Shown: one piece after another, positions 1 to 64,000 of the stretch
Layout: every line of letters begins with the position of its first letter
Numbering within the stretch: the first letter of the stretch is position 1
From: Flaviaesturariibacter aridisoli
GTDB taxonomy: Bacteria; Bacteroidota; Bacteroidia; Chitinophagales; Chitinophagaceae
DNA: 64,000 nucleotides
Assembly (NCBI RefSeq): GCF_004343705.1
Contig: NZ_SKFH01000003.1
Span: 1-64,000, forward strand
Reading direction: 5' to 3'
Position numbers and translations under genes: made by a program
The notes under the pieces: generated by a model
What the model was told of the DNA's origin: nothing
Databases searched by the model: none
What the model saw: only the letters and a program-made list of their open reading frames with translations

Positions 1-548
1 TTCAAGGCCGTTTTCAGGGCACAGGCAACACCTTCTGTTGCCAGGCTATCGGATACGAAGTGCCCTACAATCTTGCGCGAGTAGGCGTCGGTGATCAGCG
101 ACAGGTAGGCGGTATTTTCCTTGGTTGTGACGTAAGTGATGTCGGCCACCCAGAGTTGTTCCGGACGCGTCAGCTCCAGGCCTTCGGTGCGGTTGGGATG
201 CTTGCGCAACCAGTGTTTGGAGTTTGTCGTTTTCGTATAGCACTTACGCGGTTGCACCAACAGGTGCTCGCCCCGCAGGTAGTCGAACAGGGCGTCGCGC
301 CCCAGCTTCAAGCCCCGGGTCTTTAGTTCGGGGGCAAGCAGGTAATGAAGCTTGCGGGTACCAAGACGGGGCATGAGCTGTCGCTTTTCCTGCACCAGGT
401 GGCGTACAGGCGCCAGCCGAAGGGCGCGCACTTCATTGCGGCTGCGCTGCTGGTAAAAGGCTTGCCGTGAGATGCCAAGCAGCCTGCAGGCGCGGCTCAG
501 GCTCAGCCGTCCTTGCGTTTGGAGGGTTTGGGCAGCTTGGCGCGCAAC
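1..548 (-). CDS. IS3-family transposase OrfB (DDE integrase core), C-terminus outside window
   Basis: This is the catalytic half of the transposase, which cuts and joins the IS ends. The frame has no early ATG; it is continuous with orfA in the -1 frame, so it is expected to be made as an OrfAB fusion through frameshifting at 548-554. After the junction the translation shows the HTH-like start LLGISRQAFYQQR and then WVADITYV (first catalytic Asp, codon 143-141) and LSLITDAYSRKIVG, the hallmarks of the IS3 rve domain. The second Asp and the Glu lie beyond the window edge, so integrity cannot be judged. Confidence 0.85.
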
Positions 549-889
549 TTTTTTGGCAACACGATTCCGAACTGCTTTTCCGCTACCTCGATGGTGGTTT
601 CCAGCAGCAGGTTCTTGTCGCGCTCCCATTGAAGTGCAGCTTCCAGTTCTTTGATGCGCTGCTCCGGGGTCTTTTCTGCTTTTTCCATACGCGAACGGGT
701 TTTCCACTGTAAGGTACCCAGTTTGCGTAGCCAGACCAACACCGTTGTCTTGCCTTGAATTCCGTAATGACGCTGGGCCTGCAGGTAGGTAAACTCCCCT
801 TTCTCGATCTGGGCAACTACCTGCAATTTGAAGGATAGTGTATAATCCTTCTGACTCTTCCGTTTCCTTGACTGTCCTGATGTTGACAT
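503..889 (-). CDS. IS3-family transposase OrfA (HTH protein)
   Basis: 128 residues, the usual size for IS3 orfA. The N-terminal half is a helix-turn-helix with the family pattern YTLSFKLQVVAQIEKGE followed by AQRHYGIQGKTTVLVWLRK, which binds the terminal repeats. The C-terminal half, from EKTPEQRIKELEAAL, is a predicted coiled coil used for multimerisation and it continues into the frameshift site. The ATG at 889 lies about 40 bases inside the IS end. The neighbouring orfB frame overlaps its last 46 bases. Confidence 0.85.
   Translation of the reverse strand: MSTSGQSRKRKSQKDYTLSFKLQVVAQIEKGEFTYLQAQRHYGIQGKTTVLVWLRKLGTLQWKTRSRMEKAEKTPEQRIKELEAALQWERDKNLLLETTIEVAEKQFGIVLPKKLRAKLPKPSKRKDG
548..554 (-). 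promoter_or_regulatory. Programmed -1 ribosomal frameshift site (A AAA AAG)
   Basis: On the minus strand orfA reads CCA AAA AAG in frame, giving the heptamer A_AAA_AAG, the classical slippery sequence of IS3-family elements. Slipping back one base leads into a frame without stops that continues directly into the integrase domain, while the zero frame stops at 503-505. Confidence 0.75.
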
Positions 890-906
890 ACATAAGTCTC
901 AGATGT

Positions 907-930
907 GTCAACTTATTTTAGGACGGGGCA
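907..930 (-). repeat. Terminal end of the IS element
   Basis: The minus strand from 930 inward reads TGCCCCGTCCTAAAATAAGT. It starts with TG and lies just upstream of orfA. The upstream gene's coding frame runs into it at about 930. The matching inverted repeat at the other end is outside the window, so the exact border is inferred. Confidence 0.55.
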
Positions 931-1390
931 GTTTGTTGTCAAAAGGGACGCTGATCGGGCCCAGGTCGATTGTCGTAATGCTTTGCGTCACCAGTGTAAC
1001 CGCTTCTTTTGCATAAAGCGCCTTGATCAGCGCAAACACCACCGAAAACACACTCAGCATCGGAATCTCCACTAGGATCTTGTCAATCAGCACTTCTCCG
1101 AAAGCGGGAATCTTGATTTCGCGGTTCACGGCTTTGGATGATCCGATCAGCGTGTCCTTGTACAGCAGCTTCACGAAGGGAAACTTGATGGAGCAACTGC
1201 CTTTGGTCGGGTTTTTCATCAGCAAGTCAACACGGATGATCAGCCCCGTCCAGGATAACTGGTGAATCATTGCTTTCGGAACCACCACAAGGTTCGCTCC
1301 TGCCCTTTTCAGATTCTGGAAGTATTTCCAACCGGCAATAGCACCCGCTCCCAAGAGTCCGCCGGTGACCAGTTTGCCAAAGGCACTCAT
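908..1390 (-). CDS. Conserved protein of unknown function, 3' end replaced by the IS
   Basis: The frame encodes 160 residues. It has an N-terminal glycine-rich hydrophobic segment (about 8-22, LVTGGLLGAGAIAGW) that could be a membrane anchor, followed by a beta-rich region resembling LEA14/WHy-type folds (ILVEIPML, TTIDLGPISVPF), although I cannot assign a family with certainty. The last seven residues, LPRPKIS, are encoded by the IS end, so the native C-terminus has been removed. The start overlaps the stop of the preceding small gene by four bases (ATGA), which marks it as the last gene of a translationally coupled operon that runs from 2370. Confidence 0.6.
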   Translation of the reverse strand: MSAFGKLVTGGLLGAGAIAGWKYFQNLKRAGANLVVVPKAMIHQLSWTGLIIRVDLLMKNPTKGSCSIKFPFVKLLYKDTLIGSSKAVNREIKIPAFGEVLIDKILVEIPMLSVFSVVFALIKALYAKEAVTLVTQSITTIDLGPISVPFDNKLPRPKIS

Positions 1391-1572
1391 GATTGCTTAT
1401 TTCGTTTGCGCTCGATATAGTCGGCCGTGATCTTGTAGCCCAACCAGATAGCACCACCGATCGTCGCTTTCAGAGCGTAGTCCAACAGGCCGGTGAAATC
1501 GAGGTTGGCCAGCAGGATGCAACCAGTGAGCAAAACATTGGTACCGGAGGTTTCATGTGTTTTTGTTTCCAT
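1387..1572 (-). CDS. Small single-pass membrane protein of unknown function
   Basis: 61 residues with two hydrophobic stretches: NVLLTGCILLANLDF near residue 10, and LLDYALKATIGGAIWLGYKI at about 29-48. The tail is basic (ERKRNKQS). It starts 4 bases after the HTH gene and its stop overlaps the next start, so all are cotranscribed. The size and membrane character would fit a holin-like or anchor protein of a mobile element, but nothing in the sequence proves it. Confidence 0.6.
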   Translation of the reverse strand: METKTHETSGTNVLLTGCILLANLDFTGLLDYALKATIGGAIWLGYKITADYIERKRNKQS

Positions 1573-1576
1573 AGGA

Positions 1577-1813
1577 TTATGCGGCTTTTTTGATATTGAT
1601 CTTTTGCGGGAATCCTAATTGCTGCGCAACGGATTCCACCTGGCCAATTGAATAGTATTGGCACTTCTCTCTTTTCACTTCGACTTTCAGGCCGTCGATC
1701 CACTTTTTCATGGTCTTGGTAGACACATCGTAAATGGCAGCCAGATCTTTCAAACGGTAGGGACGGATGATCAGGTGGCCTTGCTCGTCGAAGTAGCTTT
1801 TGACTACTTTCAC
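1577..1813 (-). CDS. Small helix-turn-helix protein
   Basis: 78 residues. Residues 20-42 (RLKDLAAIYDVSTKTMKKWI) form a MerR/excisionase-like HTH, followed by YYSIGQVESVAQQLGFPQKI. It is a paralogue of the small HTH protein at 2687-2893: both have the order PY-x2-x-LA-x-YxV-x2-xTxKxW and end in Q-V-x6-G-x-P. It lies 5 bases downstream of the 183-residue gene. A DNA-binding role is likely; the target is unknown. Confidence 0.7.
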   Translation of the reverse strand: MKVVKSYFDEQGHLIIRPYRLKDLAAIYDVSTKTMKKWIDGLKVEVKREKCQYYSIGQVESVAQQLGFPQKINIKKAA

Positions 1814-1818
1814 GTGCG

Positions 1819-2370
1819 TTAGTTGAACAGGTAATGAATGGCCGTAACCTGGAACAGGCTGAGCAGGCCGGGCGTTTGTTTGTCGATGAAATAGCTGCGC
1901 CAGTATTGATAGTTCTGAAACGTCGGCTCCTCACTGAATTCCAGTACCGCTTCCGCCAGTGCTTTGATCTCGGCTTTGTAGTTCGGAAGCGAGGCGCGAA
2001 TGGCACGGATCTCTCGGAACCAGTTCTTTGTGCCGGCGAAACCCAGCTCATTTTTTTTGTCGAGCCATACCGAAGGAAGCGGGATGTAGCGGCCTTCCCC
2101 GCTGAGTACATAATGGCGGGCAAGGAGTACCCGCTGGCAGAAGGAAAGGAAAGCGCGACGCGGGTCGCGGGCGAGCGTCAGGTAGTCATAGATGCTTGCT
2201 TTGGCAAGTTCCATTTCACGCGATGAAAATTGGGTGCAGTTCCAAAGCGAACAGTAGGCAAAGTTCCAGGCAGTATTTACCAAATGCTCCAGTTCGGGGT
2301 TTTGCGACAGAGTGCCGCGGATGACGCTGAGTCGGGCAGGGAGTCTTTTTTTGAATGTGCTAGCTTGCAT
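1819..2370 (-). CDS. Hypothetical protein, first gene of small operon
   Basis: 183 residues, predicted mostly alpha-helical and without a signal peptide or obvious motif. It contains several aromatic helical stretches such as LVNTAWNFAYCSLWN and EPTFQNYQYWRSYF. It is the promoter-proximal gene of the operon running leftwards to the IS. I do not recognise the family. Its spacing to the small HTH gene (5 bases) implies a shared function. Confidence 0.6.
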   Translation of the reverse strand: MQASTFKKRLPARLSVIRGTLSQNPELEHLVNTAWNFAYCSLWNCTQFSSREMELAKASIYDYLTLARDPRRAFLSFCQRVLLARHYVLSGEGRYIPLPSVWLDKKNELGFAGTKNWFREIRAIRASLPNYKAEIKALAEAVLEFSEEPTFQNYQYWRSYFIDKQTPGLLSLFQVTAIHYLFN

Positions 2371-2582
2371 TGTCGGTCAGTTTATCGTGGTTGTATATTT
2401 ACTGAGTACAACACAAACTTACTATGGCCGGCAAAGGCCATTTTCCACTTTGAGCACCTTTGTAAACGTTTCTGCAAGTAGTTGCAACAAGTTGTTGTTT
2501 ATTGAAAGTTTGGGCACATTATTTCCTCTTTTTTCGCATTTGAGATTCACGTGAAACTCAGTACAGTAGCGACTTACAGAAA
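2371..2582. other. Intergenic region upstream of the small operon
   Basis: AT-rich, no credible coding frame. It should contain the promoter of the 2370-908 operon; a TTGTACTCAGTAAATATAC stretch lies upstream of the start on the minus strand but a clear -33/-7 pair is not evident. Confidence 0.4.
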
Positions 2583-2606
2583 ATAAAAAAGCCGCTTGAT
2601 GCGGCA
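2583..2606 (-). terminator. Rho-independent terminator
   Basis: On the minus strand the hairpin GCCGC-ATCAA-GCGGC is followed by TTTTTTATTTT. It lies about 80 bases downstream of the small HTH gene that ends at 2687 and would end that transcript. Confidence 0.75.
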
Positions 2607-2686
2607 GACTGTTGCAGATGCAAACAGAACTATTCAGAATGTTTTAGCAGTAATATGATATAGAAAGTATGTCGTTGTTCATTTCA

Positions 2687-2893
2687 TCATTCATCCAGTT
2701 TTCCAGGCAGCCCGATCTTTTCAAAAATGGTTTTCACTTGCAAGGCTGTATACAGCCTGCCGACTTTTGTGCCGATGGACTCCGCATGTGGCGTCAGCCA
2801 GTTCTTAATGGTGCGGTTGGTCACGCCATAAAGATTGGCAAGCTCGGTAATGCTGTACGGCTTCACTTCAAATTGGTTCTTAGTACTCATCAC
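2687..2893 (-). CDS. Small helix-turn-helix protein, paralogue of 1577-1813
   Basis: 68 residues. HTH at about 14-34 (SITELANLYGVTNRTIKNWL), then LYTALQVKTIFEKIGLPGKL. It lies 39 bases after the XRE-ImmA gene on the same strand and is followed by a strong terminator, so the two probably form a regulatory pair. Target unknown. Confidence 0.7.
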   Translation of the reverse strand: MMSTKNQFEVKPYSITELANLYGVTNRTIKNWLTPHAESIGTKVGRLYTALQVKTIFEKIGLPGKLDE

Positions 2894-2932
2894 TTATCCC
2901 TCGTGTTTTAATGTTTGTTTCCGGTTCCTAGC

Positions 2933-3970
2933 TTATCCATAATACCCCACATAATCTCCCGGGTCAAGGGACAGCATGGCACTCATTTCGATGATGCCGG
3001 AGCCGGTACGGGACATGTACTCGGCCAGCATCTGGCGCATCAGTTTTGGTTGCTCTTTGGGAACATCCAGTTCCTCGGGCTCCCGACGGCGGATCCGCTG
3101 TTGGTTAAATTGTTGGATTAGGTATCGTTTCTGGTTGGGTGTGAGTAAGCCAAGATCATCAGCTCGGTACAACAGCGAAATCATCGATACTTTCCACTTC
3201 CGCTTCAGTTCCCCCAGGAGCGGAAGCGTGATTCCCCGCTCAAAGTCTTTCACGATGTGGGCTGCCGGCATCAGGAATTCAGCGGCAAACTCATTTGCCT
3301 CCCGGCTGATATCCCGCTCGGCTGGCACCTCCGTAAAGGTGTGCATGACCAATTGGGCCAGCTCGTAGGCAAGTGAGTAACGCAGTCGGTCGCCAAGCAG
3401 GCTGCTATTGAGGAAAATAACCGGGTATTTGTCCTCCGTGAGCATGCTCCGGCTATCCACACGCTCCGTGCCGAAGGGGAAGCTGTTAACGACGATTCCC
3501 TGCCATTCCAGCGTTCGAACTATATTCTCCACTACCGGAGTACGAATCCCCAATACAAGGCGAAGCTTTTTGGCCGCCTGAGCCGGGGTCTGCTCCACTC
3601 CAACTTCCAGAACTGGAAGTTGCGGAACCGGCTTTTGCAAGGCCCTGGTCAGGAGCTGCACATGGCGGCGCATGATGTTGATCTGCGCTTCTATGGGGGT
3701 TATCAGCTTTACCGGGACGTGCTGGCGTTTCCGATAGGACAAATGAACGGGCACCGGCGATCCATCCTGGAGAAAGAACTGCAATGGGAAGCTGGTAGCC
3801 TCCGAAATAGCGGCTAGCGTTTCCTGACTCACCGGGGTATCTCCCTTTTCTAGCCGGGACACGTTGGCCTTGTGCAAATTGATCTTTTGAGCCAAATCCT
3901 GTTGTGTCAATCCCCTCGCCTCTCTCGCCAGAACCACCATGTTTGGGTTCACCTGTCCCGAAATGTGCAT
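2933..3970 (-). CDS. XRE regulator fused to an ImmA/IrrE-like domain with degenerate metal site
   Basis: 345 residues. Residues about 10-65 form a Cro/CI-type HTH (REARGLTQQDLAQKINLHKA, SRLEKGDTPVSQETLAAIS). The middle to C-terminal part is the IrrE/ImmA fold: LRYSLAYELAQLVMH occupies the place where active members have HELGH, and REANEFAAEFLMPA is the conserved following helix. Both zinc-binding histidines of HExxH are replaced (Y and Q), while the Glu remains, so proteolysis is unlikely by this site. Active relatives cleave phage or ICE repressors. An inverted repeat directly upstream suggests autoregulation. Confidence 0.85.
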   Translation of the reverse strand: MHISGQVNPNMVVLAREARGLTQQDLAQKINLHKANVSRLEKGDTPVSQETLAAISEATSFPLQFFLQDGSPVPVHLSYRKRQHVPVKLITPIEAQINIMRRHVQLLTRALQKPVPQLPVLEVGVEQTPAQAAKKLRLVLGIRTPVVENIVRTLEWQGIVVNSFPFGTERVDSRSMLTEDKYPVIFLNSSLLGDRLRYSLAYELAQLVMHTFTEVPAERDISREANEFAAEFLMPAAHIVKDFERGITLPLLGELKRKWKVSMISLLYRADDLGLLTPNQKRYLIQQFNQQRIRRREPEELDVPKEQPKLMRQMLAEYMSRTGSGIIEMSAMLSLDPGDYVGYYG

Positions 3971-3981
3971 AATGCCCTATT

Positions 3982-3998
3982 TGCTAACAAATTTAGCA
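3982..3998. promoter_or_regulatory. Perfect inverted repeat, candidate operator
   Basis: TGCTAA-CAAAT-TTAGCA is a perfect 6-5-6 inverted repeat 11 bases upstream of the XRE-ImmA start codon. Its position and size fit an XRE dimer binding site for autorepression; binding is inferred. Confidence 0.5.
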
Positions 3999-4168
3999 TT
4001 CTCATTTTGCAAATATTAGGTTTTTGTTGCGGAAAAGTTATCCACAAGAAAAGGCTGCGTTGGGGAATATTTGAGGAAGGATTATGAAAAGCACCTAATT
4101 AGCGTCGTTTTATCCGGGAGGTTTAGGGAGTGTTTAAGGAATGATTCGACAACGATAAAATCAAGGAT

Positions 4169-5752
4169 CTACTTAGCAACTTTGAAGTTCAACTTAAACA
4201 TCTTGGAAAGTGCATATTCAACAAGTGCTCTAAAATTAGCTAAGTCATCATCGGTTATGGTGACAGTCGCACGTTTGTGCACTAATTCAGATCTTAGCCG
4301 ATAGTAATAATCGATCTTTTGCCAATGTCTTTGAGTAAATGGCATAGTTAACTGCACCTCTTTATGAACGTCAAACCTATTCTTCATTATTGATTCCAAT
4401 CGCGGACCGCTGTAGGCTTGGCTTGACTCATTCAACAAATACTCTTTGAAAGCTATTTCTAGCATGCTGTCAAGAGTTAGCATCGCAATTCGATTCTTCT
4501 GGTCCAATTTAAGCTTAACGATTTCATCAACAGCAATCACAGTTTCATATAACCCCACTACCCAAGGCTTTTGATGTGCTAAACCTTTATTTTGACGCTT
4601 TATTATGTCCCCATACTTCGGTTTAACAATCCTTGGAACCGGTGGTACGTGTAAACGAATAGAAATATCATCGACAACTTCTCGCTGCACCTCTCCAACT
4701 GAATATTTAAATACTGTTTCTGCCCAGCCCCCGCCAGTACTAGCCCTTTTTGCGATCGTCGAGTAGTACACAAGCAAGCGCTCTAGGATGTCCTTTACTT
4801 TTCGAAATAGCTCGTGGTTTGGATTTACTTCAGTTTTACTGGAGTTCCAAGGCATTGCTTGTGAAGCTCCATTCAATTTTATTATAGCTCTTACTATTGA
4901 AACGGAAGGATGGGGATTTCCAATCTTCAAAGGCCGATAGCCAATTTCCGCTCCTTTGTATGCCTTAGTTATTAAGCGGTTATTACAATAAAAATACGCA
5001 CCATACTCTCCTCCTGATGGATCACCAGATCGAACTAAGCCAGCCACAATTTCAACCGCAACTGGACCGATTTTGTCAATTTGTATTGTTGTGCAGATGC
5101 TCCTGGGTTCGCTGCCCGCTGGAAATGACCAACTTTCAAACAACTTCGGTTTTACCGACTTACCGTTAACCGTCAATTCAAAAAGTTTGCCTGATAAATG
5201 AAGCCCATAAATCTCTGCTAACTGAACAATTACATCAGACACTAATTCGTCAGTAAGCTTGATCCTAAGTTTGAATAACTCAATTTGAGTTGTACCAGGA
5301 TCAATATTATCAACCTCATATGCAGGAAAAGACCAAGTAGTATCATCCTTAATCCAATGCTCATCGATTTCAACAAGGAATGTTCTATCACTATTGTAAC
5401 GAGTTGTGATGTTAACCTTTTCAGCAAGTGCAATCACTGAACGTTTAGAACCCACACCGAAAATTCCAATTGACTCTTCTAACCCCGTGTTGGTAGAATA
5501 CCCAGGAGCAACGACCATTTTTAAGTCACTCTCTTTTATACCACCACTGTTATCAACTATTGAAATCACCTGCCTCTCTACGTCCAGATGAAGCGACACC
5601 GAAAGCTTTTGACGTTGGTTTCTTTTTCTCCAATTGTCAATAGCATTATCTATTAATTCACACAATGAACTTTTTAAATGATAGTCGGAGATTATTGAAA
5701 GATAAGTCCGTTTTGACGGGGTGCCATCGAGGTCCGCTATCTTCTTTTTCAT
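4169..5752 (-). CDS. GHKL ATPase with C-terminal HEPN-like segment
   Basis: 527 residues from the ATG at 5752; an earlier TTG adds six residues. The N-terminal GHKL (HSP90/MutL/MORC-type) ATPase has the N box CELIDNAIDN (E32, N36), the G1 box VDNSGGI (about 67-73) and the G2 box GIFGVGSKR (about 96-104). The middle region resembles the S5-like domain of this superfamily. The last 90 residues are helical and contain YRLRSELVHKRA with R487 and H492 in an Rx4H arrangement, as in HEPN ribonucleases or the related nucleotidyltransferase partners. It is the last gene of the dnd cluster, 82 bases after the nuclease gene. I infer an ATP-driven sensor or effector in defence. No terminator is obvious downstream. 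Confidence 0.75.
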   Translation of the reverse strand: MKKKIADLDGTPSKRTYLSIISDYHLKSSLCELIDNAIDNWRKRNQRQKLSVSLHLDVERQVISIVDNSGGIKESDLKMVVAPGYSTNTGLEESIGIFGVGSKRSVIALAEKVNITTRYNSDRTFLVEIDEHWIKDDTTWSFPAYEVDNIDPGTTQIELFKLRIKLTDELVSDVIVQLAEIYGLHLSGKLFELTVNGKSVKPKLFESWSFPAGSEPRSICTTIQIDKIGPVAVEIVAGLVRSGDPSGGEYGAYFYCNNRLITKAYKGAEIGYRPLKIGNPHPSVSIVRAIIKLNGASQAMPWNSSKTEVNPNHELFRKVKDILERLLVYYSTIAKRASTGGGWAETVFKYSVGEVQREVVDDISIRLHVPPVPRIVKPKYGDIIKRQNKGLAHQKPWVVGLYETVIAVDEIVKLKLDQKNRIAMLTLDSMLEIAFKEYLLNESSQAYSGPRLESIMKNRFDVHKEVQLTMPFTQRHWQKIDYYYRLRSELVHKRATVTITDDDLANFRALVEYALSKMFKLNFKVAK

Positions 5753-5834
5753 ATACAAAAAACATTTCAACTAAAATGTCATCGGTAAATAGCAAAACAA
5801 CCCACTGGTTATACACAACAACCTTAAGCCATCT

Positions 5835-6638
5835 CTACTCTTCTTCGAAAATCAGGTCGATTGCGTCACTGTAAATCGGAAGCAGCTCCTTTTCTACGCC
5901 AAATTCCTTCTCGATCATTATTTCTACAATACTTAAACCATTTATCAAAACGATCGGAACGGCTCCTGATTGGAAAGATACATCTTTTGCACCCCTATTA
6001 AAATCAGATGTTGTAAACAAGATTCCTTGCTGAAACTTTCCTTGTATATCACCACGAAACTGGTTCACGATTCGACGGTCCACGAGCTTAGTAGTGTAAC
6101 GTTTGCACTCAAAAGCGACAGGCAACGAAGCCAAACCTATTTTCAACTCGCCATGTCCATCAATTCCGCCATCCTTAGACCTAGCAGTCACAACCACATC
6201 TCTAAAACCGTAGGTTTCCAATAACTTCTTACAAAACTGTTCAAACACGAATGCGTCAAGTTCAAAAAGCTTAGCCAATAATGCCTTTTTGAAAACAGCT
6301 AAATACTGCTCATGAAGCGTCTTCAGGCTGTCGAATGAAGAATCACTTTTGATAGCTGAAGATGGCGCAGGTATGCTTAAAGAAATATCTTTTTTACCCT
6401 TGATCCAATAAGTCCCATCAGCTAAAAAGAGAAAATGCTTGGTCTTATGCGCAGTTGGAAAGCTAAGATTCTCGCTATGCCGTCTTAGTTGAGTTCGAAC
6501 AATGTGTTCCGGATTCTCGGCATTAAAGCGATACAAATCGTCTTCTTTTACTCGTTTATAGATCTCCTGAACACGTAGTGGCTTACCTTCTAACTCTAAG
6601 GCTGCAATTATTGCTTCATTTATGGTTCTTTTTGGCAT
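5835..6638 (-). CDS. HARE-HTH/Mrr-type restriction endonuclease
   Basis: 267 residues in two parts. Residues 4-80 are a HARE-type winged helix (TINEAIIAALELEGKPLRVQ, then HFLFLADGTYWIKG), a module often fused to restriction and DNA-modification-reading enzymes. Residues about 125-250 are an Mrr-like PD-(D/E)xK nuclease: FEQFCKKLLETYGFRDVVVT, DGGIDGHGELK with D160, and FECKRY with E177 and K179 as the expected metal and catalytic residues. It lies 39 bases after the DndE-ATPase gene and is cotranscribed. Mrr-family enzymes cleave modified DNA; here either cleavage of DNA lacking phosphorothioate or of foreign modified DNA is possible. Confidence 0.85.
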   Translation of the reverse strand: MPKRTINEAIIAALELEGKPLRVQEIYKRVKEDDLYRFNAENPEHIVRTQLRRHSENLSFPTAHKTKHFLFLADGTYWIKGKKDISLSIPAPSSAIKSDSSFDSLKTLHEQYLAVFKKALLAKLFELDAFVFEQFCKKLLETYGFRDVVVTARSKDGGIDGHGELKIGLASLPVAFECKRYTTKLVDRRIVNQFRGDIQGKFQQGILFTTSDFNRGAKDVSFQSGAVPIVLINGLSIVEIMIEKEFGVEKELLPIYSDAIDLIFEEE

Positions 6639-6677
6639 ATGAAAGTGGAGGAAGGCTTATGTAATTCAATAATTACC

Positions 6678-8249
6678 TCATTTGCTTATTGTTCGCCAAA
6701 ACTGTGACGGTTCCAAAAGAAGTGGTTCTTTAATGTTTATTAAGCCCTTACCCTGCTCAAGATTTTGTATTGCCTTTTCAAGTGACGATTTCGTCTTTGG
6801 AGTACCAAGAAAATGCTCAATCAATCCATAATCCTTGTTTCTGATATTCAAGCAAACTGGAATTTTAATTTGAGAGGAAAAATCAAAGTTCTTCTGCTTA
6901 TAATCTTCAACACCTTGAGTAAGTAAAATTACTACAACACCCTTTGATCGGATAAGCCGTAGCATATTTTCCAGGACCTTGCTCGCGTTCTTATTTTTCA
7001 AATAAACATGAGCCTCATCTATAGCAATGACATATCGAATTGGGACAATACGGTTTTCATCAGGTTCAACATCGTTCGAAGATGTAAATTCAGTATTTAA
7101 ATAATTCAAGATTGCAAATACGCATAGCTGTCGTAAGGTGTCGGATACAGCACTGGGCAGGTTCAAGTAAAGACTTTTGTTATAGAGCTTTTTTGCTCCG
7201 GATACTACCTTTGGCTTGAAAACATCAATAGAAAGCTGTTCGACAACGGCGAAAAGCGTATCGGGATCCATTTCACGTTCCTCGTAATAAGCTTTAAGCT
7301 CTTCGAATACGTCAAACAAAGTCGGGTGGAGTCCATCTTTTGCGCTATCAAAACATTTTGAAATAACGGAAGTCAAAATATTCTTACGCTTGATAGTGAT
7401 GTTGGCGTCGATTGCGGCCACCGCGTCAACAAAAGAGCGAATATTAAAGTTCCGAGTTCGTTCGTTGCTCATACTGATATATGACAACGGGTTGAAATCG
7501 AACGCTCCGGCAGATATATCTACATATTCGCATGCTGCAGCTGATAAAAACTTCTGCAATCGATCCGAGTGCCCCTCACCCTTGTAATCTATATATATAA
7601 AATTCAATGCGTTTGCTGACTGATTCCGGAATTGGTACAGTAGGTCAAGAACAAACTGCGTTTTGCCTGAGCCAATCATCCCGGCAACTGCAATATGACG
7701 ACTGTCGAAATGATCCAGGTTATTAAGTTCAAGCAACACATTGTTACCTTTTTGGTCCCTTCCGATATTTAAACTGACTTTGCCTTGAAACTCAGTTACA
7801 TTTATAGAATGGGTAGTTGGAGGCCCTAGGTATGTTGAGCTGTCGGAAACGAAATTTAGCCCGTTCTTAATTATTGATATCAGATAATCAATGTGAGAAA
7901 ACTTTCCACGAGACTTATCTGTCAAATCGGAATATATCTTGTTCAATCCGAAATTTAAATGGAGTTTCAATAAACGATTGAACTCATTCTCACTGAGAAG
8001 CCGACCATAGTGTTGACTGAATAGAGATTTGAATATTGTTGGATTAACAGTAGTCCCCGCTAACGTTTCTACACGATATTCTTTCCCATCCGAATCCAGA
8101 TCTTCGAACTCTTTTGCATCAAACTTTTTATCAAGTTGTAGAGTATAGTTAATTGCAATACGAGCAATTGCAGCCTCATTTTTAAACGCGAATTTATCTG
8201 TCAGGGTCCTTATAGTTACCTGATTTTCTTTGGTTGTCTTGAATGCCAT
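6678..8249 (-). CDS. dndE: DndE fused to a HerA/FtsK-like ATPase
   Basis: 523 residues. Residues about 10-110 match DndE: ARIAINYTLQLDKKF, DSDGKEYRVETLAG and LKLHLNFGLNKI follow the pattern of the small DNA-binding subunit of the phosphorothioation machine. From about 150 the protein is a HerA/DUF87-type P-loop ATPase with Walker A GMIGSGKT (190-197), an IDYKGEG motif (219-225), Walker B YVIAIDEAH (406-414) and a sensor-like VVVILLTQG. Classical DndE is about 110-130 residues and lacks the ATPase. The gene is four bases downstream of dndD. The fusion ties modification to a DNA-translocating motor; the restriction protein DndH is also HerA-like, so the ATPase half could replace it. Confidence 0.85.
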   Translation of the reverse strand: MAFKTTKENQVTIRTLTDKFAFKNEAAIARIAINYTLQLDKKFDAKEFEDLDSDGKEYRVETLAGTTVNPTIFKSLFSQHYGRLLSENEFNRLLKLHLNFGLNKIYSDLTDKSRGKFSHIDYLISIIKNGLNFVSDSSTYLGPPTTHSINVTEFQGKVSLNIGRDQKGNNVLLELNNLDHFDSRHIAVAGMIGSGKTQFVLDLLYQFRNQSANALNFIYIDYKGEGHSDRLQKFLSAAACEYVDISAGAFDFNPLSYISMSNERTRNFNIRSFVDAVAAIDANITIKRKNILTSVISKCFDSAKDGLHPTLFDVFEELKAYYEEREMDPDTLFAVVEQLSIDVFKPKVVSGAKKLYNKSLYLNLPSAVSDTLRQLCVFAILNYLNTEFTSSNDVEPDENRIVPIRYVIAIDEAHVYLKNKNASKVLENMLRLIRSKGVVVILLTQGVEDYKQKNFDFSSQIKIPVCLNIRNKDYGLIEHFLGTPKTKSSLEKAIQNLEQGKGLINIKEPLLLEPSQFWRTISK

Positions 8250-8253
8250 AGAC

Positions 8254-10320
8254 TTAGTTAAAGTAATCCTGCAAAATTTTTGTTCTATTTCCTGTATTCT
8301 TTAACAGGTAGGTGTTCGCAAGATGATCTTTCATCTTCTTAGCCCTTTTCCCATCAATTTCAGCATTTTGGGCTAATACAATCACTTGCTCCGATAGGTT
8401 CGGATAATAATATTCAATCATATTATCACGGTGATCAAGGTCAAGTCTTCCCAACGGCGTATCGATAAAAACAGGATATTCCACAACGGACTCTTCAAGA
8501 ATCGCTTTCATCAGAGCAGAGATATAAACTTGTTTCTCGCCTTCCGATAATGAGTCCTGGGGGACGCGCTCTCCCCTACAATCATAGAGGTTTACTTCTA
8601 AACCAGCATTTTCTGGCAGAATAGTCACCGAAACTTTATTAATGAAGTCTTTCCTATGCATTAAAAGATTAAGTTCCTTGCTGACAGTATCCCCAAGCCG
8701 ATCGCATTTCTCTTGCTTTTGCTTTCGGACAAACTCGTTAAGTGTGGCAGATAACTTCGTTATATAATTAATTTGTTCCTGTAGTCCTTGAACAATTGTA
8801 ACCTTATCGAGTAAATTTTTATTCTTTTCCTCAAGACTTAAAATCTCAGGCTTCAGTCTATTTTCAATCTCTCCTCGTTTCTCTCCAACGAGGCCCAAAA
8901 CTTTATCACGCTCCCTTTCAGCTTTTTCTTTTTTCTGACGGAATTCATTTACAATATCATCTTGCATTGCGCCTTCAATGCGCCTAATGCTTCTATTAAC
9001 TTCGTTAAGTTCGTTTTCGATCTTATTGAAAGAAGAGAATGCCTCCTCATAAATGTCTTTTGACTTATAAACGATATTTCGATAGAGCTTTTTGACAGAC
9101 TCAATATCATTTCTGCTTAATCCATGCTCAAGCTCCAATTGTACTTCTTTCGCATTTCCGCCAAGCAATAGTTTCTCCAAAAGAGATTCTGCCTTTTCCG
9201 CATAAAAGTTTTTTTGCTTGAATTTAATATCATCGTCAGGGAATGGCTCCTTATTGAATAGTTCTTCTACAAAAGTTTCTGCCTGCTCCTTTATTGCCTC
9301 TTGCCCATATCTTTTGCTGTGGAATTCTTCCTCTATATCGAGTTGATCGACCAACTCTTGAAGATTACCAGCCGATATCGCATAAGGAATTATTTCGATC
9401 AATTCAAAGAGTTTCTCAGATACCGAAGATTTCGAGCTTTCAAGTTGCTCCCTTAAAGAATACAGTTCAGCAATGCTTTGAGTGTTTGGCTTTACACCTT
9501 GTTTAATTAGATATTCGTCGTATGATGCTATTTCCTTATTAACCTGTAATAATCGCTCCTCTAGTTCTTCAAGTTGGGACTCCAAATCGCGTATTCTGGA
9601 GTTTTTGATTTCAATTGCATTTTGATTTGCGTCGATTTGAGCCAAAATAGATCTATCAGCACTTTGCTTTTTCAGATCACTTTTAGTATTCTCAAGATCT
9701 TCTATCAAATTTTCATATACAGATAGTCCGAGAATTTTGCCTAAAGCGTCATTGAGAAATCCACCTTGCTCCCTTATACTAAGGTCAGCAATTGATGCAA
9801 TTCTTTCTGCATTGAAAAAAATGAATTTCGCAGATTCAAGAGGAATAATATAGTCATTTATGAAAAGGCGCTTTTCCTCTTCGTCTTTCACTAGCTCCAA
9901 ATCATCCCCGTCTACTTTTATTGTAAGTTTTTCTTCTCCGGCTTCAATATCATATTCTCTCATTATTTCGATCGTGGCCAACTTCTTCGCGTTCTCCAAT
10001 ATTCCTTCCGACAACTCAACATCTTGGAATATCATGGTGACTGAGAACTTAGTTTTCCCTTTTTCCTTTGCCGCCCAGTTCAAGGATCGATTTAAGTATT
10101 GAGTGTAGTTACCCTTTACCTCCTTTCGAAAGACCTCATCAATAACGCTAATTTTTTCCCCATATAGGCACCAGACTAAACTTACAAGAAATGACGTCTT
10201 ACCTTGTCCATTGATACCGCCTATTAAGATCACATTTTTCTTACCGTAAGTAGAAAAGTCAATCTCATTCAAACCATAATATGGTTTGAAGTTTTCAAGG
10301 AAAACCTTTGCAATTTTCAT
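8254..10320 (-). CDS. dndD: DNA phosphorothioation protein DndD (SMC-like ATPase)
   Basis: 688 residues, close to the family's usual length. It has an N-terminal ABC half with Walker A GINGQGKT (35-42), a long coiled coil from about 210 to 550, and a C-terminal half with the signature SLSEGEKQ and Walker B YPVFIDTPLGRLD, the last being characteristic of DndD. It is thought to couple ATP hydrolysis to DNA handling during sulfur insertion. Its ATG shares one base with the dndC stop, so the two are translationally coupled. Confidence 0.93.
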   Translation of the reverse strand: MKIAKVFLENFKPYYGLNEIDFSTYGKKNVILIGGINGQGKTSFLVSLVWCLYGEKISVIDEVFRKEVKGNYTQYLNRSLNWAAKEKGKTKFSVTMIFQDVELSEGILENAKKLATIEIMREYDIEAGEEKLTIKVDGDDLELVKDEEEKRLFINDYIIPLESAKFIFFNAERIASIADLSIREQGGFLNDALGKILGLSVYENLIEDLENTKSDLKKQSADRSILAQIDANQNAIEIKNSRIRDLESQLEELEERLLQVNKEIASYDEYLIKQGVKPNTQSIAELYSLREQLESSKSSVSEKLFELIEIIPYAISAGNLQELVDQLDIEEEFHSKRYGQEAIKEQAETFVEELFNKEPFPDDDIKFKQKNFYAEKAESLLEKLLLGGNAKEVQLELEHGLSRNDIESVKKLYRNIVYKSKDIYEEAFSSFNKIENELNEVNRSIRRIEGAMQDDIVNEFRQKKEKAERERDKVLGLVGEKRGEIENRLKPEILSLEEKNKNLLDKVTIVQGLQEQINYITKLSATLNEFVRKQKQEKCDRLGDTVSKELNLLMHRKDFINKVSVTILPENAGLEVNLYDCRGERVPQDSLSEGEKQVYISALMKAILEESVVEYPVFIDTPLGRLDLDHRDNMIEYYYPNLSEQVIVLAQNAEIDGKRAKKMKDHLANTYLLKNTGNRTKILQDYFN

Positions 10321-11591
10321 CAGCTTACGATATTTGAAATTTCGGATTTGATTATTTGCTTTATATCAGCCCTTTTCCTTAGAAGTCTCTTATCTTTCTC
10401 GGCGCTCAATAGTCTTTCCAACACTTCATGATCAACTTGATTTCTTTCGCAGAGAGAGTTCAACTCTTCTTTGTGCTTTTTTTTAATCGAGTCACGTTTA
10501 TTCATGGTGTGCAAAATTTCTGAGCCAAATACTCGGTTATATATATCAAACACACTGCGAGAGTAACCGTCAATTGTCCACAAGATTTGAATTGACTTCA
10601 GCTCCTGGGTAGTAATTAACCGCTCCCCGCTATCTTTTTGAGCCTTCAATAACATCGAAAGAATAAGCTCTCGTGTTTCAATATTATACGGACCAGTACC
10701 AGCTGCACCATTTCTCCTTACAGGCATTCGATACTGCTCCTTGTCACGATTTTCGTACAGCCAGTCACGCAAATCAAGTAATGGCTCCAACCACTCCTCA
10801 CCATTATCAACAAGGGCTTCCATGGACTTGTCCTTTTTCACAACCGTACACACCCAACATCCAAATCGACTATTTCCACAAGACGAGGTGGTGGTATCGA
10901 TGACTAACGGGCATTCGCCACCTGTCGCATTTTTATACAATGTGACCAGTTCTCTATTCGAAGCATTATAGGGAGAGGGAACCTGAAGGAGATATTGCCA
11001 GAGCTCTTCGGTTTCCAACGATTTGATCGGACTATAAACGTATGCTAGTTCAAGTTGAGGATGGCGCGACAAGCGTTCATTCAAAATTTGTCTACGATCG
11101 ATGCTTCTTTTTCTGGAGCTACTCTCGTCTTCGCGCGTTCCTAACAAAACAACAACTTCACCGTGCTTACCAACTTGATCTTTTATGTATTTAGTTGTTG
11201 GTGTAATTTTTAATCGCTCCGTACACCAGCGAAAAGTGCTATTAGGGGCAGGGTACCCTTTACCAATTAGATTTACCCAAAAAGAATTTTCTAATTCCGG
11301 AGTGGTTTTAATGACTTTAAACGGAAGCTTCTCCTTCTTAGCAGCTTCTTCGATCTTTTCCAATGTACTGTCGAGCCAAGCAACAACTTTAGGATTCTCT
11401 ACGAGCGTGTCGTTGGCAACGATGTGTACCTCTTTTTTGAGCTTGCTTTTAGGCAATTCCTTAAGTGCGTACCAGACTAACTGAAGCAGCGTGGATGAAT
11501 CTTTACCACCGCTAAATCCAACGATCCAAGGGCGATCATCAATAAGGTACTGGTCCTTTATCTCATCCTTTATAAATCCAACTTTCGACAT
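10320..11591 (-). CDS. dndC: DNA phosphorothioation protein DndC (PAPS-reductase-like, Fe-S)
   Basis: 423 residues. It has the PP-loop SGGKDSS (27-33) that binds ATP and activates the backbone phosphate for sulfur insertion. RWCTERLKITP and TSSCGNSRFGCWVC supply the four cysteines expected for the iron-sulfur cluster of DndC. The next gene is dndD with a one-base overlap, and the preceding large regulator-like gene ends four bases upstream. No cysteine desulfurase (dndA) is present here, so a genomic IscS probably supplies the sulfur, as in many dnd clusters. Confidence 0.93.
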   Translation of the reverse strand: MSKVGFIKDEIKDQYLIDDRPWIVGFSGGKDSSTLLQLVWYALKELPKSKLKKEVHIVANDTLVENPKVVAWLDSTLEKIEEAAKKEKLPFKVIKTTPELENSFWVNLIGKGYPAPNSTFRWCTERLKITPTTKYIKDQVGKHGEVVVLLGTREDESSSRKRSIDRRQILNERLSRHPQLELAYVYSPIKSLETEELWQYLLQVPSPYNASNRELVTLYKNATGGECPLVIDTTTSSCGNSRFGCWVCTVVKKDKSMEALVDNGEEWLEPLLDLRDWLYENRDKEQYRMPVRRNGAAGTGPYNIETRELILSMLLKAQKDSGERLITTQELKSIQILWTIDGYSRSVFDIYNRVFGSEILHTMNKRDSIKKKHKEELNSLCERNQVDHEVLERLLSAEKDKRLLRKRADIKQIIKSEISNIVS

Positions 11592-11595
11592 TTTC

Positions 11596-13827
11596 TCACT
11601 TTAAAAACTCTGTAAACGTATTTTTTTCTTTATGCTGACGCAGCCAATAGCGAGACTGATAGACGTCTACCTTGAACAATTTCATAGCTATTTTTTCCAT
11701 CTCTTCCTCTGTAACCTTCTTTCTGCCAATATACTTTTTAAGCATATCAGGTGCATTTCTTGGAAGCTTTTTAAACCGATGATTCTTAATATTATACTGC
11801 TTCGATTTAAGACCGACGATCGCACCTGGAAGTATTAGGAAACGGTCGTCTGAATCCAACTTAATATTAGTTAATATGTTCTTTTCGTTTGTATCACGAT
11901 ACTTTTGTACATATTCTTCGATTAATAGAATGTGTTTAGGTTCTTCATTTTGTAGTAAGTACTCTTCAACAATGTCACGTATCGTACCTCCGCGGATACC
12001 CTTTTCGTCTTCCCATACTTTCAACCCGTAGGTCGAACTCTTACCAAAGCAAATGATATCAGGAACTCGAAAAATATTTGAGCGCACTGACCCTTCTGAA
12101 TAAAGCCGTTCAGGATATGTTTCCTGAAGTGATTGAATGATTTCTGTCAAATGCGATGGCTTACCCAGTTTTTCCAGAACATCATGAATTAGGTCAGGTA
12201 AGCTGCGATTTGAGTTCTTCGGAAATACTATTTGGCCATCGTAGGTGACAGAAATCCCATATCCAATTTCGAGAACATTTTCAGCAACGCGCTTAATGCG
12301 TTCGAAAAGCAAAGCATCAAATGCAGGGACAAATTGGTAAATGTAACCTTCGAAATTCAGGAATTCATCTTCGCTACGCCGTTCGCTAATTTTAACCTCA
12401 ATGTCTTCTGCAAAAGAATCAAATTCAAAAGCGCTAAACACGTCATTTGCTATTAGAAACGCAAAAGTAGATTGGTCATTTTCGTAGATAAACAAAGTAT
12501 GTGAATGTCTAAATACGCTGCCAAGCGCACGAAAAATAAATGCATCTTGCAAGTCAGCTATCTCAGCCTCAAAATAATTTTTTCTAATGTTAGATAAGTT
12601 GATACAATCTGAAATAGATTGCACATAGGAAGAATTCGCGATTATGACATCTGAAACAGATTTTTCAAACACGAAAAACTTCAGCGCTTCTGCTACCAAT
12701 GTGGGTCTCAATTGTCGAATACGCTCGGGAGAATAACCCAACTCCATAGCTATATCATTCAAATGAGCATTTTCAAAATCTCTTTTCAAAAAACAGGCAA
12801 GCATCATGTGATACTCCGCCTTAATTGGCAAAAAGGATAAAAAGTGATTTGTAAATACCGCAAACAATGGAAACCTTTGTTGAATGAAAGCAACTTCATA
12901 TTCTAACAGTTGCTGTATTGCAATCCCTTTAGATTTTCCAAATGCATTTATAAACAATTGATAGCTTTCGTCCTGCGCGGAAATATTTTTCTGGACTTCA
13001 GAGAATTGTTTTTTTAAATTAGATATTGCCTTATTTAATTCTGAAATTGTCTTTTCACCCGCATTACGAATGTTCCCAATATTGATATTCGTTTTTACGA
13101 ATGATTCAAAAAACGTTTGTAAAGTAAGGTTTGCCTCTCCCACTATCTTGTAAACTACGTTTTGCGCCCGTACAGGAAGACTTGAAAAACAAATTGAAAA
13201 CCATTGTTCTAAAACACCGAGTTGAATAGGTGTAAGTATGCCCAAATCCTCCGTTGCAGAGATTTCGATTTCTTTCCGTTCGTCCTCTGTGCTAAATTTC
13301 CTTATTTTGTCAACAAACAATGAAAGCTCACTTTCAATTCCTTTTGTCCAATTTCGCAACCGTCGAAACGTTCCGTTATCCTGGTAGTAGTCGAGTACTT
13401 GACCGACAAAAGCTAATCGATTTTTTGAAAGAAAATCTAGGGTTTTATCTCGCAAAGGAAAAATGGAGTAAGCATCTTTAACCTTCAAAACTCGATAGCC
13501 AGTACTTCCATTCTCTAGCGCGATTACATTTCTGATAGTACCATCTTCTAAATAGTTCTTGTATTTCTCACAGAGCTGCTCGAGTTCATACTGAGACTTC
13601 CCCCCACAGTTTCGGAAATTGATAAAAGTTCCCTTCGTCTTATAATATTGAAGAACTTGCGAAAGGAAGAACATGCCGTTTTGCTTGAGGACATTACAAG
13701 CTCGGACAGAGAGATTCTCGGCCACTTGCAATTCTTCAACATTTAAATCAGCAATACTTTCAAGCAATTCCACTCTTGTTACAATTAGTTTAGTATAAAC
13801 TGAATAAATCGCCCAGACACCGCCCAA
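11596..13827 (-). CDS. Large protein with RpoA-CTD-like repeats and winged-helix domains, first gene of dnd cluster
   Basis: 743 residues from a TTG; a GTG at 13773 is an alternative start and the first ATG is far inside. The N-terminal part has three copies of a helix-hairpin-helix unit resembling the RNA polymerase alpha C-terminal domain: LSVRACNVLKQNG with NFRNCGGKSQYELEQL (39-85), LRDKTLDFL with LRNWTKGIESEL (125-168), and LPVRAQNVVYKI with NIRNAGEKTISELNKAI (217-268). A sigma-like HTH follows at about 355-385 (DIAMELGYSPERIRQL). The C-terminal third has HARE/delta-like winged helices (SLPDLIHDVLEKLGKPSHL, then GTIRDIVEEYLLQNEEPKHI). No catalytic motif is seen. It may replace DndB as regulator, or be a core subunit recognising DNA. 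Four bases separate it from dndC. Confidence 0.75.
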   Translation of the reverse strand: MGGVWAIYSVYTKLIVTRVELLESIADLNVEELQVAENLSVRACNVLKQNGMFFLSQVLQYYKTKGTFINFRNCGGKSQYELEQLCEKYKNYLEDGTIRNVIALENGSTGYRVLKVKDAYSIFPLRDKTLDFLSKNRLAFVGQVLDYYQDNGTFRRLRNWTKGIESELSLFVDKIRKFSTEDERKEIEISATEDLGILTPIQLGVLEQWFSICFSSLPVRAQNVVYKIVGEANLTLQTFFESFVKTNINIGNIRNAGEKTISELNKAISNLKKQFSEVQKNISAQDESYQLFINAFGKSKGIAIQQLLEYEVAFIQQRFPLFAVFTNHFLSFLPIKAEYHMMLACFLKRDFENAHLNDIAMELGYSPERIRQLRPTLVAEALKFFVFEKSVSDVIIANSSYVQSISDCINLSNIRKNYFEAEIADLQDAFIFRALGSVFRHSHTLFIYENDQSTFAFLIANDVFSAFEFDSFAEDIEVKISERRSEDEFLNFEGYIYQFVPAFDALLFERIKRVAENVLEIGYGISVTYDGQIVFPKNSNRSLPDLIHDVLEKLGKPSHLTEIIQSLQETYPERLYSEGSVRSNIFRVPDIICFGKSSTYGLKVWEDEKGIRGGTIRDIVEEYLLQNEEPKHILLIEEYVQKYRDTNEKNILTNIKLDSDDRFLILPGAIVGLKSKQYNIKNHRFKKLPRNAPDMLKKYIGRKKVTEEEMEKIAMKLFKVDVYQSRYWLRQHKEKNTFTEFLK

Positions 13828-13840
13828 TCAAAACTGATTG
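13825..13840. promoter_or_regulatory. Perfect inverted repeat at the head of the dnd cluster
   Basis: CAATCA-AAAC-TGATTG is a perfect 6-4-6 inverted repeat that overlaps the TTG at 13827. Its location is right for an operator of the six-gene cluster, and the overlap argues that translation starts further in, for example at the GTG at 13773. Confidence 0.45.
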
Positions 13841-14205
13841 ACCAGTAAACTATAATGACGGACGAAAATTAGCTGCTTATACGCAAATTAATGCTATTGT
13901 GTTAATTGTCAACGCGGACTGACACAGATTACTCCTGGTTTTTGCGACTCAAAGAGAAAACATCCATCATATGCAAAGAAATATATATGCAACAACGCCA
14001 CATCATGGTTTCTGTTCCATGTTATGATGACCTAAAACAAGTATTACAAGGCATTCCGACTGTTGATTTCACGTAAAGGCACAAATTTGACTCACGGATA
14101 TCGCAAAAATCTGATTTTTAAACAGTTACTAATACAGTCCCGAGATCCAGTCTTTTGTTAATGACATACAAACAGCAACTGTCCTACCTTGGCGCCGTTA
14201 AAGTC
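13841..14205. other. Intergenic region between dnd cluster and small ORF
   Basis: AT-rich, no coding frame of note. It probably holds the promoter of the dnd cluster on the minus strand; no clear TTG/TAnnTTTG pair is visible. Confidence 0.4.
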
Positions 14206-14367
14206 TTACAGGCACAGCCAGTAAAGTCCCGCAGCCAAGCCTGCAAAATTTAAGAAAACCTGTTTTAGTCCGGCAGCCATTCCATGCGGCTCAGAGCCAT
14301 TGCCCTTTGAATGGGCAAGACCGCTGTTTCCTGAACTTGAAGCGTTAATTTTCGAAAGTTTCTTCAT
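14206..14367 (-). CDS. Possible small peptide gene (53 residues)
   Basis: An open frame from ATG 14367 to TAA 14206. It begins MKKLSKINASSSGNSG and ends in a hydrophobic, glycine/alanine-rich helix (MAAGLKQVFLNFAGLAAGLY). The basic start plus hydrophobic tail would fit a small membrane peptide or secreted peptide. No homologue is recognised and no strong ribosome binding site is visible, so it could be chance. A stem-loop (14286-14325, arms TTGCCC/GGGCAA) lies within it. Confidence 0.3.
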   Translation of the reverse strand: MKKLSKINASSSGNSGLAHSKGNGSEPHGMAAGLKQVFLNFAGLAAGLYWLCL

Positions 14368-14504
14368 TCGCTGCAGTGAAATAATTCAAAAAGTTAGTTG
14401 ATCTAGTATAAATAACAAACTCAAAGGAGGATGAATCATTTGGTGAACAAAGGGCAAGGAATATCGTTCGCAAGGAGGACCAACTTTATGGTATCGCGAA
14501 TGCC

Positions 14505-14530
14505 AAAAAAGTCAAGACATGACGACTTTT
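14505..14530 (-). terminator. Probable terminator of the caspase operon
   Basis: On the minus strand AAAAGTC-GTCATGTCTT-GACTTTT forms a hairpin followed by T residues, 20 bases after the stop of the last gene of the operon. Confidence 0.5.
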
Positions 14531-14549
14531 GAACTGTAAATAGTACTGT

Positions 14550-15389
14550 TTATTTAAAAACGCTATTCACCTGAGTCTCAACTAATGGATGGTAGAACTT
14601 TGTGAAGTTGAAATCAAGGTAAAAGTAAAGATCGCTTTTGGCGTCCAAGCTGGTCTTGTAACCCATATCAGCATTGTCACTGAACAAAAAGATCAAACTG
14701 TTTAGCTGAGGTCTGGTGAGATAATAAACCTCAATCGGCTGCCTGGTTACCCTAGTTGTTTTGCTCAGGCCATGTTTGTCCGTAAAAGCAAGATCAATTT
14801 GCATATCTAACACGTTGTCACCTGAAAAAGCAATACGTGGGAAACAAATCGAATCTTGCTCAATAGGCAATTCATAAGAAGCGGAATCGGACTTGGTTGA
14901 TATGTTCATGAAAATCTTAAACGGCCGGGATGTTTTCGGAAAAACACGACTCTGAAAAGGTATTTTTTCACCTTCGACAACAAGCATGCGATGCGGAAGC
15001 GAATCCGAATACTCGTAGAAATAAGTATACCAATCAAATTCGCCAGGCGCTCCCATTACACCTGTTTGCTTATGGCGTATAAAATTGTCAACATAATCCT
15101 GGACTACAAGCTCGTAGATTTCGGATTTTTCGATTTGGCCTTGGTTAATCGTTTTTTTTCCATTTACAAAGCTCATAACAACGACTCCGTATTTCGTGCT
15201 TACCAATCGGATTGCCGCGCTAACTGAATTGGCTGTAAGTTTATCCACCCCGTTTATCCAATCATCTTTGACCAGCATCTTATTACCATTGTACACTTTC
15301 CCATTCACCTTTGTAACTTGATAATCCTGGGCAAATATTTGATTGACCAATAGCAATACATACATGGTCATGATAGTGATGTATTTCAT
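14550..15389 (-). CDS. Secreted protein of unknown function, third gene of caspase operon
   Basis: 279 residues from the ATG at 15389, one base after the stop of the CHASE2 gene; a TTG seven codons upstream is less likely. Residues 1-21 (MKYITIMTMYVLLLVNQIFA) are a signal peptide, so it is periplasmic or exported. The rest is beta-rich with repeated aromatic strands (DWYTYFYEYSDSLP, SDLYFYLDFNFTKFY) and no motif I know. Its tight linkage to the WD40-caspase and CHASE2 genes indicates a shared envelope function. Confidence 0.7.
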   Translation of the reverse strand: MKYITIMTMYVLLLVNQIFAQDYQVTKVNGKVYNGNKMLVKDDWINGVDKLTANSVSAAIRLVSTKYGVVVMSFVNGKKTINQGQIEKSEIYELVVQDYVDNFIRHKQTGVMGAPGEFDWYTYFYEYSDSLPHRMLVVEGEKIPFQSRVFPKTSRPFKIFMNISTKSDSASYELPIEQDSICFPRIAFSGDNVLDMQIDLAFTDKHGLSKTTRVTRQPIEVYYLTRPQLNSLIFLFSDNADMGYKTSLDAKSDLYFYLDFNFTKFYHPLVETQVNSVFK

Positions 15390-15390
15390 T

Positions 15391-16584
15391 TTATTCGCTA
15401 AAGATTGCAATAAAGCTTTTGTCGCGTTTATAGACTATGATCTTTTTTATTATCGTTCGAACAAACGTAAGATAAGTAGCAAGGTAGAAGAGACTAATAA
15501 AGATTCCAAAAAAGTAAAACGAAACAAGATTTATTCCGATCAACAACCCTAAATAGGAAATATACTTGGTCAGAAATTCTTTAATAAATGATATTTTGAC
15601 CTTTTCGGCTATTTTGACCACACCTTTTTCAGGCGCATAAAATAAGAAATAGCTTATAATGGTATAGATCAAAAATAGCAGCGCGAGCCATATGTAAGAG
15701 ATCGCAAGATTATGGGTCCGCAAGGTTAGGTACGCATCGAAGAGAATAAGGGTACCTGATATTTCACCAAGATAAGTAGGATGCTTGTCGTTATCGAAAT
15801 CACCTACTAGAACGTACTTGTCCTTCACACAGTTTTCGAAAAAGTCAGGCCGGTCTATTACTTCCCCCATGTAAAAAAGGTTCGCGTATTTGTCCCCTTT
15901 ATTAATGGTGTGAAGATCTTGGTTACGGTAATAAAATTCTGGAATAAAAGTATTAAAAGCTATTTGGTTTTTCTCATAGGTAAGTAGATGGTCGTGGTAG
16001 AATTTGTCATCCGCCGTATCCATCATAACAAGAGGCAAGCTGCGTAAGGTATCGTTGTAAAATAAAGGATATTTGACAAAGTCACCGCCATTTACTGTAT
16101 AGTCGGCTGCTCCATATCGGCCGCTGAATAGTGGCTTATCCGGCTTTCCATTGTGTATAGATAGAAATGTAAATACATTACCTGCCTGTTCAAACGGGGC
16201 TTTCAACGAAGTGTCATCCGGCGATGGTATCGTGAAAGCAATATCACACAGAACCGTTTTGTATTTTCCTTTGTGCTGATTGAGGATCGTGAAAAACTTC
16301 GCAAGCATTTGCCGGTTGGTGATAGGCACACGTCCATAATTCATACCTGTATCATCCACCATAACCTGATCTTTGGAAACGTCTAGACAACAGATACTGT
16401 CTTTAACCGGTTTATTATCGATTCGAAAAATGTTGTGTTTCGTGATAGCAAATGCCTTGAAAAATGCAATCTCATCGAACCTTGTTTTTCCGACATACTG
16501 TAACATGATCGTGATGACAACCAATAGGATTGCATGTGTTACACATACCACTATTTTAAGGGGAAGCCGTTTTGGGTTAAACAT
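15391..16584 (-). CDS. CHASE2-like membrane protein
   Basis: 397 residues. One N-terminal membrane helix (about 10-30), then a periplasmic region of about 250 residues with CHASE2-like features: DVSKDQVMVDD, KTVLCDIAF and KDKYVLVGDFDNDKHPTYLG ('vlvG' then the 'D...T' core). Three to four C-terminal membrane helices follow (LAISYIWLALLFLIYTIISY and two near 345-385). Typical CHASE2 sensors carry a cytoplasmic kinase or cyclase; here the C-terminus is short and basic with no catalytic domain, so it would have to signal through partners. It starts 10 bases after the caspase gene. Confidence 0.75.
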   Translation of the reverse strand: MFNPKRLPLKIVVCVTHAILLVVITIMLQYVGKTRFDEIAFFKAFAITKHNIFRIDNKPVKDSICCLDVSKDQVMVDDTGMNYGRVPITNRQMLAKFFTILNQHKGKYKTVLCDIAFTIPSPDDTSLKAPFEQAGNVFTFLSIHNGKPDKPLFSGRYGAADYTVNGGDFVKYPLFYNDTLRSLPLVMMDTADDKFYHDHLLTYEKNQIAFNTFIPEFYYRNQDLHTINKGDKYANLFYMGEVIDRPDFFENCVKDKYVLVGDFDNDKHPTYLGEISGTLILFDAYLTLRTHNLAISYIWLALLFLIYTIISYFLFYAPEKGVVKIAEKVKISFIKEFLTKYISYLGLLIGINLVSFYFFGIFISLFYLATYLTFVRTIIKKIIVYKRDKSFIAIFSE

Positions 16585-16594
16585 GTTTTGATAT

Positions 16595-19500
16595 TTACCA
16601 TAGCGTCCAATCTATGAGATTGTTTCCTTCTCTCGTTGTCGGCAACTGTCTGCCTTTCGTCATTGCCGGAACGCGTGTATTTACATATTGTGTCAATCCT
16701 GATACCGAACAATGTTCACGATTTAGATATTCAAGAACGCTGGCAGTAAACACAGCATTGGTATCTCCTGTCCTGGCATATTGGTCGGCTGCCGCAGATG
16801 AAATGATCGTTGCACCGGTTCTCCTGCTCACGTCGGTAAACATTTGCTGCATTAGTTCGAATAGCCCTTGATTTGCAACTCCGGCATTTCGCTCTTCTTC
16901 ATCGGCTCTTTGCTGAGCTATCGCATTTAGCTCGTCGATATCCAGATCGTCCGGCAAGTTTATATTGGCTGCTGCAGCGTCTTTGTCGACTTCGCCGCTA
17001 TGACAGGCGTCGAGGAGGAGCACCTTTTGTCTAGGATGAATACTGTCCAACAAATTTTCGAGTGATTCATAAGGTATTCCACCCGATTGCGGATGATCGA
17101 AGTCCACATTATAGCCGGACAAATAGTAATCATAGCTACTGCTAAACAACCCATGACCGGAATAGGCTAAAATAACTTTGTCATTTATCCCTGCTTGCGC
17201 TAGCAACCGCTTTCGGCTGCCGACTTTTTCTACAGTGACACTGTCATTGAAAAGTGTATCGACGATACAATTGGCACCAAGCTTTTCCTTAAACCGGAGC
17301 GCCAAGCTTCTTATGTCATTGACACTCCAATGAAGAGTATGCTCTCCACTTGCGAATCTATCGGTTGCAATGCCCAGAAAGTATGTATAACCCGCCCCCC
17401 TTGTCATATTCTGGTAGGCGACCGGCTTGTGATAACTTTCTGCGCCATTTGAATTTGTGACGGCGGCCTCTATCAAATTGCGGCCTGCCGAAAGCGTAAT
17501 GTCGACCGTGGTATCCAGGTGTTGCGATTTTTGCTTGGCTAGCCCAATTCCGTTGGCACCGTAGACAGGGACGTGATTTATCCAAACATTTAGGCGATCT
17601 AGGGGATGTACTTTGTCGCTTGCTACGATATGTAACCTCAACACGTTGTCAGTCTCTTTGAGGCTGTCCCTATTCATGATTTCGGTAACCGGTGGGTCGT
17701 AGTCATTGCTAAAAGTGGTGGTGTCAAGCCTTAGGCGTTCTATACGTTTCAAATAAGCATGATGTGCAGCAGAGATCAATGCTGTATCTGTGCATCCAAT
17801 TTCCTTAAGCACTTGATCTGGTCTGTTATATTTGACATCTAGCTGCTCAAAGGTAATAGGCTCCAAACTGTCGGTCACATAATGCAATTGTCGAGCGGCG
17901 TTCGGTGTGCATTTGTAGTAGCCGGAGGGCAGAAGAGTAAAGTAGTTAGAATGATTGAATATAAAAGAAGTGTATATTAGTTTACCGTTTTCGGCATTCC
18001 ACAATTTTAAGGTGTGGTCATATGAGCTGGTAACTATCGATTTGCCGGTAGGGGAAAATGCTGCGCCACTGATACCTTCCATTTTTGCTAAAAGAGTGCC
18101 AGTAGCAAGTTCCAGTATCTTCAAAAATCCATTAAGTGTCAAAATGGCCATCTTCGTACGATCAGGCGAAAAAAACAATTCGTCAATATACTCGTCTTCC
18201 AAAAGACGCCCTTTAGCTGCAAGAAAATAACCTAAAAAGCTGCCATTTCCGGCATCCCATTCTCCTATCCAAGGCTTGGCTGTGGAAAAAATAATCTTTT
18301 TGCCATCAGGAGAAAATACCGCGAACTCAATTCTCTCGATGTATTCGAATAAGCTACCCTTCCATGAATGCGTACCATTTAGAACCATGCGTTGAAGTCC
18401 TGTTTCGACATCCCAGATTCTCGCCGTTGAATCTCCCGATGTGGTGACAATTTTTCTGTTATCTGGTGAAAAGGCCACGGAAGTTGCCCTGCGTTTGATT
18501 CCTTTCACGTCTTTTATCAATTTCCAGGTATCGGTGTCCCATAGCTTTACTGTGGAATCTTTTATTGTTGCAATTTCTTTACCGTCGGGAGATAGTGCAG
18601 CAAAATGACCACCCAATTTTTTTAACAATTCTCCGGTTTTACAATCCCAAATTGTAGTGGACTCGCTTTCTTGTAGTATAATCTGCTTATTATTCCGCAA
18701 AAATCTAACTGTCGCAAACCTGGGGGGATTCTTCAGCCTTATTACCATCTTTCCTGTCTCGCCATCCCATAGTTCGATATTTGAAGTGTCTGACCTGATT
18801 GATGTATACTGAGTGACAATGAGTTTACCATCAGGAGAAATATATTCGGGGTAATCTTTTTGCGCAGGGCCTGCAAATTCCTTTGAAACATTGGCAGTCT
18901 TAGTATCCCAAACGCTTATTAAATAATCTCGAGATGCGGTGACTATAGATTTGCCTCCGTGGATAAAAAAAGGATCCCATACCTCGAAGGTAGTTCCGTT
19001 CAACACTGTTAAAGGTAAACCCGTTTCTGAATCCCATATTTTAGCGGTATTATCAGATGAAGAAGTGACGATAAGTTTACCATTAGGGGAAAATCTGGCA
19101 GAGTTGACGTGATCGGTGTGGCCAACTAAATTTTTAAGAAGCACACCCGTTTGGGCATCCCAGATCTTTGAAGTGTGATCAAAGGAAGAAGTAAGAATCT
19201 TTTTGCCGTCAGACGAAAATTCTACGCTGGTAACGTTGGATGTATGACCTTTAAGATCCGCCACAGACGAACCGGTCTGGATGTCCCATATTTTCCCAAA
19301 TAAAAAAGAAGGAGGTTGAGGATCGTAAGCTGAAATAATAAGCACCTTTTTGCTGTCCGGCGAGAATTTAGCTCTTTCAAAAAATTCAGTTTGAAAATGC
19401 GCCACAAGCGCGCCCGTTTCAACATCCCAGATCCGGGCAAATTTATCAGAATAGGTTATCAGCTTTGTGCCATCAGGGGAAAAAATAGCGGTCGAAACAA

Positions 19501-20101
19501 GGCTTTTGTGCGCCAAAGTTTTTAAAAGCGATCTGGTTTCTGTATCCCAAATTTTTAGAGTACTATCTGAAGTACCTGCTATGAACTTTTTACCATCAGG
19601 TGAAAAAGCGGATGAATACTTGGGGCCACGGATATGTAGTGAATCTGTATCGAAAATGTGTTCGCCGGAATTAGCATTCCATATACCAACGGATTGTTGC
19701 TGATTTATTATAGTCAAAACCTTTTTACTGTCAGAAGAAATATCAGCATATCTGCTTCTGGTATGCAATGTTGTAAGTGGCAAGCCTGTTCTGCCACTCC
19801 AGATTTGCATAGTCCCGCTTTCACTCGTAGTAAGAATGATTTTACCGTCCGAGGAAAACCGAGCCGATAAAACCCGATCGGAATGGCCCTTCAAATCCGC
19901 CAGAAACAAGCCAGTCTCTGTATCCCATATTTTTGCTGTTTTATCCGAAGAGCAAGTGACGATCTTTTTCCCGTCCGGAGAGAATTCAGCGTCCCAAACA
20001 TATACTGTGTGCCCCATTGGGACTGTGACCTTCGGAGTTTGTGCAAAGATTAATGACGTTTGAACGAAGAGAAACAAGAATGACGTGCTTATTCTTCTCA
20101 C
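16595..20101 (-). CDS. Secreted WD40-repeat protein with C-terminal caspase-like peptidase
   Basis: 1168 residues from a GTG; residues 1-20 are a signal peptide ending in IFAQ. About 30 to 730 is a series of WD40 repeats with the signature FSPDGKK-IVT-SSDKTAKIWD, probably two seven-bladed propellers. A linker follows, then a C14/metacaspase-like domain from about 905. Its catalytic pair is His983 in AYSGHG and Cys1033 in LLLDACHSGE, both intact, so an active cysteine peptidase is expected. It is the first gene of a three-gene operon. Most bacterial WD40-caspases are cytoplasmic and some act in death or defence; this one appears to be exported, which is unusual. Confidence 0.88.
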   Translation of the reverse strand: MRRISTSFLFLFVQTSLIFAQTPKVTVPMGHTVYVWDAEFSPDGKKIVTCSSDKTAKIWDTETGLFLADLKGHSDRVLSARFSSDGKIILTTSESGTMQIWSGRTGLPLTTLHTRSRYADISSDSKKVLTIINQQQSVGIWNANSGEHIFDTDSLHIRGPKYSSAFSPDGKKFIAGTSDSTLKIWDTETRSLLKTLAHKSLVSTAIFSPDGTKLITYSDKFARIWDVETGALVAHFQTEFFERAKFSPDSKKVLIISAYDPQPPSFLFGKIWDIQTGSSVADLKGHTSNVTSVEFSSDGKKILTSSFDHTSKIWDAQTGVLLKNLVGHTDHVNSARFSPNGKLIVTSSSDNTAKIWDSETGLPLTVLNGTTFEVWDPFFIHGGKSIVTASRDYLISVWDTKTANVSKEFAGPAQKDYPEYISPDGKLIVTQYTSIRSDTSNIELWDGETGKMVIRLKNPPRFATVRFLRNNKQIILQESESTTIWDCKTGELLKKLGGHFAALSPDGKEIATIKDSTVKLWDTDTWKLIKDVKGIKRRATSVAFSPDNRKIVTTSGDSTARIWDVETGLQRMVLNGTHSWKGSLFEYIERIEFAVFSPDGKKIIFSTAKPWIGEWDAGNGSFLGYFLAAKGRLLEDEYIDELFFSPDRTKMAILTLNGFLKILELATGTLLAKMEGISGAAFSPTGKSIVTSSYDHTLKLWNAENGKLIYTSFIFNHSNYFTLLPSGYYKCTPNAARQLHYVTDSLEPITFEQLDVKYNRPDQVLKEIGCTDTALISAAHHAYLKRIERLRLDTTTFSNDYDPPVTEIMNRDSLKETDNVLRLHIVASDKVHPLDRLNVWINHVPVYGANGIGLAKQKSQHLDTTVDITLSAGRNLIEAAVTNSNGAESYHKPVAYQNMTRGAGYTYFLGIATDRFASGEHTLHWSVNDIRSLALRFKEKLGANCIVDTLFNDSVTVEKVGSRKRLLAQAGINDKVILAYSGHGLFSSSYDYYLSGYNVDFDHPQSGGIPYESLENLLDSIHPRQKVLLLDACHSGEVDKDAAAANINLPDDLDIDELNAIAQQRADEEERNAGVANQGLFELMQQMFTDVSRRTGATIISSAAADQYARTGDTNAVFTASVLEYLNREHCSVSGLTQYVNTRVPAMTKGRQLPTTREGNNLIDWTLW

Positions 20102-20578
20102 GATTAATTAGTAAAGAAATGGACTGAATTTTTTCCAACAAATAAATTTAATCATTCTTGACTAATCTTAATAGTTTCGTAAGGTAAAGATCCCATAAGT
20201 GGGATATAATAATCTGCGATAGAACATTAGACTGTTCTGATCCTTTATAAATAGTGAAAGTAAACGACGCAGTGCCCGATAAGACCTATCTGCTATGGGA
20301 GGTCTTCGATGGTTTGGAATTAGTCGTACACTAAATTGTTTTACAGCAAAATTTCGTTGGTGGGCACCTCGAAGTTGATACATCGTCATTTTCTATCAAG
20401 TCAATAATTGAGAAGCCAATGGTGGCTGCCTACCTGGACAACTCGTGATTTTTTTGGACATTCGTTAAATAGTGAATAGATTATAGAATATCTGCGTATG
20501 CAATTGATAACAGGATTTGATTATGAAGAGTCAATCAACCTCTTAATTACCGACTGTATTTCATCGAAAGTTGTTGAA
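20102..20578. other. AT-rich intergenic region
   Basis: No supported gene. A 73-codon minus-strand frame (20168-20389) has no recognisable features. The region should contain the promoter of the caspase operon. Confidence 0.4.
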
Positions 20579-21201
20579 CTAGTGAACCCGCGCCGTATTA
20601 CCATCCAAACCCGACTCCTCTATAATCTCGCGATCGTAAACCGGGGCATCCACATTGAGTAGCATCTTGTACGAGGGAATCGCCCGATCCATGTTGGACA
20701 CACCAATTACTGCGCCGGTTATGCCGTCCGTGCAGCGAGCTTTTTGTTGGAACCAGTTATCCCACCAATGATCCCAAAGGCGTTACCATGCCGATCGCGG
20801 ACGAAAAAGAATTCTTTACCGCGCGGATCTGTTTGGAGTGAAGGTGTAGTAATCTCTGCATTTCCAGAAAAAGCTGAAAAGGCACTGCGGATATCGGGAC
20901 ATTTGATCTTTGCAGAATAAATGCCCAGATCCCCGTATTTCGGTTGTTCTGCCGGTCGGGCCGGCTCGCGGTTTTGAAACTGCCAGATCTCAAAGCCACC
21001 CCCACCCTCCAGATTCAGCGACAGCAGGGCCTGACGGCGGTAAATCTGTCCACCGGTATACCGAGTCATTAACCGCGCCTCTGCCACATCGTCGAACACA
21101 GGTGTGTCCATACCAAAGAGGCGCGCATATTCTTTTAAACACGTCCTTGCATCGGCTACTCCGATGCCGATCTGCTGAATACCGGAGATATAGTCGGGCA
21201 T
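20579..21201 (-). pseudogene. Frameshifted two-domain VOC (glyoxalase-like) protein
   Basis: The first domain starts at ATG 21201: GIQQIGIGVADARTCLKEYARLFG and FFFVRDRHGNAFGIIGG are typical VOC dioxygenase/glyoxalase elements. After GGITG the frame breaks at about 20750, and the next frame resumes with WFQQKARCTDGITGAVIGV and SNMDRAIPSYKMLLNV, the start of a second VOC domain. This then stops at 20579, well before its expected end. A complete protein would have about 300 residues, so the gene is both frameshifted and truncated. Confidence 0.75.
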
Positions 21202-21271
21202 GGTTAAGAATTCTTCCTGAATATACGCTCCAGCTTGACAATTAGTTCATTATCCTTTGGATAACTACCAG

Positions 21272-21951
21272 TTAAGTCGCCGGCGGTATTTGGCGAACAC
21301 TTCCTCTTGCGACGCTCCTTTTTTTGTAGAGCTGGATTACCGAGTAATTCGCCCGTTGCACCGGTAGCCAACTGTTCTTTTCGTATTTACGCGCGGAAAC
21401 CAACGCGTCAACTTTCATGATATTATATCGGGCATTCGCCCGCGCCCGTACGCAGAACTCGTACTCCTCCATGATCTTCATCTCGGTCCGAAATCCGCCC
21501 AGCTCTTCGAACAGGTCCCGCCTGATGAACAGTGTCTGATCGCTCCCATACAAATGAAAAGGTCAAACCGGGTAAACCATTCATTGAAAGGAAGCAGCCA
21601 TTTGTCGGATTCAAAACGCGTTCGGTAGCGACCCATGTCATAGCCTTCAGTAATAGCTGCATGTATATAGTCCCGAAAATTGGCCGGCGGAATAGTATCG
21701 GCATGTACAAAATAAAGGACATCGCCTTTGGCATGCTTGGCTCCCCAGTTCATTTGAGCTGCCCTCCCCTTTTTCCGGACAGGCCAGCACAATGGCCCCT
21801 TCTTGTGTAGCAATGGCTGCAGTGTCATCACTACTGGCTCCGTCGCACACAAAGATCTTGCAGGTATTACCTCCATATTTCACCAATGGGGAAGGAGCCT
21901 GGCTATTATAATGGCTTCACTGAAAACAGGGATGATGATGCTTAATTGCAT
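21272..21951 (-). pseudogene. Decayed family-2 glycosyltransferase (rSAM/selenodomain-associated type)
   Basis: Pieces in three frames can be joined: MQLSIIIPVFSEA from ATG 21951; KIFVCDGASSDDTAAIATQE near 21850; GRAAQMNWGAKHAKGDVLYF then VHADTIPPANF; and YGSDQTLFIRRDLFEELGGF near 21540, ending with MEEYEFCVRAR. This order matches the TIGR04283 family of GT-A glycosyltransferases (DG, HADT and 'YGDQ..F.RR..FE..GGF' motifs). At least three frame breaks (about 21885, 21775 and 21545) make it a pseudogene. Confidence 0.8.
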
Positions 21952-22283
21952 TTTGAATATTGATCACTAAGATCCTAAATTAAGCGCATACCGATATCTC
22001 TCGATCAGGAATGAAATAAACTGAAGTCGCGGTTGATCTATTAAATAGAAGGATCTCAAGTTCTTGGCAATCATATTCCAATTATTACCTATTCGTCCAC
22101 TGTATTCAAACCAGATTCATTTCTGTTTTCGAAAAAATTATTTTGGTGAATTCGTGTGTCACCTTATCTTCGTTTTGACAGGGAAAAAGCGTGCAAAAAG
22201 AACAATACCAGCACACTACGTATTAGCTTATTTGGCATATGTCACTTAAAAGACACAAGTGGCTTACAACAAATTGAGGCTCA
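21952..22283. other. AT-rich intergenic region at island edge
   Basis: No supported gene is visible. The sequence shifts from AT-rich to GC-rich just after this region. Confidence 0.4.
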
Positions 22284-22310
22284 AATGGATACGAATCCAG
22301 TCTTGGGCAC
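22284..22310 (+). other. tRNA 3'-end-like sequence, possible attachment-site remnant
   Basis: ATGGATACGAATCCAGTCTT followed by GGGCAC resembles the T arm and acceptor 3' end of a tRNA (TGGA-TACGAA-TCCA stem, compare GGTTCGAATCC). No 5' half of a tRNA is upstream, so if genuine it is a fragment such as integrating elements leave at their edge. It sits at the GC shift. This is weak evidence. Confidence 0.3.
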
Positions 22311-22319
22311 AGAATTTAG

Positions 22320-22355
22320 AAAAAGGCAATCCGGCAACGGGTTGCCTTTTTCGTT
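22320..22355. terminator. Rho-independent terminator at island boundary
   Basis: AAAAAGGCAA...TTGCCTTTTT is a strong stem with a 12-base loop (22320-22351) followed by TCGTTTT. The flanking A and T runs let it work in both directions. Confidence 0.75.
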
Positions 22356-22420
22356 TTATCGATATTCCTTGCCGGTAGCGGGATTTCGAGGAATGTCCCC
22401 TTTGACCGGCTTATTGCAAT

Positions 22421-23581
22421 CTACAGGTACCGCACCCATCCTTTTTCCGGGTGAGCGGTCTTATAACGGTCATACCAGCGGCAGAGCGGCCACAGCGCGA
22501 TCACCACAACGATCCACAGCACATAGATCCAACCAAGGCTGACACCGCTCGGCCCCTCCGGTCGTCCGAAATTGAAGCCGAAGCGGTAGTCGACCGGGCG
22601 GTAGCCCTGCAGAGCGATGATCACGAACAGGATCGGGTGAATGAGGTACCAATGCACGATGAAATAAAAGAGCGGCACGCGGCCGTATACGATGGCGATG
22701 GCAGCTCCTTTCCCGCGGGCGCCTTCGGTAGCAGCCAGCAGCAGGAACATGATGCCCAGCATCGCCAGGGTGAACGAAAGGGACGGCGGGTATTTGGAAA
22801 CGTTCAGGAAAGAAAGGATCGTGAAGACCGTATTTTTCTGCTCCTCCCAGGGAACCGTGTCGCCATATACATTCAACCCGCGCAGCAAAAAGAACAAGGC
22901 CAGCGACGCCAGGCCGATCCGGACAAACAAGCGCTTCCGGTCCGTTTCGCTACGTAAAAACAATCGGCCGGCGGCGAAGCCCGTCAGCAGAATGCCCAGC
23001 CAGGGAATGGGCGGGTATCCCATCACAAACGTCCGTCCGGCGCCGAACGAATAGGCGGCCGGGCCGAACAGCGGCATCAGGATCTTTTTCAAAGGGGCGC
23101 CCTCGGCGATGGGCAGCATCAGCGCCGCATCGTGCAAGAAAATGATCGAGAGTCCGATGATGGCGATGGTCCGGACCGAAGCGTTTAGCAGCAATCCCAA
23201 TACGATGAAACCGGTGCCGATGGTGGCGATCACATCAAAGAGCAGCACCCCGAACCGGATATCGAACCAGATGCCGAAGTTGACCAGCGTGAACTCCAGG
23301 AGGATGAGCGAGAGGCCCCGGGTGAACAGGAAACGGCGCGCAGCAGCGCGGTCGCCGCGGCGCTGCAGTGACAGGAAGGCCGAAGCGCCCGACAGGAACA
23401 CGAAGGTCGGCGCGCACAGGTGCGTGATCCAGCGCGTGAAAAACAAGGCCGGCGTGGTCGTGGCGAGGTCGGTGGGCTGCTGTGTGATGGACGACACGTG
23501 GAGCAGGTCGCGCGTGTGATCGAGTGCCATGATGATCATCACCAGGCCGCGAACGATATCCAGACTGCGGATGCGGTTCAT
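22421..23581 (-). CDS. DUF1624/heparan-acetyltransferase-like membrane protein
   Basis: 386 residues from ATG 23581, one base after the esterase stop; upstream in-frame codons overlap the esterase and are not used. RIRSLDIVRGLVMIIMALDH is the conserved N-terminal helix of the HGSNAT/DUF1624 family with a membrane histidine, followed by about ten membrane helices and a loop with HLCAPTFVFLSGASAFL. The family contains acetyl-CoA-dependent membrane acyltransferases, but the substrate here is unknown. It forms an operon with the esterase. Confidence 0.8.
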   Translation of the reverse strand: MNRIRSLDIVRGLVMIIMALDHTRDLLHVSSITQQPTDLATTTPALFFTRWITHLCAPTFVFLSGASAFLSLQRRGDRAAARRFLFTRGLSLILLEFTLVNFGIWFDIRFGVLLFDVIATIGTGFIVLGLLLNASVRTIAIIGLSIIFLHDAALMLPIAEGAPLKKILMPLFGPAAYSFGAGRTFVMGYPPIPWLGILLTGFAAGRLFLRSETDRKRLFVRIGLASLALFFLLRGLNVYGDTVPWEEQKNTVFTILSFLNVSKYPPSLSFTLAMLGIMFLLLAATEGARGKGAAIAIVYGRVPLFYFIVHWYLIHPILFVIIALQGYRPVDYRFGFNFGRPEGPSGVSLGWIYVLWIVVVIALWPLCRWYDRYKTAHPEKGWVRYL

Positions 23582-23582
23582 G

Positions 23583-24455
23583 TCAATGGTTTGTGGTGCT
23601 GTGAAGCTTAAAAAGGCGCAAGGCATTTGCCACGGCCTGGTGCAGAATCGTTCCGTGGTCTTCATCGGGCAGGTAGTCGAACTCCACATGCACCAGCCGG
23701 CTTTTCGAAGCACGCAATTTGTCGGCGAGCAGGTTCGCATCCACTTCCATCACCCGCGGAATATCGCCCGGCACCACGCCTTCCTTGCCCACCCCTACGT
23801 ACACCTCGAGCGGATGGCTGAAGCCCTCCCGGAGCAGGTCGGGCTTACGTTCCAGCAAGGAACCGTTGTCCCACCAAAGGCTGGGGCTGACAATGATATA
23901 ATGCGTAAACAGTTCCGGCTTCGTCAGCAGCACTTCCGTGGCCAGCAGGCCGCCGAGCGACTGACCGATCAGCGTGCGTGTGCCCGTACAGCGGTAATGC
24001 GTTTCCACGAAGGGTTGCAATTCTTTTTCCAGGAAAGAAATAAAACGCGCCGACTTCCCCGTGGTCGGGTAACGCGTGCGGTCTTTTTCGTTGCGGGTGG
24101 GATAGGTGAAATCGCGGCGGCGGTCTACCGTGGCGATGCCCACCACGATCGATTTGGGCACGCGGTCCACCCAGGGAAAGCTGTTGAACTGGTAGAGTCC
24201 GGCAATATGAATGAAGTCCTCATCGGCCGAACCATCCAGCAGGTAGACTACGGGGTAGCGTGCCGTATCGTTGGCCCTGTATCCTTCCGGCAGGTAGACG
24301 TTCAGGATACGTACTTCACCGAGTTCCTTCGACGGTAGCTCCTCGATCTTTCCCAGCACAAAGGGACGTTCCTTGGGTGCGCTGGCTTCGGGTTCCTGGG
24401 CGGCACCGTGCAAGCCCATTGACAGGAGAAAAATCAAAAACAGGATGCGGTTCAT
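23583..24455 (-). CDS. Secreted esterase of the alpha/beta-hydrolase (Fes/EstD-like) family
   Basis: 290 residues from ATG 24455, giving a signal peptide MNRILFLIFLLSMGLHGAAQ; upstream residues are not needed. Motifs: YPVVYLLDGSAD (oxyanion strand), the nucleophile elbow LIGQSLGGLLA, and the C-terminal EDHGTIL with the catalytic His. The layout fits the putative esterase family that includes siderophore esterases and tetratricopeptide-associated esterases. It is cotranscribed with the membrane protein, one base apart. Confidence 0.85.
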   Translation of the reverse strand: MNRILFLIFLLSMGLHGAAQEPEASAPKERPFVLGKIEELPSKELGEVRILNVYLPEGYRANDTARYPVVYLLDGSADEDFIHIAGLYQFNSFPWVDRVPKSIVVGIATVDRRRDFTYPTRNEKDRTRYPTTGKSARFISFLEKELQPFVETHYRCTGTRTLIGQSLGGLLATEVLLTKPELFTHYIIVSPSLWWDNGSLLERKPDLLREGFSHPLEVYVGVGKEGVVPGDIPRVMEVDANLLADKLRASKSRLVHVEFDYLPDEDHGTILHQAVANALRLFKLHSTTNH

Positions 24456-24586
24456 ACAGATCTTTTTTTCGAGCGCCGGCGGCACAGCGCAGGCATCCTG
24501 CGAATCTAGCGGCTATCCCTGACCGCAGCGATCATTTTCCACCAACAACACTTTTCGGCGCACGGAAAACACCCTGCGCCTGCAGT

Positions 24587-25300
24587 TCAGCGCTGCGCGT
24601 CGAGCGCGGCCAGCACCGCTTCCTTGTAATTGCGGCCAATGGGCAACTGCTTGCCGCCTACTTCCACGTCGGTGGCTGAAAACGTATCGATCTTGTCCTG
24701 CGCCACGATGAACGAGCGATGGATCCGAAGGAAGTGGTTCTGCTGCAGCAATTCCTCGATCTCGCTGAGCGGGTACTTGGTCAGGATGGACCGGTTGTGC
24801 GTGCTGATACGGATGTATTCGCGCAGGCTTTCGATGTACAGGATCTCGTCGAGGCAGACCTTCACGCGCCGCTTGTTGACGTTGAAAAACAGGTGCGGCC
24901 GCACATCGGCTCTTGTGACCGGGATAGCCTCGAAGGGCTTTCCCGGCGCCGCCTGCAGCTTGTTCACGGCCATGAGAAACCGGCTCCATTCCACCGGCTT
25001 CAGCAGGTAATCCACCACGTTGAGTTCATAACCCTGGAGCGCGTAATCACTATACGCCGAAACCACGATCACCCTTGGCGGATGGGCGAGCGTGCGGATG
25101 AAATCCAGCCCCTTCATCTTGGGCAGGTGTATATCTAAAAAGATCAGGTCGATGGGTTCACGTTGCAGCACGTCGAGGGCGAAGAGCGCGTCGGGGCAAA
25201 CGGCCCGCAGGTCAAGAAAAGGTACCTGGCCGATGTATTCCGCCAGCACCTCGGCCGCAAGCGGCTCATCTTCCAGCAGCAGGCAACGGATCGTTTTCAT
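24587..25300 (-). CDS. LytTR-family response regulator
   Basis: 237 residues. The receiver domain (1-115) has the acidic pair ED at 10-11, phospho-acceptor D56 in LIFLDIHLP, and K101 in LLKPVEW. The LytTR DNA-binding domain (about 145-237) shows LDEILYIESLREYIRI and LRIHRSFIVAQDKI. It overlaps the histidine kinase gene by 35 bases, so the two form a coupled two-component system. Confidence 0.92.
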   Translation of the reverse strand: MKTIRCLLLEDEPLAAEVLAEYIGQVPFLDLRAVCPDALFALDVLQREPIDLIFLDIHLPKMKGLDFIRTLAHPPRVIVVSAYSDYALQGYELNVVDYLLKPVEWSRFLMAVNKLQAAPGKPFEAIPVTRADVRPHLFFNVNKRRVKVCLDEILYIESLREYIRISTHNRSILTKYPLSEIEELLQQNHFLRIHRSFIVAQDKIDTFSATDVEVGGKQLPIGRNYKEAVLAALDAQR

Positions 25301-26336
25301 ATTGCAGGTTAACAGTCAAAGTAGCACTAAACATCCGGTCGCTGTGTTCCAGGGTCAGCGCGTAGCCGGGATAGGTCAATTCGAGCTGCCGGCGCACGTT
25401 TTTCAATCCGATGCCCTCCCCTGCTCCACCCGGCGCGGCGCTCTCGGTGCTGTTTTCAATTACGAAGGTAAGGCGCCCGGCCTGCAGCAACAGGTCGATG
25501 TGTATGTAGGAGTCGTGGTGACTGTCGGCGGGCCCATGCTTAAAGGCGTTTTCTACGAAAGGCAGCAGCAGCAGCGGCAGCACGGGCTGTGCATCGTTGT
25601 CGATCTCGCGGTAAAAGTTCACGGTCAGGCGGCTGTCGTAGCGGATCTTTTCGAGCTCGATATAATCGTCGAGCAGGCGCACTTCTTCGGCGATACTGAT
25701 CCGCGGCTTCGCGCTTTCGTACAGCATAAAGCGCAGCAGCTTCGACAGGCGTAGGATCACCTCGGGCACCGCGTCGGAGTTTTTCCGCGCCAGGGCATAT
25801 ATATTATTCAATGTGTTGAACAGGAAATGCGGGTTGGTCTGGTTGCGCAGGAAGCGCAGCTCCGACTCCAGCTGCGCCTGCAGAAGCGCAGATTCGCGGA
25901 GGCCCGCGGCGCGCTGCTGACGGAACAACCGGATGGCCAGGGCCGCGCCACCGACAAAGCCGATGTCCATCAGTGCCACCAGGAAACCGAGCGCGTACCA
26001 CAGGGGCTGGCCGCTGCGCCAATGGTAAATATACGGATCGATGACGTACACCACCAGCGACCGGTACAGCACCAGCGACAGCAGCAGGGCCAGCACCGTA
26101 TGCAGAATGCGGCGCCCCTGCCCGATCGATTTTTCGGTACTGCCCAGCCCGAACCGGAACACCCAGTAGGTAAACAGCATTTTTGGCAACAGCAGCACAG
26201 CGCAGTTGGCCATCGCCAGCAAGCCGTCCGCCCCGGGTGTTTGCGCCAGGCGGGTACCATTGACGAAAAAGATCAAAAGCACGTTTTGAAAAAAATAGAG
26301 CAGCCAGAACAATGCGTGCAGCAGGACTCTTTTCAT
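25266..26336 (-). CDS. Sensor histidine kinase of the LytS/YehU type
   Basis: 356 residues from ATG 26336; upstream in-frame codons run into the divergent amylase promoter region. Four membrane helices fill residues 1-150, with no extracellular sensor domain. The cytoplasmic part has the His_kinase motif LRNQTNPHFLFNTLNNIYAL (phospho-accepting His in NPHFLFN) and an ATPase with LLLPFVENAFKHG and GIGLKNVRRQLEL. It partners with the LytTR regulator that follows. Confidence 0.92.
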   Translation of the reverse strand: MKRVLLHALFWLLYFFQNVLLIFFVNGTRLAQTPGADGLLAMANCAVLLLPKMLFTYWVFRFGLGSTEKSIGQGRRILHTVLALLLSLVLYRSLVVYVIDPYIYHWRSGQPLWYALGFLVALMDIGFVGGAALAIRLFRQQRAAGLRESALLQAQLESELRFLRNQTNPHFLFNTLNNIYALARKNSDAVPEVILRLSKLLRFMLYESAKPRISIAEEVRLLDDYIELEKIRYDSRLTVNFYREIDNDAQPVLPLLLLPFVENAFKHGPADSHHDSYIHIDLLLQAGRLTFVIENSTESAAPGGAGEGIGLKNVRRQLELTYPGYALTLEHSDRMFSATLTVNLQYENDPLPAAGR

Positions 26337-26495
26337 GGAACATCCAAGTTGCGAAAAAAATCCGCAGCCGCCTCCAAAAAAACTGCGGGCGACGGCTACC
26401 GGCGCACAAACAGCAGGCTGCCGCACAGCACTGCCGCTTCCCCCGTACTTTTACGTTCGCCGGTCTTCTCACCCCGGCGCCACAACGAAACCCCT

Positions 26496-28313
26496 ATGAC
26501 CCGACTTTCCTTATTTGCCCGCGCGCTTACGCTCCTGATCCTTTCCGGCACCGGCATTACTTCCGGCGCCCAAACCGACCACACACCCGACTGGAGCAAG
26601 GGCATCGTCTGGTACCAGATCTTCCCGGAGCGCTTCCGCAACGGCGACGCGTCGAACGACCCGAAAAAGAGCGACCTCAGCGGCGCGTATCCCTTCGATG
26701 ATTCGTCGGCCTTCCAAACGCATCCCTGGACGAGCGACTGGTACCAACTGCAGCCCTACGAAGTGGCCAATGGCAAGAACATCTGGTTCAACCTGCAGCG
26801 CCGCCGCTACGGGGGCGACATCCAGGGCATGATCGACAAGCTCGACTACCTGAAGGCGCTCGGCGTGGAAGCCATTTATACCACCCCGTTGTTCTGGTCG
26901 CCTTCGTCGCATAAATACGATGCGCTGATGTACCACCACATCGATCCCACCTTTGGCCCCGACCCCGAAGGCGACAAGCGCCTCATTGCCGCAGAAAACC
27001 CGCTCGACACGGCTACCTGGGCCTGGACGGCCGCCGACAAGCTGGCGCTCAAATTGATCGACGAGGTGCACCGTCGCGGAATGCGGATCATCTTCGACGG
27101 TGTGTTCAATCACGTGGGCATCCGCAATTTTGCGTTCCAGGACCTGGAGAAAAACCAGGAGGCCTCGCCGTACAAAGACTGGTTCATCGTGCAAAGCTGG
27201 CGCGACAGTGCCAAGGGAACGCCCTTCCGCTACAAAGGCTGGTTCGGCGTGCGCACCCTGCCCGAATTCCGCGAAGACAGCGGCGGCATTGTGGCCGGTC
27301 CGAAGCAGTATATCTTCAACGCCACACGTCGCTGGATGAACCCGATGAATAAAGGCATCGCCCACGGCATCGACGGCTGGCGCCTCGACGTAGCCTACGA
27401 CGTGAGCCATGCCTTCTGGAAAGACTGGCGCCGCCACGTGCGCTCCATCAACCCGCAGGCTTACATGACCGCCGAGCTCGTAGACCCGATCGAAAAGACC
27501 CGTCCCTATCTCATGGGCGATGAGTTCGACGCCACCATGAACTACAACTTCGCCTTCATTGTACACGACTTCTTTGTGCAGGACAGCCTCGGCATTACGG
27601 CAACGGCTTTCGACAAGCGGCTGAAGGACCTCCGGGAGGCCTTCGGGAGTGCTGTGGCCCTCAACATGCAAAACCTGATGAACAGCCACGATGCCACGCG
27701 TATTGCCAGCGCCGTGGCCAACCCCGATGGCAAGCGCTTCGGCGACTGGGGCCCCTATTTCAACTGGAGCCAGAAAAGCAACAATGCAAACTATAATGCC
27801 CGCAAGCCGACGGCGGAGCAGCGCAAAAAGCAACGCCTGATCGCTGCCTTCCAACTGCTGTACCTCGGCGCGCCGATGATCTATTACGGGGACGAAGCCG
27901 GCCTCTGGGGTTCGAACGATCCCGACTGCCGCAAGCCGATGCTGTGGCGCGAGTTCAAATACGATCCCGAGACGGCCAACCCCGACCAGTCGAAGCACGA
28001 AGCCGACAGCGTTGCCTTCGATCCCGAGTTGTTCGGCTGGTACCAGAAGTTCATCGCCCTGCGCAAGAAATACCCGTCTATCCGCACCGGCAGCTATGAG
28101 ACCCTCAGCGCCAACGATACCGACCGGGCCTATGCCTTCAGCCGCGTGCTGGGTAAGGAAGAGGTGATTGTGGTCATCAACCGGGGCAGCCGGGCGCTCG
28201 AATTCGCCCACGGACGCCTTAAAAAGCGAACGTTCCGCGACGCCTTTACTGGGAAAAGCGTGCGGAACGTTCAAGTGGCGCCTATGGGGATCGCGGTGCT
28301 GGTAGCCCGCTGA
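26496..28313 (+). CDS. Secreted GH13 alpha-amylase / cyclomaltodextrinase-like enzyme
   Basis: 605 residues from ATG 26496, which gives a signal peptide ending near SGAQ; the frame is open further upstream but that is antisense to the kinase. GH13 regions are all present: DGVFNHVG (I), GIDGWRLDVAYDV with nucleophile D298 (II), TAELVDP with acid/base E327 (III) and NSHD with D399 (IV). The start of the domain, WYQIFPERFRNG, is typical of neopullulanase/cyclomaltodextrinase types. It breaks alpha-1,4 glucans in the periplasm. It is divergent from the two-component system, which may control it. Confidence 0.9.
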   Translation: MTRLSLFARALTLLILSGTGITSGAQTDHTPDWSKGIVWYQIFPERFRNGDASNDPKKSDLSGAYPFDDSSAFQTHPWTSDWYQLQPYEVANGKNIWFNLQRRRYGGDIQGMIDKLDYLKALGVEAIYTTPLFWSPSSHKYDALMYHHIDPTFGPDPEGDKRLIAAENPLDTATWAWTAADKLALKLIDEVHRRGMRIIFDGVFNHVGIRNFAFQDLEKNQEASPYKDWFIVQSWRDSAKGTPFRYKGWFGVRTLPEFREDSGGIVAGPKQYIFNATRRWMNPMNKGIAHGIDGWRLDVAYDVSHAFWKDWRRHVRSINPQAYMTAELVDPIEKTRPYLMGDEFDATMNYNFAFIVHDFFVQDSLGITATAFDKRLKDLREAFGSAVALNMQNLMNSHDATRIASAVANPDGKRFGDWGPYFNWSQKSNNANYNARKPTAEQRKKQRLIAAFQLLYLGAPMIYYGDEAGLWGSNDPDCRKPMLWREFKYDPETANPDQSKHEADSVAFDPELFGWYQKFIALRKKYPSIRTGSYETLSANDTDRAYAFSRVLGKEEVIVVINRGSRALEFAHGRLKKRTFRDAFTGKSVRNVQVAPMGIAVLVAR

Positions 28314-28419
28314 TCCCGGGCGTCAAAAAATAAGTGCAGCAGGAGCGGTACCTCTGCGGAACCGGCGCATCGCAGGTGCGGTTGTTCCTGCTGCGGTGCA
28401 GCTCTTGCCGTATCGGGTG

Positions 28420-28782
28420 TTACGATTGGTCGTCGGAGCGGGGTACCGTCTCGTCGCTGGTCTGGCAGATGGTCAACTCGTAGCGGCTGCTGAGGCTGAG
28501 CTCGAACTCACGGTCAGAAATGAGGGTGCCGACAGCGCTGTCGTTGAGCAGCACCTGCGCCAGGCTCGAGGCCAGGGGGTGGTCAATGATCACTTCGGTG
28601 GTTTTGCCGTTGCAGATACGGATGTCGAACTTATAGCCCGATTTGCGGGTGAGGCCGATGCGTTCGAAATCGTTGGCGTTCAGTTTCAGCACCTGGCTGC
28701 CCGTCAGAGCGCGCTTCATAACGATGCGGATCACCGGCAGGTACTTTTGCCAAACAATTTCGTAGTTATAGGAGGTCTTCAT
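28420..28782 (-). CDS. Conserved hypothetical protein
   Basis: 120 residues from ATG 28782, just after a TATCTTTG box. It has no signal peptide or membrane helix, and the pattern is mixed alpha/beta (NYEIVWQKYLPVIRIVMKRA, SGYKFDIRICNGKTTEVIID). I do not recognise the family, but the composition and correct start context support a real gene. Confidence 0.6.
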   Translation of the reverse strand: MKTSYNYEIVWQKYLPVIRIVMKRALTGSQVLKLNANDFERIGLTRKSGYKFDIRICNGKTTEVIIDHPLASSLAQVLLNDSAVGTLISDREFELSLSSRYELTICQTSDETVPRSDDQS

Positions 28783-28794
28783 AAAAAAATAGTT

Positions 28795-28802
28795 CAAAGA
28801 TA
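28795..28802 (-). promoter_or_regulatory. Bacteroidota -7 element (TATCTTTG)
   Basis: TATCTTTG matches TAnnTTTG and lies 12 bases before the ATG at 28782. No clear -33 TTG is visible. Confidence 0.55.
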
Positions 28803-28904
28803 GTGATGCCGTGCTTGCGCGCGGCTTCGGCCGTAAAGCCTTAACAGAGCTTTGTCTCCATCGGTGCCCGGCGGGGTCGCGGATTGGATCGCCGGTGACC
28901 GCTC

Positions 28905-29210
28905 CTAGCGGCGGCGGGTGCGGGGTGTCCACACAGCGCCGTTGCCGACCTTATAAGAGCCTTTCTGTACCCGCACTTCGGGCGCTTCCTCCACCACGAT
29001 GCTGTGGCCGTGCCAGGTGGAACCGTTGAGTGCTTCGATGGCGCGCTGACCTTCGGCATCGCCCAGCTCCACGTAGCCGAAGCCCCGGGAAAGGCCCGTA
29101 AAGGCGTCCTGCGCGATCTCGGCTGAAGCTACCGGTCCGTACGAAGTAAAATGGGCCGCCAGCGCTTCCTGGTCTACAACGGCATCGAGATGATAGATAA
29201 CAAGTCTCAT
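28905..29210 (-). CDS. RNA-binding protein with one RRM domain
   Basis: 101 residues from ATG 29210. RNP2 is LVIYHL at the start and RNP1 is RGFGYVEL, with ALNGSTWHGHSIVVEEA closing the fold. The tail is basic and Arg-rich (TPRTRRR). Small single-RRM proteins of this kind are common in Bacteroidota and are often cold-induced. It is divergent from a second RRM gene. Confidence 0.88.
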   Translation of the reverse strand: MRLVIYHLDAVVDQEALAAHFTSYGPVASAEIAQDAFTGLSRGFGYVELGDAEGQRAIEALNGSTWHGHSIVVEEAPEVRVQKGSYKVGNGAVWTPRTRRR

Positions 29211-29572
29211 AATTTGTTCAAGGGGGAAAAGTGAAAGGATCTGGCGCAGGATGAATGCCGTGGGGCGCAAACCGAAGTGCGGAGAAGAGGCGTTGTGCGG
29301 CAATTGGAAACCGGCAGCAGGCCCTAAAGGTAGTCTTAAATCAGGCGCCGTGCGGGATTATTCCGCTACGGCCCTGCTGCGGGCTCAACCTTAGCAAATA
29401 GTTGGCGCAAATGTCCGGCTTAAAGCGTATCTTCACCAAGTCAAGCATTGAGCCTCGCATTCAGTACCAGCTAATTATCCTGCATCGCGCACTTACCTGC
29501 CTTACGCATCTTAGTTACTCTTTTACTCCTTGCCTTTCTCAGAGCATTTTAATCAGCATACAAATAAAAAGT

Positions 29573-29863
29573 ATGAACATTTACGTTTCGAACTTAAGCT
29601 TCAGCATTCAGGATGGCGATCTGAGAGAGTTTTTTACCCCCTATGGCGAGGTAACTTCGTCTAAAGTAATCATGGACAAATTCACGGGCAAGTCGAAAGG
29701 CTTCGGCTTCGTGGAAATGAGCGACGATGAGTCTGCCAAAAAAGCGATCACCGAACTCGACGGCGCTTCCGTTGACGGCCGTACCATCCGCGTGATGGAA
29801 GCCCGCCCGAAGGAAGACCGCCCCGCCCGCAGCGACAACGGCGGCCGCGGCAACCGCTGGTAA
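29573..29863 (+). CDS. RNA-binding protein with one RRM domain
   Basis: 96 residues. RNP2 is IYVSNL and RNP1 is KGFGFVEM, and DGASVDGRTIRVMEARPK ends the domain. The C-terminal tail is Arg/Gly-rich (PARSDNGGRGNRW), as in glycine-rich cold-induced RRM proteins. A long AT-rich leader precedes it (from about 29400), in keeping with post-transcriptional control of such genes. A terminator follows. Confidence 0.9.
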   Translation: MNIYVSNLSFSIQDGDLREFFTPYGEVTSSKVIMDKFTGKSKGFGFVEMSDDESAKKAITELDGASVDGRTIRVMEARPKEDRPARSDNGGRGNRW

Positions 29864-29871
29864 TATAGTGT

Positions 29872-29895
29872 AAGGGCCTCCGTTGGAGGCCTTTA
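29872..29895 (+). terminator. Rho-independent terminator
   Basis: GGCCTCC-GTT-GGAGGCC followed by TTTACTTTC, 12 bases after the RRM gene stop. Confidence 0.65.
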
Positions 29896-29980
29896 CTTTC
29901 TCAAGCTCAACCGTAAACCCGACGGCTGACCGGATGCATCCGGCTCCGACGGGAATTATTTTTAAAAAGCAAAAATTTGC

Positions 29981-30427
29981 ATGGCCAGATCAAAAGAAAC
30001 ATTCAGCAAGAAAGAAATCGAAAACCGCAAGCGGAAACAAAGGCAAGAAAAGAAGGAGCGCATGGCTGCCCGGAAAGAGCATGGACCCAAATCCTTCGAC
30101 GACATGATCGCCTACCTTGACGAGAATGGCAACCTGAGTACGACGCCGCTCGATATCAAGAATAAGAAAGTGTACAAGCTGGAAGAGGTTCCTGACGCCG
30201 TTCCCAAGGCGGAGGCCTACATTCCCGACAACCAGATGCACCAGGGCACGGTGCAATATTTCAGCAAATCGAAAGGATTCGGATTTATCCAGGACGGCAC
30301 CACCGGCGAACGCATCTTCGTTCACAAGGACCAGTGCAACTTCCCGATTACCGAAACCGACAAGGTCACTTACCTGAAGCGCATGGGCGACCGTGGGCTG
30401 ATGGCCATGAATGTGCGCAAAGCGTGA
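29981..30427 (+). CDS. Cold-shock domain protein with basic N-terminal extension
   Basis: 148 residues. Residues 1-35 are very basic and lysine-rich (KKEIENRKRKQRQEKKERMA). The C-terminal cold-shock domain (about 86-148) contains GTVQYFSKSKGFGFIQ and RIFVHKDQ, the RNP1 and RNP2 motifs that bind single-stranded nucleic acid. The extension is longer than in classical CspA (about 70 residues). Neighbouring RRM genes suggest an RNA-handling group. Confidence 0.9.
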   Translation: MARSKETFSKKEIENRKRKQRQEKKERMAARKEHGPKSFDDMIAYLDENGNLSTTPLDIKNKKVYKLEEVPDAVPKAEAYIPDNQMHQGTVQYFSKSKGFGFIQDGTTGERIFVHKDQCNFPITETDKVTYLKRMGDRGLMAMNVRKA

Positions 30428-30516
30428 TGATCGAATTGCCAGAGACCTGATATTTGCACGAAGGTGTTCATCAGGAAGCTGTCCCTCCCCCTTCCTACCC
30501 CGAAAACAAGCTCACT

Positions 30517-31620
30517 ATGGCGAAAGTCAAATTCGACACGCGGAATACCGCTTTTTACCAATCCCTGAAGCGGGAAACAGAAAAGTACTTTCAGCAAAAC
30601 GGCATCCGTAAGACCGGCAACTGGAAACTTTATTCCAAAGCACTGGTACTCCTGCCCGCAGCCGCGGGCATTTACTCGTTCCTGCTGTTCGGCAATCCGC
30701 CGATATGGCTGGGACTTTTGCTTTGTTCCATCATGGGACTGGTGATTTCAAGTATCGGCTTCAACATTATGCACGACGCCTGCCACGGCTCCTATTCGAG
30801 CCGCAAGTGGGTCAACGAAGTACTGGGCCTGTCGCTCAATTGTATCGGCGGTAATGCCTTTTTCTGGAAGCAAAAGCACAATATCCTTCACCATACCTAC
30901 ACGAACATTGAAGGTCTGGACGATGATATCGCGCAAAGCCGCCTCCTCCGGCAAAGCCCCACACAGGAGTGGCTGCCAATCCACCGCTACCAGCATCGCT
31001 ACCTGCCGCTGGCCTATGCGCTCACACTCTTTGTGTGGATCGGCCTGCGCGACTTCGATAAGTATTTCAAGAAGCGCATTCATACTACGCCGCTGCAGCC
31101 GATGAACACAAAGGAACACGTCTTGTTCTGGCTTAGCAAGACCCTCTACGGGTTCTTCTACGTGGCACTGCCGATCTACCTGCTGGGCTTTGGCGCCTGG
31201 GCGGCCGGCTTCAGCGCGATGTGCGTCACTGCGGGCATCGTTCTCTCTTACACCTTTCAGCTGGCGCATGCCGTGGAAGGACCGGAGTTCGAAGCCGTTG
31301 GTCTCGACGAGCGCGTGCTTGAAAGCGAATGGGCAGCCCACCAGGTTCGCACCACCGCCAATTTTGCCCCGCGCAACAAGCTTATCAACTGGTACGTGGG
31401 CGGCCTCAACTACCAGGTGGAGCACCACCTGTTTCCCCGCGTGAGCCATGTTCATTACCCGGCCCTGAGCAAGATCGTACAGGAGCAATGTGCCCTCCAC
31501 GGCCTCCCCTACTACAGCTTTCCCACGGTGGGCAAGGCGCTTTCCTCGCACATGCGCACCATCCGCAAACTTGGTGAAAAACCGAAGGTTGCAGAGACGC
31601 AGGAGCTGGCAGTAGCCTAG
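30517..31620 (+). CDS. Fatty-acid desaturase (acyl-lipid/front-end type)
   Basis: 367 residues from ATG 30517. Three histidine boxes bind the di-iron centre: HDACH (86-90), HNILHH (121-126) and QVEHH (300-304). The Gln in the third box is typical of delta-5/delta-6 front-end desaturases. Four membrane helices are predicted around residues 42-85 and 205-250. It acts on membrane lipid acyl chains. It follows the cold-shock gene, which fits membrane adaptation to cold. Confidence 0.9.
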   Translation: MAKVKFDTRNTAFYQSLKRETEKYFQQNGIRKTGNWKLYSKALVLLPAAAGIYSFLLFGNPPIWLGLLLCSIMGLVISSIGFNIMHDACHGSYSSRKWVNEVLGLSLNCIGGNAFFWKQKHNILHHTYTNIEGLDDDIAQSRLLRQSPTQEWLPIHRYQHRYLPLAYALTLFVWIGLRDFDKYFKKRIHTTPLQPMNTKEHVLFWLSKTLYGFFYVALPIYLLGFGAWAAGFSAMCVTAGIVLSYTFQLAHAVEGPEFEAVGLDERVLESEWAAHQVRTTANFAPRNKLINWYVGGLNYQVEHHLFPRVSHVHYPALSKIVQEQCALHGLPYYSFPTVGKALSSHMRTIRKLGEKPKVAETQELAVA

Positions 31621-31642
31621 CCTTTCCGATCCGAAAAATATA

Positions 31643-31668
31643 GGCAGCCCGTCAGGGCTGCCTTTTTT
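31643..31668 (+). terminator. Rho-independent terminator
   Basis: GGCAGCCC-GTCA-GGGCTGCC followed by TTTTTT, 22 bases after the desaturase stop. Confidence 0.85.
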
Positions 31669-31694
31669 GTTACCAGCAACGAGGTAGCGGCATT

Positions 31695-32255
31695 TTACCT
31701 GGCCTGACCTATGCGGCTCCACTTCAGGTATCCGAGGTGCAGCTCATCTTCCGGGCCGGCGGCAGGCTCCAGCCGTAAGGCGTAGCGCTCCCGTATTTCT
31801 ACGGGAAGAATGTCCAAAACGTCGGCAATGTCGTCTACATCGATGCCGTACTTGTCGTCGATGTGCGATTCGGCACCCTTGAAACCCGTGTGCTTGTAAA
31901 ACGCGCTGCGCCGTGCGGCAGCGATAGCGCCGGACTTGTCGCGGGCCGCTACGACCATCTTGTAATGAAACTCCTCGAATTCTCCCGGCTTGTAGCCGCC
32001 GAGGTTTACAAAAAAAACCCGCAATTCACCCGGCACGGCATCGGCGCGGTCAACCACCTGCACCCTGTAATCGCCCACCTGGCGCACGGATCGCCAGGCA
32101 TCGATGTGAAGCGTTCCCCCGTCGGGCCAGAAGTTGCGGATGGCAGGCCGTGCGTCGGCGAGGCTTTCGGCGATCGTGAAGAAGATGTCGTGCTGCTCGG
32201 TATGGCGCCCCTCCGGGCGGCAGCCAAGGAGGATCATGAATAGCTGGAGGCTCAT
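31695..32255 (-). CDS. DUF1543 domain protein
   Basis: 186 residues. The N-terminus LFMILLGCRPEGRHTEQHDI is the hallmark of DUF1543, followed by FWPDGGTLHIDAWRSV and a second similar half (KYGIDVDDIADVLDIL). No catalytic function is known to me for this family. It is cytoplasmic and converges with the desaturase gene. Confidence 0.85.
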   Translation of the reverse strand: MSLQLFMILLGCRPEGRHTEQHDIFFTIAESLADARPAIRNFWPDGGTLHIDAWRSVRQVGDYRVQVVDRADAVPGELRVFFVNLGGYKPGEFEEFHYKMVVAARDKSGAIAAARRSAFYKHTGFKGAESHIDDKYGIDVDDIADVLDILPVEIRERYALRLEPAAGPEDELHLGYLKWSRIGQAR

Positions 32256-32374
32256 CCTACAAAGCTAGCCGGTGGTCATCGAAACGTTAAAAAAAGGGTT
32301 GCAAACGTCGGTTCCTGCCAGAATACTCAATAGTGAGTATTCGCGGGCAGCGGCCGGCGCCGGAATTTTCGCCC

Positions 32375-34660
32375 ATGATGCACCTCAAGCCTTTCGCCCG
32401 CCCAGCCGCGGTGCTGCTCCTGGTACTCCTGCTACTGCAGGCCGGAAACGCCTCCGCGCAGACCAGCATGGACGTGGAAGTGACCGTAGTGGACGATCGC
32501 CAGCAACCCCTCCCCGATGCCCGGGTGCAGCTGCTGGAACTGGCTACCCACCGACAGCTTGAGCAAAGCTCCGACGGCCGGGGCATAGCGCAATTCCGGC
32601 TCGATAAGGCTGGCGAATACCAGGTGTCGGTTAACGACCAGGTGCAAAGCAGCGACCCGGTGGTCGTGCGGGCCAACCAGCACGGCAGCACCAGCCTCTA
32701 CCTCACGTACAACCCGTCGCTGCAGGAGCGCACGCGCCGGCAAACCTTCGACCGGAGCAGGCTCGCGGATATAGCGGTGCAGGGACAGGTAGCGCCCGCA
32801 GACGTGGCTGAAGGTTACAACCGCATCGAGATCGAAGTGGTGAACAGCGCCCGTCAGCGCCTTCCCGGGAAGCGCGTTTGCCTCGTGAGCCTCGCCAACC
32901 GTAAGCGCTACGTGGCCTTCAGCGATGCCTCGGGAATGGCCTACTTTCACCTGCCGGGAAAAACAGCCTACGACATCGACGTGGAGGAACAACTCAATGC
33001 CTCCTTTATCATTCAGGACCAACTAGAAGGTTATACGCTTTCGCAGACCGTTGTTTACGACCAGTACGACATGACCGAAACGCGCCGCAACGACACGGTG
33101 CTGCAGCAGATCCGCCTACCCGTGGAAGACAAGCACTCGCGGGCCGTGTACCGCATCAGGGTGCGCCGCGATGGCAAAACCTGGAACAACGGACTGCTCT
33201 TCCTCGACGAGATCGGCACGCGAACGGTGTACAAAGGCCGCACCGACGGCAAGGGCGAAGCTGTATTTATACTGCCCTTCGGAAAGAAGTACCTCGTGCA
33301 TTTTCCTTACGAGCGCGACGTGGACGTGGTGAATCTGGAAGATGCCCGCAACATCGCCGCCGGCTCGCTCGACCTTACCTACCTGCCCAACCCCGCACTG
33401 GAGCACCCCGAACGCTTTGTGCCCACACCGGCGCAACTGATGCTCACCGACTTCCCGTATTACCACCGCAACCCTTACCCGCTGGATCCTGCGGCACCTT
33501 CGCCGCTGTTGCTGCGCGCGGGCGGCATCGGTCCCGAAGCGGTGCTCGAGATCGGCCTCAGCGCCCGCGCAATCGAGGGATCGGCAAGACCGCCGCTCAA
33601 CATGGCCTTTCTGCTCGACATCAGCGGTTCTATGTCGGGTTATGAGCGGATCGAAAGTCTCAAACGCGGCCTCATTGCAGTGCTGGGCAAGCTTCGCGAG
33701 CGCGACGTGCTGTCCATCACCCTGTTCAACGACAACCAGCGCCTGCTACTGCCGGCACAAGCGCTGGGTAAAGACCGGGAGAAGATCATTGCGCTGGTAC
33801 AGGGCATCGAGCCTTCAGGGGGCACCGATATGAAAGCAGCGCTGGAAACGGCCTACACACAAGCCACGCGCTTCTACCGCCCCGATGGGGCCAACACGCT
33901 GGTGCTGCTCAGCGACGGCTACGACAGCAATCCCATAGAAACACTGCTGGCGGTGCAGGCTCCGTGGAAGGACAAGATCTTCTGCACGGCGATCGGCGTG
34001 GGCAACGACTATAATTATGACCTCCTCAAGCGCCTGGTGAGCAACGGCGCCGACCTGCTGCAGCAGGCCCACGAAGGCGCCGAACTGGAACGCCTTTTTT
34101 CCGAAAAGCTGATCACGCTGGGCCAGCCCGCTATGCGCGACCTCCGCGTTGAGGTACGTGTGGAAGGAGGGCTGACGCTGCGCCAAACTTTCGGGCTACG
34201 CAACGTAACGCAGGTACCCGGCGGCTTCAACGCCACGCTACCGGACCTTTTCCCTGGCCAGGAATTGCCGGCACTGGTTTCTTTTACCCGTGGCGCCGCT
34301 GCTGCGGGTGCAGCACGCGCCACGGTTATGCTATCTTATATCAATGCACAAACCGGCCGGCGCGAACAACGGACGGAGCAATGGTCGCTACAGGAAGGAG
34401 GGAGTCCCAATGCGGGTTTTGAAGAACACCGCAAGCTGTACGCCGTAGCATTTGCCAACGACTGCCTGCTGCGTATGGCGCGCAGTTTCGAGCAACAAAA
34501 ATGGAGCGATTGCAAGCGTGCGCTGGACGAGGGACAGGCCCGGCTGCAGTCTCTTTATTCCGGCACAAACGATGCGGACATCCAGGTGCTGGCCGGCAAA
34601 TTCCAGCTTTATGTTACCGCCCTGAAAAATATTGCCTACCAGCAAAAGATCGGCAAGTAA
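32375..34660 (+). CDS. Secreted VWA-domain protein with N-terminal Ig-like repeats
   Basis: 761 residues from ATG 32375 (ATG 32378 is an alternative). A hydrophobic signal (VLLLVLLLLQAGNASA) is followed by carboxypeptidase-regulatory-like beta repeats (TVVDDRQQPLPDARVQLLEL; similar at 150-190). A von Willebrand A domain starts near 408 with the MIDAS motif LLDISGSMSG (D415, S417, S419) and later LVLLSDGYDSN. Such proteins mediate metal-dependent binding to proteins or cell surface. It ends 92 bases before the formyltransferase. Confidence 0.85.
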   Translation: MMHLKPFARPAAVLLLVLLLLQAGNASAQTSMDVEVTVVDDRQQPLPDARVQLLELATHRQLEQSSDGRGIAQFRLDKAGEYQVSVNDQVQSSDPVVVRANQHGSTSLYLTYNPSLQERTRRQTFDRSRLADIAVQGQVAPADVAEGYNRIEIEVVNSARQRLPGKRVCLVSLANRKRYVAFSDASGMAYFHLPGKTAYDIDVEEQLNASFIIQDQLEGYTLSQTVVYDQYDMTETRRNDTVLQQIRLPVEDKHSRAVYRIRVRRDGKTWNNGLLFLDEIGTRTVYKGRTDGKGEAVFILPFGKKYLVHFPYERDVDVVNLEDARNIAAGSLDLTYLPNPALEHPERFVPTPAQLMLTDFPYYHRNPYPLDPAAPSPLLLRAGGIGPEAVLEIGLSARAIEGSARPPLNMAFLLDISGSMSGYERIESLKRGLIAVLGKLRERDVLSITLFNDNQRLLLPAQALGKDREKIIALVQGIEPSGGTDMKAALETAYTQATRFYRPDGANTLVLLSDGYDSNPIETLLAVQAPWKDKIFCTAIGVGNDYNYDLLKRLVSNGADLLQQAHEGAELERLFSEKLITLGQPAMRDLRVEVRVEGGLTLRQTFGLRNVTQVPGGFNATLPDLFPGQELPALVSFTRGAAAAGAARATVMLSYINAQTGRREQRTEQWSLQEGGSPNAGFEEHRKLYAVAFANDCLLRMARSFEQQKWSDCKRALDEGQARLQSLYSGTNDADIQVLAGKFQLYVTALKNIAYQQKIGK

Positions 34661-34752
34661 TTTTTTTCGGCTAGGCATCGCGTTTGGAATTCTGGAAATA
34701 AATCCTACCTTACCACCGCCAACACAAACTCCTGCGCAGGCAAAACCATTTT

Positions 34753-35703
34753 ATGCCTGCGATACTGCTTACGAATAATCGTGTATCGATTCCCACAATG
34801 CGTGCGCTGCGCGACCGCTTCCAGGGAGTATACACACCCATACCCGCTTCCGACGACTACGCCGAGCTGACCTTTGCAGCTGCGGGTGTTGGTCTCCCCC
34901 TCCATGCATTGGAGCCGGAAGCGCTTTTTACGGAATTACACCAGCTCCTGCAAAACAACCCGGAGCTCGTAGTGATCTCCTTTGGCTTCCCCCTGCGCAT
35001 TCCGGCAAGCTTTCTCGCAGGTGCCGGTCATCGCTTTTACAATGTTCATTTCAGCCTGCTTCCACGCTATGCCGGCCCCGTACCGGTATTCTGGCAGCTC
35101 CGCGCCGGCGACCCGAGCGGTGGCGTCACCGTGCACCAGATGACGGAGCGGATAGACGCCGGGCCGGTGGCGGCACAACAAGCTGTAAACCTGTTCCCGG
35201 GCGAAACCTACGGTCTGTACACCGCACGACTCACCGCTGCTGCCTTTCCACTTGTGCAAACCTTGCTCGACGGCTTCGCCAACGGCGGTGGGCCAAAATT
35301 ACGTCCGCAGGATGCCACGCTGCGGACCTACCAGCGCAAGCCACGGGAAAAAGACCTGCTGATCGACTGGGACACCCAACCGGCCGGCGCCATCGAACAC
35401 CTCGTCAACGCCTGCAACCCCATCGCCACCGGCGCCTGGACCTGGTTTCGCGGACAGCCGCTGCAGATCTTAGAAGTGAGCCCGGCTGAAGGCACGCTAA
35501 AGGCTCCGGCCGGCACCATCGTGCACGCCAATCCCGTGCAGGGCCTGTTCGTCTGCTGCTGCGACGGTAACCTGCTGCGCATCAACGTGGCGAAACTTCC
35601 CGAAGGCATTCTTTCCGGCGGTAAGCTGGCCGCCATCGGCTTCCGGCCGCAGGAGTGCTTCGATAAAGGCACCATCGCGTCCCCCACAACCGTCTCTCAT
35701 TAA
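34753..35703 (+). CDS. Formyltransferase-family protein (Fmt/ArnA-like)
   Basis: 316 residues. The catalytic core shows NVHFSLLPRYAGPVPVFWQL (Asn, His and the SLLP loop) and VHQMTERIDAGPV with the conserved Asp. The C-terminal domain resembles Fmt. Length is close to Fmt (about 310), but the N-terminus lacks the usual 'IVFMGTPEF' pattern, so it may formylate a sugar nucleotide or other amine. Substrate not assignable from context. Confidence 0.8.
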   Translation: MPAILLTNNRVSIPTMRALRDRFQGVYTPIPASDDYAELTFAAAGVGLPLHALEPEALFTELHQLLQNNPELVVISFGFPLRIPASFLAGAGHRFYNVHFSLLPRYAGPVPVFWQLRAGDPSGGVTVHQMTERIDAGPVAAQQAVNLFPGETYGLYTARLTAAAFPLVQTLLDGFANGGGPKLRPQDATLRTYQRKPREKDLLIDWDTQPAGAIEHLVNACNPIATGAWTWFRGQPLQILEVSPAEGTLKAPAGTIVHANPVQGLFVCCCDGNLLRINVAKLPEGILSGGKLAAIGFRPQECFDKGTIASPTTVSH

Positions 35704-35727
35704 TTCATCATAAAAAACAAAAAGAAC

Positions 35728-36305
35728 ATGGAACCACTTCTCGCAGAAATCAAATTATTCGCTGGCAACTTCGCCCCCCAGGGCTGGTACTTCTGTGACG
35801 GCGCTACAATTGCCATCAGTCAGAATCAGGCACTGTTTTCCCTGCTGGGCACCACCTACGGCGGTGACGGCGTAACAACCTTCAAACTCCCCGACCTGCG
35901 CGGCCGTGTGCCGGTACACGCCGGTGCCGGGCAAGCCGGTCCCGGACTTTCGCCCTACCAGCCCGGCCAGATTGGCGGCACGGAAAATAACTCCCTCAAT
36001 GCTACCAATATGCCCGCACACGTGCAACCCTTGCCGGCACCGCGCAGCTGATGGTGAAAAACGCCAACGCCGACTCCGCCGCACCTGCCAAGAACACCGT
36101 TCTTGGTATCGTAAACGACGGCCAGCGTGAAGCAGCACAGTACCCTGCGTACGCAACGGGCACAGCAGACACCACCCTGAATGATGGTTCGATCGGTGGC
36201 ACTACCGGTATGGCCGGGGGCAGCCAGCCGTTCAACAATATGCAGCCTTACCTGGCGCTCAATTACATCATTGCCTACGAAGGCGTTTACCCCTCGCGCC
36301 CTTAA
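35728..36305 (+). pseudogene. Tail-collar (MdpB-like) protein with a single-base frameshift
   Basis: The frame starts MEPLLAEIKLFAGNFAPQGW, the phage tail collar/microcystin-dependent family, and breaks at NMPAHVQ near 36020. The other frame continues to TAQLMVKNANADSAA and ends with NYIIAYEGVYPSRP. The intact paralogue next door reads NLPAHNHNLAGTAQLMVKN at this point, so a one-base loss near 36020-36030 explains the break. It could be a true pseudogene, phase variation or an assembly error. Confidence 0.8.
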
Positions 36306-36371
36306 GCCGGCCGGGATAAATCCATTGATCAATTAACAACCGCTCCTTCTTTCATCGCAAAAACAATAATC

Positions 36372-36950
36372 ATGGAACCTTTTGTCGCTGAGATCAAGAT
36401 ATTCGCCGGCAACTTCGCCCCCCAGGGCTGGTTTTTTTGTGATGGCAGCCTCCTGCCGATCGCCCAGTACTCCACCCTCTTTTCACTGCTCGGCACCACG
36501 TATGGTGGTAACGGCCAGAATACCTTCGCCCTCCCCGACCTGCGCGGCCGCGTGCCGATGCACGCCGGTGCCGGCCAGCCCGGACCGGGTCTTCCGGCGC
36601 ACTCGCTCGGCGAAATAGGCGGCTCGCAAACCAACACCCTCACTGCCGCCAACCTGCCCGCGCACAACCACAACCTGGCCGGCACCGCACAGCTGATGGT
36701 GAAGAACGCCAATGCTGATGCTGCTGCTCCCAGCAAGGCAACCGTACTTGGCATTGTGAACGACGGCCAGCGCGAAGCGGCGCAATATCCCGCCTATGTT
36801 ACCGGCACGCCGGACACTACCTTGAACGATGGTTCGATTGGTGGCACTACCGGTATCGCCGGCAGCAACGTCCCGGTGAACAACATGCAGCCCTACCTCG
36901 CCCTGAACTACATCATCGCCTGGCAAGGCATTTACCCGTCGCGCCCCTGA
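36372..36950 (+). CDS. Tail-collar domain protein (MdpB/microcystin-dependent-like)
   Basis: 192 residues. EIKIFAGNFAPQGWFFCDGS is the collar-domain signature, then LPDLRGRVPMHAGAGQPG, and the C-terminus LNYIIAWQGIYPSRP. It is about 80% identical by eye to the disrupted upstream copy. The family is related to the short-fibre collar of phage T4 and is also found in many bacterial genomes outside prophages. Three similar genes in a row are typical elsewhere; two are visible here. A strong terminator follows. Confidence 0.85.
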   Translation: MEPFVAEIKIFAGNFAPQGWFFCDGSLLPIAQYSTLFSLLGTTYGGNGQNTFALPDLRGRVPMHAGAGQPGPGLPAHSLGEIGGSQTNTLTAANLPAHNHNLAGTAQLMVKNANADAAAPSKATVLGIVNDGQREAAQYPAYVTGTPDTTLNDGSIGGTTGIAGSNVPVNNMQPYLALNYIIAWQGIYPSRP

Positions 36951-36967
36951 TCCCTCCCGGATCCCCG

Positions 36968-37004
36968 AAAAAAAACCGCGTCCGTAACAGGACGCGGTTT
37001 TTTT
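36968..37004 (+). terminator. Rho-independent terminator
   Basis: AACCGCGTCC-GTAACA-GGACGCGGTT followed by TTTTT, 18 bases after the tail-collar gene. Confidence 0.88.
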
Positions 37005-37168
37005 AGCTGACCTAGATCAATACAAAATCTAATCTCTACATTTACTAAGCATCTTTCCAGATCCTGCCTAAGCGTTTTCACCGGCACGTACGGTAAGATG
37101 CTAAACTGAACGGATCGTATTTCAATCAACCGCTTCCGAACGGAGACGCTGTCGCCAAAGCCCCCTAT

Positions 37169-38917
37169 ATGCCACCCCTCAAACGCCTGTTCCGGATCTC
37201 TTTTGCGCTGCTGTTCACCGTGGTGCTCTTCAACCTGGTCCTTTACTTCCTGATAAGCGATAAGACCCGTCAAAACAAGTTGTACGAGGAAGGAGAAAAC
37301 ACGGCGTCGAGCCAGCAGATCTACATGCAGCAGATCGTAGGCAAGATCGCCGCCCTTTCCATCCATCATCATTTTTCCGAAGAGCAGTTCGCCAACCAGC
37401 TGACCTACCTGCGGGAGGCAACGGAAAGTTTTCGCAGCGGGCAAAATGAATTGCGCCGCACGGTCGGGCAGATCAAAAGGAACCCCGCGGAAGCGGTGCT
37501 CCTCGAGCGAGCCGACACGGCGTACCAGGAGCTCTACCGGCAGGCCGTGGCGCTGCTGGAACACCCACAGAAGAACAGTAATGAATGGAGTGATGCAGGA
37601 CGGCTGTATGCTGCCTCGGCGGTATACCTGCCCGCGATGAAAGAGTTACACGACCAGCTCCGTGCCGATGAGGTCAGCTCGGAAGAACGGATCGAGCATA
37701 TGAACCGGGCCATCATCATCTCCCTCATCGGCTGTCTCATCTACCTGATCGTGCTGGTGATCGCACCGATCTTCCGGCAAAGCGCGCGCAACTACGAAAA
37801 GCTCCAGCGCAGCCTGGAAGAGGTACGCAAAACCGAGGCGCTTCTCCAGGATTCGGAGCGGAAATACCGCTACCTGTTCGAATACAACCCGATGCCGATG
37901 TGGATCTTCGACCGCGCCACGCTGCGCTTCCGGGAAGTGAACCATATGGCGGTGCAGCATTACGGCTACAGCGCCGAGGAATTCGGGCAAATGACCATTC
38001 TCGAAATCCGCCCCGGGCAGGATCACGAACGGGTGCTCGGTCTTACCCGCGATGAACGCGAGCCGGGCCATGCGCGACAGCAAGGGCAGTGGGTGCATCA
38101 CAAGAAAAACGGCCAGGCGATTTTTGTAGAGATCATCTCCCACCCCATCGAATACGACGAGCGGCCCGCTATGCTGATCCTCGCCAAAGACGTTACACGC
38201 CACATCGAGCTGCAAAATGAGCTGGTGGAAGAAAAGATCGCCCACCAGCGCGAGATCGCGCGGGCGACGGTAATGGTCCAGGAAAAGGAGCGCAACGAGA
38301 TCGGCCGGGAGCTCCACGACAATGTGAACCAGATCCTCACGTCGGTGAAGCTGCACCTCGAATTCATGGGGCAGACGGAAGCCGATCGCGAAAAGCACCG
38401 GCTTGCCAGCGTGGGAATGGTATCGACGGTGATCCAGGAGATCCGCCGCCTGTCGCGGTCGCTGGTGCCGCATACGCTCAACGACGTTGGCCTGCTGCTC
38501 GCCATCGGCGACCTCACCGAAAACCTAAACCTGCTGGGAACCGTCCGCTTCCGGTTTGAATACGATGGCCTGGACGAAGACAAGCTCCCCGCCGGTCTCA
38601 AGCTGACGCTGCTGCGGATCATCCAGGAGCAGACCACAAACATTCTCAAGTACGCAAAGGCGACCGAGGCCCGCACGGAACTGGTGCAGCAGGGCGATAG
38701 CCTGCGGCTGCTCGTTGCCGACAACGGCATCGGATTCAACCCCACCGATCATCGCAACGGCATCGGGCTCACCAACATCATGAACCGGGCGGATATCTAC
38801 AATGGAAAGCTGTCGCTGCAGGCCGCTCCGGGCATGGGCTGCCGCCTCGAAGTGGCCTTCAGCCTCGAAAAGGTGCGGCGCCTGAAACGGCAGCCGGCCG
38901 CCGACCTCGGAGCTTAA
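37169..38917 (+). CDS. PAS-domain sensor histidine kinase of the NarX/DegS class
   Basis: 582 residues. Membrane helix 1 is at about 8-28 and helix 2 at about 188-206, enclosing a periplasmic helical sensor. A PAS domain lies at about 228-350 (LFEYNPMPMWIFDRATLRF, ILAKDVTRHIEL). The dimerisation motif ERNEIGRELHDNVNQIL has the phospho-accepting His383, and the ATPase has IQEQTTNILKYAKA and ADNGIGFN. HisKA_3 kinases usually pair with NarL-type regulators; no such gene is adjacent, so the partner is elsewhere. Confidence 0.9.
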   Translation: MPPLKRLFRISFALLFTVVLFNLVLYFLISDKTRQNKLYEEGENTASSQQIYMQQIVGKIAALSIHHHFSEEQFANQLTYLREATESFRSGQNELRRTVGQIKRNPAEAVLLERADTAYQELYRQAVALLEHPQKNSNEWSDAGRLYAASAVYLPAMKELHDQLRADEVSSEERIEHMNRAIIISLIGCLIYLIVLVIAPIFRQSARNYEKLQRSLEEVRKTEALLQDSERKYRYLFEYNPMPMWIFDRATLRFREVNHMAVQHYGYSAEEFGQMTILEIRPGQDHERVLGLTRDEREPGHARQQGQWVHHKKNGQAIFVEIISHPIEYDERPAMLILAKDVTRHIELQNELVEEKIAHQREIARATVMVQEKERNEIGRELHDNVNQILTSVKLHLEFMGQTEADREKHRLASVGMVSTVIQEIRRLSRSLVPHTLNDVGLLLAIGDLTENLNLLGTVRFRFEYDGLDEDKLPAGLKLTLLRIIQEQTTNILKYAKATEARTELVQQGDSLRLLVADNGIGFNPTDHRNGIGLTNIMNRADIYNGKLSLQAAPGMGCRLEVAFSLEKVRRLKRQPAADLGA

Positions 38918-39486
38918 GCGAAGGCCGGCAATCCCTGGCGGCGGCGCTCATCGCGCTCAAAGCGTAGCAGGCGCTCAGCCTGGATCTTTTCCTGGATCGC
39001 CACCGGCAGTACCAGCTGGTTGAATTCCACCGCATTGGCGGCCCACTCGTCCAGGATCAGCGCGATATCGGCGATGGTCTTTTCCGCATTGACGCGCATC
39101 CGTACCAGCTCACGGGTATTGCCCTCGATCGGCGTGTGGCTGTACTCGGTGTATTGAACATGCGCAGGCGTAACGGTGAGTCCTTCATCGCAGCTGCGCA
39201 TCGGCAAAATATCGGTAAGGAATTCTTCCGAAGAGAAGGGCACCTTATACGTATAATAAAATGTCTTTTCCTTGTGCCGCAACTTGTAGCCCTCGGGCCC
39301 CTCGTCAGGCAGCACGTCCTTTTTATGTGTGTCTTCCTTGGCCTTGTCGGTGAGCAACTCGGGAATATAGATGAGGTGCTCTTTCAACAGGGTTTCGGGC
39401 AGGCTGAAATCGGCCAGCGCTTCATCGGTTAACTGGTGTACGGCAATTTCCAGCATATTAAGCCGGCGTTCGAATAGATAGTGCAT
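38914..39486 (-). CDS. Hypothetical protein
   Basis: 190 residues from ATG 39486 (ATG 39456 possible). Soluble, mixed alpha/beta, ending in a highly charged helix (QAERLLRFERDERRRQGL). The segment VHQLTDEALADFSLPETLLK suggests a nucleoid-associated or 37-kDa type protein, but I cannot confirm this. Its stop overlaps the stop of the PAS kinase by four bases (convergent). Confidence 0.65.
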   Translation of the reverse strand: MHYLFERRLNMLEIAVHQLTDEALADFSLPETLLKEHLIYIPELLTDKAKEDTHKKDVLPDEGPEGYKLRHKEKTFYYTYKVPFSSEEFLTDILPMRSCDEGLTVTPAHVQYTEYSHTPIEGNTRELVRMRVNAEKTIADIALILDEWAANAVEFNQLVLPVAIQEKIQAERLLRFERDERRRQGLPAFA

Positions 39487-39532
39487 ACGGGCCTTCTTTC
39501 GGACTGTGGGTGCAAGAAACAGACCAGCAACC

Positions 39533-39670
39533 TCAACCCATGGCATGGGAGCCTTGCGGCAATTCAGGCGAGCCGGCGGTGATTTGTTCGGGTTGCTTGC
39601 GGCCGGTAGTCAGGAGGAGGGCCGCGATGGAGGCGCCCAGCAGGCCCACGGCGATCAGCATACTTTTCAT
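39533..39670 (-). CDS. Small membrane protein (45 residues)
   Basis: MKSMLIAVGLLGASIAALLL is a single membrane helix followed by a polar tail (TGRKQPEQITAGSPELPQGS). This resembles the N-terminal anchor of YtxH-like proteins, which are widespread in Bacteroidota. Short length lowers confidence. Confidence 0.5.
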   Translation of the reverse strand: MKSMLIAVGLLGASIAALLLTTGRKQPEQITAGSPELPQGSHAMG

Positions 39671-39770
39671 AGTCGATTGTTTTCCGAACAGGTGCAAGCG
39701 CTGTACCATAAAAACAGAAGCGCCCGTTGGGGCGCTTCTGTCTCTGTATATAGACCTAACTCCTGCCTCG

Positions 39771-40868
39771 TTACTGGCCGCCGCTGGCGTCCATGGCATC
39801 ACCCTTCACTTTGGTCTCACCTTTTTTCGTCTTGATCTTCAGTTTCTTGCCGTCTTCCGTCTTGATCTTGTGCTTATACTTCGGATCGGCGCTGTTGGTG
39901 CTGTTGACCGCTTCGGTCGTTGTACCGTTATCGGTAGACGTATTGTTTATATCGGTGCCCGTACCGGTGCTCATCGACGAGTTGGTACCCATACCCGACG
40001 TGTTGTCGCCGGTGGCGGGGGTCGTCATCGTGGCAGAATCGGCTTTGGCGGCGTTGTTGGAGTTGTCCATCAGTTCGCCGTTGGCCATATTCTCGTCATC
40101 GTGACGGAACACGTCGATCGCGGCGAACGAGGAACCGTCCTCACCGATAAATTCATTGCGGGCCATACCGCCGTCGAGGGTATTGATCTGGTAGGCGTCC
40201 TGGCCGTTGGCAGCCTTCACGCGGGAGATCGAGTAGAGGTTGCTGCCATACGTGTTCAGCGCACGGGTCACTACTTCTTCAGGAATGTAGCCGTTCAGCA
40301 CCGGCAGGGCTACCGAGTAGCTGTTACCGTTGGGAGCATAGTACACCATCACGTTGCGGTTCTGGTTGTTGAAGCTCGCGCGGTACCAGTCGCCCGACTG
40401 CTGCCAGGTGGGATTGAACGCCGTGGGGTAGTCGCGCTGCAGCGAGGTGCTGAAGTTGCCGGGGACGGCCGTAGCAGCGCCATACGCGGGATAATTGCTG
40501 TTGCTCTGCATCGAGCCCTGTGTGTTTTGCATACCGTCTACACCGGTCGTCGTGCTGCTTTGCAGCGTGCCGGTGGTGTTGCTGTTGCCCGGGTTCACTA
40601 CCGGCGAACTGGTAGCAGGCAGTCCCGTAGACGGAGTTGTGCCCGTCATGTTGTTCGTCGTGGGGGCATTGCCGTTCACACTGGTATTGGTGCCCGAAGG
40701 ATTTTCCTGCGGGTCGGGGGCCGTGGGGGTGCCCGGTGTGTTCACGGTCGAAGGTGCGTTTGTTTGCTGCGTGTTGGTGCCAGACGAAGTGGTGTTCGTC
40801 GTATTCTGCGCCCAACCCATTGCTCCGGTACCCAGCAGGGCTGCCAGGGCAAGAATTGACTTTTTCAT
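39771..40868 (-). CDS. Secreted low-complexity protein with PepSY-like core
   Basis: 365 residues with a signal peptide (MKKSILALAALLGTGAMGWA). Residues 20-130 are Asn/Thr/Ser/Gly-rich and probably disordered. The middle part (about 140-235) has the shape of a PepSY-like domain: DWYRASFNNQNRNVMVYYAP, LPVLNGYIPEEVVTRALNTY and DAYQINTLDG. A second disordered region leads to a basic tail (KHKIKTEDGKKLKIKTKK). No catalytic residues are seen; a periplasmic binding role is possible. Confidence 0.75.
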   Translation of the reverse strand: MKKSILALAALLGTGAMGWAQNTTNTTSSGTNTQQTNAPSTVNTPGTPTAPDPQENPSGTNTSVNGNAPTTNNMTGTTPSTGLPATSSPVVNPGNSNTTGTLQSSTTTGVDGMQNTQGSMQSNSNYPAYGAATAVPGNFSTSLQRDYPTAFNPTWQQSGDWYRASFNNQNRNVMVYYAPNGNSYSVALPVLNGYIPEEVVTRALNTYGSNLYSISRVKAANGQDAYQINTLDGGMARNEFIGEDGSSFAAIDVFRHDDENMANGELMDNSNNAAKADSATMTTPATGDNTSGMGTNSSMSTGTGTDINNTSTDNGTTTEAVNSTNSADPKYKHKIKTEDGKKLKIKTKKGETKVKGDAMDASGGQ

Positions 40869-41260
40869 AGATCAGTGTTTTTTTTGTTAATCAATGACTG
40901 ACCTGTTAAAACAAGTACAGTGCCGGTCACGACTCTGCCACAGGAAAAAATCCAGGCAACCGTAGTTCTACGGCCTGTCGATTTTCCACTACGTTTCTTA
41001 CTGTCATCTCCTGCCTGGGTGAAAAAATGCTGTACCCTGCACCTCCGGTTACAAGTGGGAAGCCGGCAAAAATGGCTGTCGGATTAGGGCAATAAATCCA
41101 CAATTATGCAGGGGCTTAAACCCGCCGCCAGCGCTAAAATGCGCAGCATCGTTTCAAATTACGGCACACCTTAAACGAGAGCGCGCTTTAATTCAGCCAG
41201 AAACAGCGCAAGCCCCGACGGCGGAGCTTTAAGGAATACTTTTTGTACCATCTGTCGCAT
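40869..41260. other. Intergenic region with a short hairpin
   Basis: No gene is supported. A stem-loop with CCGTAG-TT-CTACGG (40960-40973), extended by CAGG/CCTG, lies near the head of the secreted protein gene. It lacks a T tract for a terminator on either strand. Confidence 0.4.
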
Positions 41261-41461
41261 ATGAGAAAGCGTCCCGACCAACCGACAACCGAAGCACTGA
41301 CAGTACGCAACTCTGCCCTCACTGTCGTTCATTCCACCCGCCAGCAAGAGCCGGCACTGACGAAAGTGATTTCCGGTGCTCCCGCCTTGAATCCCGCGCC
41401 CGTATATTATTCAGCTTCCTATACCAAGGACGGCCCCGGCGGTAATTACCAGGGTTTCTGA
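41261..41461 (+). CDS. Possible small protein (66 residues)
   Basis: An ATG-started frame coding for a polar peptide (MRKRPDQPTTEALTVRNSAL to SYTKDGPGGNYQGF). The C-terminal glycine-rich DGPGGNYQGF hints at a real small protein, but it has no known family and its stop overlaps the convergent gene by 16 bases. It could be chance. Confidence 0.3.
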   Translation: MRKRPDQPTTEALTVRNSALTVVHSTRQQEPALTKVISGAPALNPAPVYYSASYTKDGPGGNYQGF

Positions 41462-41979
41462 TCCTCTTTTTCTTTGGGTCGCTGGGGCGGCAGGTTCACC
41501 GGCTGCCCGCTGTAACGCACGCGATTGCCATAGATCCCAGGCCCCGCAAAGGGGTTTTTTCCATTTACCCCCTGCGCCACGCCATTGGTGCCCACATTCC
41601 CGGTGCTGGAGCCCGTACCCACCGAGCCTGAGCCCGTGTTGCCGCCGTGCGTAGTGGCCGTCGTGTTGTAAAACAACAGGTGGCCGTGCGCCACGCCGTA
41701 GCGGAGCCTCGGTATGTTAGGAATAGGCCGTACCGGCTCATCGAGCGGCACGGCGCCGGCAGCGCGACCGTTATACAAGGTCAGGAACGGATCGGCAATG
41801 CTGAAGCGTTGCCCCTGCGTGGGCGCAAAGGCTGCCTGCGACGAGCTCTGCTCCAGGCGACCCGCTACGGCCGGGCCCACAGCGGACTTTCGCGCGCTCT
41901 TGCTTTTAAGGCGCGGCTGCGCTTCGGCGGCGGCGCCGCACAAAGCCAGCATCAATACACACATTCCTAATCGCTTCAT
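41446..41979 (-). CDS. Secreted hypothetical protein
   Basis: 177 residues from ATG 41979, with a signal peptide (MKRLGMCVLMLALCGAAAEA). The mature part is basic at first (RLKSKSARKSAVG) and then Gly/Ser/Thr-rich (GGNTGSGSVGTGSSTGNVGT), ending PPQRPKEKEDQKPW. No family is recognised. Probably periplasmic or outer-membrane associated. Confidence 0.6.
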   Translation of the reverse strand: MKRLGMCVLMLALCGAAAEAQPRLKSKSARKSAVGPAVAGRLEQSSSQAAFAPTQGQRFSIADPFLTLYNGRAAGAVPLDEPVRPIPNIPRLRYGVAHGHLLFYNTTATTHGGNTGSGSVGTGSSTGNVGTNGVAQGVNGKNPFAGPGIYGNRVRYSGQPVNLPPQRPKEKEDQKPW

Positions 41980-42026
41980 GGCATTCCGGTTTGTTCCGGA
42001 ATAGAAGGGCAAAGGGGCTGCCAAAA

Positions 42027-42224
42027 TCAGCCCTTCTGCTCCCCTTCGTTGCCGGATTGCCGGCGCAGCTTCTCGAGCGTTTCCTGCTCCTTCGGCGCGT
42101 TGAGACCTTCCGACTTTTCCAGTTGCTGCTTCAAAGGATCTTTCATCGAGGCGGGGTCCTGCGCGGCATTGTGCACATCATCAGGCAGGCGCTGATTCTC
42201 TTGCTGGTTGGGATCGTTTCGCAT
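42027..42224 (-). CDS. Small hydrophilic protein
   Basis: 65 residues, charged and Gln/Asn-rich (MRNDPNQQENQRLPDDVHNA), probably disordered. It is one of several tiny hydrophilic proteins in this part of the chromosome. Function unknown. Confidence 0.5.
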   Translation of the reverse strand: MRNDPNQQENQRLPDDVHNAAQDPASMKDPLKQQLEKSEGLNAPKEQETLEKLRRQSGNEGEQKG

Positions 42225-42261
42225 GGTATTCTTTTTCTAAAAAAAAGAAAGAAGTGTGCCA

Positions 42262-43356
42262 TCAGTGCAGGTAGTCTTTCTGCAACAGGTACAGGTAGGC
42301 GTCGAAAAGGTGGTGCGTCCACACCCCATACCCTTTGTCGGGATCGTTGGGAAAGCGCGCGAAGTAAGCGCTGTCCGGCTGCAGCACCACCGGCGTACCG
42401 GCCCGCATGTAATTGAGCGCCGGTACGGCGCCGGGCAATTGCAGTCCCGGCAGTATTTTGCGCACGGAGCGCCCCACTTTCCGTCCCAGGTATTTTTTGT
42501 AGGTCCCGGCCGCCTTCCGGCTCTTGCGCGTGATCTTTCCATACACCATCGCGGCATACAGGCGCACGGGGAGCTTTTGCCGCCGCAGCATATGGTGCAG
42601 GTCGGTCAATGGGTTGAGCGGGTTCAGGTCGCTGAGCTGTTGCACAGTCACCGGCGTCTCCGGCACCCAGTCGGCGGCATTGATCACGTTGAAAGCCCAG
42701 CCGCCCCGGTTGATGAATTCATAATCGTACGCATACACCAGGTTGCCCGGCTTCGGGGCGGCACTGCAATATGTCTTATACGTAATGTCGGCCGGAAGGG
42801 CACCAGCCACGGTGCGGTAGTAAAGCCAGGAGCGCAGCAGGTAAGCGATGGCGCCGCCCTGGCTGTGCCCGCTCACATAGATGGCGCGGACACCCTTCGC
42901 ATGCAGGGCCAGGATCTGCCGCTCGATGTCGGGCGCCAGCGCTACCAGCGCAATGAGCCAGCCCGTGTGCACGGCGGCGTCCGCACTTTCGGCGAGACGG
43001 TAGTCGGCTCCGACGCTGTCGTTCAGCTGCAGGTGTCCCTGCGCGGGCTGCATCACCGAATAGATGTTGGCCAGCCAGCTTTTCTGGCTGGCCACGGTGC
43101 CACGCACCGCAATAACGGCGGCATGGCCGTCGGTGCGCTCATACAGCGTCCAGCGGTTGTCGAGGCCCATAACCGGTGAGGTGTAGGTCTTACGGTAGGC
43201 CACCGGCGCCCCGATGGCCTTCTGCAGGCTGTCGTAGCGGCCAAAATTGAGGGCCAGCAGGTCGCGGTATTCGGCCGCATCGAATCCCGGATGCATTTGT
43301 GCGGCGGCGCCCAGCGCAGTGAAAAGCAGCAGGAAAACGGAAAGGATATTTTTCAT
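42262..43356 (-). CDS. Secreted class-3 lipase
   Basis: 364 residues with signal peptide MKNILSVFLLLFTALGAAAQ. The class-3 lipase core: AAVIAVRGTVASQKSW, then the nucleophile elbow YVSGHSQGGAIAY (Ser in GHSQGG), the acid residue in INAADWVPETP, and the C-terminal His in WTHHLFDAYLYL. It would hydrolyse lipids or esters in the periplasm or outside the cell. It stands alone in its transcription unit. Confidence 0.88.
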   Translation of the reverse strand: MKNILSVFLLLFTALGAAAQMHPGFDAAEYRDLLALNFGRYDSLQKAIGAPVAYRKTYTSPVMGLDNRWTLYERTDGHAAVIAVRGTVASQKSWLANIYSVMQPAQGHLQLNDSVGADYRLAESADAAVHTGWLIALVALAPDIERQILALHAKGVRAIYVSGHSQGGAIAYLLRSWLYYRTVAGALPADITYKTYCSAAPKPGNLVYAYDYEFINRGGWAFNVINAADWVPETPVTVQQLSDLNPLNPLTDLHHMLRRQKLPVRLYAAMVYGKITRKSRKAAGTYKKYLGRKVGRSVRKILPGLQLPGAVPALNYMRAGTPVVLQPDSAYFARFPNDPDKGYGVWTHHLFDAYLYLLQKDYLH

Positions 43357-43407
43357 AAGGCGAATTGCGATTAACGCACCTAATTTAGCAACGCGCCATC
43401 CCCCTTT

Positions 43408-43950
43408 ATGATCCGACTAGAATATTTTACGCCCGACGATTTCGAACAGCTGATTGGCTGGATCCACAACGAACACCTCCTGACCAACTGGTCGGGTTCG
43501 CTCTTTCGCTTCCCGCTTACGCGCCAAAGCCTCGAGTGGTACCTCGAAGACACCAACGATCCCGCAACTTCCGACGCACTGATTTACAAAGTGGTCGATA
43601 CCGTTTCGCAGAAGACTGTGGGACATGTGTCGCTGGGAGGCATCAGCCGCAAGAACCGGTCGGCGCGCATCAGCCGGGTGCTGGTGGGCGACACCCACCA
43701 AAAGGGCCGCGGCCTGTGCACCGCTATGATCAAGGAGTTGCTCCGTATCGGCTTCGGCGACCTGAAGCTGCACCGCATCAGCCTCGGCGTGTACGATTTC
43801 AACCACGGCGCCATCCGTTGCTATGAAAAAAGCGGCTTTGTACGCGAAGGCGTGCAGCGCGATATCCTGCGCTACGACGACCATTACTGGAGCCTGCTGG
43901 AAATGAGCATTCTCGAAGACGAATGGCGCGCGCGCCAGGAGCTTACCTGA
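43408..43950 (+). CDS. GNAT N-acetyltransferase (RimJ/RimL-like)
   Basis: 180 residues. LVGDTHQKGRGLCTAMIKEL is the acetyl-CoA pyrophosphate loop (Q/RxxGxG/A) and GVYDFNHGAIRCYEKSGFV is the classic motif B of the ribosomal-protein-alanine type. Substrate unknown. Converges with the methyltransferase gene by eight bases. Confidence 0.88.
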   Translation: MIRLEYFTPDDFEQLIGWIHNEHLLTNWSGSLFRFPLTRQSLEWYLEDTNDPATSDALIYKVVDTVSQKTVGHVSLGGISRKNRSARISRVLVGDTHQKGRGLCTAMIKELLRIGFGDLKLHRISLGVYDFNHGAIRCYEKSGFVREGVQRDILRYDDHYWSLLEMSILEDEWRARQELT

Positions 43951-44575
43951 GCGCTCCTTCCAGGCGGTACAGGCTCACCGGCGTGCCGCCAACCTCCGTT
44001 TCTTCCATTTCCCGCACCGAGCTTCGGAGCGCGTCGATAAAAGGCGCTCCCATGATCCGCTGCGGCGTAGCCAGCAGCACCACCGTACCCTGCGCCAGGA
44101 AGCGCCGGAGCACTTCCTGCAATGCCGGGAAAGCCGCGGGAGCGTAATTCACATCACTCAATAAAAGCACATCTGCGCGCGTGTGGGGCGGAAGAGCGTT
44201 CCAATCGAGGAGGCGGGCGTCGTAGTTAGTTAGCCCCAATTGCTCCGCGTTTCGTTGCAGCAGGTTCACGGCCTCGGGAAGGTAGTCGCTTCCCGTCACC
44301 GAGCGTGCCGATGGGGCTACGAGCAGGGAAGGCAGGCCGATGCCGGCCGCGAGCTCGAGCACATCTTTTCCTTCGGTCCAATGAGGATGACTTGACAACC
44401 AGGCCGCCAGCGCATGAGCAGCCGGCCAGAGGCGGCTCCAATAGGGCAGCTCGGGACGCTCCCCTGCTTCGAGCTGCGCACGGTACGACCGCTCCACCCA
44501 CCCGGCGTCGGGCAGCAGGAGGGAGATCGTGCGCCCGGCTACAACAAGGGTCGTTGGGGTTAGCGGCATCGGCAT
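43943..44575 (-). CDS. SAM-dependent methyltransferase (METTL21/EEF-type)
   Basis: 210 residues from ATG 44575 (an alternative Met lies two codons later). The SAM loop is DVLELAAGIGLPSLLVAP, then TGSDYLPEAVNLLQRNAEQL (acidic loop) and DVLLLSDVNYAPAAFPALQE, the pattern of the lysine/nicotinamide methyltransferase-16 family. Substrate, probably a protein lysine or small molecule, is not defined by context. Confidence 0.82.
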   Translation of the reverse strand: MPMPLTPTTLVVAGRTISLLLPDAGWVERSYRAQLEAGERPELPYWSRLWPAAHALAAWLSSHPHWTEGKDVLELAAGIGLPSLLVAPSARSVTGSDYLPEAVNLLQRNAEQLGLTNYDARLLDWNALPPHTRADVLLLSDVNYAPAAFPALQEVLRRFLAQGTVVLLATPQRIMGAPFIDALRSSVREMEETEVGGTPVSLYRLEGALR

Positions 44576-44594
44576 GCTGCAAAGAAAGCGCACC

Positions 44595-44774
44595 TTAGTC
44601 GCGCTCGGTCATCGCTTCCTTTTTTTGTTGCTCCGCAGCCGCTTCATCCGCCGCTTCCTGCTCCGGGTCGTCGGGCTCCTCGGGTAGCGGATCACGGAAA
44701 GGATTGTGCAGTTCCTGCGCGGCTTCCTGGGTGCCCTTCGAGGGTGGGGTTACTTTTTGTTCATCGCGTTCCAT
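44595..44774 (-). CDS. Small acidic hydrophilic protein (59 residues)
   Basis: MERDEQKVTPPSKGTQEAAQ to KKEAMTERD, very Glu/Gln/Ala-rich and probably disordered. It ends one base before the next small gene starts on the same strand, suggesting cotranscription with 44776-44976. Function unknown. Confidence 0.5.
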   Translation of the reverse strand: MERDEQKVTPPSKGTQEAAQELHNPFRDPLPEEPDDPEQEAADEAAAEQQKKEAMTERD

Positions 44775-44775
44775 A

Positions 44776-44976
44776 CTATTCGTCGTTTGATGATTCGCGC
44801 CCGGCGCGCAAGCCTTCCTCCCACTGCCGCCGCCGCTCCTGGTCGCGGGCGCGCTCCTCGCGGTCGCTGCTGTCCGGGCGTTCGTCGTCGTCCAGGAAAT
44901 TAATATGCTTCTGCCGGTTGGCTTCGGCGGGCACGTCCAGCATGGGGTCTTTGGGTTGTTCGCGTTCAGGGCGCAT
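44776..44976 (-). CDS. Small charged hydrophilic protein (66 residues)
   Basis: MRPEREQPKDPMLDVPAEAN then a highly charged Arg/Glu helix (DREERARDQERRRQWEEGLR). It resembles other tiny disordered proteins nearby and may be stress-related, but I do not recognise it. Confidence 0.5.
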   Translation of the reverse strand: MRPEREQPKDPMLDVPAEANRQKHINFLDDDERPDSSDREERARDQERRRQWEEGLRAGRESSNDE

Positions 44977-45073
44977 GATCTTTTAGGGTATCCGCCGCGA
45001 AATTGATGCCAGTGCGGGCACGAAAAAGCCCTTCCGTTCGGGAAAGGGCGGAGGCAGGGGTCGCTGAAACGGG

Positions 45074-45241
45074 TCAGTTGTTACCGAAGATCGTGTCCAG
45101 AATGCCGGGGCGAAACACGAGCAGAAGAATTCCCAGCGCAAACAAAACCACGAGGATCAGGAAAAGCGTCAATACCGGGTTGCGTTCGCGGCGCCTGGGG
45201 TCGTCGTCGTGTTCATCAGGAATCGGATCGAGTTCGTTCAT
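45074..45241 (-). CDS. Small single-pass membrane protein (55 residues)
   Basis: MNELDPIPDEHDDDPRRRER is an acidic/basic cytoplasmic segment, followed by a membrane helix NPVLTLFLILVVLFALGILL and the tail VFRPGILDTIFGNN. ATG at 45241 is divergent from htpG. Predicted inner-membrane protein, unknown role. Confidence 0.6.
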   Translation of the reverse strand: MNELDPIPDEHDDDPRRRERNPVLTLFLILVVLFALGILLLVFRPGILDTIFGNN

Positions 45242-45421
45242 CGGGATGCTGGTTTTCCGCGCAAGGTACAACCAGAATGCGTCCGGAAGCCTTGTCAGGA
45301 TCCCCGCCCGATCGGGTGCCGCCGGACGGCCGGGCTCCGCTCCTTCTGCCAATCTGGCAACTACCCATCCTTTGGAACAAGGCTTGTGCAGGAGGGCCAC
45401 ACGAACAAACCGCAAATTGCC

Positions 45422-47308
45422 ATGATTCAAGAAAAAGGATCCATCTCGATTCACACCGAGAATATCTTCCCCATCATCAAGAAATTCCTCTATTCCGACA
45501 ACGAGATCTTCCTCCGCGAGCTCGTGAGCAACGCGGTGGATGCCACCCAAAAGATCCGGCGCCTCGCCGCGCTGGGCAAATACGGCGCCGAGCTCGGCGA
45601 CACGACCATCCAGGTACGGGTAGACAAGGACGCGAAAACCCTCACCATTTCCGACCGCGGCCTTGGCATGACGGCGGAAGAAGTAAAGAAATACATCAAC
45701 CAGATCGCCTTTTCGGGAGCCACGGAATTTATGGAGAAATTCAAGGAAGCCCGCGACGCCAACGAGATCATCGGTCGCTTCGGTCTTGGCTTCTACTCGG
45801 CCTTCATGGTGGCCGACAAGGTGGAGATCCAGACGCGCAGCTACCAGGAAGGCGCCGAGCCGGCCCGCTGGATCTGCGACGGCTCTACCGAATTTGAGCT
45901 TACCGAAGGCAACCGCAATGAGCGCGGCACCGACGTGATCCTCTACATCAACGAAGAGTCGCAGGAGTTCCTCGAAGAACACCGCATCCATGAGATCCTC
46001 GACAAATACGCCCGGTTCATGCCCGTGCCCATCCAGTTCGGCACGCGCAACACGAGCGAGGAAGACGGCACCGGCGAAGACGGCGAGTCGAAATTCAAGA
46101 CCGTGGAGGTGCCCAATATCATCAACAACACGGCGCCGATCTGGACCAAAGCCCCGAGCGAGCTTTCTGACGACGACTACCTCAACTTTTACCGCGAGCT
46201 GTACCCGCACTCCGACGACCCGCTGTTCTGGATCCACCTCAACGTGGACTACCCGTTCAACCTCACGGGCGTATTGTACTTCCCCAAGATCAAGAACGAC
46301 TTCGAGCTGCAACGCAACAAGATCAAGCTTTTCAGCCGCCAGGTGTTCATCACCGACGAAGTAAAGGACATCGTTCCCGAGTTCCTGATGTTGCTCCACG
46401 GTGTCATCGACTCGCCGGATATTCCGCTCAACGTGAGCCGCTCCTTCCTGCAGGCCGACTCGAACGTGAAAAAGATCAACGCCCACATTACCAAGAAGGT
46501 GGCCGACAAGCTGCAGGAGCTGTTCCGCAAAGACCGGAAAGGTTTCGAGGAAAAGTGGAACGACATCGCCGTGTTTGTAAAATACGGCGCGCTCTCCGAT
46601 GAGAAGTTCTACGAGAAGGCGAAAGACTTCGTGCTGCTGACCAATACGCAAAACGAGCACTTTACGCTTGAAGAATACCATGCAAAAGTGAAGGACTTCC
46701 AGACCGACAAGGACGAGCGCCTGGTGTATCTCTATACCAATGATGCCGAGCGCCAGGACGCCTATATCCAGGCCGCGCGCAAACGCGACTACGACGTGCT
46801 GCTGATGAACTCGCCGCTCGACAACCACTTCATGCAGCACCTGGAATCGAAGCTGGAGAAGACCTCCTTCAAGCGTGTGGACGCCGATGTGCTCGACCGC
46901 CTGATCGTGAAGGACGATGCGAAGACGCACACGCTCACGGAAGACGAATCGAAGCAAGTGAAGGAAGTATTTGAAAAGGCAATCGGCAACCCTTCGATGC
47001 ACGTGGAGGTGGAAGCCCTCGGCGACAGCGAGCTGCCCGTGACCATTACGATGGAAGAATGGATGCGCCGGATGAAAGACATGGCGAAGCTCGGTGGCGG
47101 CGGCATGCACTTCTACGGTTCGCTGCCCGACACCTACAAGGTGGCCGTCAACGCCAACCACCCGCTCATCAACCGCATCCTGACCGCCGAAGCCGGCGAC
47201 GGCACGAAGCTGGCCCGCCAGGCTTACGACCTCGCGCTGCTGTCGCAGGGACTCCTCAAAGGCGCCGACCTCACGGCCTTCGTGGAGCGCAGCGTTCAGC
47301 TGATCTAA
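45422..47308 (+). CDS. htpG: Chaperone HtpG (Hsp90)
   Basis: 628 residues from ATG 45422. N-terminal GHKL ATPase: FLYSDNEIFLRELVSNAVDA (N box), DRGLGM and NEIIGRFGLGFYSAFMVADK. The middle domain contains the LNVSRSFLQAD region. C-terminal dimerisation domain present, full family length. It refolds client proteins in the cytosol. The terminator at 47336 ends the transcript. Confidence 0.95.
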   Translation: MIQEKGSISIHTENIFPIIKKFLYSDNEIFLRELVSNAVDATQKIRRLAALGKYGAELGDTTIQVRVDKDAKTLTISDRGLGMTAEEVKKYINQIAFSGATEFMEKFKEARDANEIIGRFGLGFYSAFMVADKVEIQTRSYQEGAEPARWICDGSTEFELTEGNRNERGTDVILYINEESQEFLEEHRIHEILDKYARFMPVPIQFGTRNTSEEDGTGEDGESKFKTVEVPNIINNTAPIWTKAPSELSDDDYLNFYRELYPHSDDPLFWIHLNVDYPFNLTGVLYFPKIKNDFELQRNKIKLFSRQVFITDEVKDIVPEFLMLLHGVIDSPDIPLNVSRSFLQADSNVKKINAHITKKVADKLQELFRKDRKGFEEKWNDIAVFVKYGALSDEKFYEKAKDFVLLTNTQNEHFTLEEYHAKVKDFQTDKDERLVYLYTNDAERQDAYIQAARKRDYDVLLMNSPLDNHFMQHLESKLEKTSFKRVDADVLDRLIVKDDAKTHTLTEDESKQVKEVFEKAIGNPSMHVEVEALGDSELPVTITMEEWMRRMKDMAKLGGGGMHFYGSLPDTYKVAVNANHPLINRILTAEAGDGTKLARQAYDLALLSQGLLKGADLTAFVERSVQLI

Positions 47309-47335
47309 GGAATAATGACAACAACAATATCAATG

Positions 47336-47368
47336 AAGCCGCCTCGGGTAGAGGCGGCTTTTTCTTTT
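47336..47368 (+). terminator. Rho-independent terminator of htpG
   Basis: AAGCCGCCTC-GGGTA-GAGGCGGCTT followed by TTTCTTTT, 28 bases after the stop. Confidence 0.85.
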
Positions 47369-47603
47369 AGGAACGCAGAGAAAGTAAGCAGATACCTGAA
47401 CGCAATGAAGGCGGAGGACGCGGCTTTGGTTTCCGGCAATGGCGTTCATGCAAATGGCCTCGGCGCGGCTGTCCGTCGTAAGCAGAGCGCCCTGCTGCGC
47501 AGTGCCGGCGCGAAGGCCGCACCAACAGCCTGAGCAATCCCTCAGCGTCTCCCTCACCTCTGCGCCCAAATGACTTTTCGCCGTGTCTCCGCGTTAAAAA
47601 AAA
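47369..47603. repeat. Candidate intergenic repeat element
   Basis: The segment is bounded by AACGCAGAGAAAG (47371-47383) and, inverted, by TCTCCGCGTTAAAAA (47586-47600), with CTCAGCGTCTCC in between. Words of the form 'aacgcagagaaac' are frequent in intergenic repeats of Bacteroidota. No gene is supported. Copy number cannot be checked here. Confidence 0.35.
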
Positions 47604-48884
47604 TTACGTAGCACTTGGCTGCGGCGCTGCTGTCACCACTGCCACATTTACCGCCGGCGGCTCCGGGTCGGGCACTTTCACGGGCTTCAGTCCTCGGTTG
47701 CCGGTAAGGATGCCGAACAGCGGCGGCGCAACGGCCTTGAGCAGCATCCCGACCGCAGTGGCTGCCAGGATAATGGCCAAAGGCAACAACAGGTACGTAG
47801 TCATACGGTAATAGCGGAAGGGCTGCAACAGCCCGTGCACCGGGTCGATCAGGTAGGTGACCAGCGGCACGTGGAGGGCGTAGATCATAAACGTCTGGTC
47901 AGACATATGCCGGAACCAGCGCTGCCGCAGGCACCAGTTTACGAGCCGGCCGGAGCCGTACCAGGCCACAAGCATCCCGGTAACGATCACCCACTTGTGC
48001 AGGAACCACTGGATCATGCCCGGCAGATAAATGTTCGGGAACAACCCCGTATGAAAAGCCAGCCAGGTTTTGGTCATGCTCAGCACAACAAAGAGCGCCG
48101 CAAATACTTTCATCGAAAAACAGCGCGGAGCCACCGACAGGTCTTTTCCGCGCTTGCACAGCCAGATACCGAGACAGAACGGAAGCAGACCCTCGCCGTC
48201 GAGGAAGATGCCCCAAGGGCCCTGGAAGTGTTGCAGGACGCCCGTCAGCTGCGATTTCTCTCCGGCGATCATCATCGCGATCTGCAGCGGCGAGGCCGGC
48301 GTGGTAAACCAAAGCAGGGCAATGAACGTAAACAGCGCTACCGGCGCGTGGCGCACGAGGTAGCGCAGCAGCGGGTAGATCAGGTTGAGCAGGAACAGGC
48401 TGCGCAGGAACCAGAGCTGGTAGCTGACGTTGGTGCTCAGGATCGTATCGCGCCACTCGCGCCAGCCAAACTGGTCCCAGTTTTTTTCGGTGGGCTGCAT
48501 GTGGGTGTGGAGTACCGAAGCGTGGGTAAACGACCAATGAAAGAGGCCGAAGGCGATGAGCGCGCCGATGGCCGACCAGAGCAAATAGGGCACGGCCAGC
48601 GTACGGAAGCGGCGGGCAAGCACCTTCCAGTAGCCCTTGTGATCGGCGAGCGCAAGCAGGTAGCCCGAGATCGCAAACAACATCGGGATGCGGAAGCGGA
48701 ACAGGCCATTCGCCGTCAGGTATTCGAAGAAGGCTGTCCCGGTCATCTTTTCCAGCACCGGCGTGAACGGCTGCAGGTAACGATCGTTGAGATCGTAGCC
48801 GTGAACGTATACGAGCAACATCATCGATACAAAGGAGAAGAACCGCATTTTGCGGCTCCATTCGGGACGAAGGATGTTTTGCAT
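47604..48884 (-). CDS. Acyltransferase family 3 membrane protein (OafA/YrhL-like)
   Basis: 426 residues with about ten membrane helices. The N-terminus FFSFVSMMLLVYVHGYDLND contains the conserved membrane His of this family, then RFRIPMLFAISGYLLALADH and SDQTFMIYALHVPLVTYLID. The family transfers acyl groups to cell-surface sugars. The start may be Met13. No surface-polysaccharide genes lie next to it, so the target is unknown. Confidence 0.85.
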   Translation of the reverse strand: MQNILRPEWSRKMRFFSFVSMMLLVYVHGYDLNDRYLQPFTPVLEKMTGTAFFEYLTANGLFRFRIPMLFAISGYLLALADHKGYWKVLARRFRTLAVPYLLWSAIGALIAFGLFHWSFTHASVLHTHMQPTEKNWDQFGWREWRDTILSTNVSYQLWFLRSLFLLNLIYPLLRYLVRHAPVALFTFIALLWFTTPASPLQIAMMIAGEKSQLTGVLQHFQGPWGIFLDGEGLLPFCLGIWLCKRGKDLSVAPRCFSMKVFAALFVVLSMTKTWLAFHTGLFPNIYLPGMIQWFLHKWVIVTGMLVAWYGSGRLVNWCLRQRWFRHMSDQTFMIYALHVPLVTYLIDPVHGLLQPFRYYRMTTYLLLPLAIILAATAVGMLLKAVAPPLFGILTGNRGLKPVKVPDPEPPAVNVAVVTAAPQPSAT

Positions 48885-49006
48885 ACCGTTGGGACGCCGC
48901 AGTTTCGGACGGCGTTACACAAATGTGGCCTTTTTCGCGCGTCCGCCTCACCGCGCTGTGATGGATTGCCCCGGACACGTGATGAAACGGGAAGTATACC
49001 GGACGG

Positions 49007-49231
49007 TTACAGGTACCGGAACACAGCCGTTTTATAAAGTTCGAGGTCGTCGAGTGTCGTCAGCTCATCGAAGGCCTGGCGGCGGCCGCTGCGGTCGCTG
49101 CGCGTGAGCACCACGCGCTCGCCGTTGACGATCGTGCTGCGCGCCCGCTGGAACACCCGGTCCAGGGCATCCAGGTCGCGGATCGTTTGCCACTCCTCGA
49201 TCTTCGTCACGTCGATGATATACTCCTCCAT
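49007..49231 (-). CDS. Small hypothetical protein (74 residues)
   Basis: The start ATG 49231 follows a TACCTTTG box. MEEYIIDVTKIEEWQTIRDL to LTTLDDLELYKTAVFRYL, mostly helical and acidic. It has no signal peptide. No family recognised. Downstream it faces a gap of 120 bases to the acyltransferase. Confidence 0.6.
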   Translation of the reverse strand: MEEYIIDVTKIEEWQTIRDLDALDRVFQRARSTIVNGERVVLTRSDRSGRRQAFDELTTLDDLELYKTAVFRYL

Positions 49232-49235
49232 GGGG

Positions 49236-49243
49236 CAAAGGTA
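49236..49243 (-). promoter_or_regulatory. Bacteroidota -7 element (TACCTTTG)
   Basis: TACCTTTG matches TAnnTTTG and lies four bases before the ATG at 49231. Confidence 0.55.
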
Positions 49244-49282
49244 GGATACGTGAAGCGTGAGCCGTGAGCTCGCAATGCAACC

Positions 49283-49321
49283 AACGAAGAAACGGATGCC
49301 ATAGGCATCCGTTTCTTCGTT
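49283..49321. terminator. Long perfect palindrome, bidirectional terminator candidate
   Basis: AACGAAGAAACGGATGCC-ATA-GGCATCCGTTTCTTCGTT is an 18-bp perfect stem with a three-base loop. It lies between the PorP-like gene (upstream on the minus strand) and the small gene. It lacks a T tract of usual length. Confidence 0.55.
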
Positions 49322-49333
49322 ACCGGTCTCAGC

Positions 49334-49382
49334 GCTCACGGCTCACGGCTCACGGCTCACGCCTCACGGCTCACGCCTGACG
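49334..49382 (+). repeat. Seven tandem 7-mers (GCTCACG)
   Basis: Seven consecutive 7-base units: GCTCACG four times, then CCTCACG, GCTCACG, CCTGACG. Two inverted copies (CGTGAGC) lie at 49256-49269 on the other side of the palindrome. Confidence 0.8.
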
Positions 49383-49383
49383 A

Positions 49384-50409
49384 CTAAAAGCTCACCGGGC
49401 AGCGCAGCTTGTCGGCCGAGCTGTTGCGGATGTTGAGGAAGTTCTTGTAGGACAGCGTCAGCTCAAAGCCGCCCTTGCCGTTGGTCGCCCCTTTGATCTT
49501 GCTGATCGAGGCGTCGTAGGAGGCGCCGATCGACCACTGGTAGTAATCGAGCTTCAGCACCGGCGCCACGGCGTCGTTGAGGCGATAAAATGCACCTACG
49601 GAAAGGCTGACCGTTTCGCCTTCGTCGCCGAGCTGCTGCAGGTCGTGGCGGTAGAGGAAACCAGCCTGCGTGGCCGTATTGCCGCCCTGCTGAAACACGT
49701 CGCCGTAGATCATCAGGTTGTCGTACTCACTGGTGGGCACCGACAGGCCGGCATTGAACGTAAACTTGCTGTTGAGGCGAATGTCGGTCGCGGGGTTGAA
49801 GGCTACCTTGGGCTGGTTAAAGTGGTAGTAGGCCACCCCCAGGTAATACTTCAGGTCGCTGCCGGCACTGCTGCTGTACGACAGGCCCGCGCCGGCATCC
49901 CAATACTTTACATTGGTGTTGCTGAAGGTCTGGCGTGTAGGGTTGGCGGCACTGTAGGCACCATTCACAAACTGGTCATCGAACTTCAGGCCGGTTGGGT
50001 CGAAGCGCTGTTGCACCATACCCCCGATGAAGCCCACCGACAGATAGGCGTCGCGGTCTTCGCTGAGCAACTTGTGGTACGTAAGCACCGGCAGCAGGGC
50101 CGTCTTGCCCATCTTCGAATCGCCGGCCACGTCGTTGGTGATTTGAAGGCCGAGGCTCAGGTAGTCGTTCGACTCGGCACTGAGGCCGAATTTCGTTTCC
50201 ACACCAAGTGCCTGCGTGCGGTAAGCCGTCGTGGCGCTGTTCCATTGGCTGCGATAGGCGGCGGCGGCACGCACGTCGCCGCGGAACATACCGGCCAGCG
50301 CAGGGTTGCGCAGCAGCGGCATTTCGTAAAACTGCGAGAAGTTGATGTCCTGGCCAAATGCCAGCGTCGTCATCGTCACGCTTCCCAGGAGCAGGAGGAG
50401 TTTTTTCAT
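49384..50409 (-). CDS. PorP/SprF-family type IX secretion membrane protein
   Basis: 341 residues with a signal peptide (MKKLLLLLGSVTMTTLAFGQ). DINFSQFYEMPLLRNPALAG is the PorP/SprF signature and the rest is a beta-barrel with alternating strands (GLQITNDVAGDSKMG, ELTLSYKNF). It is the outer-membrane partner of a giant adhesin-like protein encoded 4 bases upstream, and both are expected to be anchored or exported by the type IX secretion system. Confidence 0.9.
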   Translation of the reverse strand: MKKLLLLLGSVTMTTLAFGQDINFSQFYEMPLLRNPALAGMFRGDVRAAAAYRSQWNSATTAYRTQALGVETKFGLSAESNDYLSLGLQITNDVAGDSKMGKTALLPVLTYHKLLSEDRDAYLSVGFIGGMVQQRFDPTGLKFDDQFVNGAYSAANPTRQTFSNTNVKYWDAGAGLSYSSSAGSDLKYYLGVAYYHFNQPKVAFNPATDIRLNSKFTFNAGLSVPTSEYDNLMIYGDVFQQGGNTATQAGFLYRHDLQQLGDEGETVSLSVGAFYRLNDAVAPVLKLDYYQWSIGASYDASISKIKGATNGKGGFELTLSYKNFLNIRNSSADKLRCPVSF

Positions 50410-50413
50410 GGTC

Positions 50414-53400
50414 TTATTTTAACAGCGACACGTTGCCTTTATAGGTGTAGGTGATTCCATTCTCGCACACCACTTCGGCGGTGTAGATAAATACGTCGGG
50501 GGAGCTCACTTTGCCCTTCACCTTGCCATCCCAGCCGAAGGCCGGATCATTCGGTGCGAAGTTGGCACGCTCGTAGACGGTCTCGCCCCAGCGGTTGAAT
50601 ACGCGGAACGACTTCACCTGCGCGATGCCCGTACCGCGCACCATCAGCACATCGTTGATGCCGTCGCCGTCGGGCGAGAAGGCATTCGGGATGTAGGTCT
50701 GCAACAACTCGCAAACGGTGCGGATCGTCAGCGTATCGGTGTTGGTACAACCGAAGCCGTTGGCGCCTTCCACTACGTACGTGCGGTTCTGCCGCACCGT
50801 TACGGAAGGCTGCGGGCAGGTGCTGCAGCTCAGGTCGGTGGCCGGCGACCAGAGCCAGCTTACGATGGGACCATTGGTGACGGTGCTCACGAGCGGCTTT
50901 ACCGTCCCGGTAGCCAGCACGAGGTCGGGGCCCAGGTTGATCTCGGGAATGCCGCCCACACCGATCGTGATGGGAATGGTTTGCGTAAAGCAGCTGTTGG
51001 CACCGGTGACGGTGGCCGAGTAAATACCGGGTACCAACGGCCGGAACACGGGGTTCGGACAGGTGCTGCAGCTCAGTACCGCCGTTGCCTGGGTCACCCA
51101 GCTGTACGAGGTGGCACCACTGGCGAGGAGTTGGATCGAATCGCCGATACAGATGCTGTCGGAAGCCGGCAGCACGGTCATGGTGATGGGCTGGGTCACG
51201 TCTACGATCGCTGTGTCGGAAGCGGAGCAGCCGAAGGCGTTGGTGGCGGTAACGATATACGGTGTGGTGAAGAGCGGCGTCGCCACCGGGTTGGGGCAGG
51301 TGGTGCAGCTCAGGCCGGCTGTCGGCGACCATTGCAGGTTGGCAGCGCCGCTGGCGTTGGCCTGCAGGTTGGCCGAACCGCCGCGGCAGATCGGCGCCGG
51401 GTCCACGATCGACACCGTCGGCGACGGGTTGATGGTGATCAGCGGCGAGGTCAGGTTGACGGCGCAACCGTTCACCGTGCTCACGCTCAGGTCGGCAGTG
51501 TAGGTGCCGGGAGTGCCGAAGATGGGCAGGAACGGACGGCCCGTGCCGTTGATCCCGTTGCTGGTGAGCCACTGCACGTTGGCAATGGGATCGGCCGAGT
51601 TGATCACGGCGTCGAAGGTCACCGGCTGGCGGGCGCAACCCTGGTTGCCGGCGGGCGGCACGAGGGTAACGACGGGGTTGCTCCAAACGGTCACCGGCAT
51701 ATCGATGTCTTTGGTCAGGATGCAGCCGCTGGTACCGGTCACCTGCAGCGTGGCGTGGAGCGTATTGCTGTTGGTGAAGGTCTGCGTGGTGGTAGTGGCG
51801 TTGTTCACAATATTGCCATTGCTGAAGGTCCATTTCGTACTCACCACCCCGAAGAACACCGAGGAGGTGTCGGTAAAGGTGATGGCCGTGCTGCCGCAGC
51901 TCTGCACCGTCTGGCTGGTAAAGCCCACCCGCAGGCGGTCGGCGCGGATCAGCGACGACCCGGTGATGAGGTAGGCGCAGGCACCGCTGTTCATCGTCAC
52001 CTTCGGTGTGTAGGTGCCGGGGTTCGGGTATACGTAGTCAAACGAAGAACTGTTGTTGGTCACCGGGGCCGAGCCGTCGCCCATATCCCAGGTATACGAG
52101 GTGGCACCGCCGCCCACCACTTCAAAATGCGTGCTCTGGCCGTCGCACTTGTAGCCGCCGGTATACTGGAGCGTGCCCGAGGGCCCGCTGACCGTGACTG
52201 CTTGCGTGGTCACATACTGGCACCCGGCCGGCGTGTTCACGGTGAGGGTCACATTGTAGGTGCCGGCGAGCAGGAAGGTATGGTTCACCGTATTCAGCGA
52301 AGACGTGGGGCTGCCGTCATTGAAATCCCACAGCACCGAAGAAGCCGGCGTCGTGTTGTTGGTAAACGTTACGGCAAACGGTGCGCAAGTGCTGGTCGTA
52401 CCCGACACCGTCATCGAACCGGTTTGCGAAGCCACGATCTGCACGTTGGTACGAAGCGTATCGGTGCAGGTAACCAGGCCGCCCGCGTTGGTGTTGTAGG
52501 CCACCAGCATTACGGTATACGTACCGGGGGTGCTGTAGCTATGCTGCGGCGAGGCGGTGGCAGTGGTTGCCGGGCTGTCGCCGAAATTCCACTGGTAGCT
52601 GGTAGCACCGGTAGAGCCGTTGTTGAACGTGATCGGTGCGCCGACGCAGGCCTGCAGGGTCGCCGGGGTAAAGGCAGCGGTCGGCTTGGCGTAAACGGTA
52701 ATGGTGATATGACCGGTGGTGTCGGAACAGTTGTTTTGCCCGCGCAGCGTCATGTTGTACACCCCAGGCGTGGTATACACGTGCGTCTGCGAATCGATCG
52801 GGTTGATGGTACTGACCGAGGGGCTGCCGTCCTGGAAATTCCAGGTAAACTGCGTGCCGCCGGGCGAGCTGCTGTAAAATTTAACCGTGTGCGGCGCACA
52901 GCCGGACAACTGGTTGCCGTTAACGGTCAGGTTGAGGTCGACCGAGTTGGGCTGCACCGTGAGCACGATGTTCTGCGTGCTGCTGCCGCAAATGTTGGTC
53001 GCGGAAAGCGACACGGTGAAGTTGCGGAGCACGCCCGTTGTAAAGGTGTGTGGCAGGGGCGCGCCGGAGGTGGTCACCAGGGGGGCCGAGCCGTCGCCGA
53101 AGTCCCAGGTGTAGGTGTTGCCCGTACCGATGGTGTTGTTGGTGAAGGTCACCGTCATCGGGGAACAACCCTGTACCGCGCTCGGCACGAAAGAGGCTAC
53201 CGGCGCCGGTGTTACCGAGATCAGCACGGTGTCGCTGATGCCCCCCGTGGGTGTCGGGCAGCGGTTGGAACGCACGATGCGGCGGTACCAGGTGTTCTGG
53301 TTGAGCACGCCCGGGGCATAGTTCTGCCCATTGGCGCCAGGGATCGAAATGAAGTTGACGCCGTTGCTGCTCGACTCCCACTGGTACGTGAGCGTAACGG

Positions 53401-56400
53401 CACCCCCGAACGCCGTCGGCAGCGAGCCGGCCAGCGGTGCCGGCGGTGTATTCGCACAAATGGTCTGGGACGCCGTGATCGTGTTGTTGGTCACGGGGGG
53501 TTCCACCCACACTTTAATAGTGTCGGAGATCGACGGGCAGGTGCCGATGGTCACCAGGCGGCGCAGCCACACGGTGTGATCGGGGTTGAAGGTATAATCC
53601 GACAGCGTGAAGGTACCGAGGTTGGTAAAAGTGATGCCGTCGTCGGAAGACTGCCACTGGTAGCTGGGCACACCGCCGTTGCCGCCGGTGGCGGGGAAGT
53701 TGCCGGTGTTGTAGCTCACGCCCGAGCAAACGGAATCGATTCGGCCGCTGATGCTGTTGTTGATCGCTCCGTCAACGGGCAGCACGATCGAAGCCGTGTC
53801 GTTTTTGAGGCAAAGGGCATTCACGGGCGCCACGATGAATTGAAGGGCCACATCGCCGGTGAGGTTGGCGAGGCTGATGTTCGGGGTCGTGTTTCCGGCA
53901 ACGTCAATAAAGGGATTGGTAGCAAGCGGTGCGTCCTGGCGGCGCCATTTCACGATGTTGCCTTCATAGCCCGTTGCGCTGATGCTGGCGCTGCTGTTGA
54001 AACAGATCGGGTTGATCGGTCCCAGCGTGCCGGCCGAGGGGCGGCGCACGATCGTGATGGTCATCTGGTCGCTGGTGGCGGGGCAGCCGCCGTCGTTGCT
54101 GATCGACCACTGGAGGGTGATGGAACCCTGCAGCGGGCCGGCCCCGAGGCCGACGGTGTTGATCAGCGAGCCGCCCTGGTTCGGATCGACGATCGTCGGG
54201 GCAGCATTGAGCGTATTCGAGCCGGCAACCACGGTCCACGTACCCAGTTCCCAGGGATGCGTCGGGTTGTTGCCCTGCAGGTTGAACGAAGAGAAGATAC
54301 CGCCCACGAAATCGCAGATCAGCGTATCGTTACCGGCGCTGGCGGGGCTCGGCAGCGGGCGGTTGAGGATCGTCACCGTATCGCTGACCGTGGCGCAGAT
54401 GCCGGTGCCGGTTACCGTCCAGCGGAACTGGTAGGTGGCGTTCGGCACAAGCCCCGTGATGCTGGTCGTGGGCGAAGCGGGTGTTACGATCGTGGTGTTG
54501 GAGCTGGGGATCTGGTCCCACACGCCCGTAGTGCCGGGGGCCAGCACGGCCTGCATGGTTACGCTGGAGGCGTTACAGATAATCTGGTCGGCACCGGCGT
54601 TGATCGGGGGCGTCGGGTTGACGGTAATGGTGTACGTACGGGCCGGGCCGCTACAGGTGCTGCTGCTCGGGATGACGGTGATCGTGGCTACGATCGGCGT
54701 ATTGGTCGTGTTCACCGCAATGAATGCCGGCACATCGCCGCTACCCGAAGCGGGCAGGCCGATGGCGGGATTATCGTTGGTCCAGGTAAAGCTGATGCCG
54801 GGCAGCGGGCTCACGAAGGCGGTCGCCGGCGCCGTCGACGTATTACAGACCACCTGGTTGGCGGGCGCATTCACCGTGGGCGTCGGGTTGACCACCAGCG
54901 GTTGCGCCAGCGAGGTGGTACCGCACTCGTTGCTGACGTCGAGGGTGACGTTGAACGTGCCCGTATTGGGATAGTCGGCCACCGGCGTCGCCGATACCGA
55001 AGTGGCCGGCGTACCGCCGTTGAAGGTCCACAGGTAGGTCGACGGGGTGCTGGCGAAGCAATCGTTCACCGTGGCCACGGGCGAGAATTGGCCCTGGCAG
55101 ATCGGCGCCAGCGGCTGCCAGTCCACGGTGGGCTTCGTTTTGACGGTCACCGTTTGAGTAGACGTAGCAAAGCAGGTGTTGCCCGGGGGGGTCGTCACCA
55201 GCTGCACCGTGTACACACCCGGGTTGGTAAACGTAAACTCCGGGTTGGTAGAGTTGGTATTGCTGCTGTTTGCGAACGACCAGTTGCTGGCCGAGGGCGT
55301 GCAGCCCGTTGTGTTGGAATAAGAAACGGTCCAATCGTATCGGTTCGGGTTGCAAAATGCGGGTACCGACGCGTTGACGGATGTAACATTGAACGGTGCG
55401 CAACCGGCGCTGGCGCTGAGCGTGAAGTCGGCCGTCGGATGCCCGTTGACGCAGATCACCTGGTCGATGGAATCGATGGGACACAGCGAGGTATTGCCTA
55501 CCAGCATCCGCACGCGGTACGTGCCGGGCGTATTGAATACGATGTTGAGCGTGGTGTTGCCCGACGTCCATACGCCGGGATCGGGCGAGTTGAGATCGTT
55601 ACCCAGCACACCGGTCACGGTGTAGCCGGTGGCGGGCGAGATCTTCCACACCACCTTACCGGGCGAGCACACGCCGTTGCTTACGCTCTGCATGTTGCCG
55701 CTGGCGTTGGAAACGGTCACGGGCACGTTGGTACAAACGACATCGCTGGGTCCCACGTTGAGGATCGGCACCGGCTTTTTCGACACGTAAATAGGTACGA
55801 TCGAGGCGCTCGACGAGCCGCAGGGATTCGTGGCGCGGATGGTGGCCGAGAACGAGTTCGGGTACGAGGTCGACCCGCTGGTGCTGGTGGTATTGCAGGA
55901 AGAAATGAGAAAGTTGTGCGTGACGTTGGCGGGTGCCGGGTGGTTGAACACCTGCGGGGCCGAGCCGTCGTTGAAGGCAACCGTATACGAAGTGCCGGGC
56001 GAGTTGGAGCCGGTGCTGGTGATCGGGAAGGTCAGCGAGCTTTCCGAGCAGGTAACGGTGTTACCGGGGTTGGACAGGCCCACCGCCGGGTTCGAACCGA
56101 TATACACACCGTAATAACCCGTATCGCGGCAACCGCCGGCACCGGTTACGGCAAAGGCAAGGGTATAGGTGCCGGGCGCATAGGTGTGGTTGACGCTGGT
56201 GAACGTGGCGTTGGGCGTGAAGTTGGTGCTGTTGTCGCCCCAAAGGATCACGTAGTCGGTGTTCGTGCCCGTGGTCGTAGAGTTATTGATGAAGGTGAGC
56301 GTGGCACCGGTCGACGTACAGGAGGTGAAAACCGGCTGTCCGTTAAAGCTGGTGAGGCCCGAGCCGCCCAGGTTGGTGCTGGGAGAATTGGTATGAACGG

Positions 56401-57016
56401 ACTGGCTGACCGTGGCCGGGCATCCTTCCGTATTGGTCGCCGTCAGGCTTACATTGAAGGTCTGCGCACCGCCCAGGGGGCCGCCGAGGAAGAAATGCAG
56501 TGGGTTCACACCTGTGGAAACGCTGTCCAGGCCGGCATTGGGATCGTTGAAGTTCCACAGGTAGGTATTGGCGCCTGCCGTGTTGTTGGTGAATTGGATC
56601 GGCGTCGTGGAGCACTGTCCGTCGGGTGCTGCACTGAAGGAAGGCACCGGCGACGAAAAGGCGGTCACCTGGAGCACCGGCCAGAAGTACGTCGTGGCGC
56701 CATCGGTCACTTCCACGCTCACGTCGCCCGGGGTACCCGTCACGAGCGAATCGCGCGTGGCACCGGGAATGGGCGCGCCGTTGCGCGTCCATTGAAAGGT
56801 GGCACCGGCCGGGAAGTGGGTGGCATGGATGGTTAAGGTGCCGCCGGGGCAGATGCCGGCCACCGGTTGGTAACCGCTCCAGGTAAAGGAGTCGGCCGGC
56901 AGGCGTTGCGTGGAGGCCGGAGCGACGCTCCCGCGGGGCGCGCGCGTTCGGGCAGACTGGGCGATTCCGTACACGGACAGCAGCACTCCGAGAAGGAGGA
57001 TGAAAATCTTCTTCAT
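50414..57016 (-). CDS. Giant PKD-repeat surface protein with gliding-motility C-terminal domain
   Basis: 2200 residues with a signal peptide (MKKIFILLLGVLLSVYGIAQ). Many PKD/Ig-like repeats carry the pattern TYLWNFNDP, YTWDFGDGSAP or TSYQWNFGDSPAT, giving a long rod. The last 90 residues, CELLQTYIPNAFSPDGDGIN followed by FRVFNRWGETVYERA and the end YKGNVSLLK, form the type B gliding-motility/T9SS sorting domain. It is transcribed into the PorP/SprF gene. The role is likely surface adhesion or motility. A TCPNPV motif repeats near the C-terminus. Confidence 0.93.
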   Translation of the reverse strand: MKKIFILLLGVLLSVYGIAQSARTRAPRGSVAPASTQRLPADSFTWSGYQPVAGICPGGTLTIHATHFPAGATFQWTRNGAPIPGATRDSLVTGTPGDVSVEVTDGATTYFWPVLQVTAFSSPVPSFSAAPDGQCSTTPIQFTNNTAGANTYLWNFNDPNAGLDSVSTGVNPLHFFLGGPLGGAQTFNVSLTATNTEGCPATVSQSVHTNSPSTNLGGSGLTSFNGQPVFTSCTSTGATLTFINNSTTTGTNTDYVILWGDNSTNFTPNATFTSVNHTYAPGTYTLAFAVTGAGGCRDTGYYGVYIGSNPAVGLSNPGNTVTCSESSLTFPITSTGSNSPGTSYTVAFNDGSAPQVFNHPAPANVTHNFLISSCNTTSTSGSTSYPNSFSATIRATNPCGSSSASIVPIYVSKKPVPILNVGPSDVVCTNVPVTVSNASGNMQSVSNGVCSPGKVVWKISPATGYTVTGVLGNDLNSPDPGVWTSGNTTLNIVFNTPGTYRVRMLVGNTSLCPIDSIDQVICVNGHPTADFTLSASAGCAPFNVTSVNASVPAFCNPNRYDWTVSYSNTTGCTPSASNWSFANSSNTNSTNPEFTFTNPGVYTVQLVTTPPGNTCFATSTQTVTVKTKPTVDWQPLAPICQGQFSPVATVNDCFASTPSTYLWTFNGGTPATSVSATPVADYPNTGTFNVTLDVSNECGTTSLAQPLVVNPTPTVNAPANQVVCNTSTAPATAFVSPLPGISFTWTNDNPAIGLPASGSGDVPAFIAVNTTNTPIVATITVIPSSSTCSGPARTYTITVNPTPPINAGADQIICNASSVTMQAVLAPGTTGVWDQIPSSNTTIVTPASPTTSITGLVPNATYQFRWTVTGTGICATVSDTVTILNRPLPSPASAGNDTLICDFVGGIFSSFNLQGNNPTHPWELGTWTVVAGSNTLNAAPTIVDPNQGGSLINTVGLGAGPLQGSITLQWSISNDGGCPATSDQMTITIVRRPSAGTLGPINPICFNSSASISATGYEGNIVKWRRQDAPLATNPFIDVAGNTTPNISLANLTGDVALQFIVAPVNALCLKNDTASIVLPVDGAINNSISGRIDSVCSGVSYNTGNFPATGGNGGVPSYQWQSSDDGITFTNLGTFTLSDYTFNPDHTVWLRRLVTIGTCPSISDTIKVWVEPPVTNNTITASQTICANTPPAPLAGSLPTAFGGAVTLTYQWESSSNGVNFISIPGANGQNYAPGVLNQNTWYRRIVRSNRCPTPTGGISDTVLISVTPAPVASFVPSAVQGCSPMTVTFTNNTIGTGNTYTWDFGDGSAPLVTTSGAPLPHTFTTGVLRNFTVSLSATNICGSSTQNIVLTVQPNSVDLNLTVNGNQLSGCAPHTVKFYSSSPGGTQFTWNFQDGSPSVSTINPIDSQTHVYTTPGVYNMTLRGQNNCSDTTGHITITVYAKPTAAFTPATLQACVGAPITFNNGSTGATSYQWNFGDSPATTATASPQHSYSTPGTYTVMLVAYNTNAGGLVTCTDTLRTNVQIVASQTGSMTVSGTTSTCAPFAVTFTNNTTPASSVLWDFNDGSPTSSLNTVNHTFLLAGTYNVTLTVNTPAGCQYVTTQAVTVSGPSGTLQYTGGYKCDGQSTHFEVVGGGATSYTWDMGDGSAPVTNNSSSFDYVYPNPGTYTPKVTMNSGACAYLITGSSLIRADRLRVGFTSQTVQSCGSTAITFTDTSSVFFGVVSTKWTFSNGNIVNNATTTTQTFTNSNTLHATLQVTGTSGCILTKDIDMPVTVWSNPVVTLVPPAGNQGCARQPVTFDAVINSADPIANVQWLTSNGINGTGRPFLPIFGTPGTYTADLSVSTVNGCAVNLTSPLITINPSPTVSIVDPAPICRGGSANLQANASGAANLQWSPTAGLSCTTCPNPVATPLFTTPYIVTATNAFGCSASDTAIVDVTQPITMTVLPASDSICIGDSIQLLASGATSYSWVTQATAVLSCSTCPNPVFRPLVPGIYSATVTGANSCFTQTIPITIGVGGIPEINLGPDLVLATGTVKPLVSTVTNGPIVSWLWSPATDLSCSTCPQPSVTVRQNRTYVVEGANGFGCTNTDTLTIRTVCELLQTYIPNAFSPDGDGINDVLMVRGTGIAQVKSFRVFNRWGETVYERANFAPNDPAFGWDGKVKGKVSSPDVFIYTAEVVCENGITYTYKGNVSLLK

Positions 57017-57158
57017 GTAAGCAATTAGTGGTGGTGGTTAACCTGACGGTTGCAAAGCTAAAAATAAGGGAAATTAACTAACAGCCGGGCCGACAGGCAG
57101 GCGAAACGGCCGTTTTAACCGGTCAAAACGGCTATCCAACTGTTTATAACAGAACCGG

Positions 57159-58544
57159 TTAACCGTGCACCGGCGTGGAGATTCCCTTAAGGCGCCGGTA
57201 GATCTCGGTGGCGTATTCGTCGGTCATGCCGCTCAGGTAATCGAGGGCGCTCAGCACGCGCTGGTAGCCCGGCTCGGCCTCCCGGAAGCCGGTGAGGTGG
57301 TAGGGAAACAACTTGAGTATGATGCCCTCGCGGTGCGACGGCCGTTCCCGTAGCAGGGCCGGCACCAGCAGGGCCAGCAGCTCCGACATCAGGTTGTAGC
57401 CGGCGAGCTCGATCTGCAGCACCGTGTCGTGCTGGTAGATGCGCGAGCGGCTCAGGGCCTGCACCGTTTCGAGGGCGCCGGTAGCGTCGTGCAGGTGGTC
57501 CACCAGCGTGTCGTTGAAGGTGCCCGACAGGATGGCCATCTCGTGGTCGAGGAAGATGCGGGTGCAGCGCTGCACCAGCTGGTTGATGACCCGCGCCCGC
57601 AGGAAGGCGATGCCCTCGTTGGTGTCGCTGATCTTTTTATAGTGGGTGAACGTGCTGTCGGGGCCCGCGCCTTCGGGGCGGCTCCGGTCGAGCACTTCGG
57701 CGAAAGCGGCTTCCACCTCGCCCGTGGACAGGATGCCCAGGCGGTGGGCGTCTTCCATATCCACGATCGAATAGCAGATGTCGTCAGCGGCCTCCACCAG
57801 GTATACGAAGGGATGGCGGCGGAAGATCACGGGGTCCTCCCCTTCGCGGATCATCCCGCAGCCTTCGGCGATCTGCAGTACCGTTTCCTTCTCACTTTGG
57901 AAGAAACCGTACTTCTTGCGGTGCTTGAAGGCTTTGTCCACGCACACCGATTCGCAGGGATATTTCAGGATGGCGGCGATCGTGGTGTAGGTCAGCCCGA
58001 AGCCGCCCGTAAAGCGGCCTTTGAACGTATGGGTCAGGATGCGGATGGCGTTGGCGTTGCCTTCGAAGGCGGTAAGGTCCTGCCACTCGCGGTCGTTGAA
58101 GAAGGAGCGCAGCGGGCGGCCCTCGATGAGTGTTTGCTCGTTGTCGACAAAGTAGGCGGAGATCGCTTTCTCGCCCGAATGGCCGAAGGCGGGGTTGCCG
58201 ATATCGTGGGCGAGGCAGGCCGCGGCGATGACGTTGGCCAGCTCGTAGCGGTAGAATTCGTAGGCTTCGTCGTTGGTCCCCTTGTAGCGGTTGGAGAGCT
58301 CCTCCCCGATCATCTTGCCCAGCGAGCGGCCCACGGAAGCCACCTCCAGCGAGTGCGTGAGGCGGTTGTGCACGAAGGCCGTCCCCGGCAGCGGGAACAC
58401 CTGCGTCTTGTTCTGCAGGCGCCGGAATGCCGACGAAAAGATCAGGCGGTCGAAGTCGCGCTGAAAGCCCGAGCGCGGCCCCTCCGGTATTTTATCGGAC
58501 CCGACGCGGCGGTGGGTGAAGATGGAGTCGAAAGACATCGCCAT
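57159..58544 (-). CDS. dgt: Deoxyguanosinetriphosphate triphosphohydrolase (dGTPase)
   Basis: 461 residues. The HD domain has FVHNRLTHSLEVASVGRSLG (H64) and LAHDIGNPAFGHSGE (H113, D114), the metal and catalytic residues that remove triphosphate from dGTP. Starts RDFDRLIFSSAFRRLQNKTQ as in type-1 dGTPases. The ATG two codons in is an alternative start. A TACCTTCG near-consensus -7 box lies just upstream. Confidence 0.92.
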   Translation of the reverse strand: MAMSFDSIFTHRRVGSDKIPEGPRSGFQRDFDRLIFSSAFRRLQNKTQVFPLPGTAFVHNRLTHSLEVASVGRSLGKMIGEELSNRYKGTNDEAYEFYRYELANVIAAACLAHDIGNPAFGHSGEKAISAYFVDNEQTLIEGRPLRSFFNDREWQDLTAFEGNANAIRILTHTFKGRFTGGFGLTYTTIAAILKYPCESVCVDKAFKHRKKYGFFQSEKETVLQIAEGCGMIREGEDPVIFRRHPFVYLVEAADDICYSIVDMEDAHRLGILSTGEVEAAFAEVLDRSRPEGAGPDSTFTHYKKISDTNEGIAFLRARVINQLVQRCTRIFLDHEMAILSGTFNDTLVDHLHDATGALETVQALSRSRIYQHDTVLQIELAGYNLMSELLALLVPALLRERPSHREGIILKLFPYHLTGFREAEPGYQRVLSALDYLSGMTDEYATEIYRRLKGISTPVHG

Positions 58545-58558
58545 GGGGCGAAGGTAAG

Positions 58559-58673
58559 TTTGTAGTTTGGAGTTTGGGGTTTGTAGTTATTGAAGACTCT
58601 GCCAGCAGCATATTTCCTAAATAGGCTGCCGCGCCTCGCGCAACTACAAACTATAAACCCCAAACTACAAACT
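58559..58673. repeat. Inverted repeat of AACTACAAACT-type words
   Basis: GTTTGTAGTTTGGAGTTTGG starts at 58558-58560 region and its complement CCCAAACTACAAACTTT lies at 58656-58672. The unit recurs near 62846-62876. Confidence 0.5.
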
Positions 58674-58675
58674 TT

Positions 58676-59932
58676 CTAGAGGAGGCTATCATCCTCCACC
58701 CCGTAATCCTTGCGGATCTTGCGCAGCACTTCATCCATGCTGGCGCGGTGGTCTTTCGGACTCCACTCGCCGCGCTCCCACTTGTCTAGTTCGTCGTCGA
58801 TGTGTTTTTTCTGCAGCTCCGTGAGCTTGTCCACCAGCTCGCCCGACACTTCGCGCTGGCGCTCGTAGAATTTCTTTTTCTTGTCAAACAGCAGGTCGCG
58901 GCCCTTGAACAGGTCGTTCTCGGAGGCGGCCATCTGGAGCAGCTCCTCGCGGGCCAGGGCGATATCGTAGGGGCCCACGGGCATGATCAGCTTGGAGAGG
59001 ATGGGGCCGGTTTCGAGCAGGATGATGAGCAGCGATACGAGCAGGGTGCTCCACCACACGCTCGGCTCTTCGTCGGCGAGGTCGGACAGGGCCTTGTTGC
59101 GCTCGAGGAAGCCCAGGTTGGCGCCCGCGGTGCCTTCGTAGCCGCGGCGCTTTTCTTCCAGCGCGGCGCGGGCAGCGGCAATGGTGCTGTCCTGCGTGCG
59201 GAGCGCAGCGGCCAGCTGCGCCTGCTCGGGCGCGTATTGCGCCTGCGCGGCCTGCCAGGCGCCCATCTTGAGGCGGGTGAGTTGCTCGATGCCGCGGCGG
59301 CCCGAGCCGCCGGTGCCGTCGGCTTCCTGCACGTAGGCGCTCTGCAGGCGGGCCAGCGAATCCTCGATCGTAGCCCTACGGGCCGTGATGCGGGCGCGCT
59401 CCGCTTCGGCGGCGGCAATCTGCGTCTTCGTTTCGAGCTGCAGCAGCGAGTCGTTGCGCTGGATCTTGCGGTGGGTGTTCTCCACCATCTTCACGTTGAT
59501 CTCCTTCTCGAAGATCTTCAGCTCCAGCGGCCGCGCGATGGTGACGCCGATGAGCAGGGCCAGCGCGATCCGCGGCAGGGCCAGCAGCAGCTGCCGGCGC
59601 TTCGATACACCATATTTGCGCATCGTGCTCACCAGGAAGCGGTCGAAGTTGAAGATGATCACGCCCCACACGAGCGCGAAGGCCACGGCGTAGCCGAGGT
59701 GCCCGAAGATGCTGTACAGCGCGTAGCCCGACGAGAGGGCTGCCAGCACAAAGGTGGCCAGCAGCACGCCGCCGAGGCCGCTGTACTTGATGCCCTCCGA
59801 AGGGTACTGCCGCAGCAGCGGTGCATGCGCGCCGGCGCACCACCAGAGAAAATTGGAGTTCGAGCCGGCCGACCGGCCTTCGAAGCTGTCGTAGGTATAC
59901 GCCGGCTCCTTCGTGTTGTTGTTTTCCGCCAT
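58676..59932 (-). CDS. DUF4407 membrane protein with long coiled coil
   Basis: 418 residues. Two to three membrane helices at about 55-110 (GGVLLATFVLAALSSGYALY, VAFALVWGVIIFNFDRFL), DUF4407 signature IFNFDRFLVSTMRKYG. A coiled coil of about 140 residues (150-290, rich in Glu/Ala/Arg), then a further helix WWSTLLVSLLIILLETGPIL and a charged C-terminal helix. Function of the family is unknown; it looks like a periplasmic or membrane scaffold. Confidence 0.82.
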   Translation of the reverse strand: MAENNNTKEPAYTYDSFEGRSAGSNSNFLWWCAGAHAPLLRQYPSEGIKYSGLGGVLLATFVLAALSSGYALYSIFGHLGYAVAFALVWGVIIFNFDRFLVSTMRKYGVSKRRQLLLALPRIALALLIGVTIARPLELKIFEKEINVKMVENTHRKIQRNDSLLQLETKTQIAAAEAERARITARRATIEDSLARLQSAYVQEADGTGGSGRRGIEQLTRLKMGAWQAAQAQYAPEQAQLAAALRTQDSTIAAARAALEEKRRGYEGTAGANLGFLERNKALSDLADEEPSVWWSTLLVSLLIILLETGPILSKLIMPVGPYDIALAREELLQMAASENDLFKGRDLLFDKKKKFYERQREVSGELVDKLTELQKKHIDDELDKWERGEWSPKDHRASMDEVLRKIRKDYGVEDDSLL

Positions 59933-60285
59933 AGGTTTCCGTTGTTGAAATAGGGTCGTTGTGGTTGAAGTTGAAACCTGCCAACAGGGAAACGTACCGG
60001 GAATCTTCCTTCGTATTTAAAGGTCGGGGTTTAACAGTTCGGCTAAGCGGGGCTATGGGATGAAAGGGTTGATAAATGGGGTGAATAAGGTTCGCTGGAA
60101 TCGCGAAGGTGGCCTGAGATGAACGGGAGGGAACGGCGGCAGCTTTTGTTGCGCGGATCGGGCGGTCTATTGGCGGCAACGGCCACGGCGACGGACAAAA
60201 AAATAATCCGTTGAAAACGCACTTATGCCCAATCGTTAGTAAATTAGTATCCGTACACCTTTACTAACTTCTAAAACGCTATTCC

Positions 60286-60789
60286 ATGGCAAATCTGACG
60301 ACCAACCTGATTGACGACCGGCTGACGGCGCAAGAGGTTTCCGGCATCAACGATTTCATGACCCAGCTCGAAGCCCAATTCAACGGCAAGCTCCGCACCC
60401 TTACCAAGACCCAACGCATCGGCCTGCCGAAGATCAACGAGGCCAACGTGCCCTTCGTGAAGGATGCCATCAATGCGGGCCAGACGGCCAGCTTCCTGCC
60501 CGCTTATTTTTCGGTGGCCCGGGTGGAAAACGATTACGCCCTCTACGACCAGTACGCCGCGATCCTGCTGCGCCTGAATCAACTGCGCGAAAAGGTGCAG
60601 GACACGATGATGCTCGCCGGCTCCGAGGCCTACCAGAATGCCCTGGCCATCTACCGCATGGCGCAGGAGGCGGCCCGCAACGGCGAGCCCGGCGCCGACG
60701 CCATCGCCGACAAGCTGAAGACCCGCTTCCAGCAGGCCAGCAGCCCCGCGGAGCCGGAAGCACCCGCCACCGGTTTTACCAATGCCTGA
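60286..60789 (+). CDS. Conserved hypothetical protein
   Basis: 167 residues, soluble and mostly helical (MANLTTNLIDDRLTAQEVSG, LLRLNQLREKVQDTMMLAGS). A TAnnTTTA-like box and ATG follow a GC-poor stretch. No signal or membrane helix. No function known to me, but the frame and codon use support it. Confidence 0.65.
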   Translation: MANLTTNLIDDRLTAQEVSGINDFMTQLEAQFNGKLRTLTKTQRIGLPKINEANVPFVKDAINAGQTASFLPAYFSVARVENDYALYDQYAAILLRLNQLREKVQDTMMLAGSEAYQNALAIYRMAQEAARNGEPGADAIADKLKTRFQQASSPAEPEAPATGFTNA

Positions 60790-61187
60790 ATCCGCCATCC
60801 GTACCCTTTGTCCCCAGCGGCGCCCGAAAAGGCGCCGCTGCTTCATTATCAAGGAGTTAGCACAAAAAACGAAGTCCCGGGCAGCGCCACCGGACCTGCC
60901 GGGGTGCGCCGGCCCTCCCCCGGACAGCTTTTGCCAGGCCCGGGGGCTGCCCCGCCGGTGCCGGGAGCTTCCGCCCGCGAGCCGGGAGGGTCCGCGGACG
61001 CAGCTCCGGGGTTCGCGGGGGTACCTATAGGGGTTCGCGGGGGTACCTATCGGGGTACCCCCTTCCACCTTTTGGGCTGCGCCGGCGCGGCCCCAGGGGT
61101 GAAGTCGTCCCCCTTCCCCCCGGGAAGGGGTTAGGGGTTGGGCCCGGCGGCACCCGCCTTCGCTAAAGCTCCGGCGGGCGGGGAACG
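60790..61187. repeat. GC-rich intergenic region with repeat remnants
   Basis: Contains short direct repeats of GGGGTTCGCGGGGGTACC (61009-61053) and the sequence CTTCGCTAAAGCTCCGGCGG (61158-61177). Translated on the minus strand it reads RSFSEGG, a peptide that recurs as a spurious product of dispersed intergenic repeats in Bacteroidota. No real gene. Confidence 0.5.
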
Positions 61188-61224
61188 AAAAGAGGGCGGA
61201 ACTCACGTCCCGCCCTCTTTTCTT
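61188..61224. terminator. Rho-independent terminator
   Basis: AAAAGAGGGCGG-AACTCACGTC-CGCCCTCTTTT-like stem (12 bp) with flanking T residues, able to end transcripts from either side. Confidence 0.75.
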
Positions 61225-61269
61225 AATCACCACGAAAAACCAACACGCCTCTTTGTACTGTTCCGTCAA

Positions 61270-61430
61270 ATGTTTTGTACGCCACTCCCGAAACAGTCCA
61301 GTGTAAGCCGCGTTCTGATTCTTCTATCCGAAAATGATACCAGTTTATCCACAAGGCGGCAGGCTCGTCTGTGTAAGCTTTGCGCGGGGCAGGGCCGCCT
61401 CGTTCAACAACGACAGTTGTAGATTTACGG
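61270..61430 (-). ncRNA. RNase P RNA 3'-end-like fragment
   Basis: On the minus strand the sequence ends ...GATAAACTGGTATCATTTTC, then ATCAGAACGCGGCTTACA, resembling the 3' end of bacterial RNase P RNA (AGATAAATG... then ACAGAAYSCGGCTTA). A GGCGG...CCGCC hairpin precedes it. The 5' part, including the GAGGAAAGTCC element, is missing because the amylase coding region starts at 61431, so a functional RNA is not possible. Confidence 0.35.
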
Positions 61431-62684
61431 CTACAGGCGTTGCCATACCGCGTAGCCCCAGGGGCTTAAGTGGCGCGGCCCCGCGAGGCTGTCGGTGGAA
61501 AAGCCGTCCAGCACTTCCGTCCAGCGACCGGCCGGAAGCCCTTCGGTCACTTCAAACAGCTGCGCCTCGGCGCTGAGGTTGAGCAGCACCAGTACCGGTG
61601 CCTCCTCCGTTCCGCGGAGGTAGGCCAGCACGGCGTCGCCGGCCGTAGTGGACAGCGGGCGGCAGGGGGCGTCGGAAGCCAGCGCCGGTGCTTCACTCCG
61701 CAGCCGCAGCAGGGCGCGGTAAAAGCCGTGAAGGGCCGGTCCTTTCGTCCAGTCGAGCGGATCTTTTTCAAAAAACTGCAGCCGCTTCCGGTTCGGAAGC
61801 TCCTGCCCCGAGTAAAGCAGCGGCAGGCCGGGCCAGGTGCAGCTGAACACGGCCAGCAGCGCGGCCATCGGGCCGTATTTTTCATACTCGGTGCCGTTCC
61901 AGCTGTTTTCGTCGTGGTTGGCGGTAAACCAGGCCGGGATGCCGGGCGCAGCGCGGTAGCGGTCCAGCAGGGCGATCCATTCGGCGCGCGGCAGGCGGCC
62001 CTGGAAGAACTCCTGGGCGGCGTGCATCCAGCTCCAGGTATAGGCGGCGTCGAACACGTCCATGTACTCGGGGTGCGTCAGCGGGTCGAGCTCGCCGAGC
62101 CAGAGCAGGGGCTTTTCGTCGGCCAGCGCGGCCTTTACCTCGATCCAGAAGTCCACCTCCACCCAAAAGGCCAGGTCGCAGCGAAAGCCGTCGATACCCG
62201 TTTCGCGGATCCAGAAGCGCATCGCGTCGATCTGCGCCCGGCGCATGTCGTGGTTCGCGAAGTCGAGCTCGATGATGTCGTCCATGCCGTGGGCGGGCAC
62301 AAAGCCGCCGTCGGGGCCGTGCTCGTACCAGTCGGGGTGCTCGCGTGTCCAGCGGTGGTCCCAGCCGGTATGGTTGGCCACCCAGTCGATCAGCACGCGG
62401 AAGCCCATGGCGTGGGCCTCGGCCACGAAGGCGCGAAACTCGTCGATTGTCCCGAACTCGGGCGAAAAAGCGGTAAAGTCGGAACAAGCGTAGTACGAGC
62501 CGAGGGAGCCCTTTTTGCGTTCCTGCGCGATGGGGGTCAGCGGCATGAACCAGAGTGTTTCCACCCCCATTTCCCGCAGCCGGGGCAGGTGGGCCCGGAA
62601 GGCGGCCAGCGTGCCCTCGGGCGTATACTGGCGGAGGTTTACTTCATAGACGTTCGTCCGGAGGATCCAATCTTTTGGGGACAT
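61431..62684 (-). CDS. GH13 family glycoside hydrolase (cytosolic alpha-amylase type)
   Basis: 417 residues, no signal peptide. Regions: DWVANHTG, IDGFRCDLAFW with nucleophile D170, LLWLGELDP with acid/base E198, and TANHDENSW with D258. The short length and the ending WGYAVWQRL fit the small intracellular alpha-amylases of Bacteroidota. It would act on stored or imported glucans. A TAGTTTTG -7 box is five bases before the start. Confidence 0.88.
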   Translation of the reverse strand: MSPKDWILRTNVYEVNLRQYTPEGTLAAFRAHLPRLREMGVETLWFMPLTPIAQERKKGSLGSYYACSDFTAFSPEFGTIDEFRAFVAEAHAMGFRVLIDWVANHTGWDHRWTREHPDWYEHGPDGGFVPAHGMDDIIELDFANHDMRRAQIDAMRFWIRETGIDGFRCDLAFWVEVDFWIEVKAALADEKPLLWLGELDPLTHPEYMDVFDAAYTWSWMHAAQEFFQGRLPRAEWIALLDRYRAAPGIPAWFTANHDENSWNGTEYEKYGPMAALLAVFSCTWPGLPLLYSGQELPNRKRLQFFEKDPLDWTKGPALHGFYRALLRLRSEAPALASDAPCRPLSTTAGDAVLAYLRGTEEAPVLVLLNLSAEAQLFEVTEGLPAGRWTEVLDGFSTDSLAGPRHLSPWGYAVWQRL

Positions 62685-62688
62685 GCGT

Positions 62689-62696
62689 CAAAACTA
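62689..62696 (-). promoter_or_regulatory. Bacteroidota -7 element (TAGTTTTG)
   Basis: TAGTTTTG fits TAnnTTTG and lies four bases before the ATG at 62684, so the transcript would be nearly leaderless. Confidence 0.5.
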
Positions 62697-62739
62697 AGGT
62701 TTCGGAAGGTTCCGGAGGGTTACGGGGGTTGGAAGGCGC

Positions 62740-62841
62740 CGGTCATCCTTCGGCTGCGCTCAGGATGACAGGCGGCCCTTCTCACGCTGAGCGCAGCCGA
62801 AGGATGACAGACGGCCGTTGTCACGCTGAGCGCAGCCGAAG
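62740..62841. repeat. Dispersed CTGAGCGCAGCCGAAGGATG-type repeat, three units
   Basis: TCATCCTTCGGCTGCGCTCA (62744-62763) is followed by two inverted copies, CGCTGAGCGCAGCCGAAGGA (62785-) and CGCTGAGCGCAGCCGAAGCG (62823-). This word is abundant in intergenic DNA of many Bacteroidota. Confidence 0.8.
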
Positions 62842-62890
62842 CGCCAACTACAAACCATAAACTACAAACTACAAACCTCTCTCAAAAGGC

Positions 62891-62898
62891 TATCTTTG
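62891..62898 (+). promoter_or_regulatory. Bacteroidota -7 element (TATCTTTG)
   Basis: TATCTTTG matches TAnnTTTG, 36 bases before the ATG at 62935. Confidence 0.6.
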
Positions 62899-62934
62899 CG
62901 CCGGCCGCAAGGCCTTTAAACCACCTGACGCAGT

Positions 62935-63651
62935 ATGCAGTCCATCCACAATTACATGGGGAATTACGCCGGATTCCTCCAGCGCTTTTTAGACCAGGGA
63001 TACGAATTCGTATTCTTCAGCGAGCTCAACAACCCCAACGGCCAGATCGCCCTGCGTCACGATATCGACTTCGACACGGAGTATGCGCTCCGCAGTGCCG
63101 AGGTAGAGCATGCGCTGGGGATCAAAAGCGTGTACTTCTTCCTGCTGCGCCACGAGTTTTACAACCCCTTTGCCGGTGAGGCCTACCGCCACATCACCGC
63201 TATCCGCGACATGGGCCACCAGGTGAGCGTCCATTTCGACCCTACCCTTTACGAAGACTTCGAAACGGGCCTGGCCGAAGAGTGCCGCTTCTTTGAAAAC
63301 GTGTTCGGCAGCAAGGTGTCCCTCATCTCCTTCCATCGCCCCGCCCCTGCCTTCCAGAACCTCGACGCCCCCATCGGCGGCGTGGACCATACCTACCGGA
63401 GCAAGTGGTTCAGGGACATTAAGTACTTCGCCGATTCCACCGGCGCCTGGCGCTTCGGTCACCCGCACGATTCCGAGGAATTCGCCGTGGGCAAAACGAT
63501 GCAGATCGTGACGCACCCCATCTGGTGGTTCGTGGAAGGTTCCAGCAATCTCGAAGTGCTCAAATCCTACTACTACCGCAAGCAGACCCTGCTGAAGGAG
63601 CTCTGCGCCCAGAACTCGATCCCCTTCAAGAGCATCGTTGCGGAAATCTAA
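62935..63651 (+). CDS. Polysaccharide-deacetylase-like protein
   Basis: 238 residues. QIALRHDIDFD carries the Asp-Asp motif of NodB-fold deacetylases (RHDID), and ISFHRPAPAF and THPIWWF resemble motifs 2 and 3 around the metal His residues. There is no signal peptide, so it acts in the cytoplasm, perhaps on a glycolipid or sugar precursor. Family assignment is good; substrate unknown. Confidence 0.8.
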   Translation: MQSIHNYMGNYAGFLQRFLDQGYEFVFFSELNNPNGQIALRHDIDFDTEYALRSAEVEHALGIKSVYFFLLRHEFYNPFAGEAYRHITAIRDMGHQVSVHFDPTLYEDFETGLAEECRFFENVFGSKVSLISFHRPAPAFQNLDAPIGGVDHTYRSKWFRDIKYFADSTGAWRFGHPHDSEEFAVGKTMQIVTHPIWWFVEGSSNLEVLKSYYYRKQTLLKELCAQNSIPFKSIVAEI

Positions 63652-63654
63652 GGC

Positions 63655-63760
63655 AACGTTTTTAAGGTTCTTGTAGTTCTGAAGGTTTTCAGGGGGATGC
63701 TTTCGTCTCGCGAAAACCCAAGAACCTTAAGAACCCTTAAAACCTTAAGAACCCTGCGAA
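63655..63760. repeat. AAGGTTCTTAAGGGTT-type short repeats, inverted
   Basis: Words of AACCTTAAGAACC and its complement recur at both ends of the segment (63657-63690 and 63718-63760). Intergenic, no coding frame. Confidence 0.55.
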
Positions 63761-63776
63761 CCCCAGCCCCGCTTTG

Positions 63777-63784
63777 TATCTTTG
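63777..63784 (+). promoter_or_regulatory. Bacteroidota -7 element (TATCTTTG)
   Basis: TATCTTTG ends eight bases before the ispH ATG, predicting a very short leader. Confidence 0.6.
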
Positions 63785-63791
63785 CTCCCGC

Positions 63792-64000
63792 ATGAAGACC
63801 TTCGATGTACCCGTCAATTACCGGAGTCCGCTCATCTCGGCCATCAAGAAGCAACGCAAAGAAGCCGACCGGATGAAAAAGGATTTCACCCCCACGCTGC
63901 TCGATTTCGGGCCGCTGCGGGTGTACCTGGCCCGCCACTTCGGGTTTTGCTACGGCGTGGAAAACGCCATCGACATCGCCTTCCGCACCGTGGCCGAAAA
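63792..64000 (+). CDS. ispH: 4-hydroxy-3-methylbut-2-enyl diphosphate reductase, N-terminal part
   Basis: Starts MKTFDVPVNYRSPLISAIKK, then LARHFGFCYGVENAIDIAFR, in which GFCYGV carries the first cysteine ligand of the 4Fe-4S cluster of IspH. The Bacteroidota form has this longer N-terminus. It makes IPP and DMAPP in the last step of the MEP pathway. The gene runs past the end of the window. Confidence 0.88.
   Translation, partial: MKTFDVPVNYRSPLISAIKKQRKEADRMKKDFTPTLLDFGPLRVYLARHFGFCYGVENAIDIAFRTVAE

Follow-up and report, generated by a model that had tools for sequence, protein, structure and literature searches.

The gene at the head of the dnd cluster of Flaviaesturariibacter aridisoli encodes a multi-domain protein, here named RPOAL, that appears to be assembled from DNA-contacting parts of the RNA polymerase holoenzyme, and we read it, with somewhat less than even confidence, as a promoter-binding regulator that replaces DndB. 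Most likely it binds promoters to control defence genes rather than aiding DNA sulfuration, and among the regulator and sensor readings we favour the regulator. If so, a protein made of the promoter-reading parts of RNA polymerase would be tied to several unrelated DNA-defence machines, which would hint at the control of dnd-type operons that lack DndB, and the DndD-DndE/HerA core could outlive sulfur modification with the DndC tail kept as a separate protein. The window, i.e., the whole stretch of 64,000 nucleotides analysed (contig NZ_SKFH01000003.1, positions 1 to 64,000), holds the features collected in Table 1. Both the RPOAL ORF and its place as head gene of the dnd cluster, as given in an earlier note on this DNA, were confirmed: the gene forms a tight operon with those for DndC (spacing 4 nt), DndD, and a DndE-HerA fusion.

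Table 1. RPOAL, its domains, and the neighbouring dnd genes, in window positions.
Feature	Position	Strand	Remarks
RPOAL, RNAP-like multi-domain protein	11596..13827	-	743-aa ORF from TTG
Inverted repeat, 6+4+6, perfect	13825..13840		candidate operator upstream of probable RPOAL start
HhH unit 1, alpha-CTD-like, residues 25-97	13537..13755	-	Pfam E 2.4e-6; 1z3e Z 8.5; keeps L-S-V-R-x-x-N and N-C-G-x-K-S-x-x-E
HhH unit 2, degenerate repeat of unit 1, about residues 112-180	13288..13494	-	0/2000 shuffles; low model confidence
HhH unit 3, diverged, alpha-CTD-like, about residues 200-280	12988..13230	-	keeps L-P-V-R-x-x-N and A-G-E-K-T-x-x-E
Sigma-region-4-like HTH, residues 337-384	12676..12819	-	recognition helix S-P-E-R-I-R-Q
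Middle alpha/beta region, about residues 408-535	12223..12606	-	with helix-helix-strand-strand stretch
Winged helix 1, delta/HARE-like, residues 538-610	11998..12216	-	model superposition
Winged helix 2, residues 615-677	11797..11985	-	model superposition
DndC sulfurtransferase, 423 aa	10320..11591	-	PADLOC DndC 2.4e-151; TIGR03183 over cut-off; PP-loop SGGKDS present
DndC C-terminal tail	10329..10460	-	homologous to separate small protein (Sp-DndD, PF20306) of DndC-less modules
DndD ABC ATPase, 688 aa	8254..10320	-	TIGR03185 3.1e-84, over cut-off
DndE fused to HerA/FtsK-type ATPase, 523 aa	6678..8249	-	PF08870 1.8e-9; AAA_10 2.8e-9
HARE-like N-terminus fused to Mrr restriction endonuclease, 267 aa	5835..6638	-	Mrr_cat 1.2e-20; HARE-HTH 1.7e-5, just under cut-off
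GHKL (HATPase_c_3) ATPase, 533 aa	4169..5770	-	6.1e-12

The N-terminal part of RPOAL indeed carries the three helix-hairpin-helix (HhH) units resembling the C-terminal domain of RpoA (alpha-CTD) that had been proposed, the second of them degenerate; profiles support units 1 and 3, and a repeat score unit 2. Unit 1 combines the HhH fold with a match above the curated cut-off of Pfam RNA_pol_A_CTD (PF03118; residues 29-84, 27.6 bits, cut-off 23.8). It was also found with an RpoA CTD profile of 11 rows, 10 of them distinct (E 4e-12), and residues 24-91 of the AlphaFold model superpose on the alpha-CTD of B. subtilis (1z3e_B; rmsd 2.0, 62 aligned residues, 31% identity). By motif, the minor-groove DNA-contact residues are present (R42, N45, G75, K77, S78, and E81), at positions corresponding to R265, N268, G296, K298, S299, and E302, by which the E. 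coli alpha-CTD contacts DNA. The L..R..N motif occurs in 12 of the 14 members of the RPOAL family, where shuffled sequences would give 2.1. Unit 2 (residues 100-182), most of which is modelled with pLDDT < 50, repeats unit 1 with a score of 77 that none of 2000 shuffles reached (best shuffle 48); as an alpha-CTD it was rejected by the RpoA profile itself (0.6 bits, within the shuffle range). Unit 3 (residues 195-285) scores 8.8 bits with that profile, the best of 1000 shuffles reaching 6.1. In pairwise comparison units 1 and 3 are weakly alike (score reached by 21 of 2000 shuffles), and no likeness was seen between units 2 and 3 (308 of 2000). The family profile matches at E <= 0.001 in 386 of the 395 genomes of the class; among the matches listed, the background falls at profile positions 17-74 or about 230-290, and all 10 loci of the former kind that were checked are RpoA, while those of the latter kind are putative sigma factors.

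The proposed sigma-like HTH is confirmed at the level of the family. The window protein alone stays under the Pfam cut-off for Sigma70_r4 (E 0.2), but 11 of the 14 members match at E <= 0.1, the strongest of them at 3.7e-7. In the PDB, the family profile retrieves SigA and RpoS (best E 2.2e-8, for SigA). The recognition-helix motif E-R-[VI]-R-Q, presumably at the place of sigma70 E585/Q589, is present in 13 of the 14 members, with 0.01 expected from shuffles. At the C-terminus, where the earlier note had suggested HARE-like winged helices, the structure prediction that it had called for, which has the HhH fold of unit 1 further upstream in the chain, shows a winged helix at residues 538-606 and another at 615-677, with pLDDT averaging 83-92 over stretches of ten residues. 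The first is delta-like, superposing on the RNA polymerase delta subunit (RpoE; 2m4k, Z 8.4 over 68 residues), but forkhead, histone H1, and many other unrelated winged helices tie with it in these VIA-align comparisons, in which a Z near 8 is common among winged helices. The HARE part of the claim is weak and unproven by sequence: HARE-HTH (PF05066) has no match in the window protein, whether whole or as isolated winged helix 1, and elsewhere in the family it matches one of 14 members (E 0.067) and one of 11 isolated domains (E 0.0026). Aligned by hhalign with the N-terminus of the HARE-Mrr protein of the window, winged helix 1 gave P 41% and E 2.8e-4 over 31 columns. Searched against PDB sequences, winged helix 1 had weak matches only, to DEK and others (best 0.0021). 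Foldseek found no match to the whole model at E <= 0.001; what is said here about structure draws on VIA-align. In agreement with the lack of a visible catalytic motif remarked upon earlier, Pfam, PADLOC, and NCBIfam gave no enzyme family above cut-off; a Pfam phosphofructokinase-subunit match in unit 2 (E 0.0088) lies far below its cut-off. A helicase-associated domain is recognised in two of the 14 members, and the C-terminus of one member gives a doubtful HNH match (E 0.037, below cut-off); both would speak for action on DNA and against a regulator.

Aravind and Iyer are said to have described, in Cell Cycle in 2012, bacterial HARE-HTH proteins fused to the alpha-CTD HhH and a sigma region 3/4 HTH, and to have predicted that they block RNA polymerase binding. 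The domain combination is reportedly the same as that of RPOAL, in which, however, HARE is weakly backed by sequence. The links of this architecture to DndDE-HerA, BREX type 4, and Type I restriction-modification are added here, although they may overlap with the 2012 description; associations of RPOAL with defence systems were not found in the main texts of the open-licence literature searched. PglW of BREX type 2 has an alpha-CTD-like domain followed by three wHTH domains, an order resembling that of RPOAL, but it is also described as having a kinase domain together with a STAND domain that is inactive (PMC12839542), whereas RPOAL has no kinase or ATPase match in Pfam and no PADLOC match. 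The Ser/Thr kinase that in PglW lies upstream of the alpha-CTD-like domain has no match in RPOAL.

Upstream of RPOAL, the inverted repeat noted previously was recovered as CAATCA-N4-TGATTG with 0 mismatches. It overlaps the TTG start because this ORF start is probably too early: GTG at 13773 or TTG at 13767 are better candidates, and the homologues start near residue 20-30 of the window ORF. As judged from these sequence comparisons, the true start probably lies 54-60 nt inside the ORF, which would place the repeat upstream. The 154 nt 5' of the probable start hold three short inverted repeats, a number reached by 40 of 2000 and, in another set, 30 of 1000 shuffles. In the rest of the window there is one more such site, with two mismatches, which equals the chance expectation. 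As a conserved operator the repeat was rejected, since three of five upstream stretches of homologues have no six-base repeat; the other two (L013 and L015) have five each, with differing sequences, and as many turned up in 274 and 50 of 1000 shuffles, respectively. That inverted repeats are not common to the homologues counts against a regulator.

RPOAL had been thought to occupy the place of DndB. This holds for gene content, as the four RPOAL clusters have no DndB, whereas six of the seven clusters of the sister clade include DndB and none of the seven includes RPOAL. It does not hold for position, because the DndB of the sister clade lies downstream of DndE/HerA. A DndB-family protein of the window's genome is encoded on another contig, away from the dnd genes, and G084 has a sub-cut-off DndB match, also on another contig. 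In Salmonella, DndB is described to regulate dndCDE and its own gene via two promoter palindromes (PMC4507180); set beside these, the three inverted repeats upstream of the probable RPOAL start count in favour of a regulator. DndB resembles RPOAL in going with DndD-DndE clusters. RPOAL has no match to PF14072 (DndB) among matches listed to E 1, and is, as stated before, about twice as long (743 aa versus 355-454 aa in six DndB-like neighbours of the sister clade). It is also far larger than an autorepressor needs to be, an observation that tells against a regulator.

RPOAL is independent of DndC. Searches with TIGR03183 (E <= 1e-3) found DndC missing in three of the four genomes with an RPOAL-DndD-DndE/HerA module and present in the window only. 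As a rule, therefore, RPOAL is no subunit of the sulfuration machinery, and the suggestion that it might be a sequence-recognition subunit for modification is not supported, the more so as other members go with other systems or stand alone. The three DndC-less clusters keep, between RPOAL and DndD, a protein of 60-65 aa that is homologous to the DndC C-terminal tail (by a profile that includes the window's own DndC) and is overlapped by RPOAL by 4-17 nt. In unrooted trees, computed with six of the seven sister clusters and without the broken cluster L086, DndD and DndE/HerA of the four RPOAL modules form a group of their own on a long branch (support 1.0). The clade is defined by these trees and by identities; the RPOAL-linked set was partly found via RPOAL itself (G250 solely so), and the top E-values of its four proteins with the DndE/HerA profile A4, which was built from them, are true by construction. 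A DndE-HerA fusion beside a DndD-related ATPase is described for HerA clade 3 (PMC10853773), and the partner genes of RPOAL are of the same kind; no alpha-CTD protein is named beside HerA clade 3 genes in the main text of that paper. Identities across the modules are 28-35% for RPOAL, 39-48% for DndD, and 44-51% for DndE/HerA. The faster evolution of RPOAL suggests a partner or target under an arms race and, as such, speaks against a regulator.

The RPOAL family is rare; its genes adjoin various anti-phage systems that are unrelated to one another, or stand by themselves. Its 14 members are the window protein and 13 homologues, 12 of these from sampled genomes of the window's phylum; row set A3 has 13 rows (without L063) and A5 11 (without L060, L057, and L063). 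Dropped before this count were L052 (G575, cut by a contig end), L059 (G605, a broken remnant), L021 (373 aa matched, in a MAG of Candidatus Absconditabacteria), L061 and L062 (proteins of 144 and 282 aa), L017 and L018 (alpha-CTD-like proteins of 183 and 180 aa that stand alone), and L019, where the match is RpoA itself. Four members head a DndD-DndE/HerA module of the separate clade, others come after BREX type 4, after a Type I restriction gene, or after other genes of DNA defence, and six have no recognised defence neighbour as judged by eye. Homologues mainly elsewhere and of known function had been named as evidence against the original reading; 10 of the 14 are not beside DndDE, but they have no known function. 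RPOAL is the last and not the first gene of its run in L020, L055, and L060, which is odd for an operon regulator. Tblastn of the window protein against plasmid and phage record collections, and of two homologues against plasmids, gave no match, and viral contigs held no relative; DndE/HerA had two distant partial matches in plasmids. A scan of genome contigs yielded two loci only. Further sampling returned known members in the class of G211 (2 of 195) and, in the orders of G475 (1 of 10) and G084 (1 of 191), these genomes themselves, so that the sample of neighbourhoods stays small.

As a regulator, RPOAL would use its alpha-CTD-like units to grip the minor groove of A+T-rich DNA upstream of a promoter and would read a -35-like element with the sigma-4-like helix, while the delta-like winged helices might add contacts with DNA or polymerase. 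Placed on promoters, that of its own operon first, it would exclude polymerase and set the level of the downstream defence genes, which is the job of DndB in other dnd clusters. That RPOAL binds DNA, prefers promoters, and represses rather than activates we infer; the comparisons themselves show its domain composition, the kept residues that match alpha-CTD and sigma-4 contacts, its place at the operon head, the lack of a neighbouring DndB, and its independence from DndC. The likeness to alpha-CTD and sigma-4, the lack of an enzyme domain, the head place in a tight operon, and the missing DndB count for the regulator. The six members without a defence neighbour fit a self-sufficient regulator and count against the possible, if rather unlikely, alternative that RPOAL is a DNA-targeting (scanning) subunit of a defence complex like BrxA/DUF4007, SspB, or DndG, whose row of HhH, HTH, and winged helices would hold target DNA and load there the motor formed by DndD-DndE/HerA, or else BREX or a restriction enzyme, perhaps at invader promoters. 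Tight coupling with DndD-DndE/HerA in four modules of one well-supported group, fast evolution, and the helicase-associated and possible HNH domains argue for such a subunit, as does the detached DndC tail, whose position suggests that RPOAL may dock where DndC did; scanning subunits with multiple winged helices have been proposed for BREX (PMC12839542, in part). However, the partners are unrelated machines, for which one docking surface would be hard to keep, and the kept residues match promoter-element contacts. No BrxA/DUF4007-type Pfam match is listed for the window protein.

The same modules invite a doubtful, more elaborate picture of a Dnd-derived defence module without sulfur chemistry, in which the catalytic part of DndC was lost, its tail was kept as a small DndD-docking protein, and the polymerase look-alike took the place of DndC; the SMC-like ATPase and HerA DNA pump would then bring in a promoter mimic, by which invader DNA under active transcription is found or silenced. 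It is likewise improbable that RPOAL is an effector that responds to infection by sitting on promoters, or by competing for polymerase with sigma and alpha, and so stops transcription, either that of the invader or that of the cell as a whole, other genes sensing or delivering. The polymerase-like make-up and the solo copies agree with this, and at L013 and L053 RPOAL may be the sole non-motor component: of five flanking ORFs put to Pfam, three are recombinases or transposase, two match nothing, and none is a nuclease or modification enzyme. But the window already has an obvious effector in the HARE-Mrr nuclease, in L015 a PLD-like protein is encoded 364 nt upstream, and no sensing or activation domain was found. 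That RPOAL, instead of being a promoter-binding regulator, acts in phosphorothioation itself, as a subunit for specificity or regulation, is very improbable given the lack of DndC in all three other genomes with the module, and for most of the remaining members no neighbouring sulfur genes were observed; it would agree with the position directly ahead of dndC in the window and with one member that ends a BrxP-containing BREX operon, type 4 BREX being described as phosphorothioation-based (PMC12839542).

RPOAL, as we call the RNA polymerase-like multi-domain protein of the window and its homologues, heads a dnd operon: DndC begins 4 nt past it, followed by DndD, a DndE-HerA fusion, a HARE-Mrr nuclease and a GHKL ATPase. 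The three helix-hairpin-helix (HhH) units proposed in the earlier note are present in different states of preservation. Residues 25-97 (unit 1) exceed the Pfam cut-off for alpha-CTD, resemble structure 1z3e_B (Z 8.5, 31% identity) and match a profile of RpoA from related genomes (11 rows, 10 distinct; E 4e-12). A decayed repeat of unit 1 follows at residues 112-180 (score equalled in 0 of 2000 shuffles); taken alone, it loses the match to the profile of RpoA proteins. Residues 200-280 form a third, diverged unit (8.8 bits versus at most 6.1 in 1000 shuffles). HhH unit number differs across the family, with extra copies at loci L053 and L054. The sigma-like HTH was recovered as a sigma-region-4 match at family level (residues 337-384), about residues 408-535 form a middle alpha/beta region, and two winged helices indeed lie near the C-terminus. 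Their proposed HARE nature is less certain: winged helix 1 resembles RNAP delta (2m4k, Z 8.4), other winged helices match likewise and window RPOAL has no match to the HARE Pfam model, so that "HARE-like" is a lead only. Aravind and Iyer reportedly described the alpha-CTD/sigma/HARE architecture in 2012 and predicted a polymerase-blocking role.

In unit 1 (LSVRACN ... NCGGKSQYE), the positions that correspond to the E. coli alpha-CTD DNA contacts R265, N268, G296, K298, S299 and E302 carry R, N, G, K, S and E. The L..R..N motif occurs in 12 of 14 members, where shuffles predict 2.1. The recognition-helix motif E-R-[VI]-R-Q, at the place of the sigma70 -35 contacts E585 and Q589, occurs in 13 of 14 versus 0.01 expected. 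The retention of these residues suggests that promoter DNA would be the natural ligand. Homologues align from about residue 20-30 of the window ORF, which favours GTG 13773 or TTG 13767 as the more likely start; the inverted repeat at 13825-13840 would then sit a little more than 50 nt ahead of it, within the promoter region. The 154 nt upstream of this probable start hold three perfect six-base inverted repeats, a number equalled in 40 of 2000 shuffles and in 30 of 1000. Among the upstream stretches compared, the window's inverted repeats are not common to homologues; they are suggestive, as candidate regulatory sites only.

With window RPOAL as query, 8 of 395 genomes of the phylum matched at E <= 0.001, own genome included; in three of these (G104, G123, G394) the match is to no more than a single-unit protein or to RpoA. 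A family-specific C-terminal profile found 6 of 395 genomes at 1e-12 (own genome included), and the full profile at least 11 members among 395 genomes of the class (G000, G084, G575, G475, G656, G441, G639, G469, G080, G424, G584). The matches listed for the full profile also include a broken remnant in G605 and background matches everywhere at alpha-CTD and sigma-like positions, ten of which, at the alpha-CTD position, were confirmed as RpoA. Members are thus few and scattered among the genomes searched. Stand-alone 180-183-aa proteins with alpha-CTD-like HhH (L017, L018; phmmer 3e-13 and 2e-12 versus RPOAL) occur in two genomes of one genus, with partly similar neighbours, and are possibly core genes there.

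Fourteen members were compared, 13 from the sampled genomes of the phylum (window included) and one, L020, from a Paludibacteraceae MAG. Four (window, L013, L015, L053) head DndD-DndE/HerA modules, the only defence link that we treat as firm. In L020, RPOAL is the last gene, 5 nt past BrxL, of a BREX operon (PADLOC: BrxP, incomplete at the locus end, 2.7e-170; BrxC 4.3e-139; PglZ 2.7e-84; BrxL 1.9e-197), which BrxP marks as type 4 (PMC12839542). The same source gives PglW an alpha-CTD-like domain and three wHTH, a likeness to RPOAL. At L055, RPOAL comes after a Type I restriction gene (3.4e-223) and one for a YgjP-like metallopeptidase (2.7e-59). At L060, RmuC (1.1e-68) and a BRO-N protein precede it, with a weakly matching JetC-like ATPase (8.9e-6) nearby, and at L058 it lies two genes past an SRA-HNH protein (1.2e-40). 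The L058 member, which also adjoins a NUDIX-like ORF (by eye), has an HNH-like C-terminal CxxC...H (Pfam HNH_2 0.037, under cut-off). For six of 14 (L014, L016, L054, near a contig end, L056, L057, L063), no defence neighbour was recognised by eye in the ORF list of the stretch examined. Around the L013 module lie genes for a tyrosine recombinase (8.1e-8) and an IS1 transposase (2.7e-15), and beside that of L053 one for a resolvase-type recombinase (2e-14), which fits mobile defence islands.

DndD and DndE/HerA of the four modules form a separate group on a long branch (support 1.0), with identities of 39-48% and 44-51% within the group and 27-33% to other clusters. The seven sister clusters (L080-L086) all have DndC and none has RPOAL; their genomes gave, among the matches listed, only background-level matches to the full RPOAL profile. 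DndB (PF14072), the usual dnd transcription regulator, is present in six and was not found in G699, the genome of the seventh. None of the four RPOAL clusters contains DndB. RPOAL thus takes the place of DndB, as had been proposed, in gene content rather than in position. In G445 (L086), DndC, DndD and DndE/HerA are each in pieces. The window's genome encodes a DndB-family protein (3.2e-34) on contig C43 (L088), away from dnd genes and preceded by XRE/ImmA-like and PIN-like ORFs (both by eye).

No DndC was detected anywhere in G084, G250 and G475 (E <= 1e-3). All three DndC-less modules carry a 60-65-aa ORF between RPOAL and DndD that overlaps the RPOAL end by 4-17 nt. Its products match Sp-DndD (PF20306; 2e-10, 1.2e-6 and 1.1e-3, the last below the Pfam cut-off) and also a profile built from seven DndC tails (19.3, 42.0 and 42.3 bits, against 12.0 for the best of 3000 shuffles), and the C-terminus of window DndC is a homologous stretch (Sp-DndD E 0.003, under cut-off). 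On these matches, the small protein is most likely a detached DndC tail and, in the simplest reading, would dock to DndD. The main texts searched neither equate it with the DndC tail nor place RPOAL beside DndDE or BREX type 4; PMC10853773 describes both DndE-HerA next to a DndD-like ATPase and HARE-REase within dnd clusters.

Coordinates of RPOAL, the DndC tail and other features
Feature	Location	Strand	Length
RPOAL ORF	window 11596-13827	minus	743 aa
DndC C-terminal tail, counterpart of small protein	window 10329-10460
Small protein (Sp-DndD)	L013:12944-13123
Small protein (Sp-DndD)	L015:12172-12366
Small protein (Sp-DndD)	L053:10197-10394
Alpha-CTD-like protein	L017:9582-10133
Alpha-CTD-like protein	L018:9455-9997
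RPOAL member, HNH-like	L058:9129-11009
Broken dnd cluster	L086:6409-11376
DndB-family protein	L088:7627-9069
HARE-Mrr nuclease, GHKL ATPase	window 4169-6638
XRE-ImmA/IrrE fusion	window 2933-3970
CHASE2 protein	window 15391-16584
WD40-like protein	window 16595-20101

We tentatively favour RPOAL as a promoter-binding regulator replacing DndB, a reading supported by residues that would read promoters, by the gene's place at the head of the operon, by the exchange with DndB, by members that lack recognised defence neighbours and by the precedent of Salmonella DndB, which acts on two palindromes (PMC4507180). Its size, its last-gene position in three other systems, its fast evolution (28-35% identity versus 39-51% for its partners), and the accessory HA domains in two members and doubtful HNH in a third speak against regulation. 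A targeting subunit would better account for these but leaves the solo genes without account, and we consider it possible, if rather unlikely. An effector role seems distinctly improbable. The earlier suggestion of a sequence-recognition subunit for modification finds no support, as DndC was not detected in three of the four module genomes: with the module retained where DndC is missing, RPOAL as a rule is no sulfuration subunit, and we give that role very little credence.

Neither the HARE-Mrr nuclease nor the GHKL ATPase, which come after the Dnd genes, appeared among the phmmer matches listed for the other three RPOAL-DndD loci; they therefore seem a local addition. Just beyond the cluster lies a fusion of an XRE HTH with an ImmA/IrrE-type peptidase (4.7e-15), a kind of protein that often accompanies mobile or defence genes. 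A CHASE2 protein (3.3e-8) adjoins a gene for WD40-like repeats and a seeming caspase-like domain, whose LLLDACHSG we take to be a caspase-like motif.
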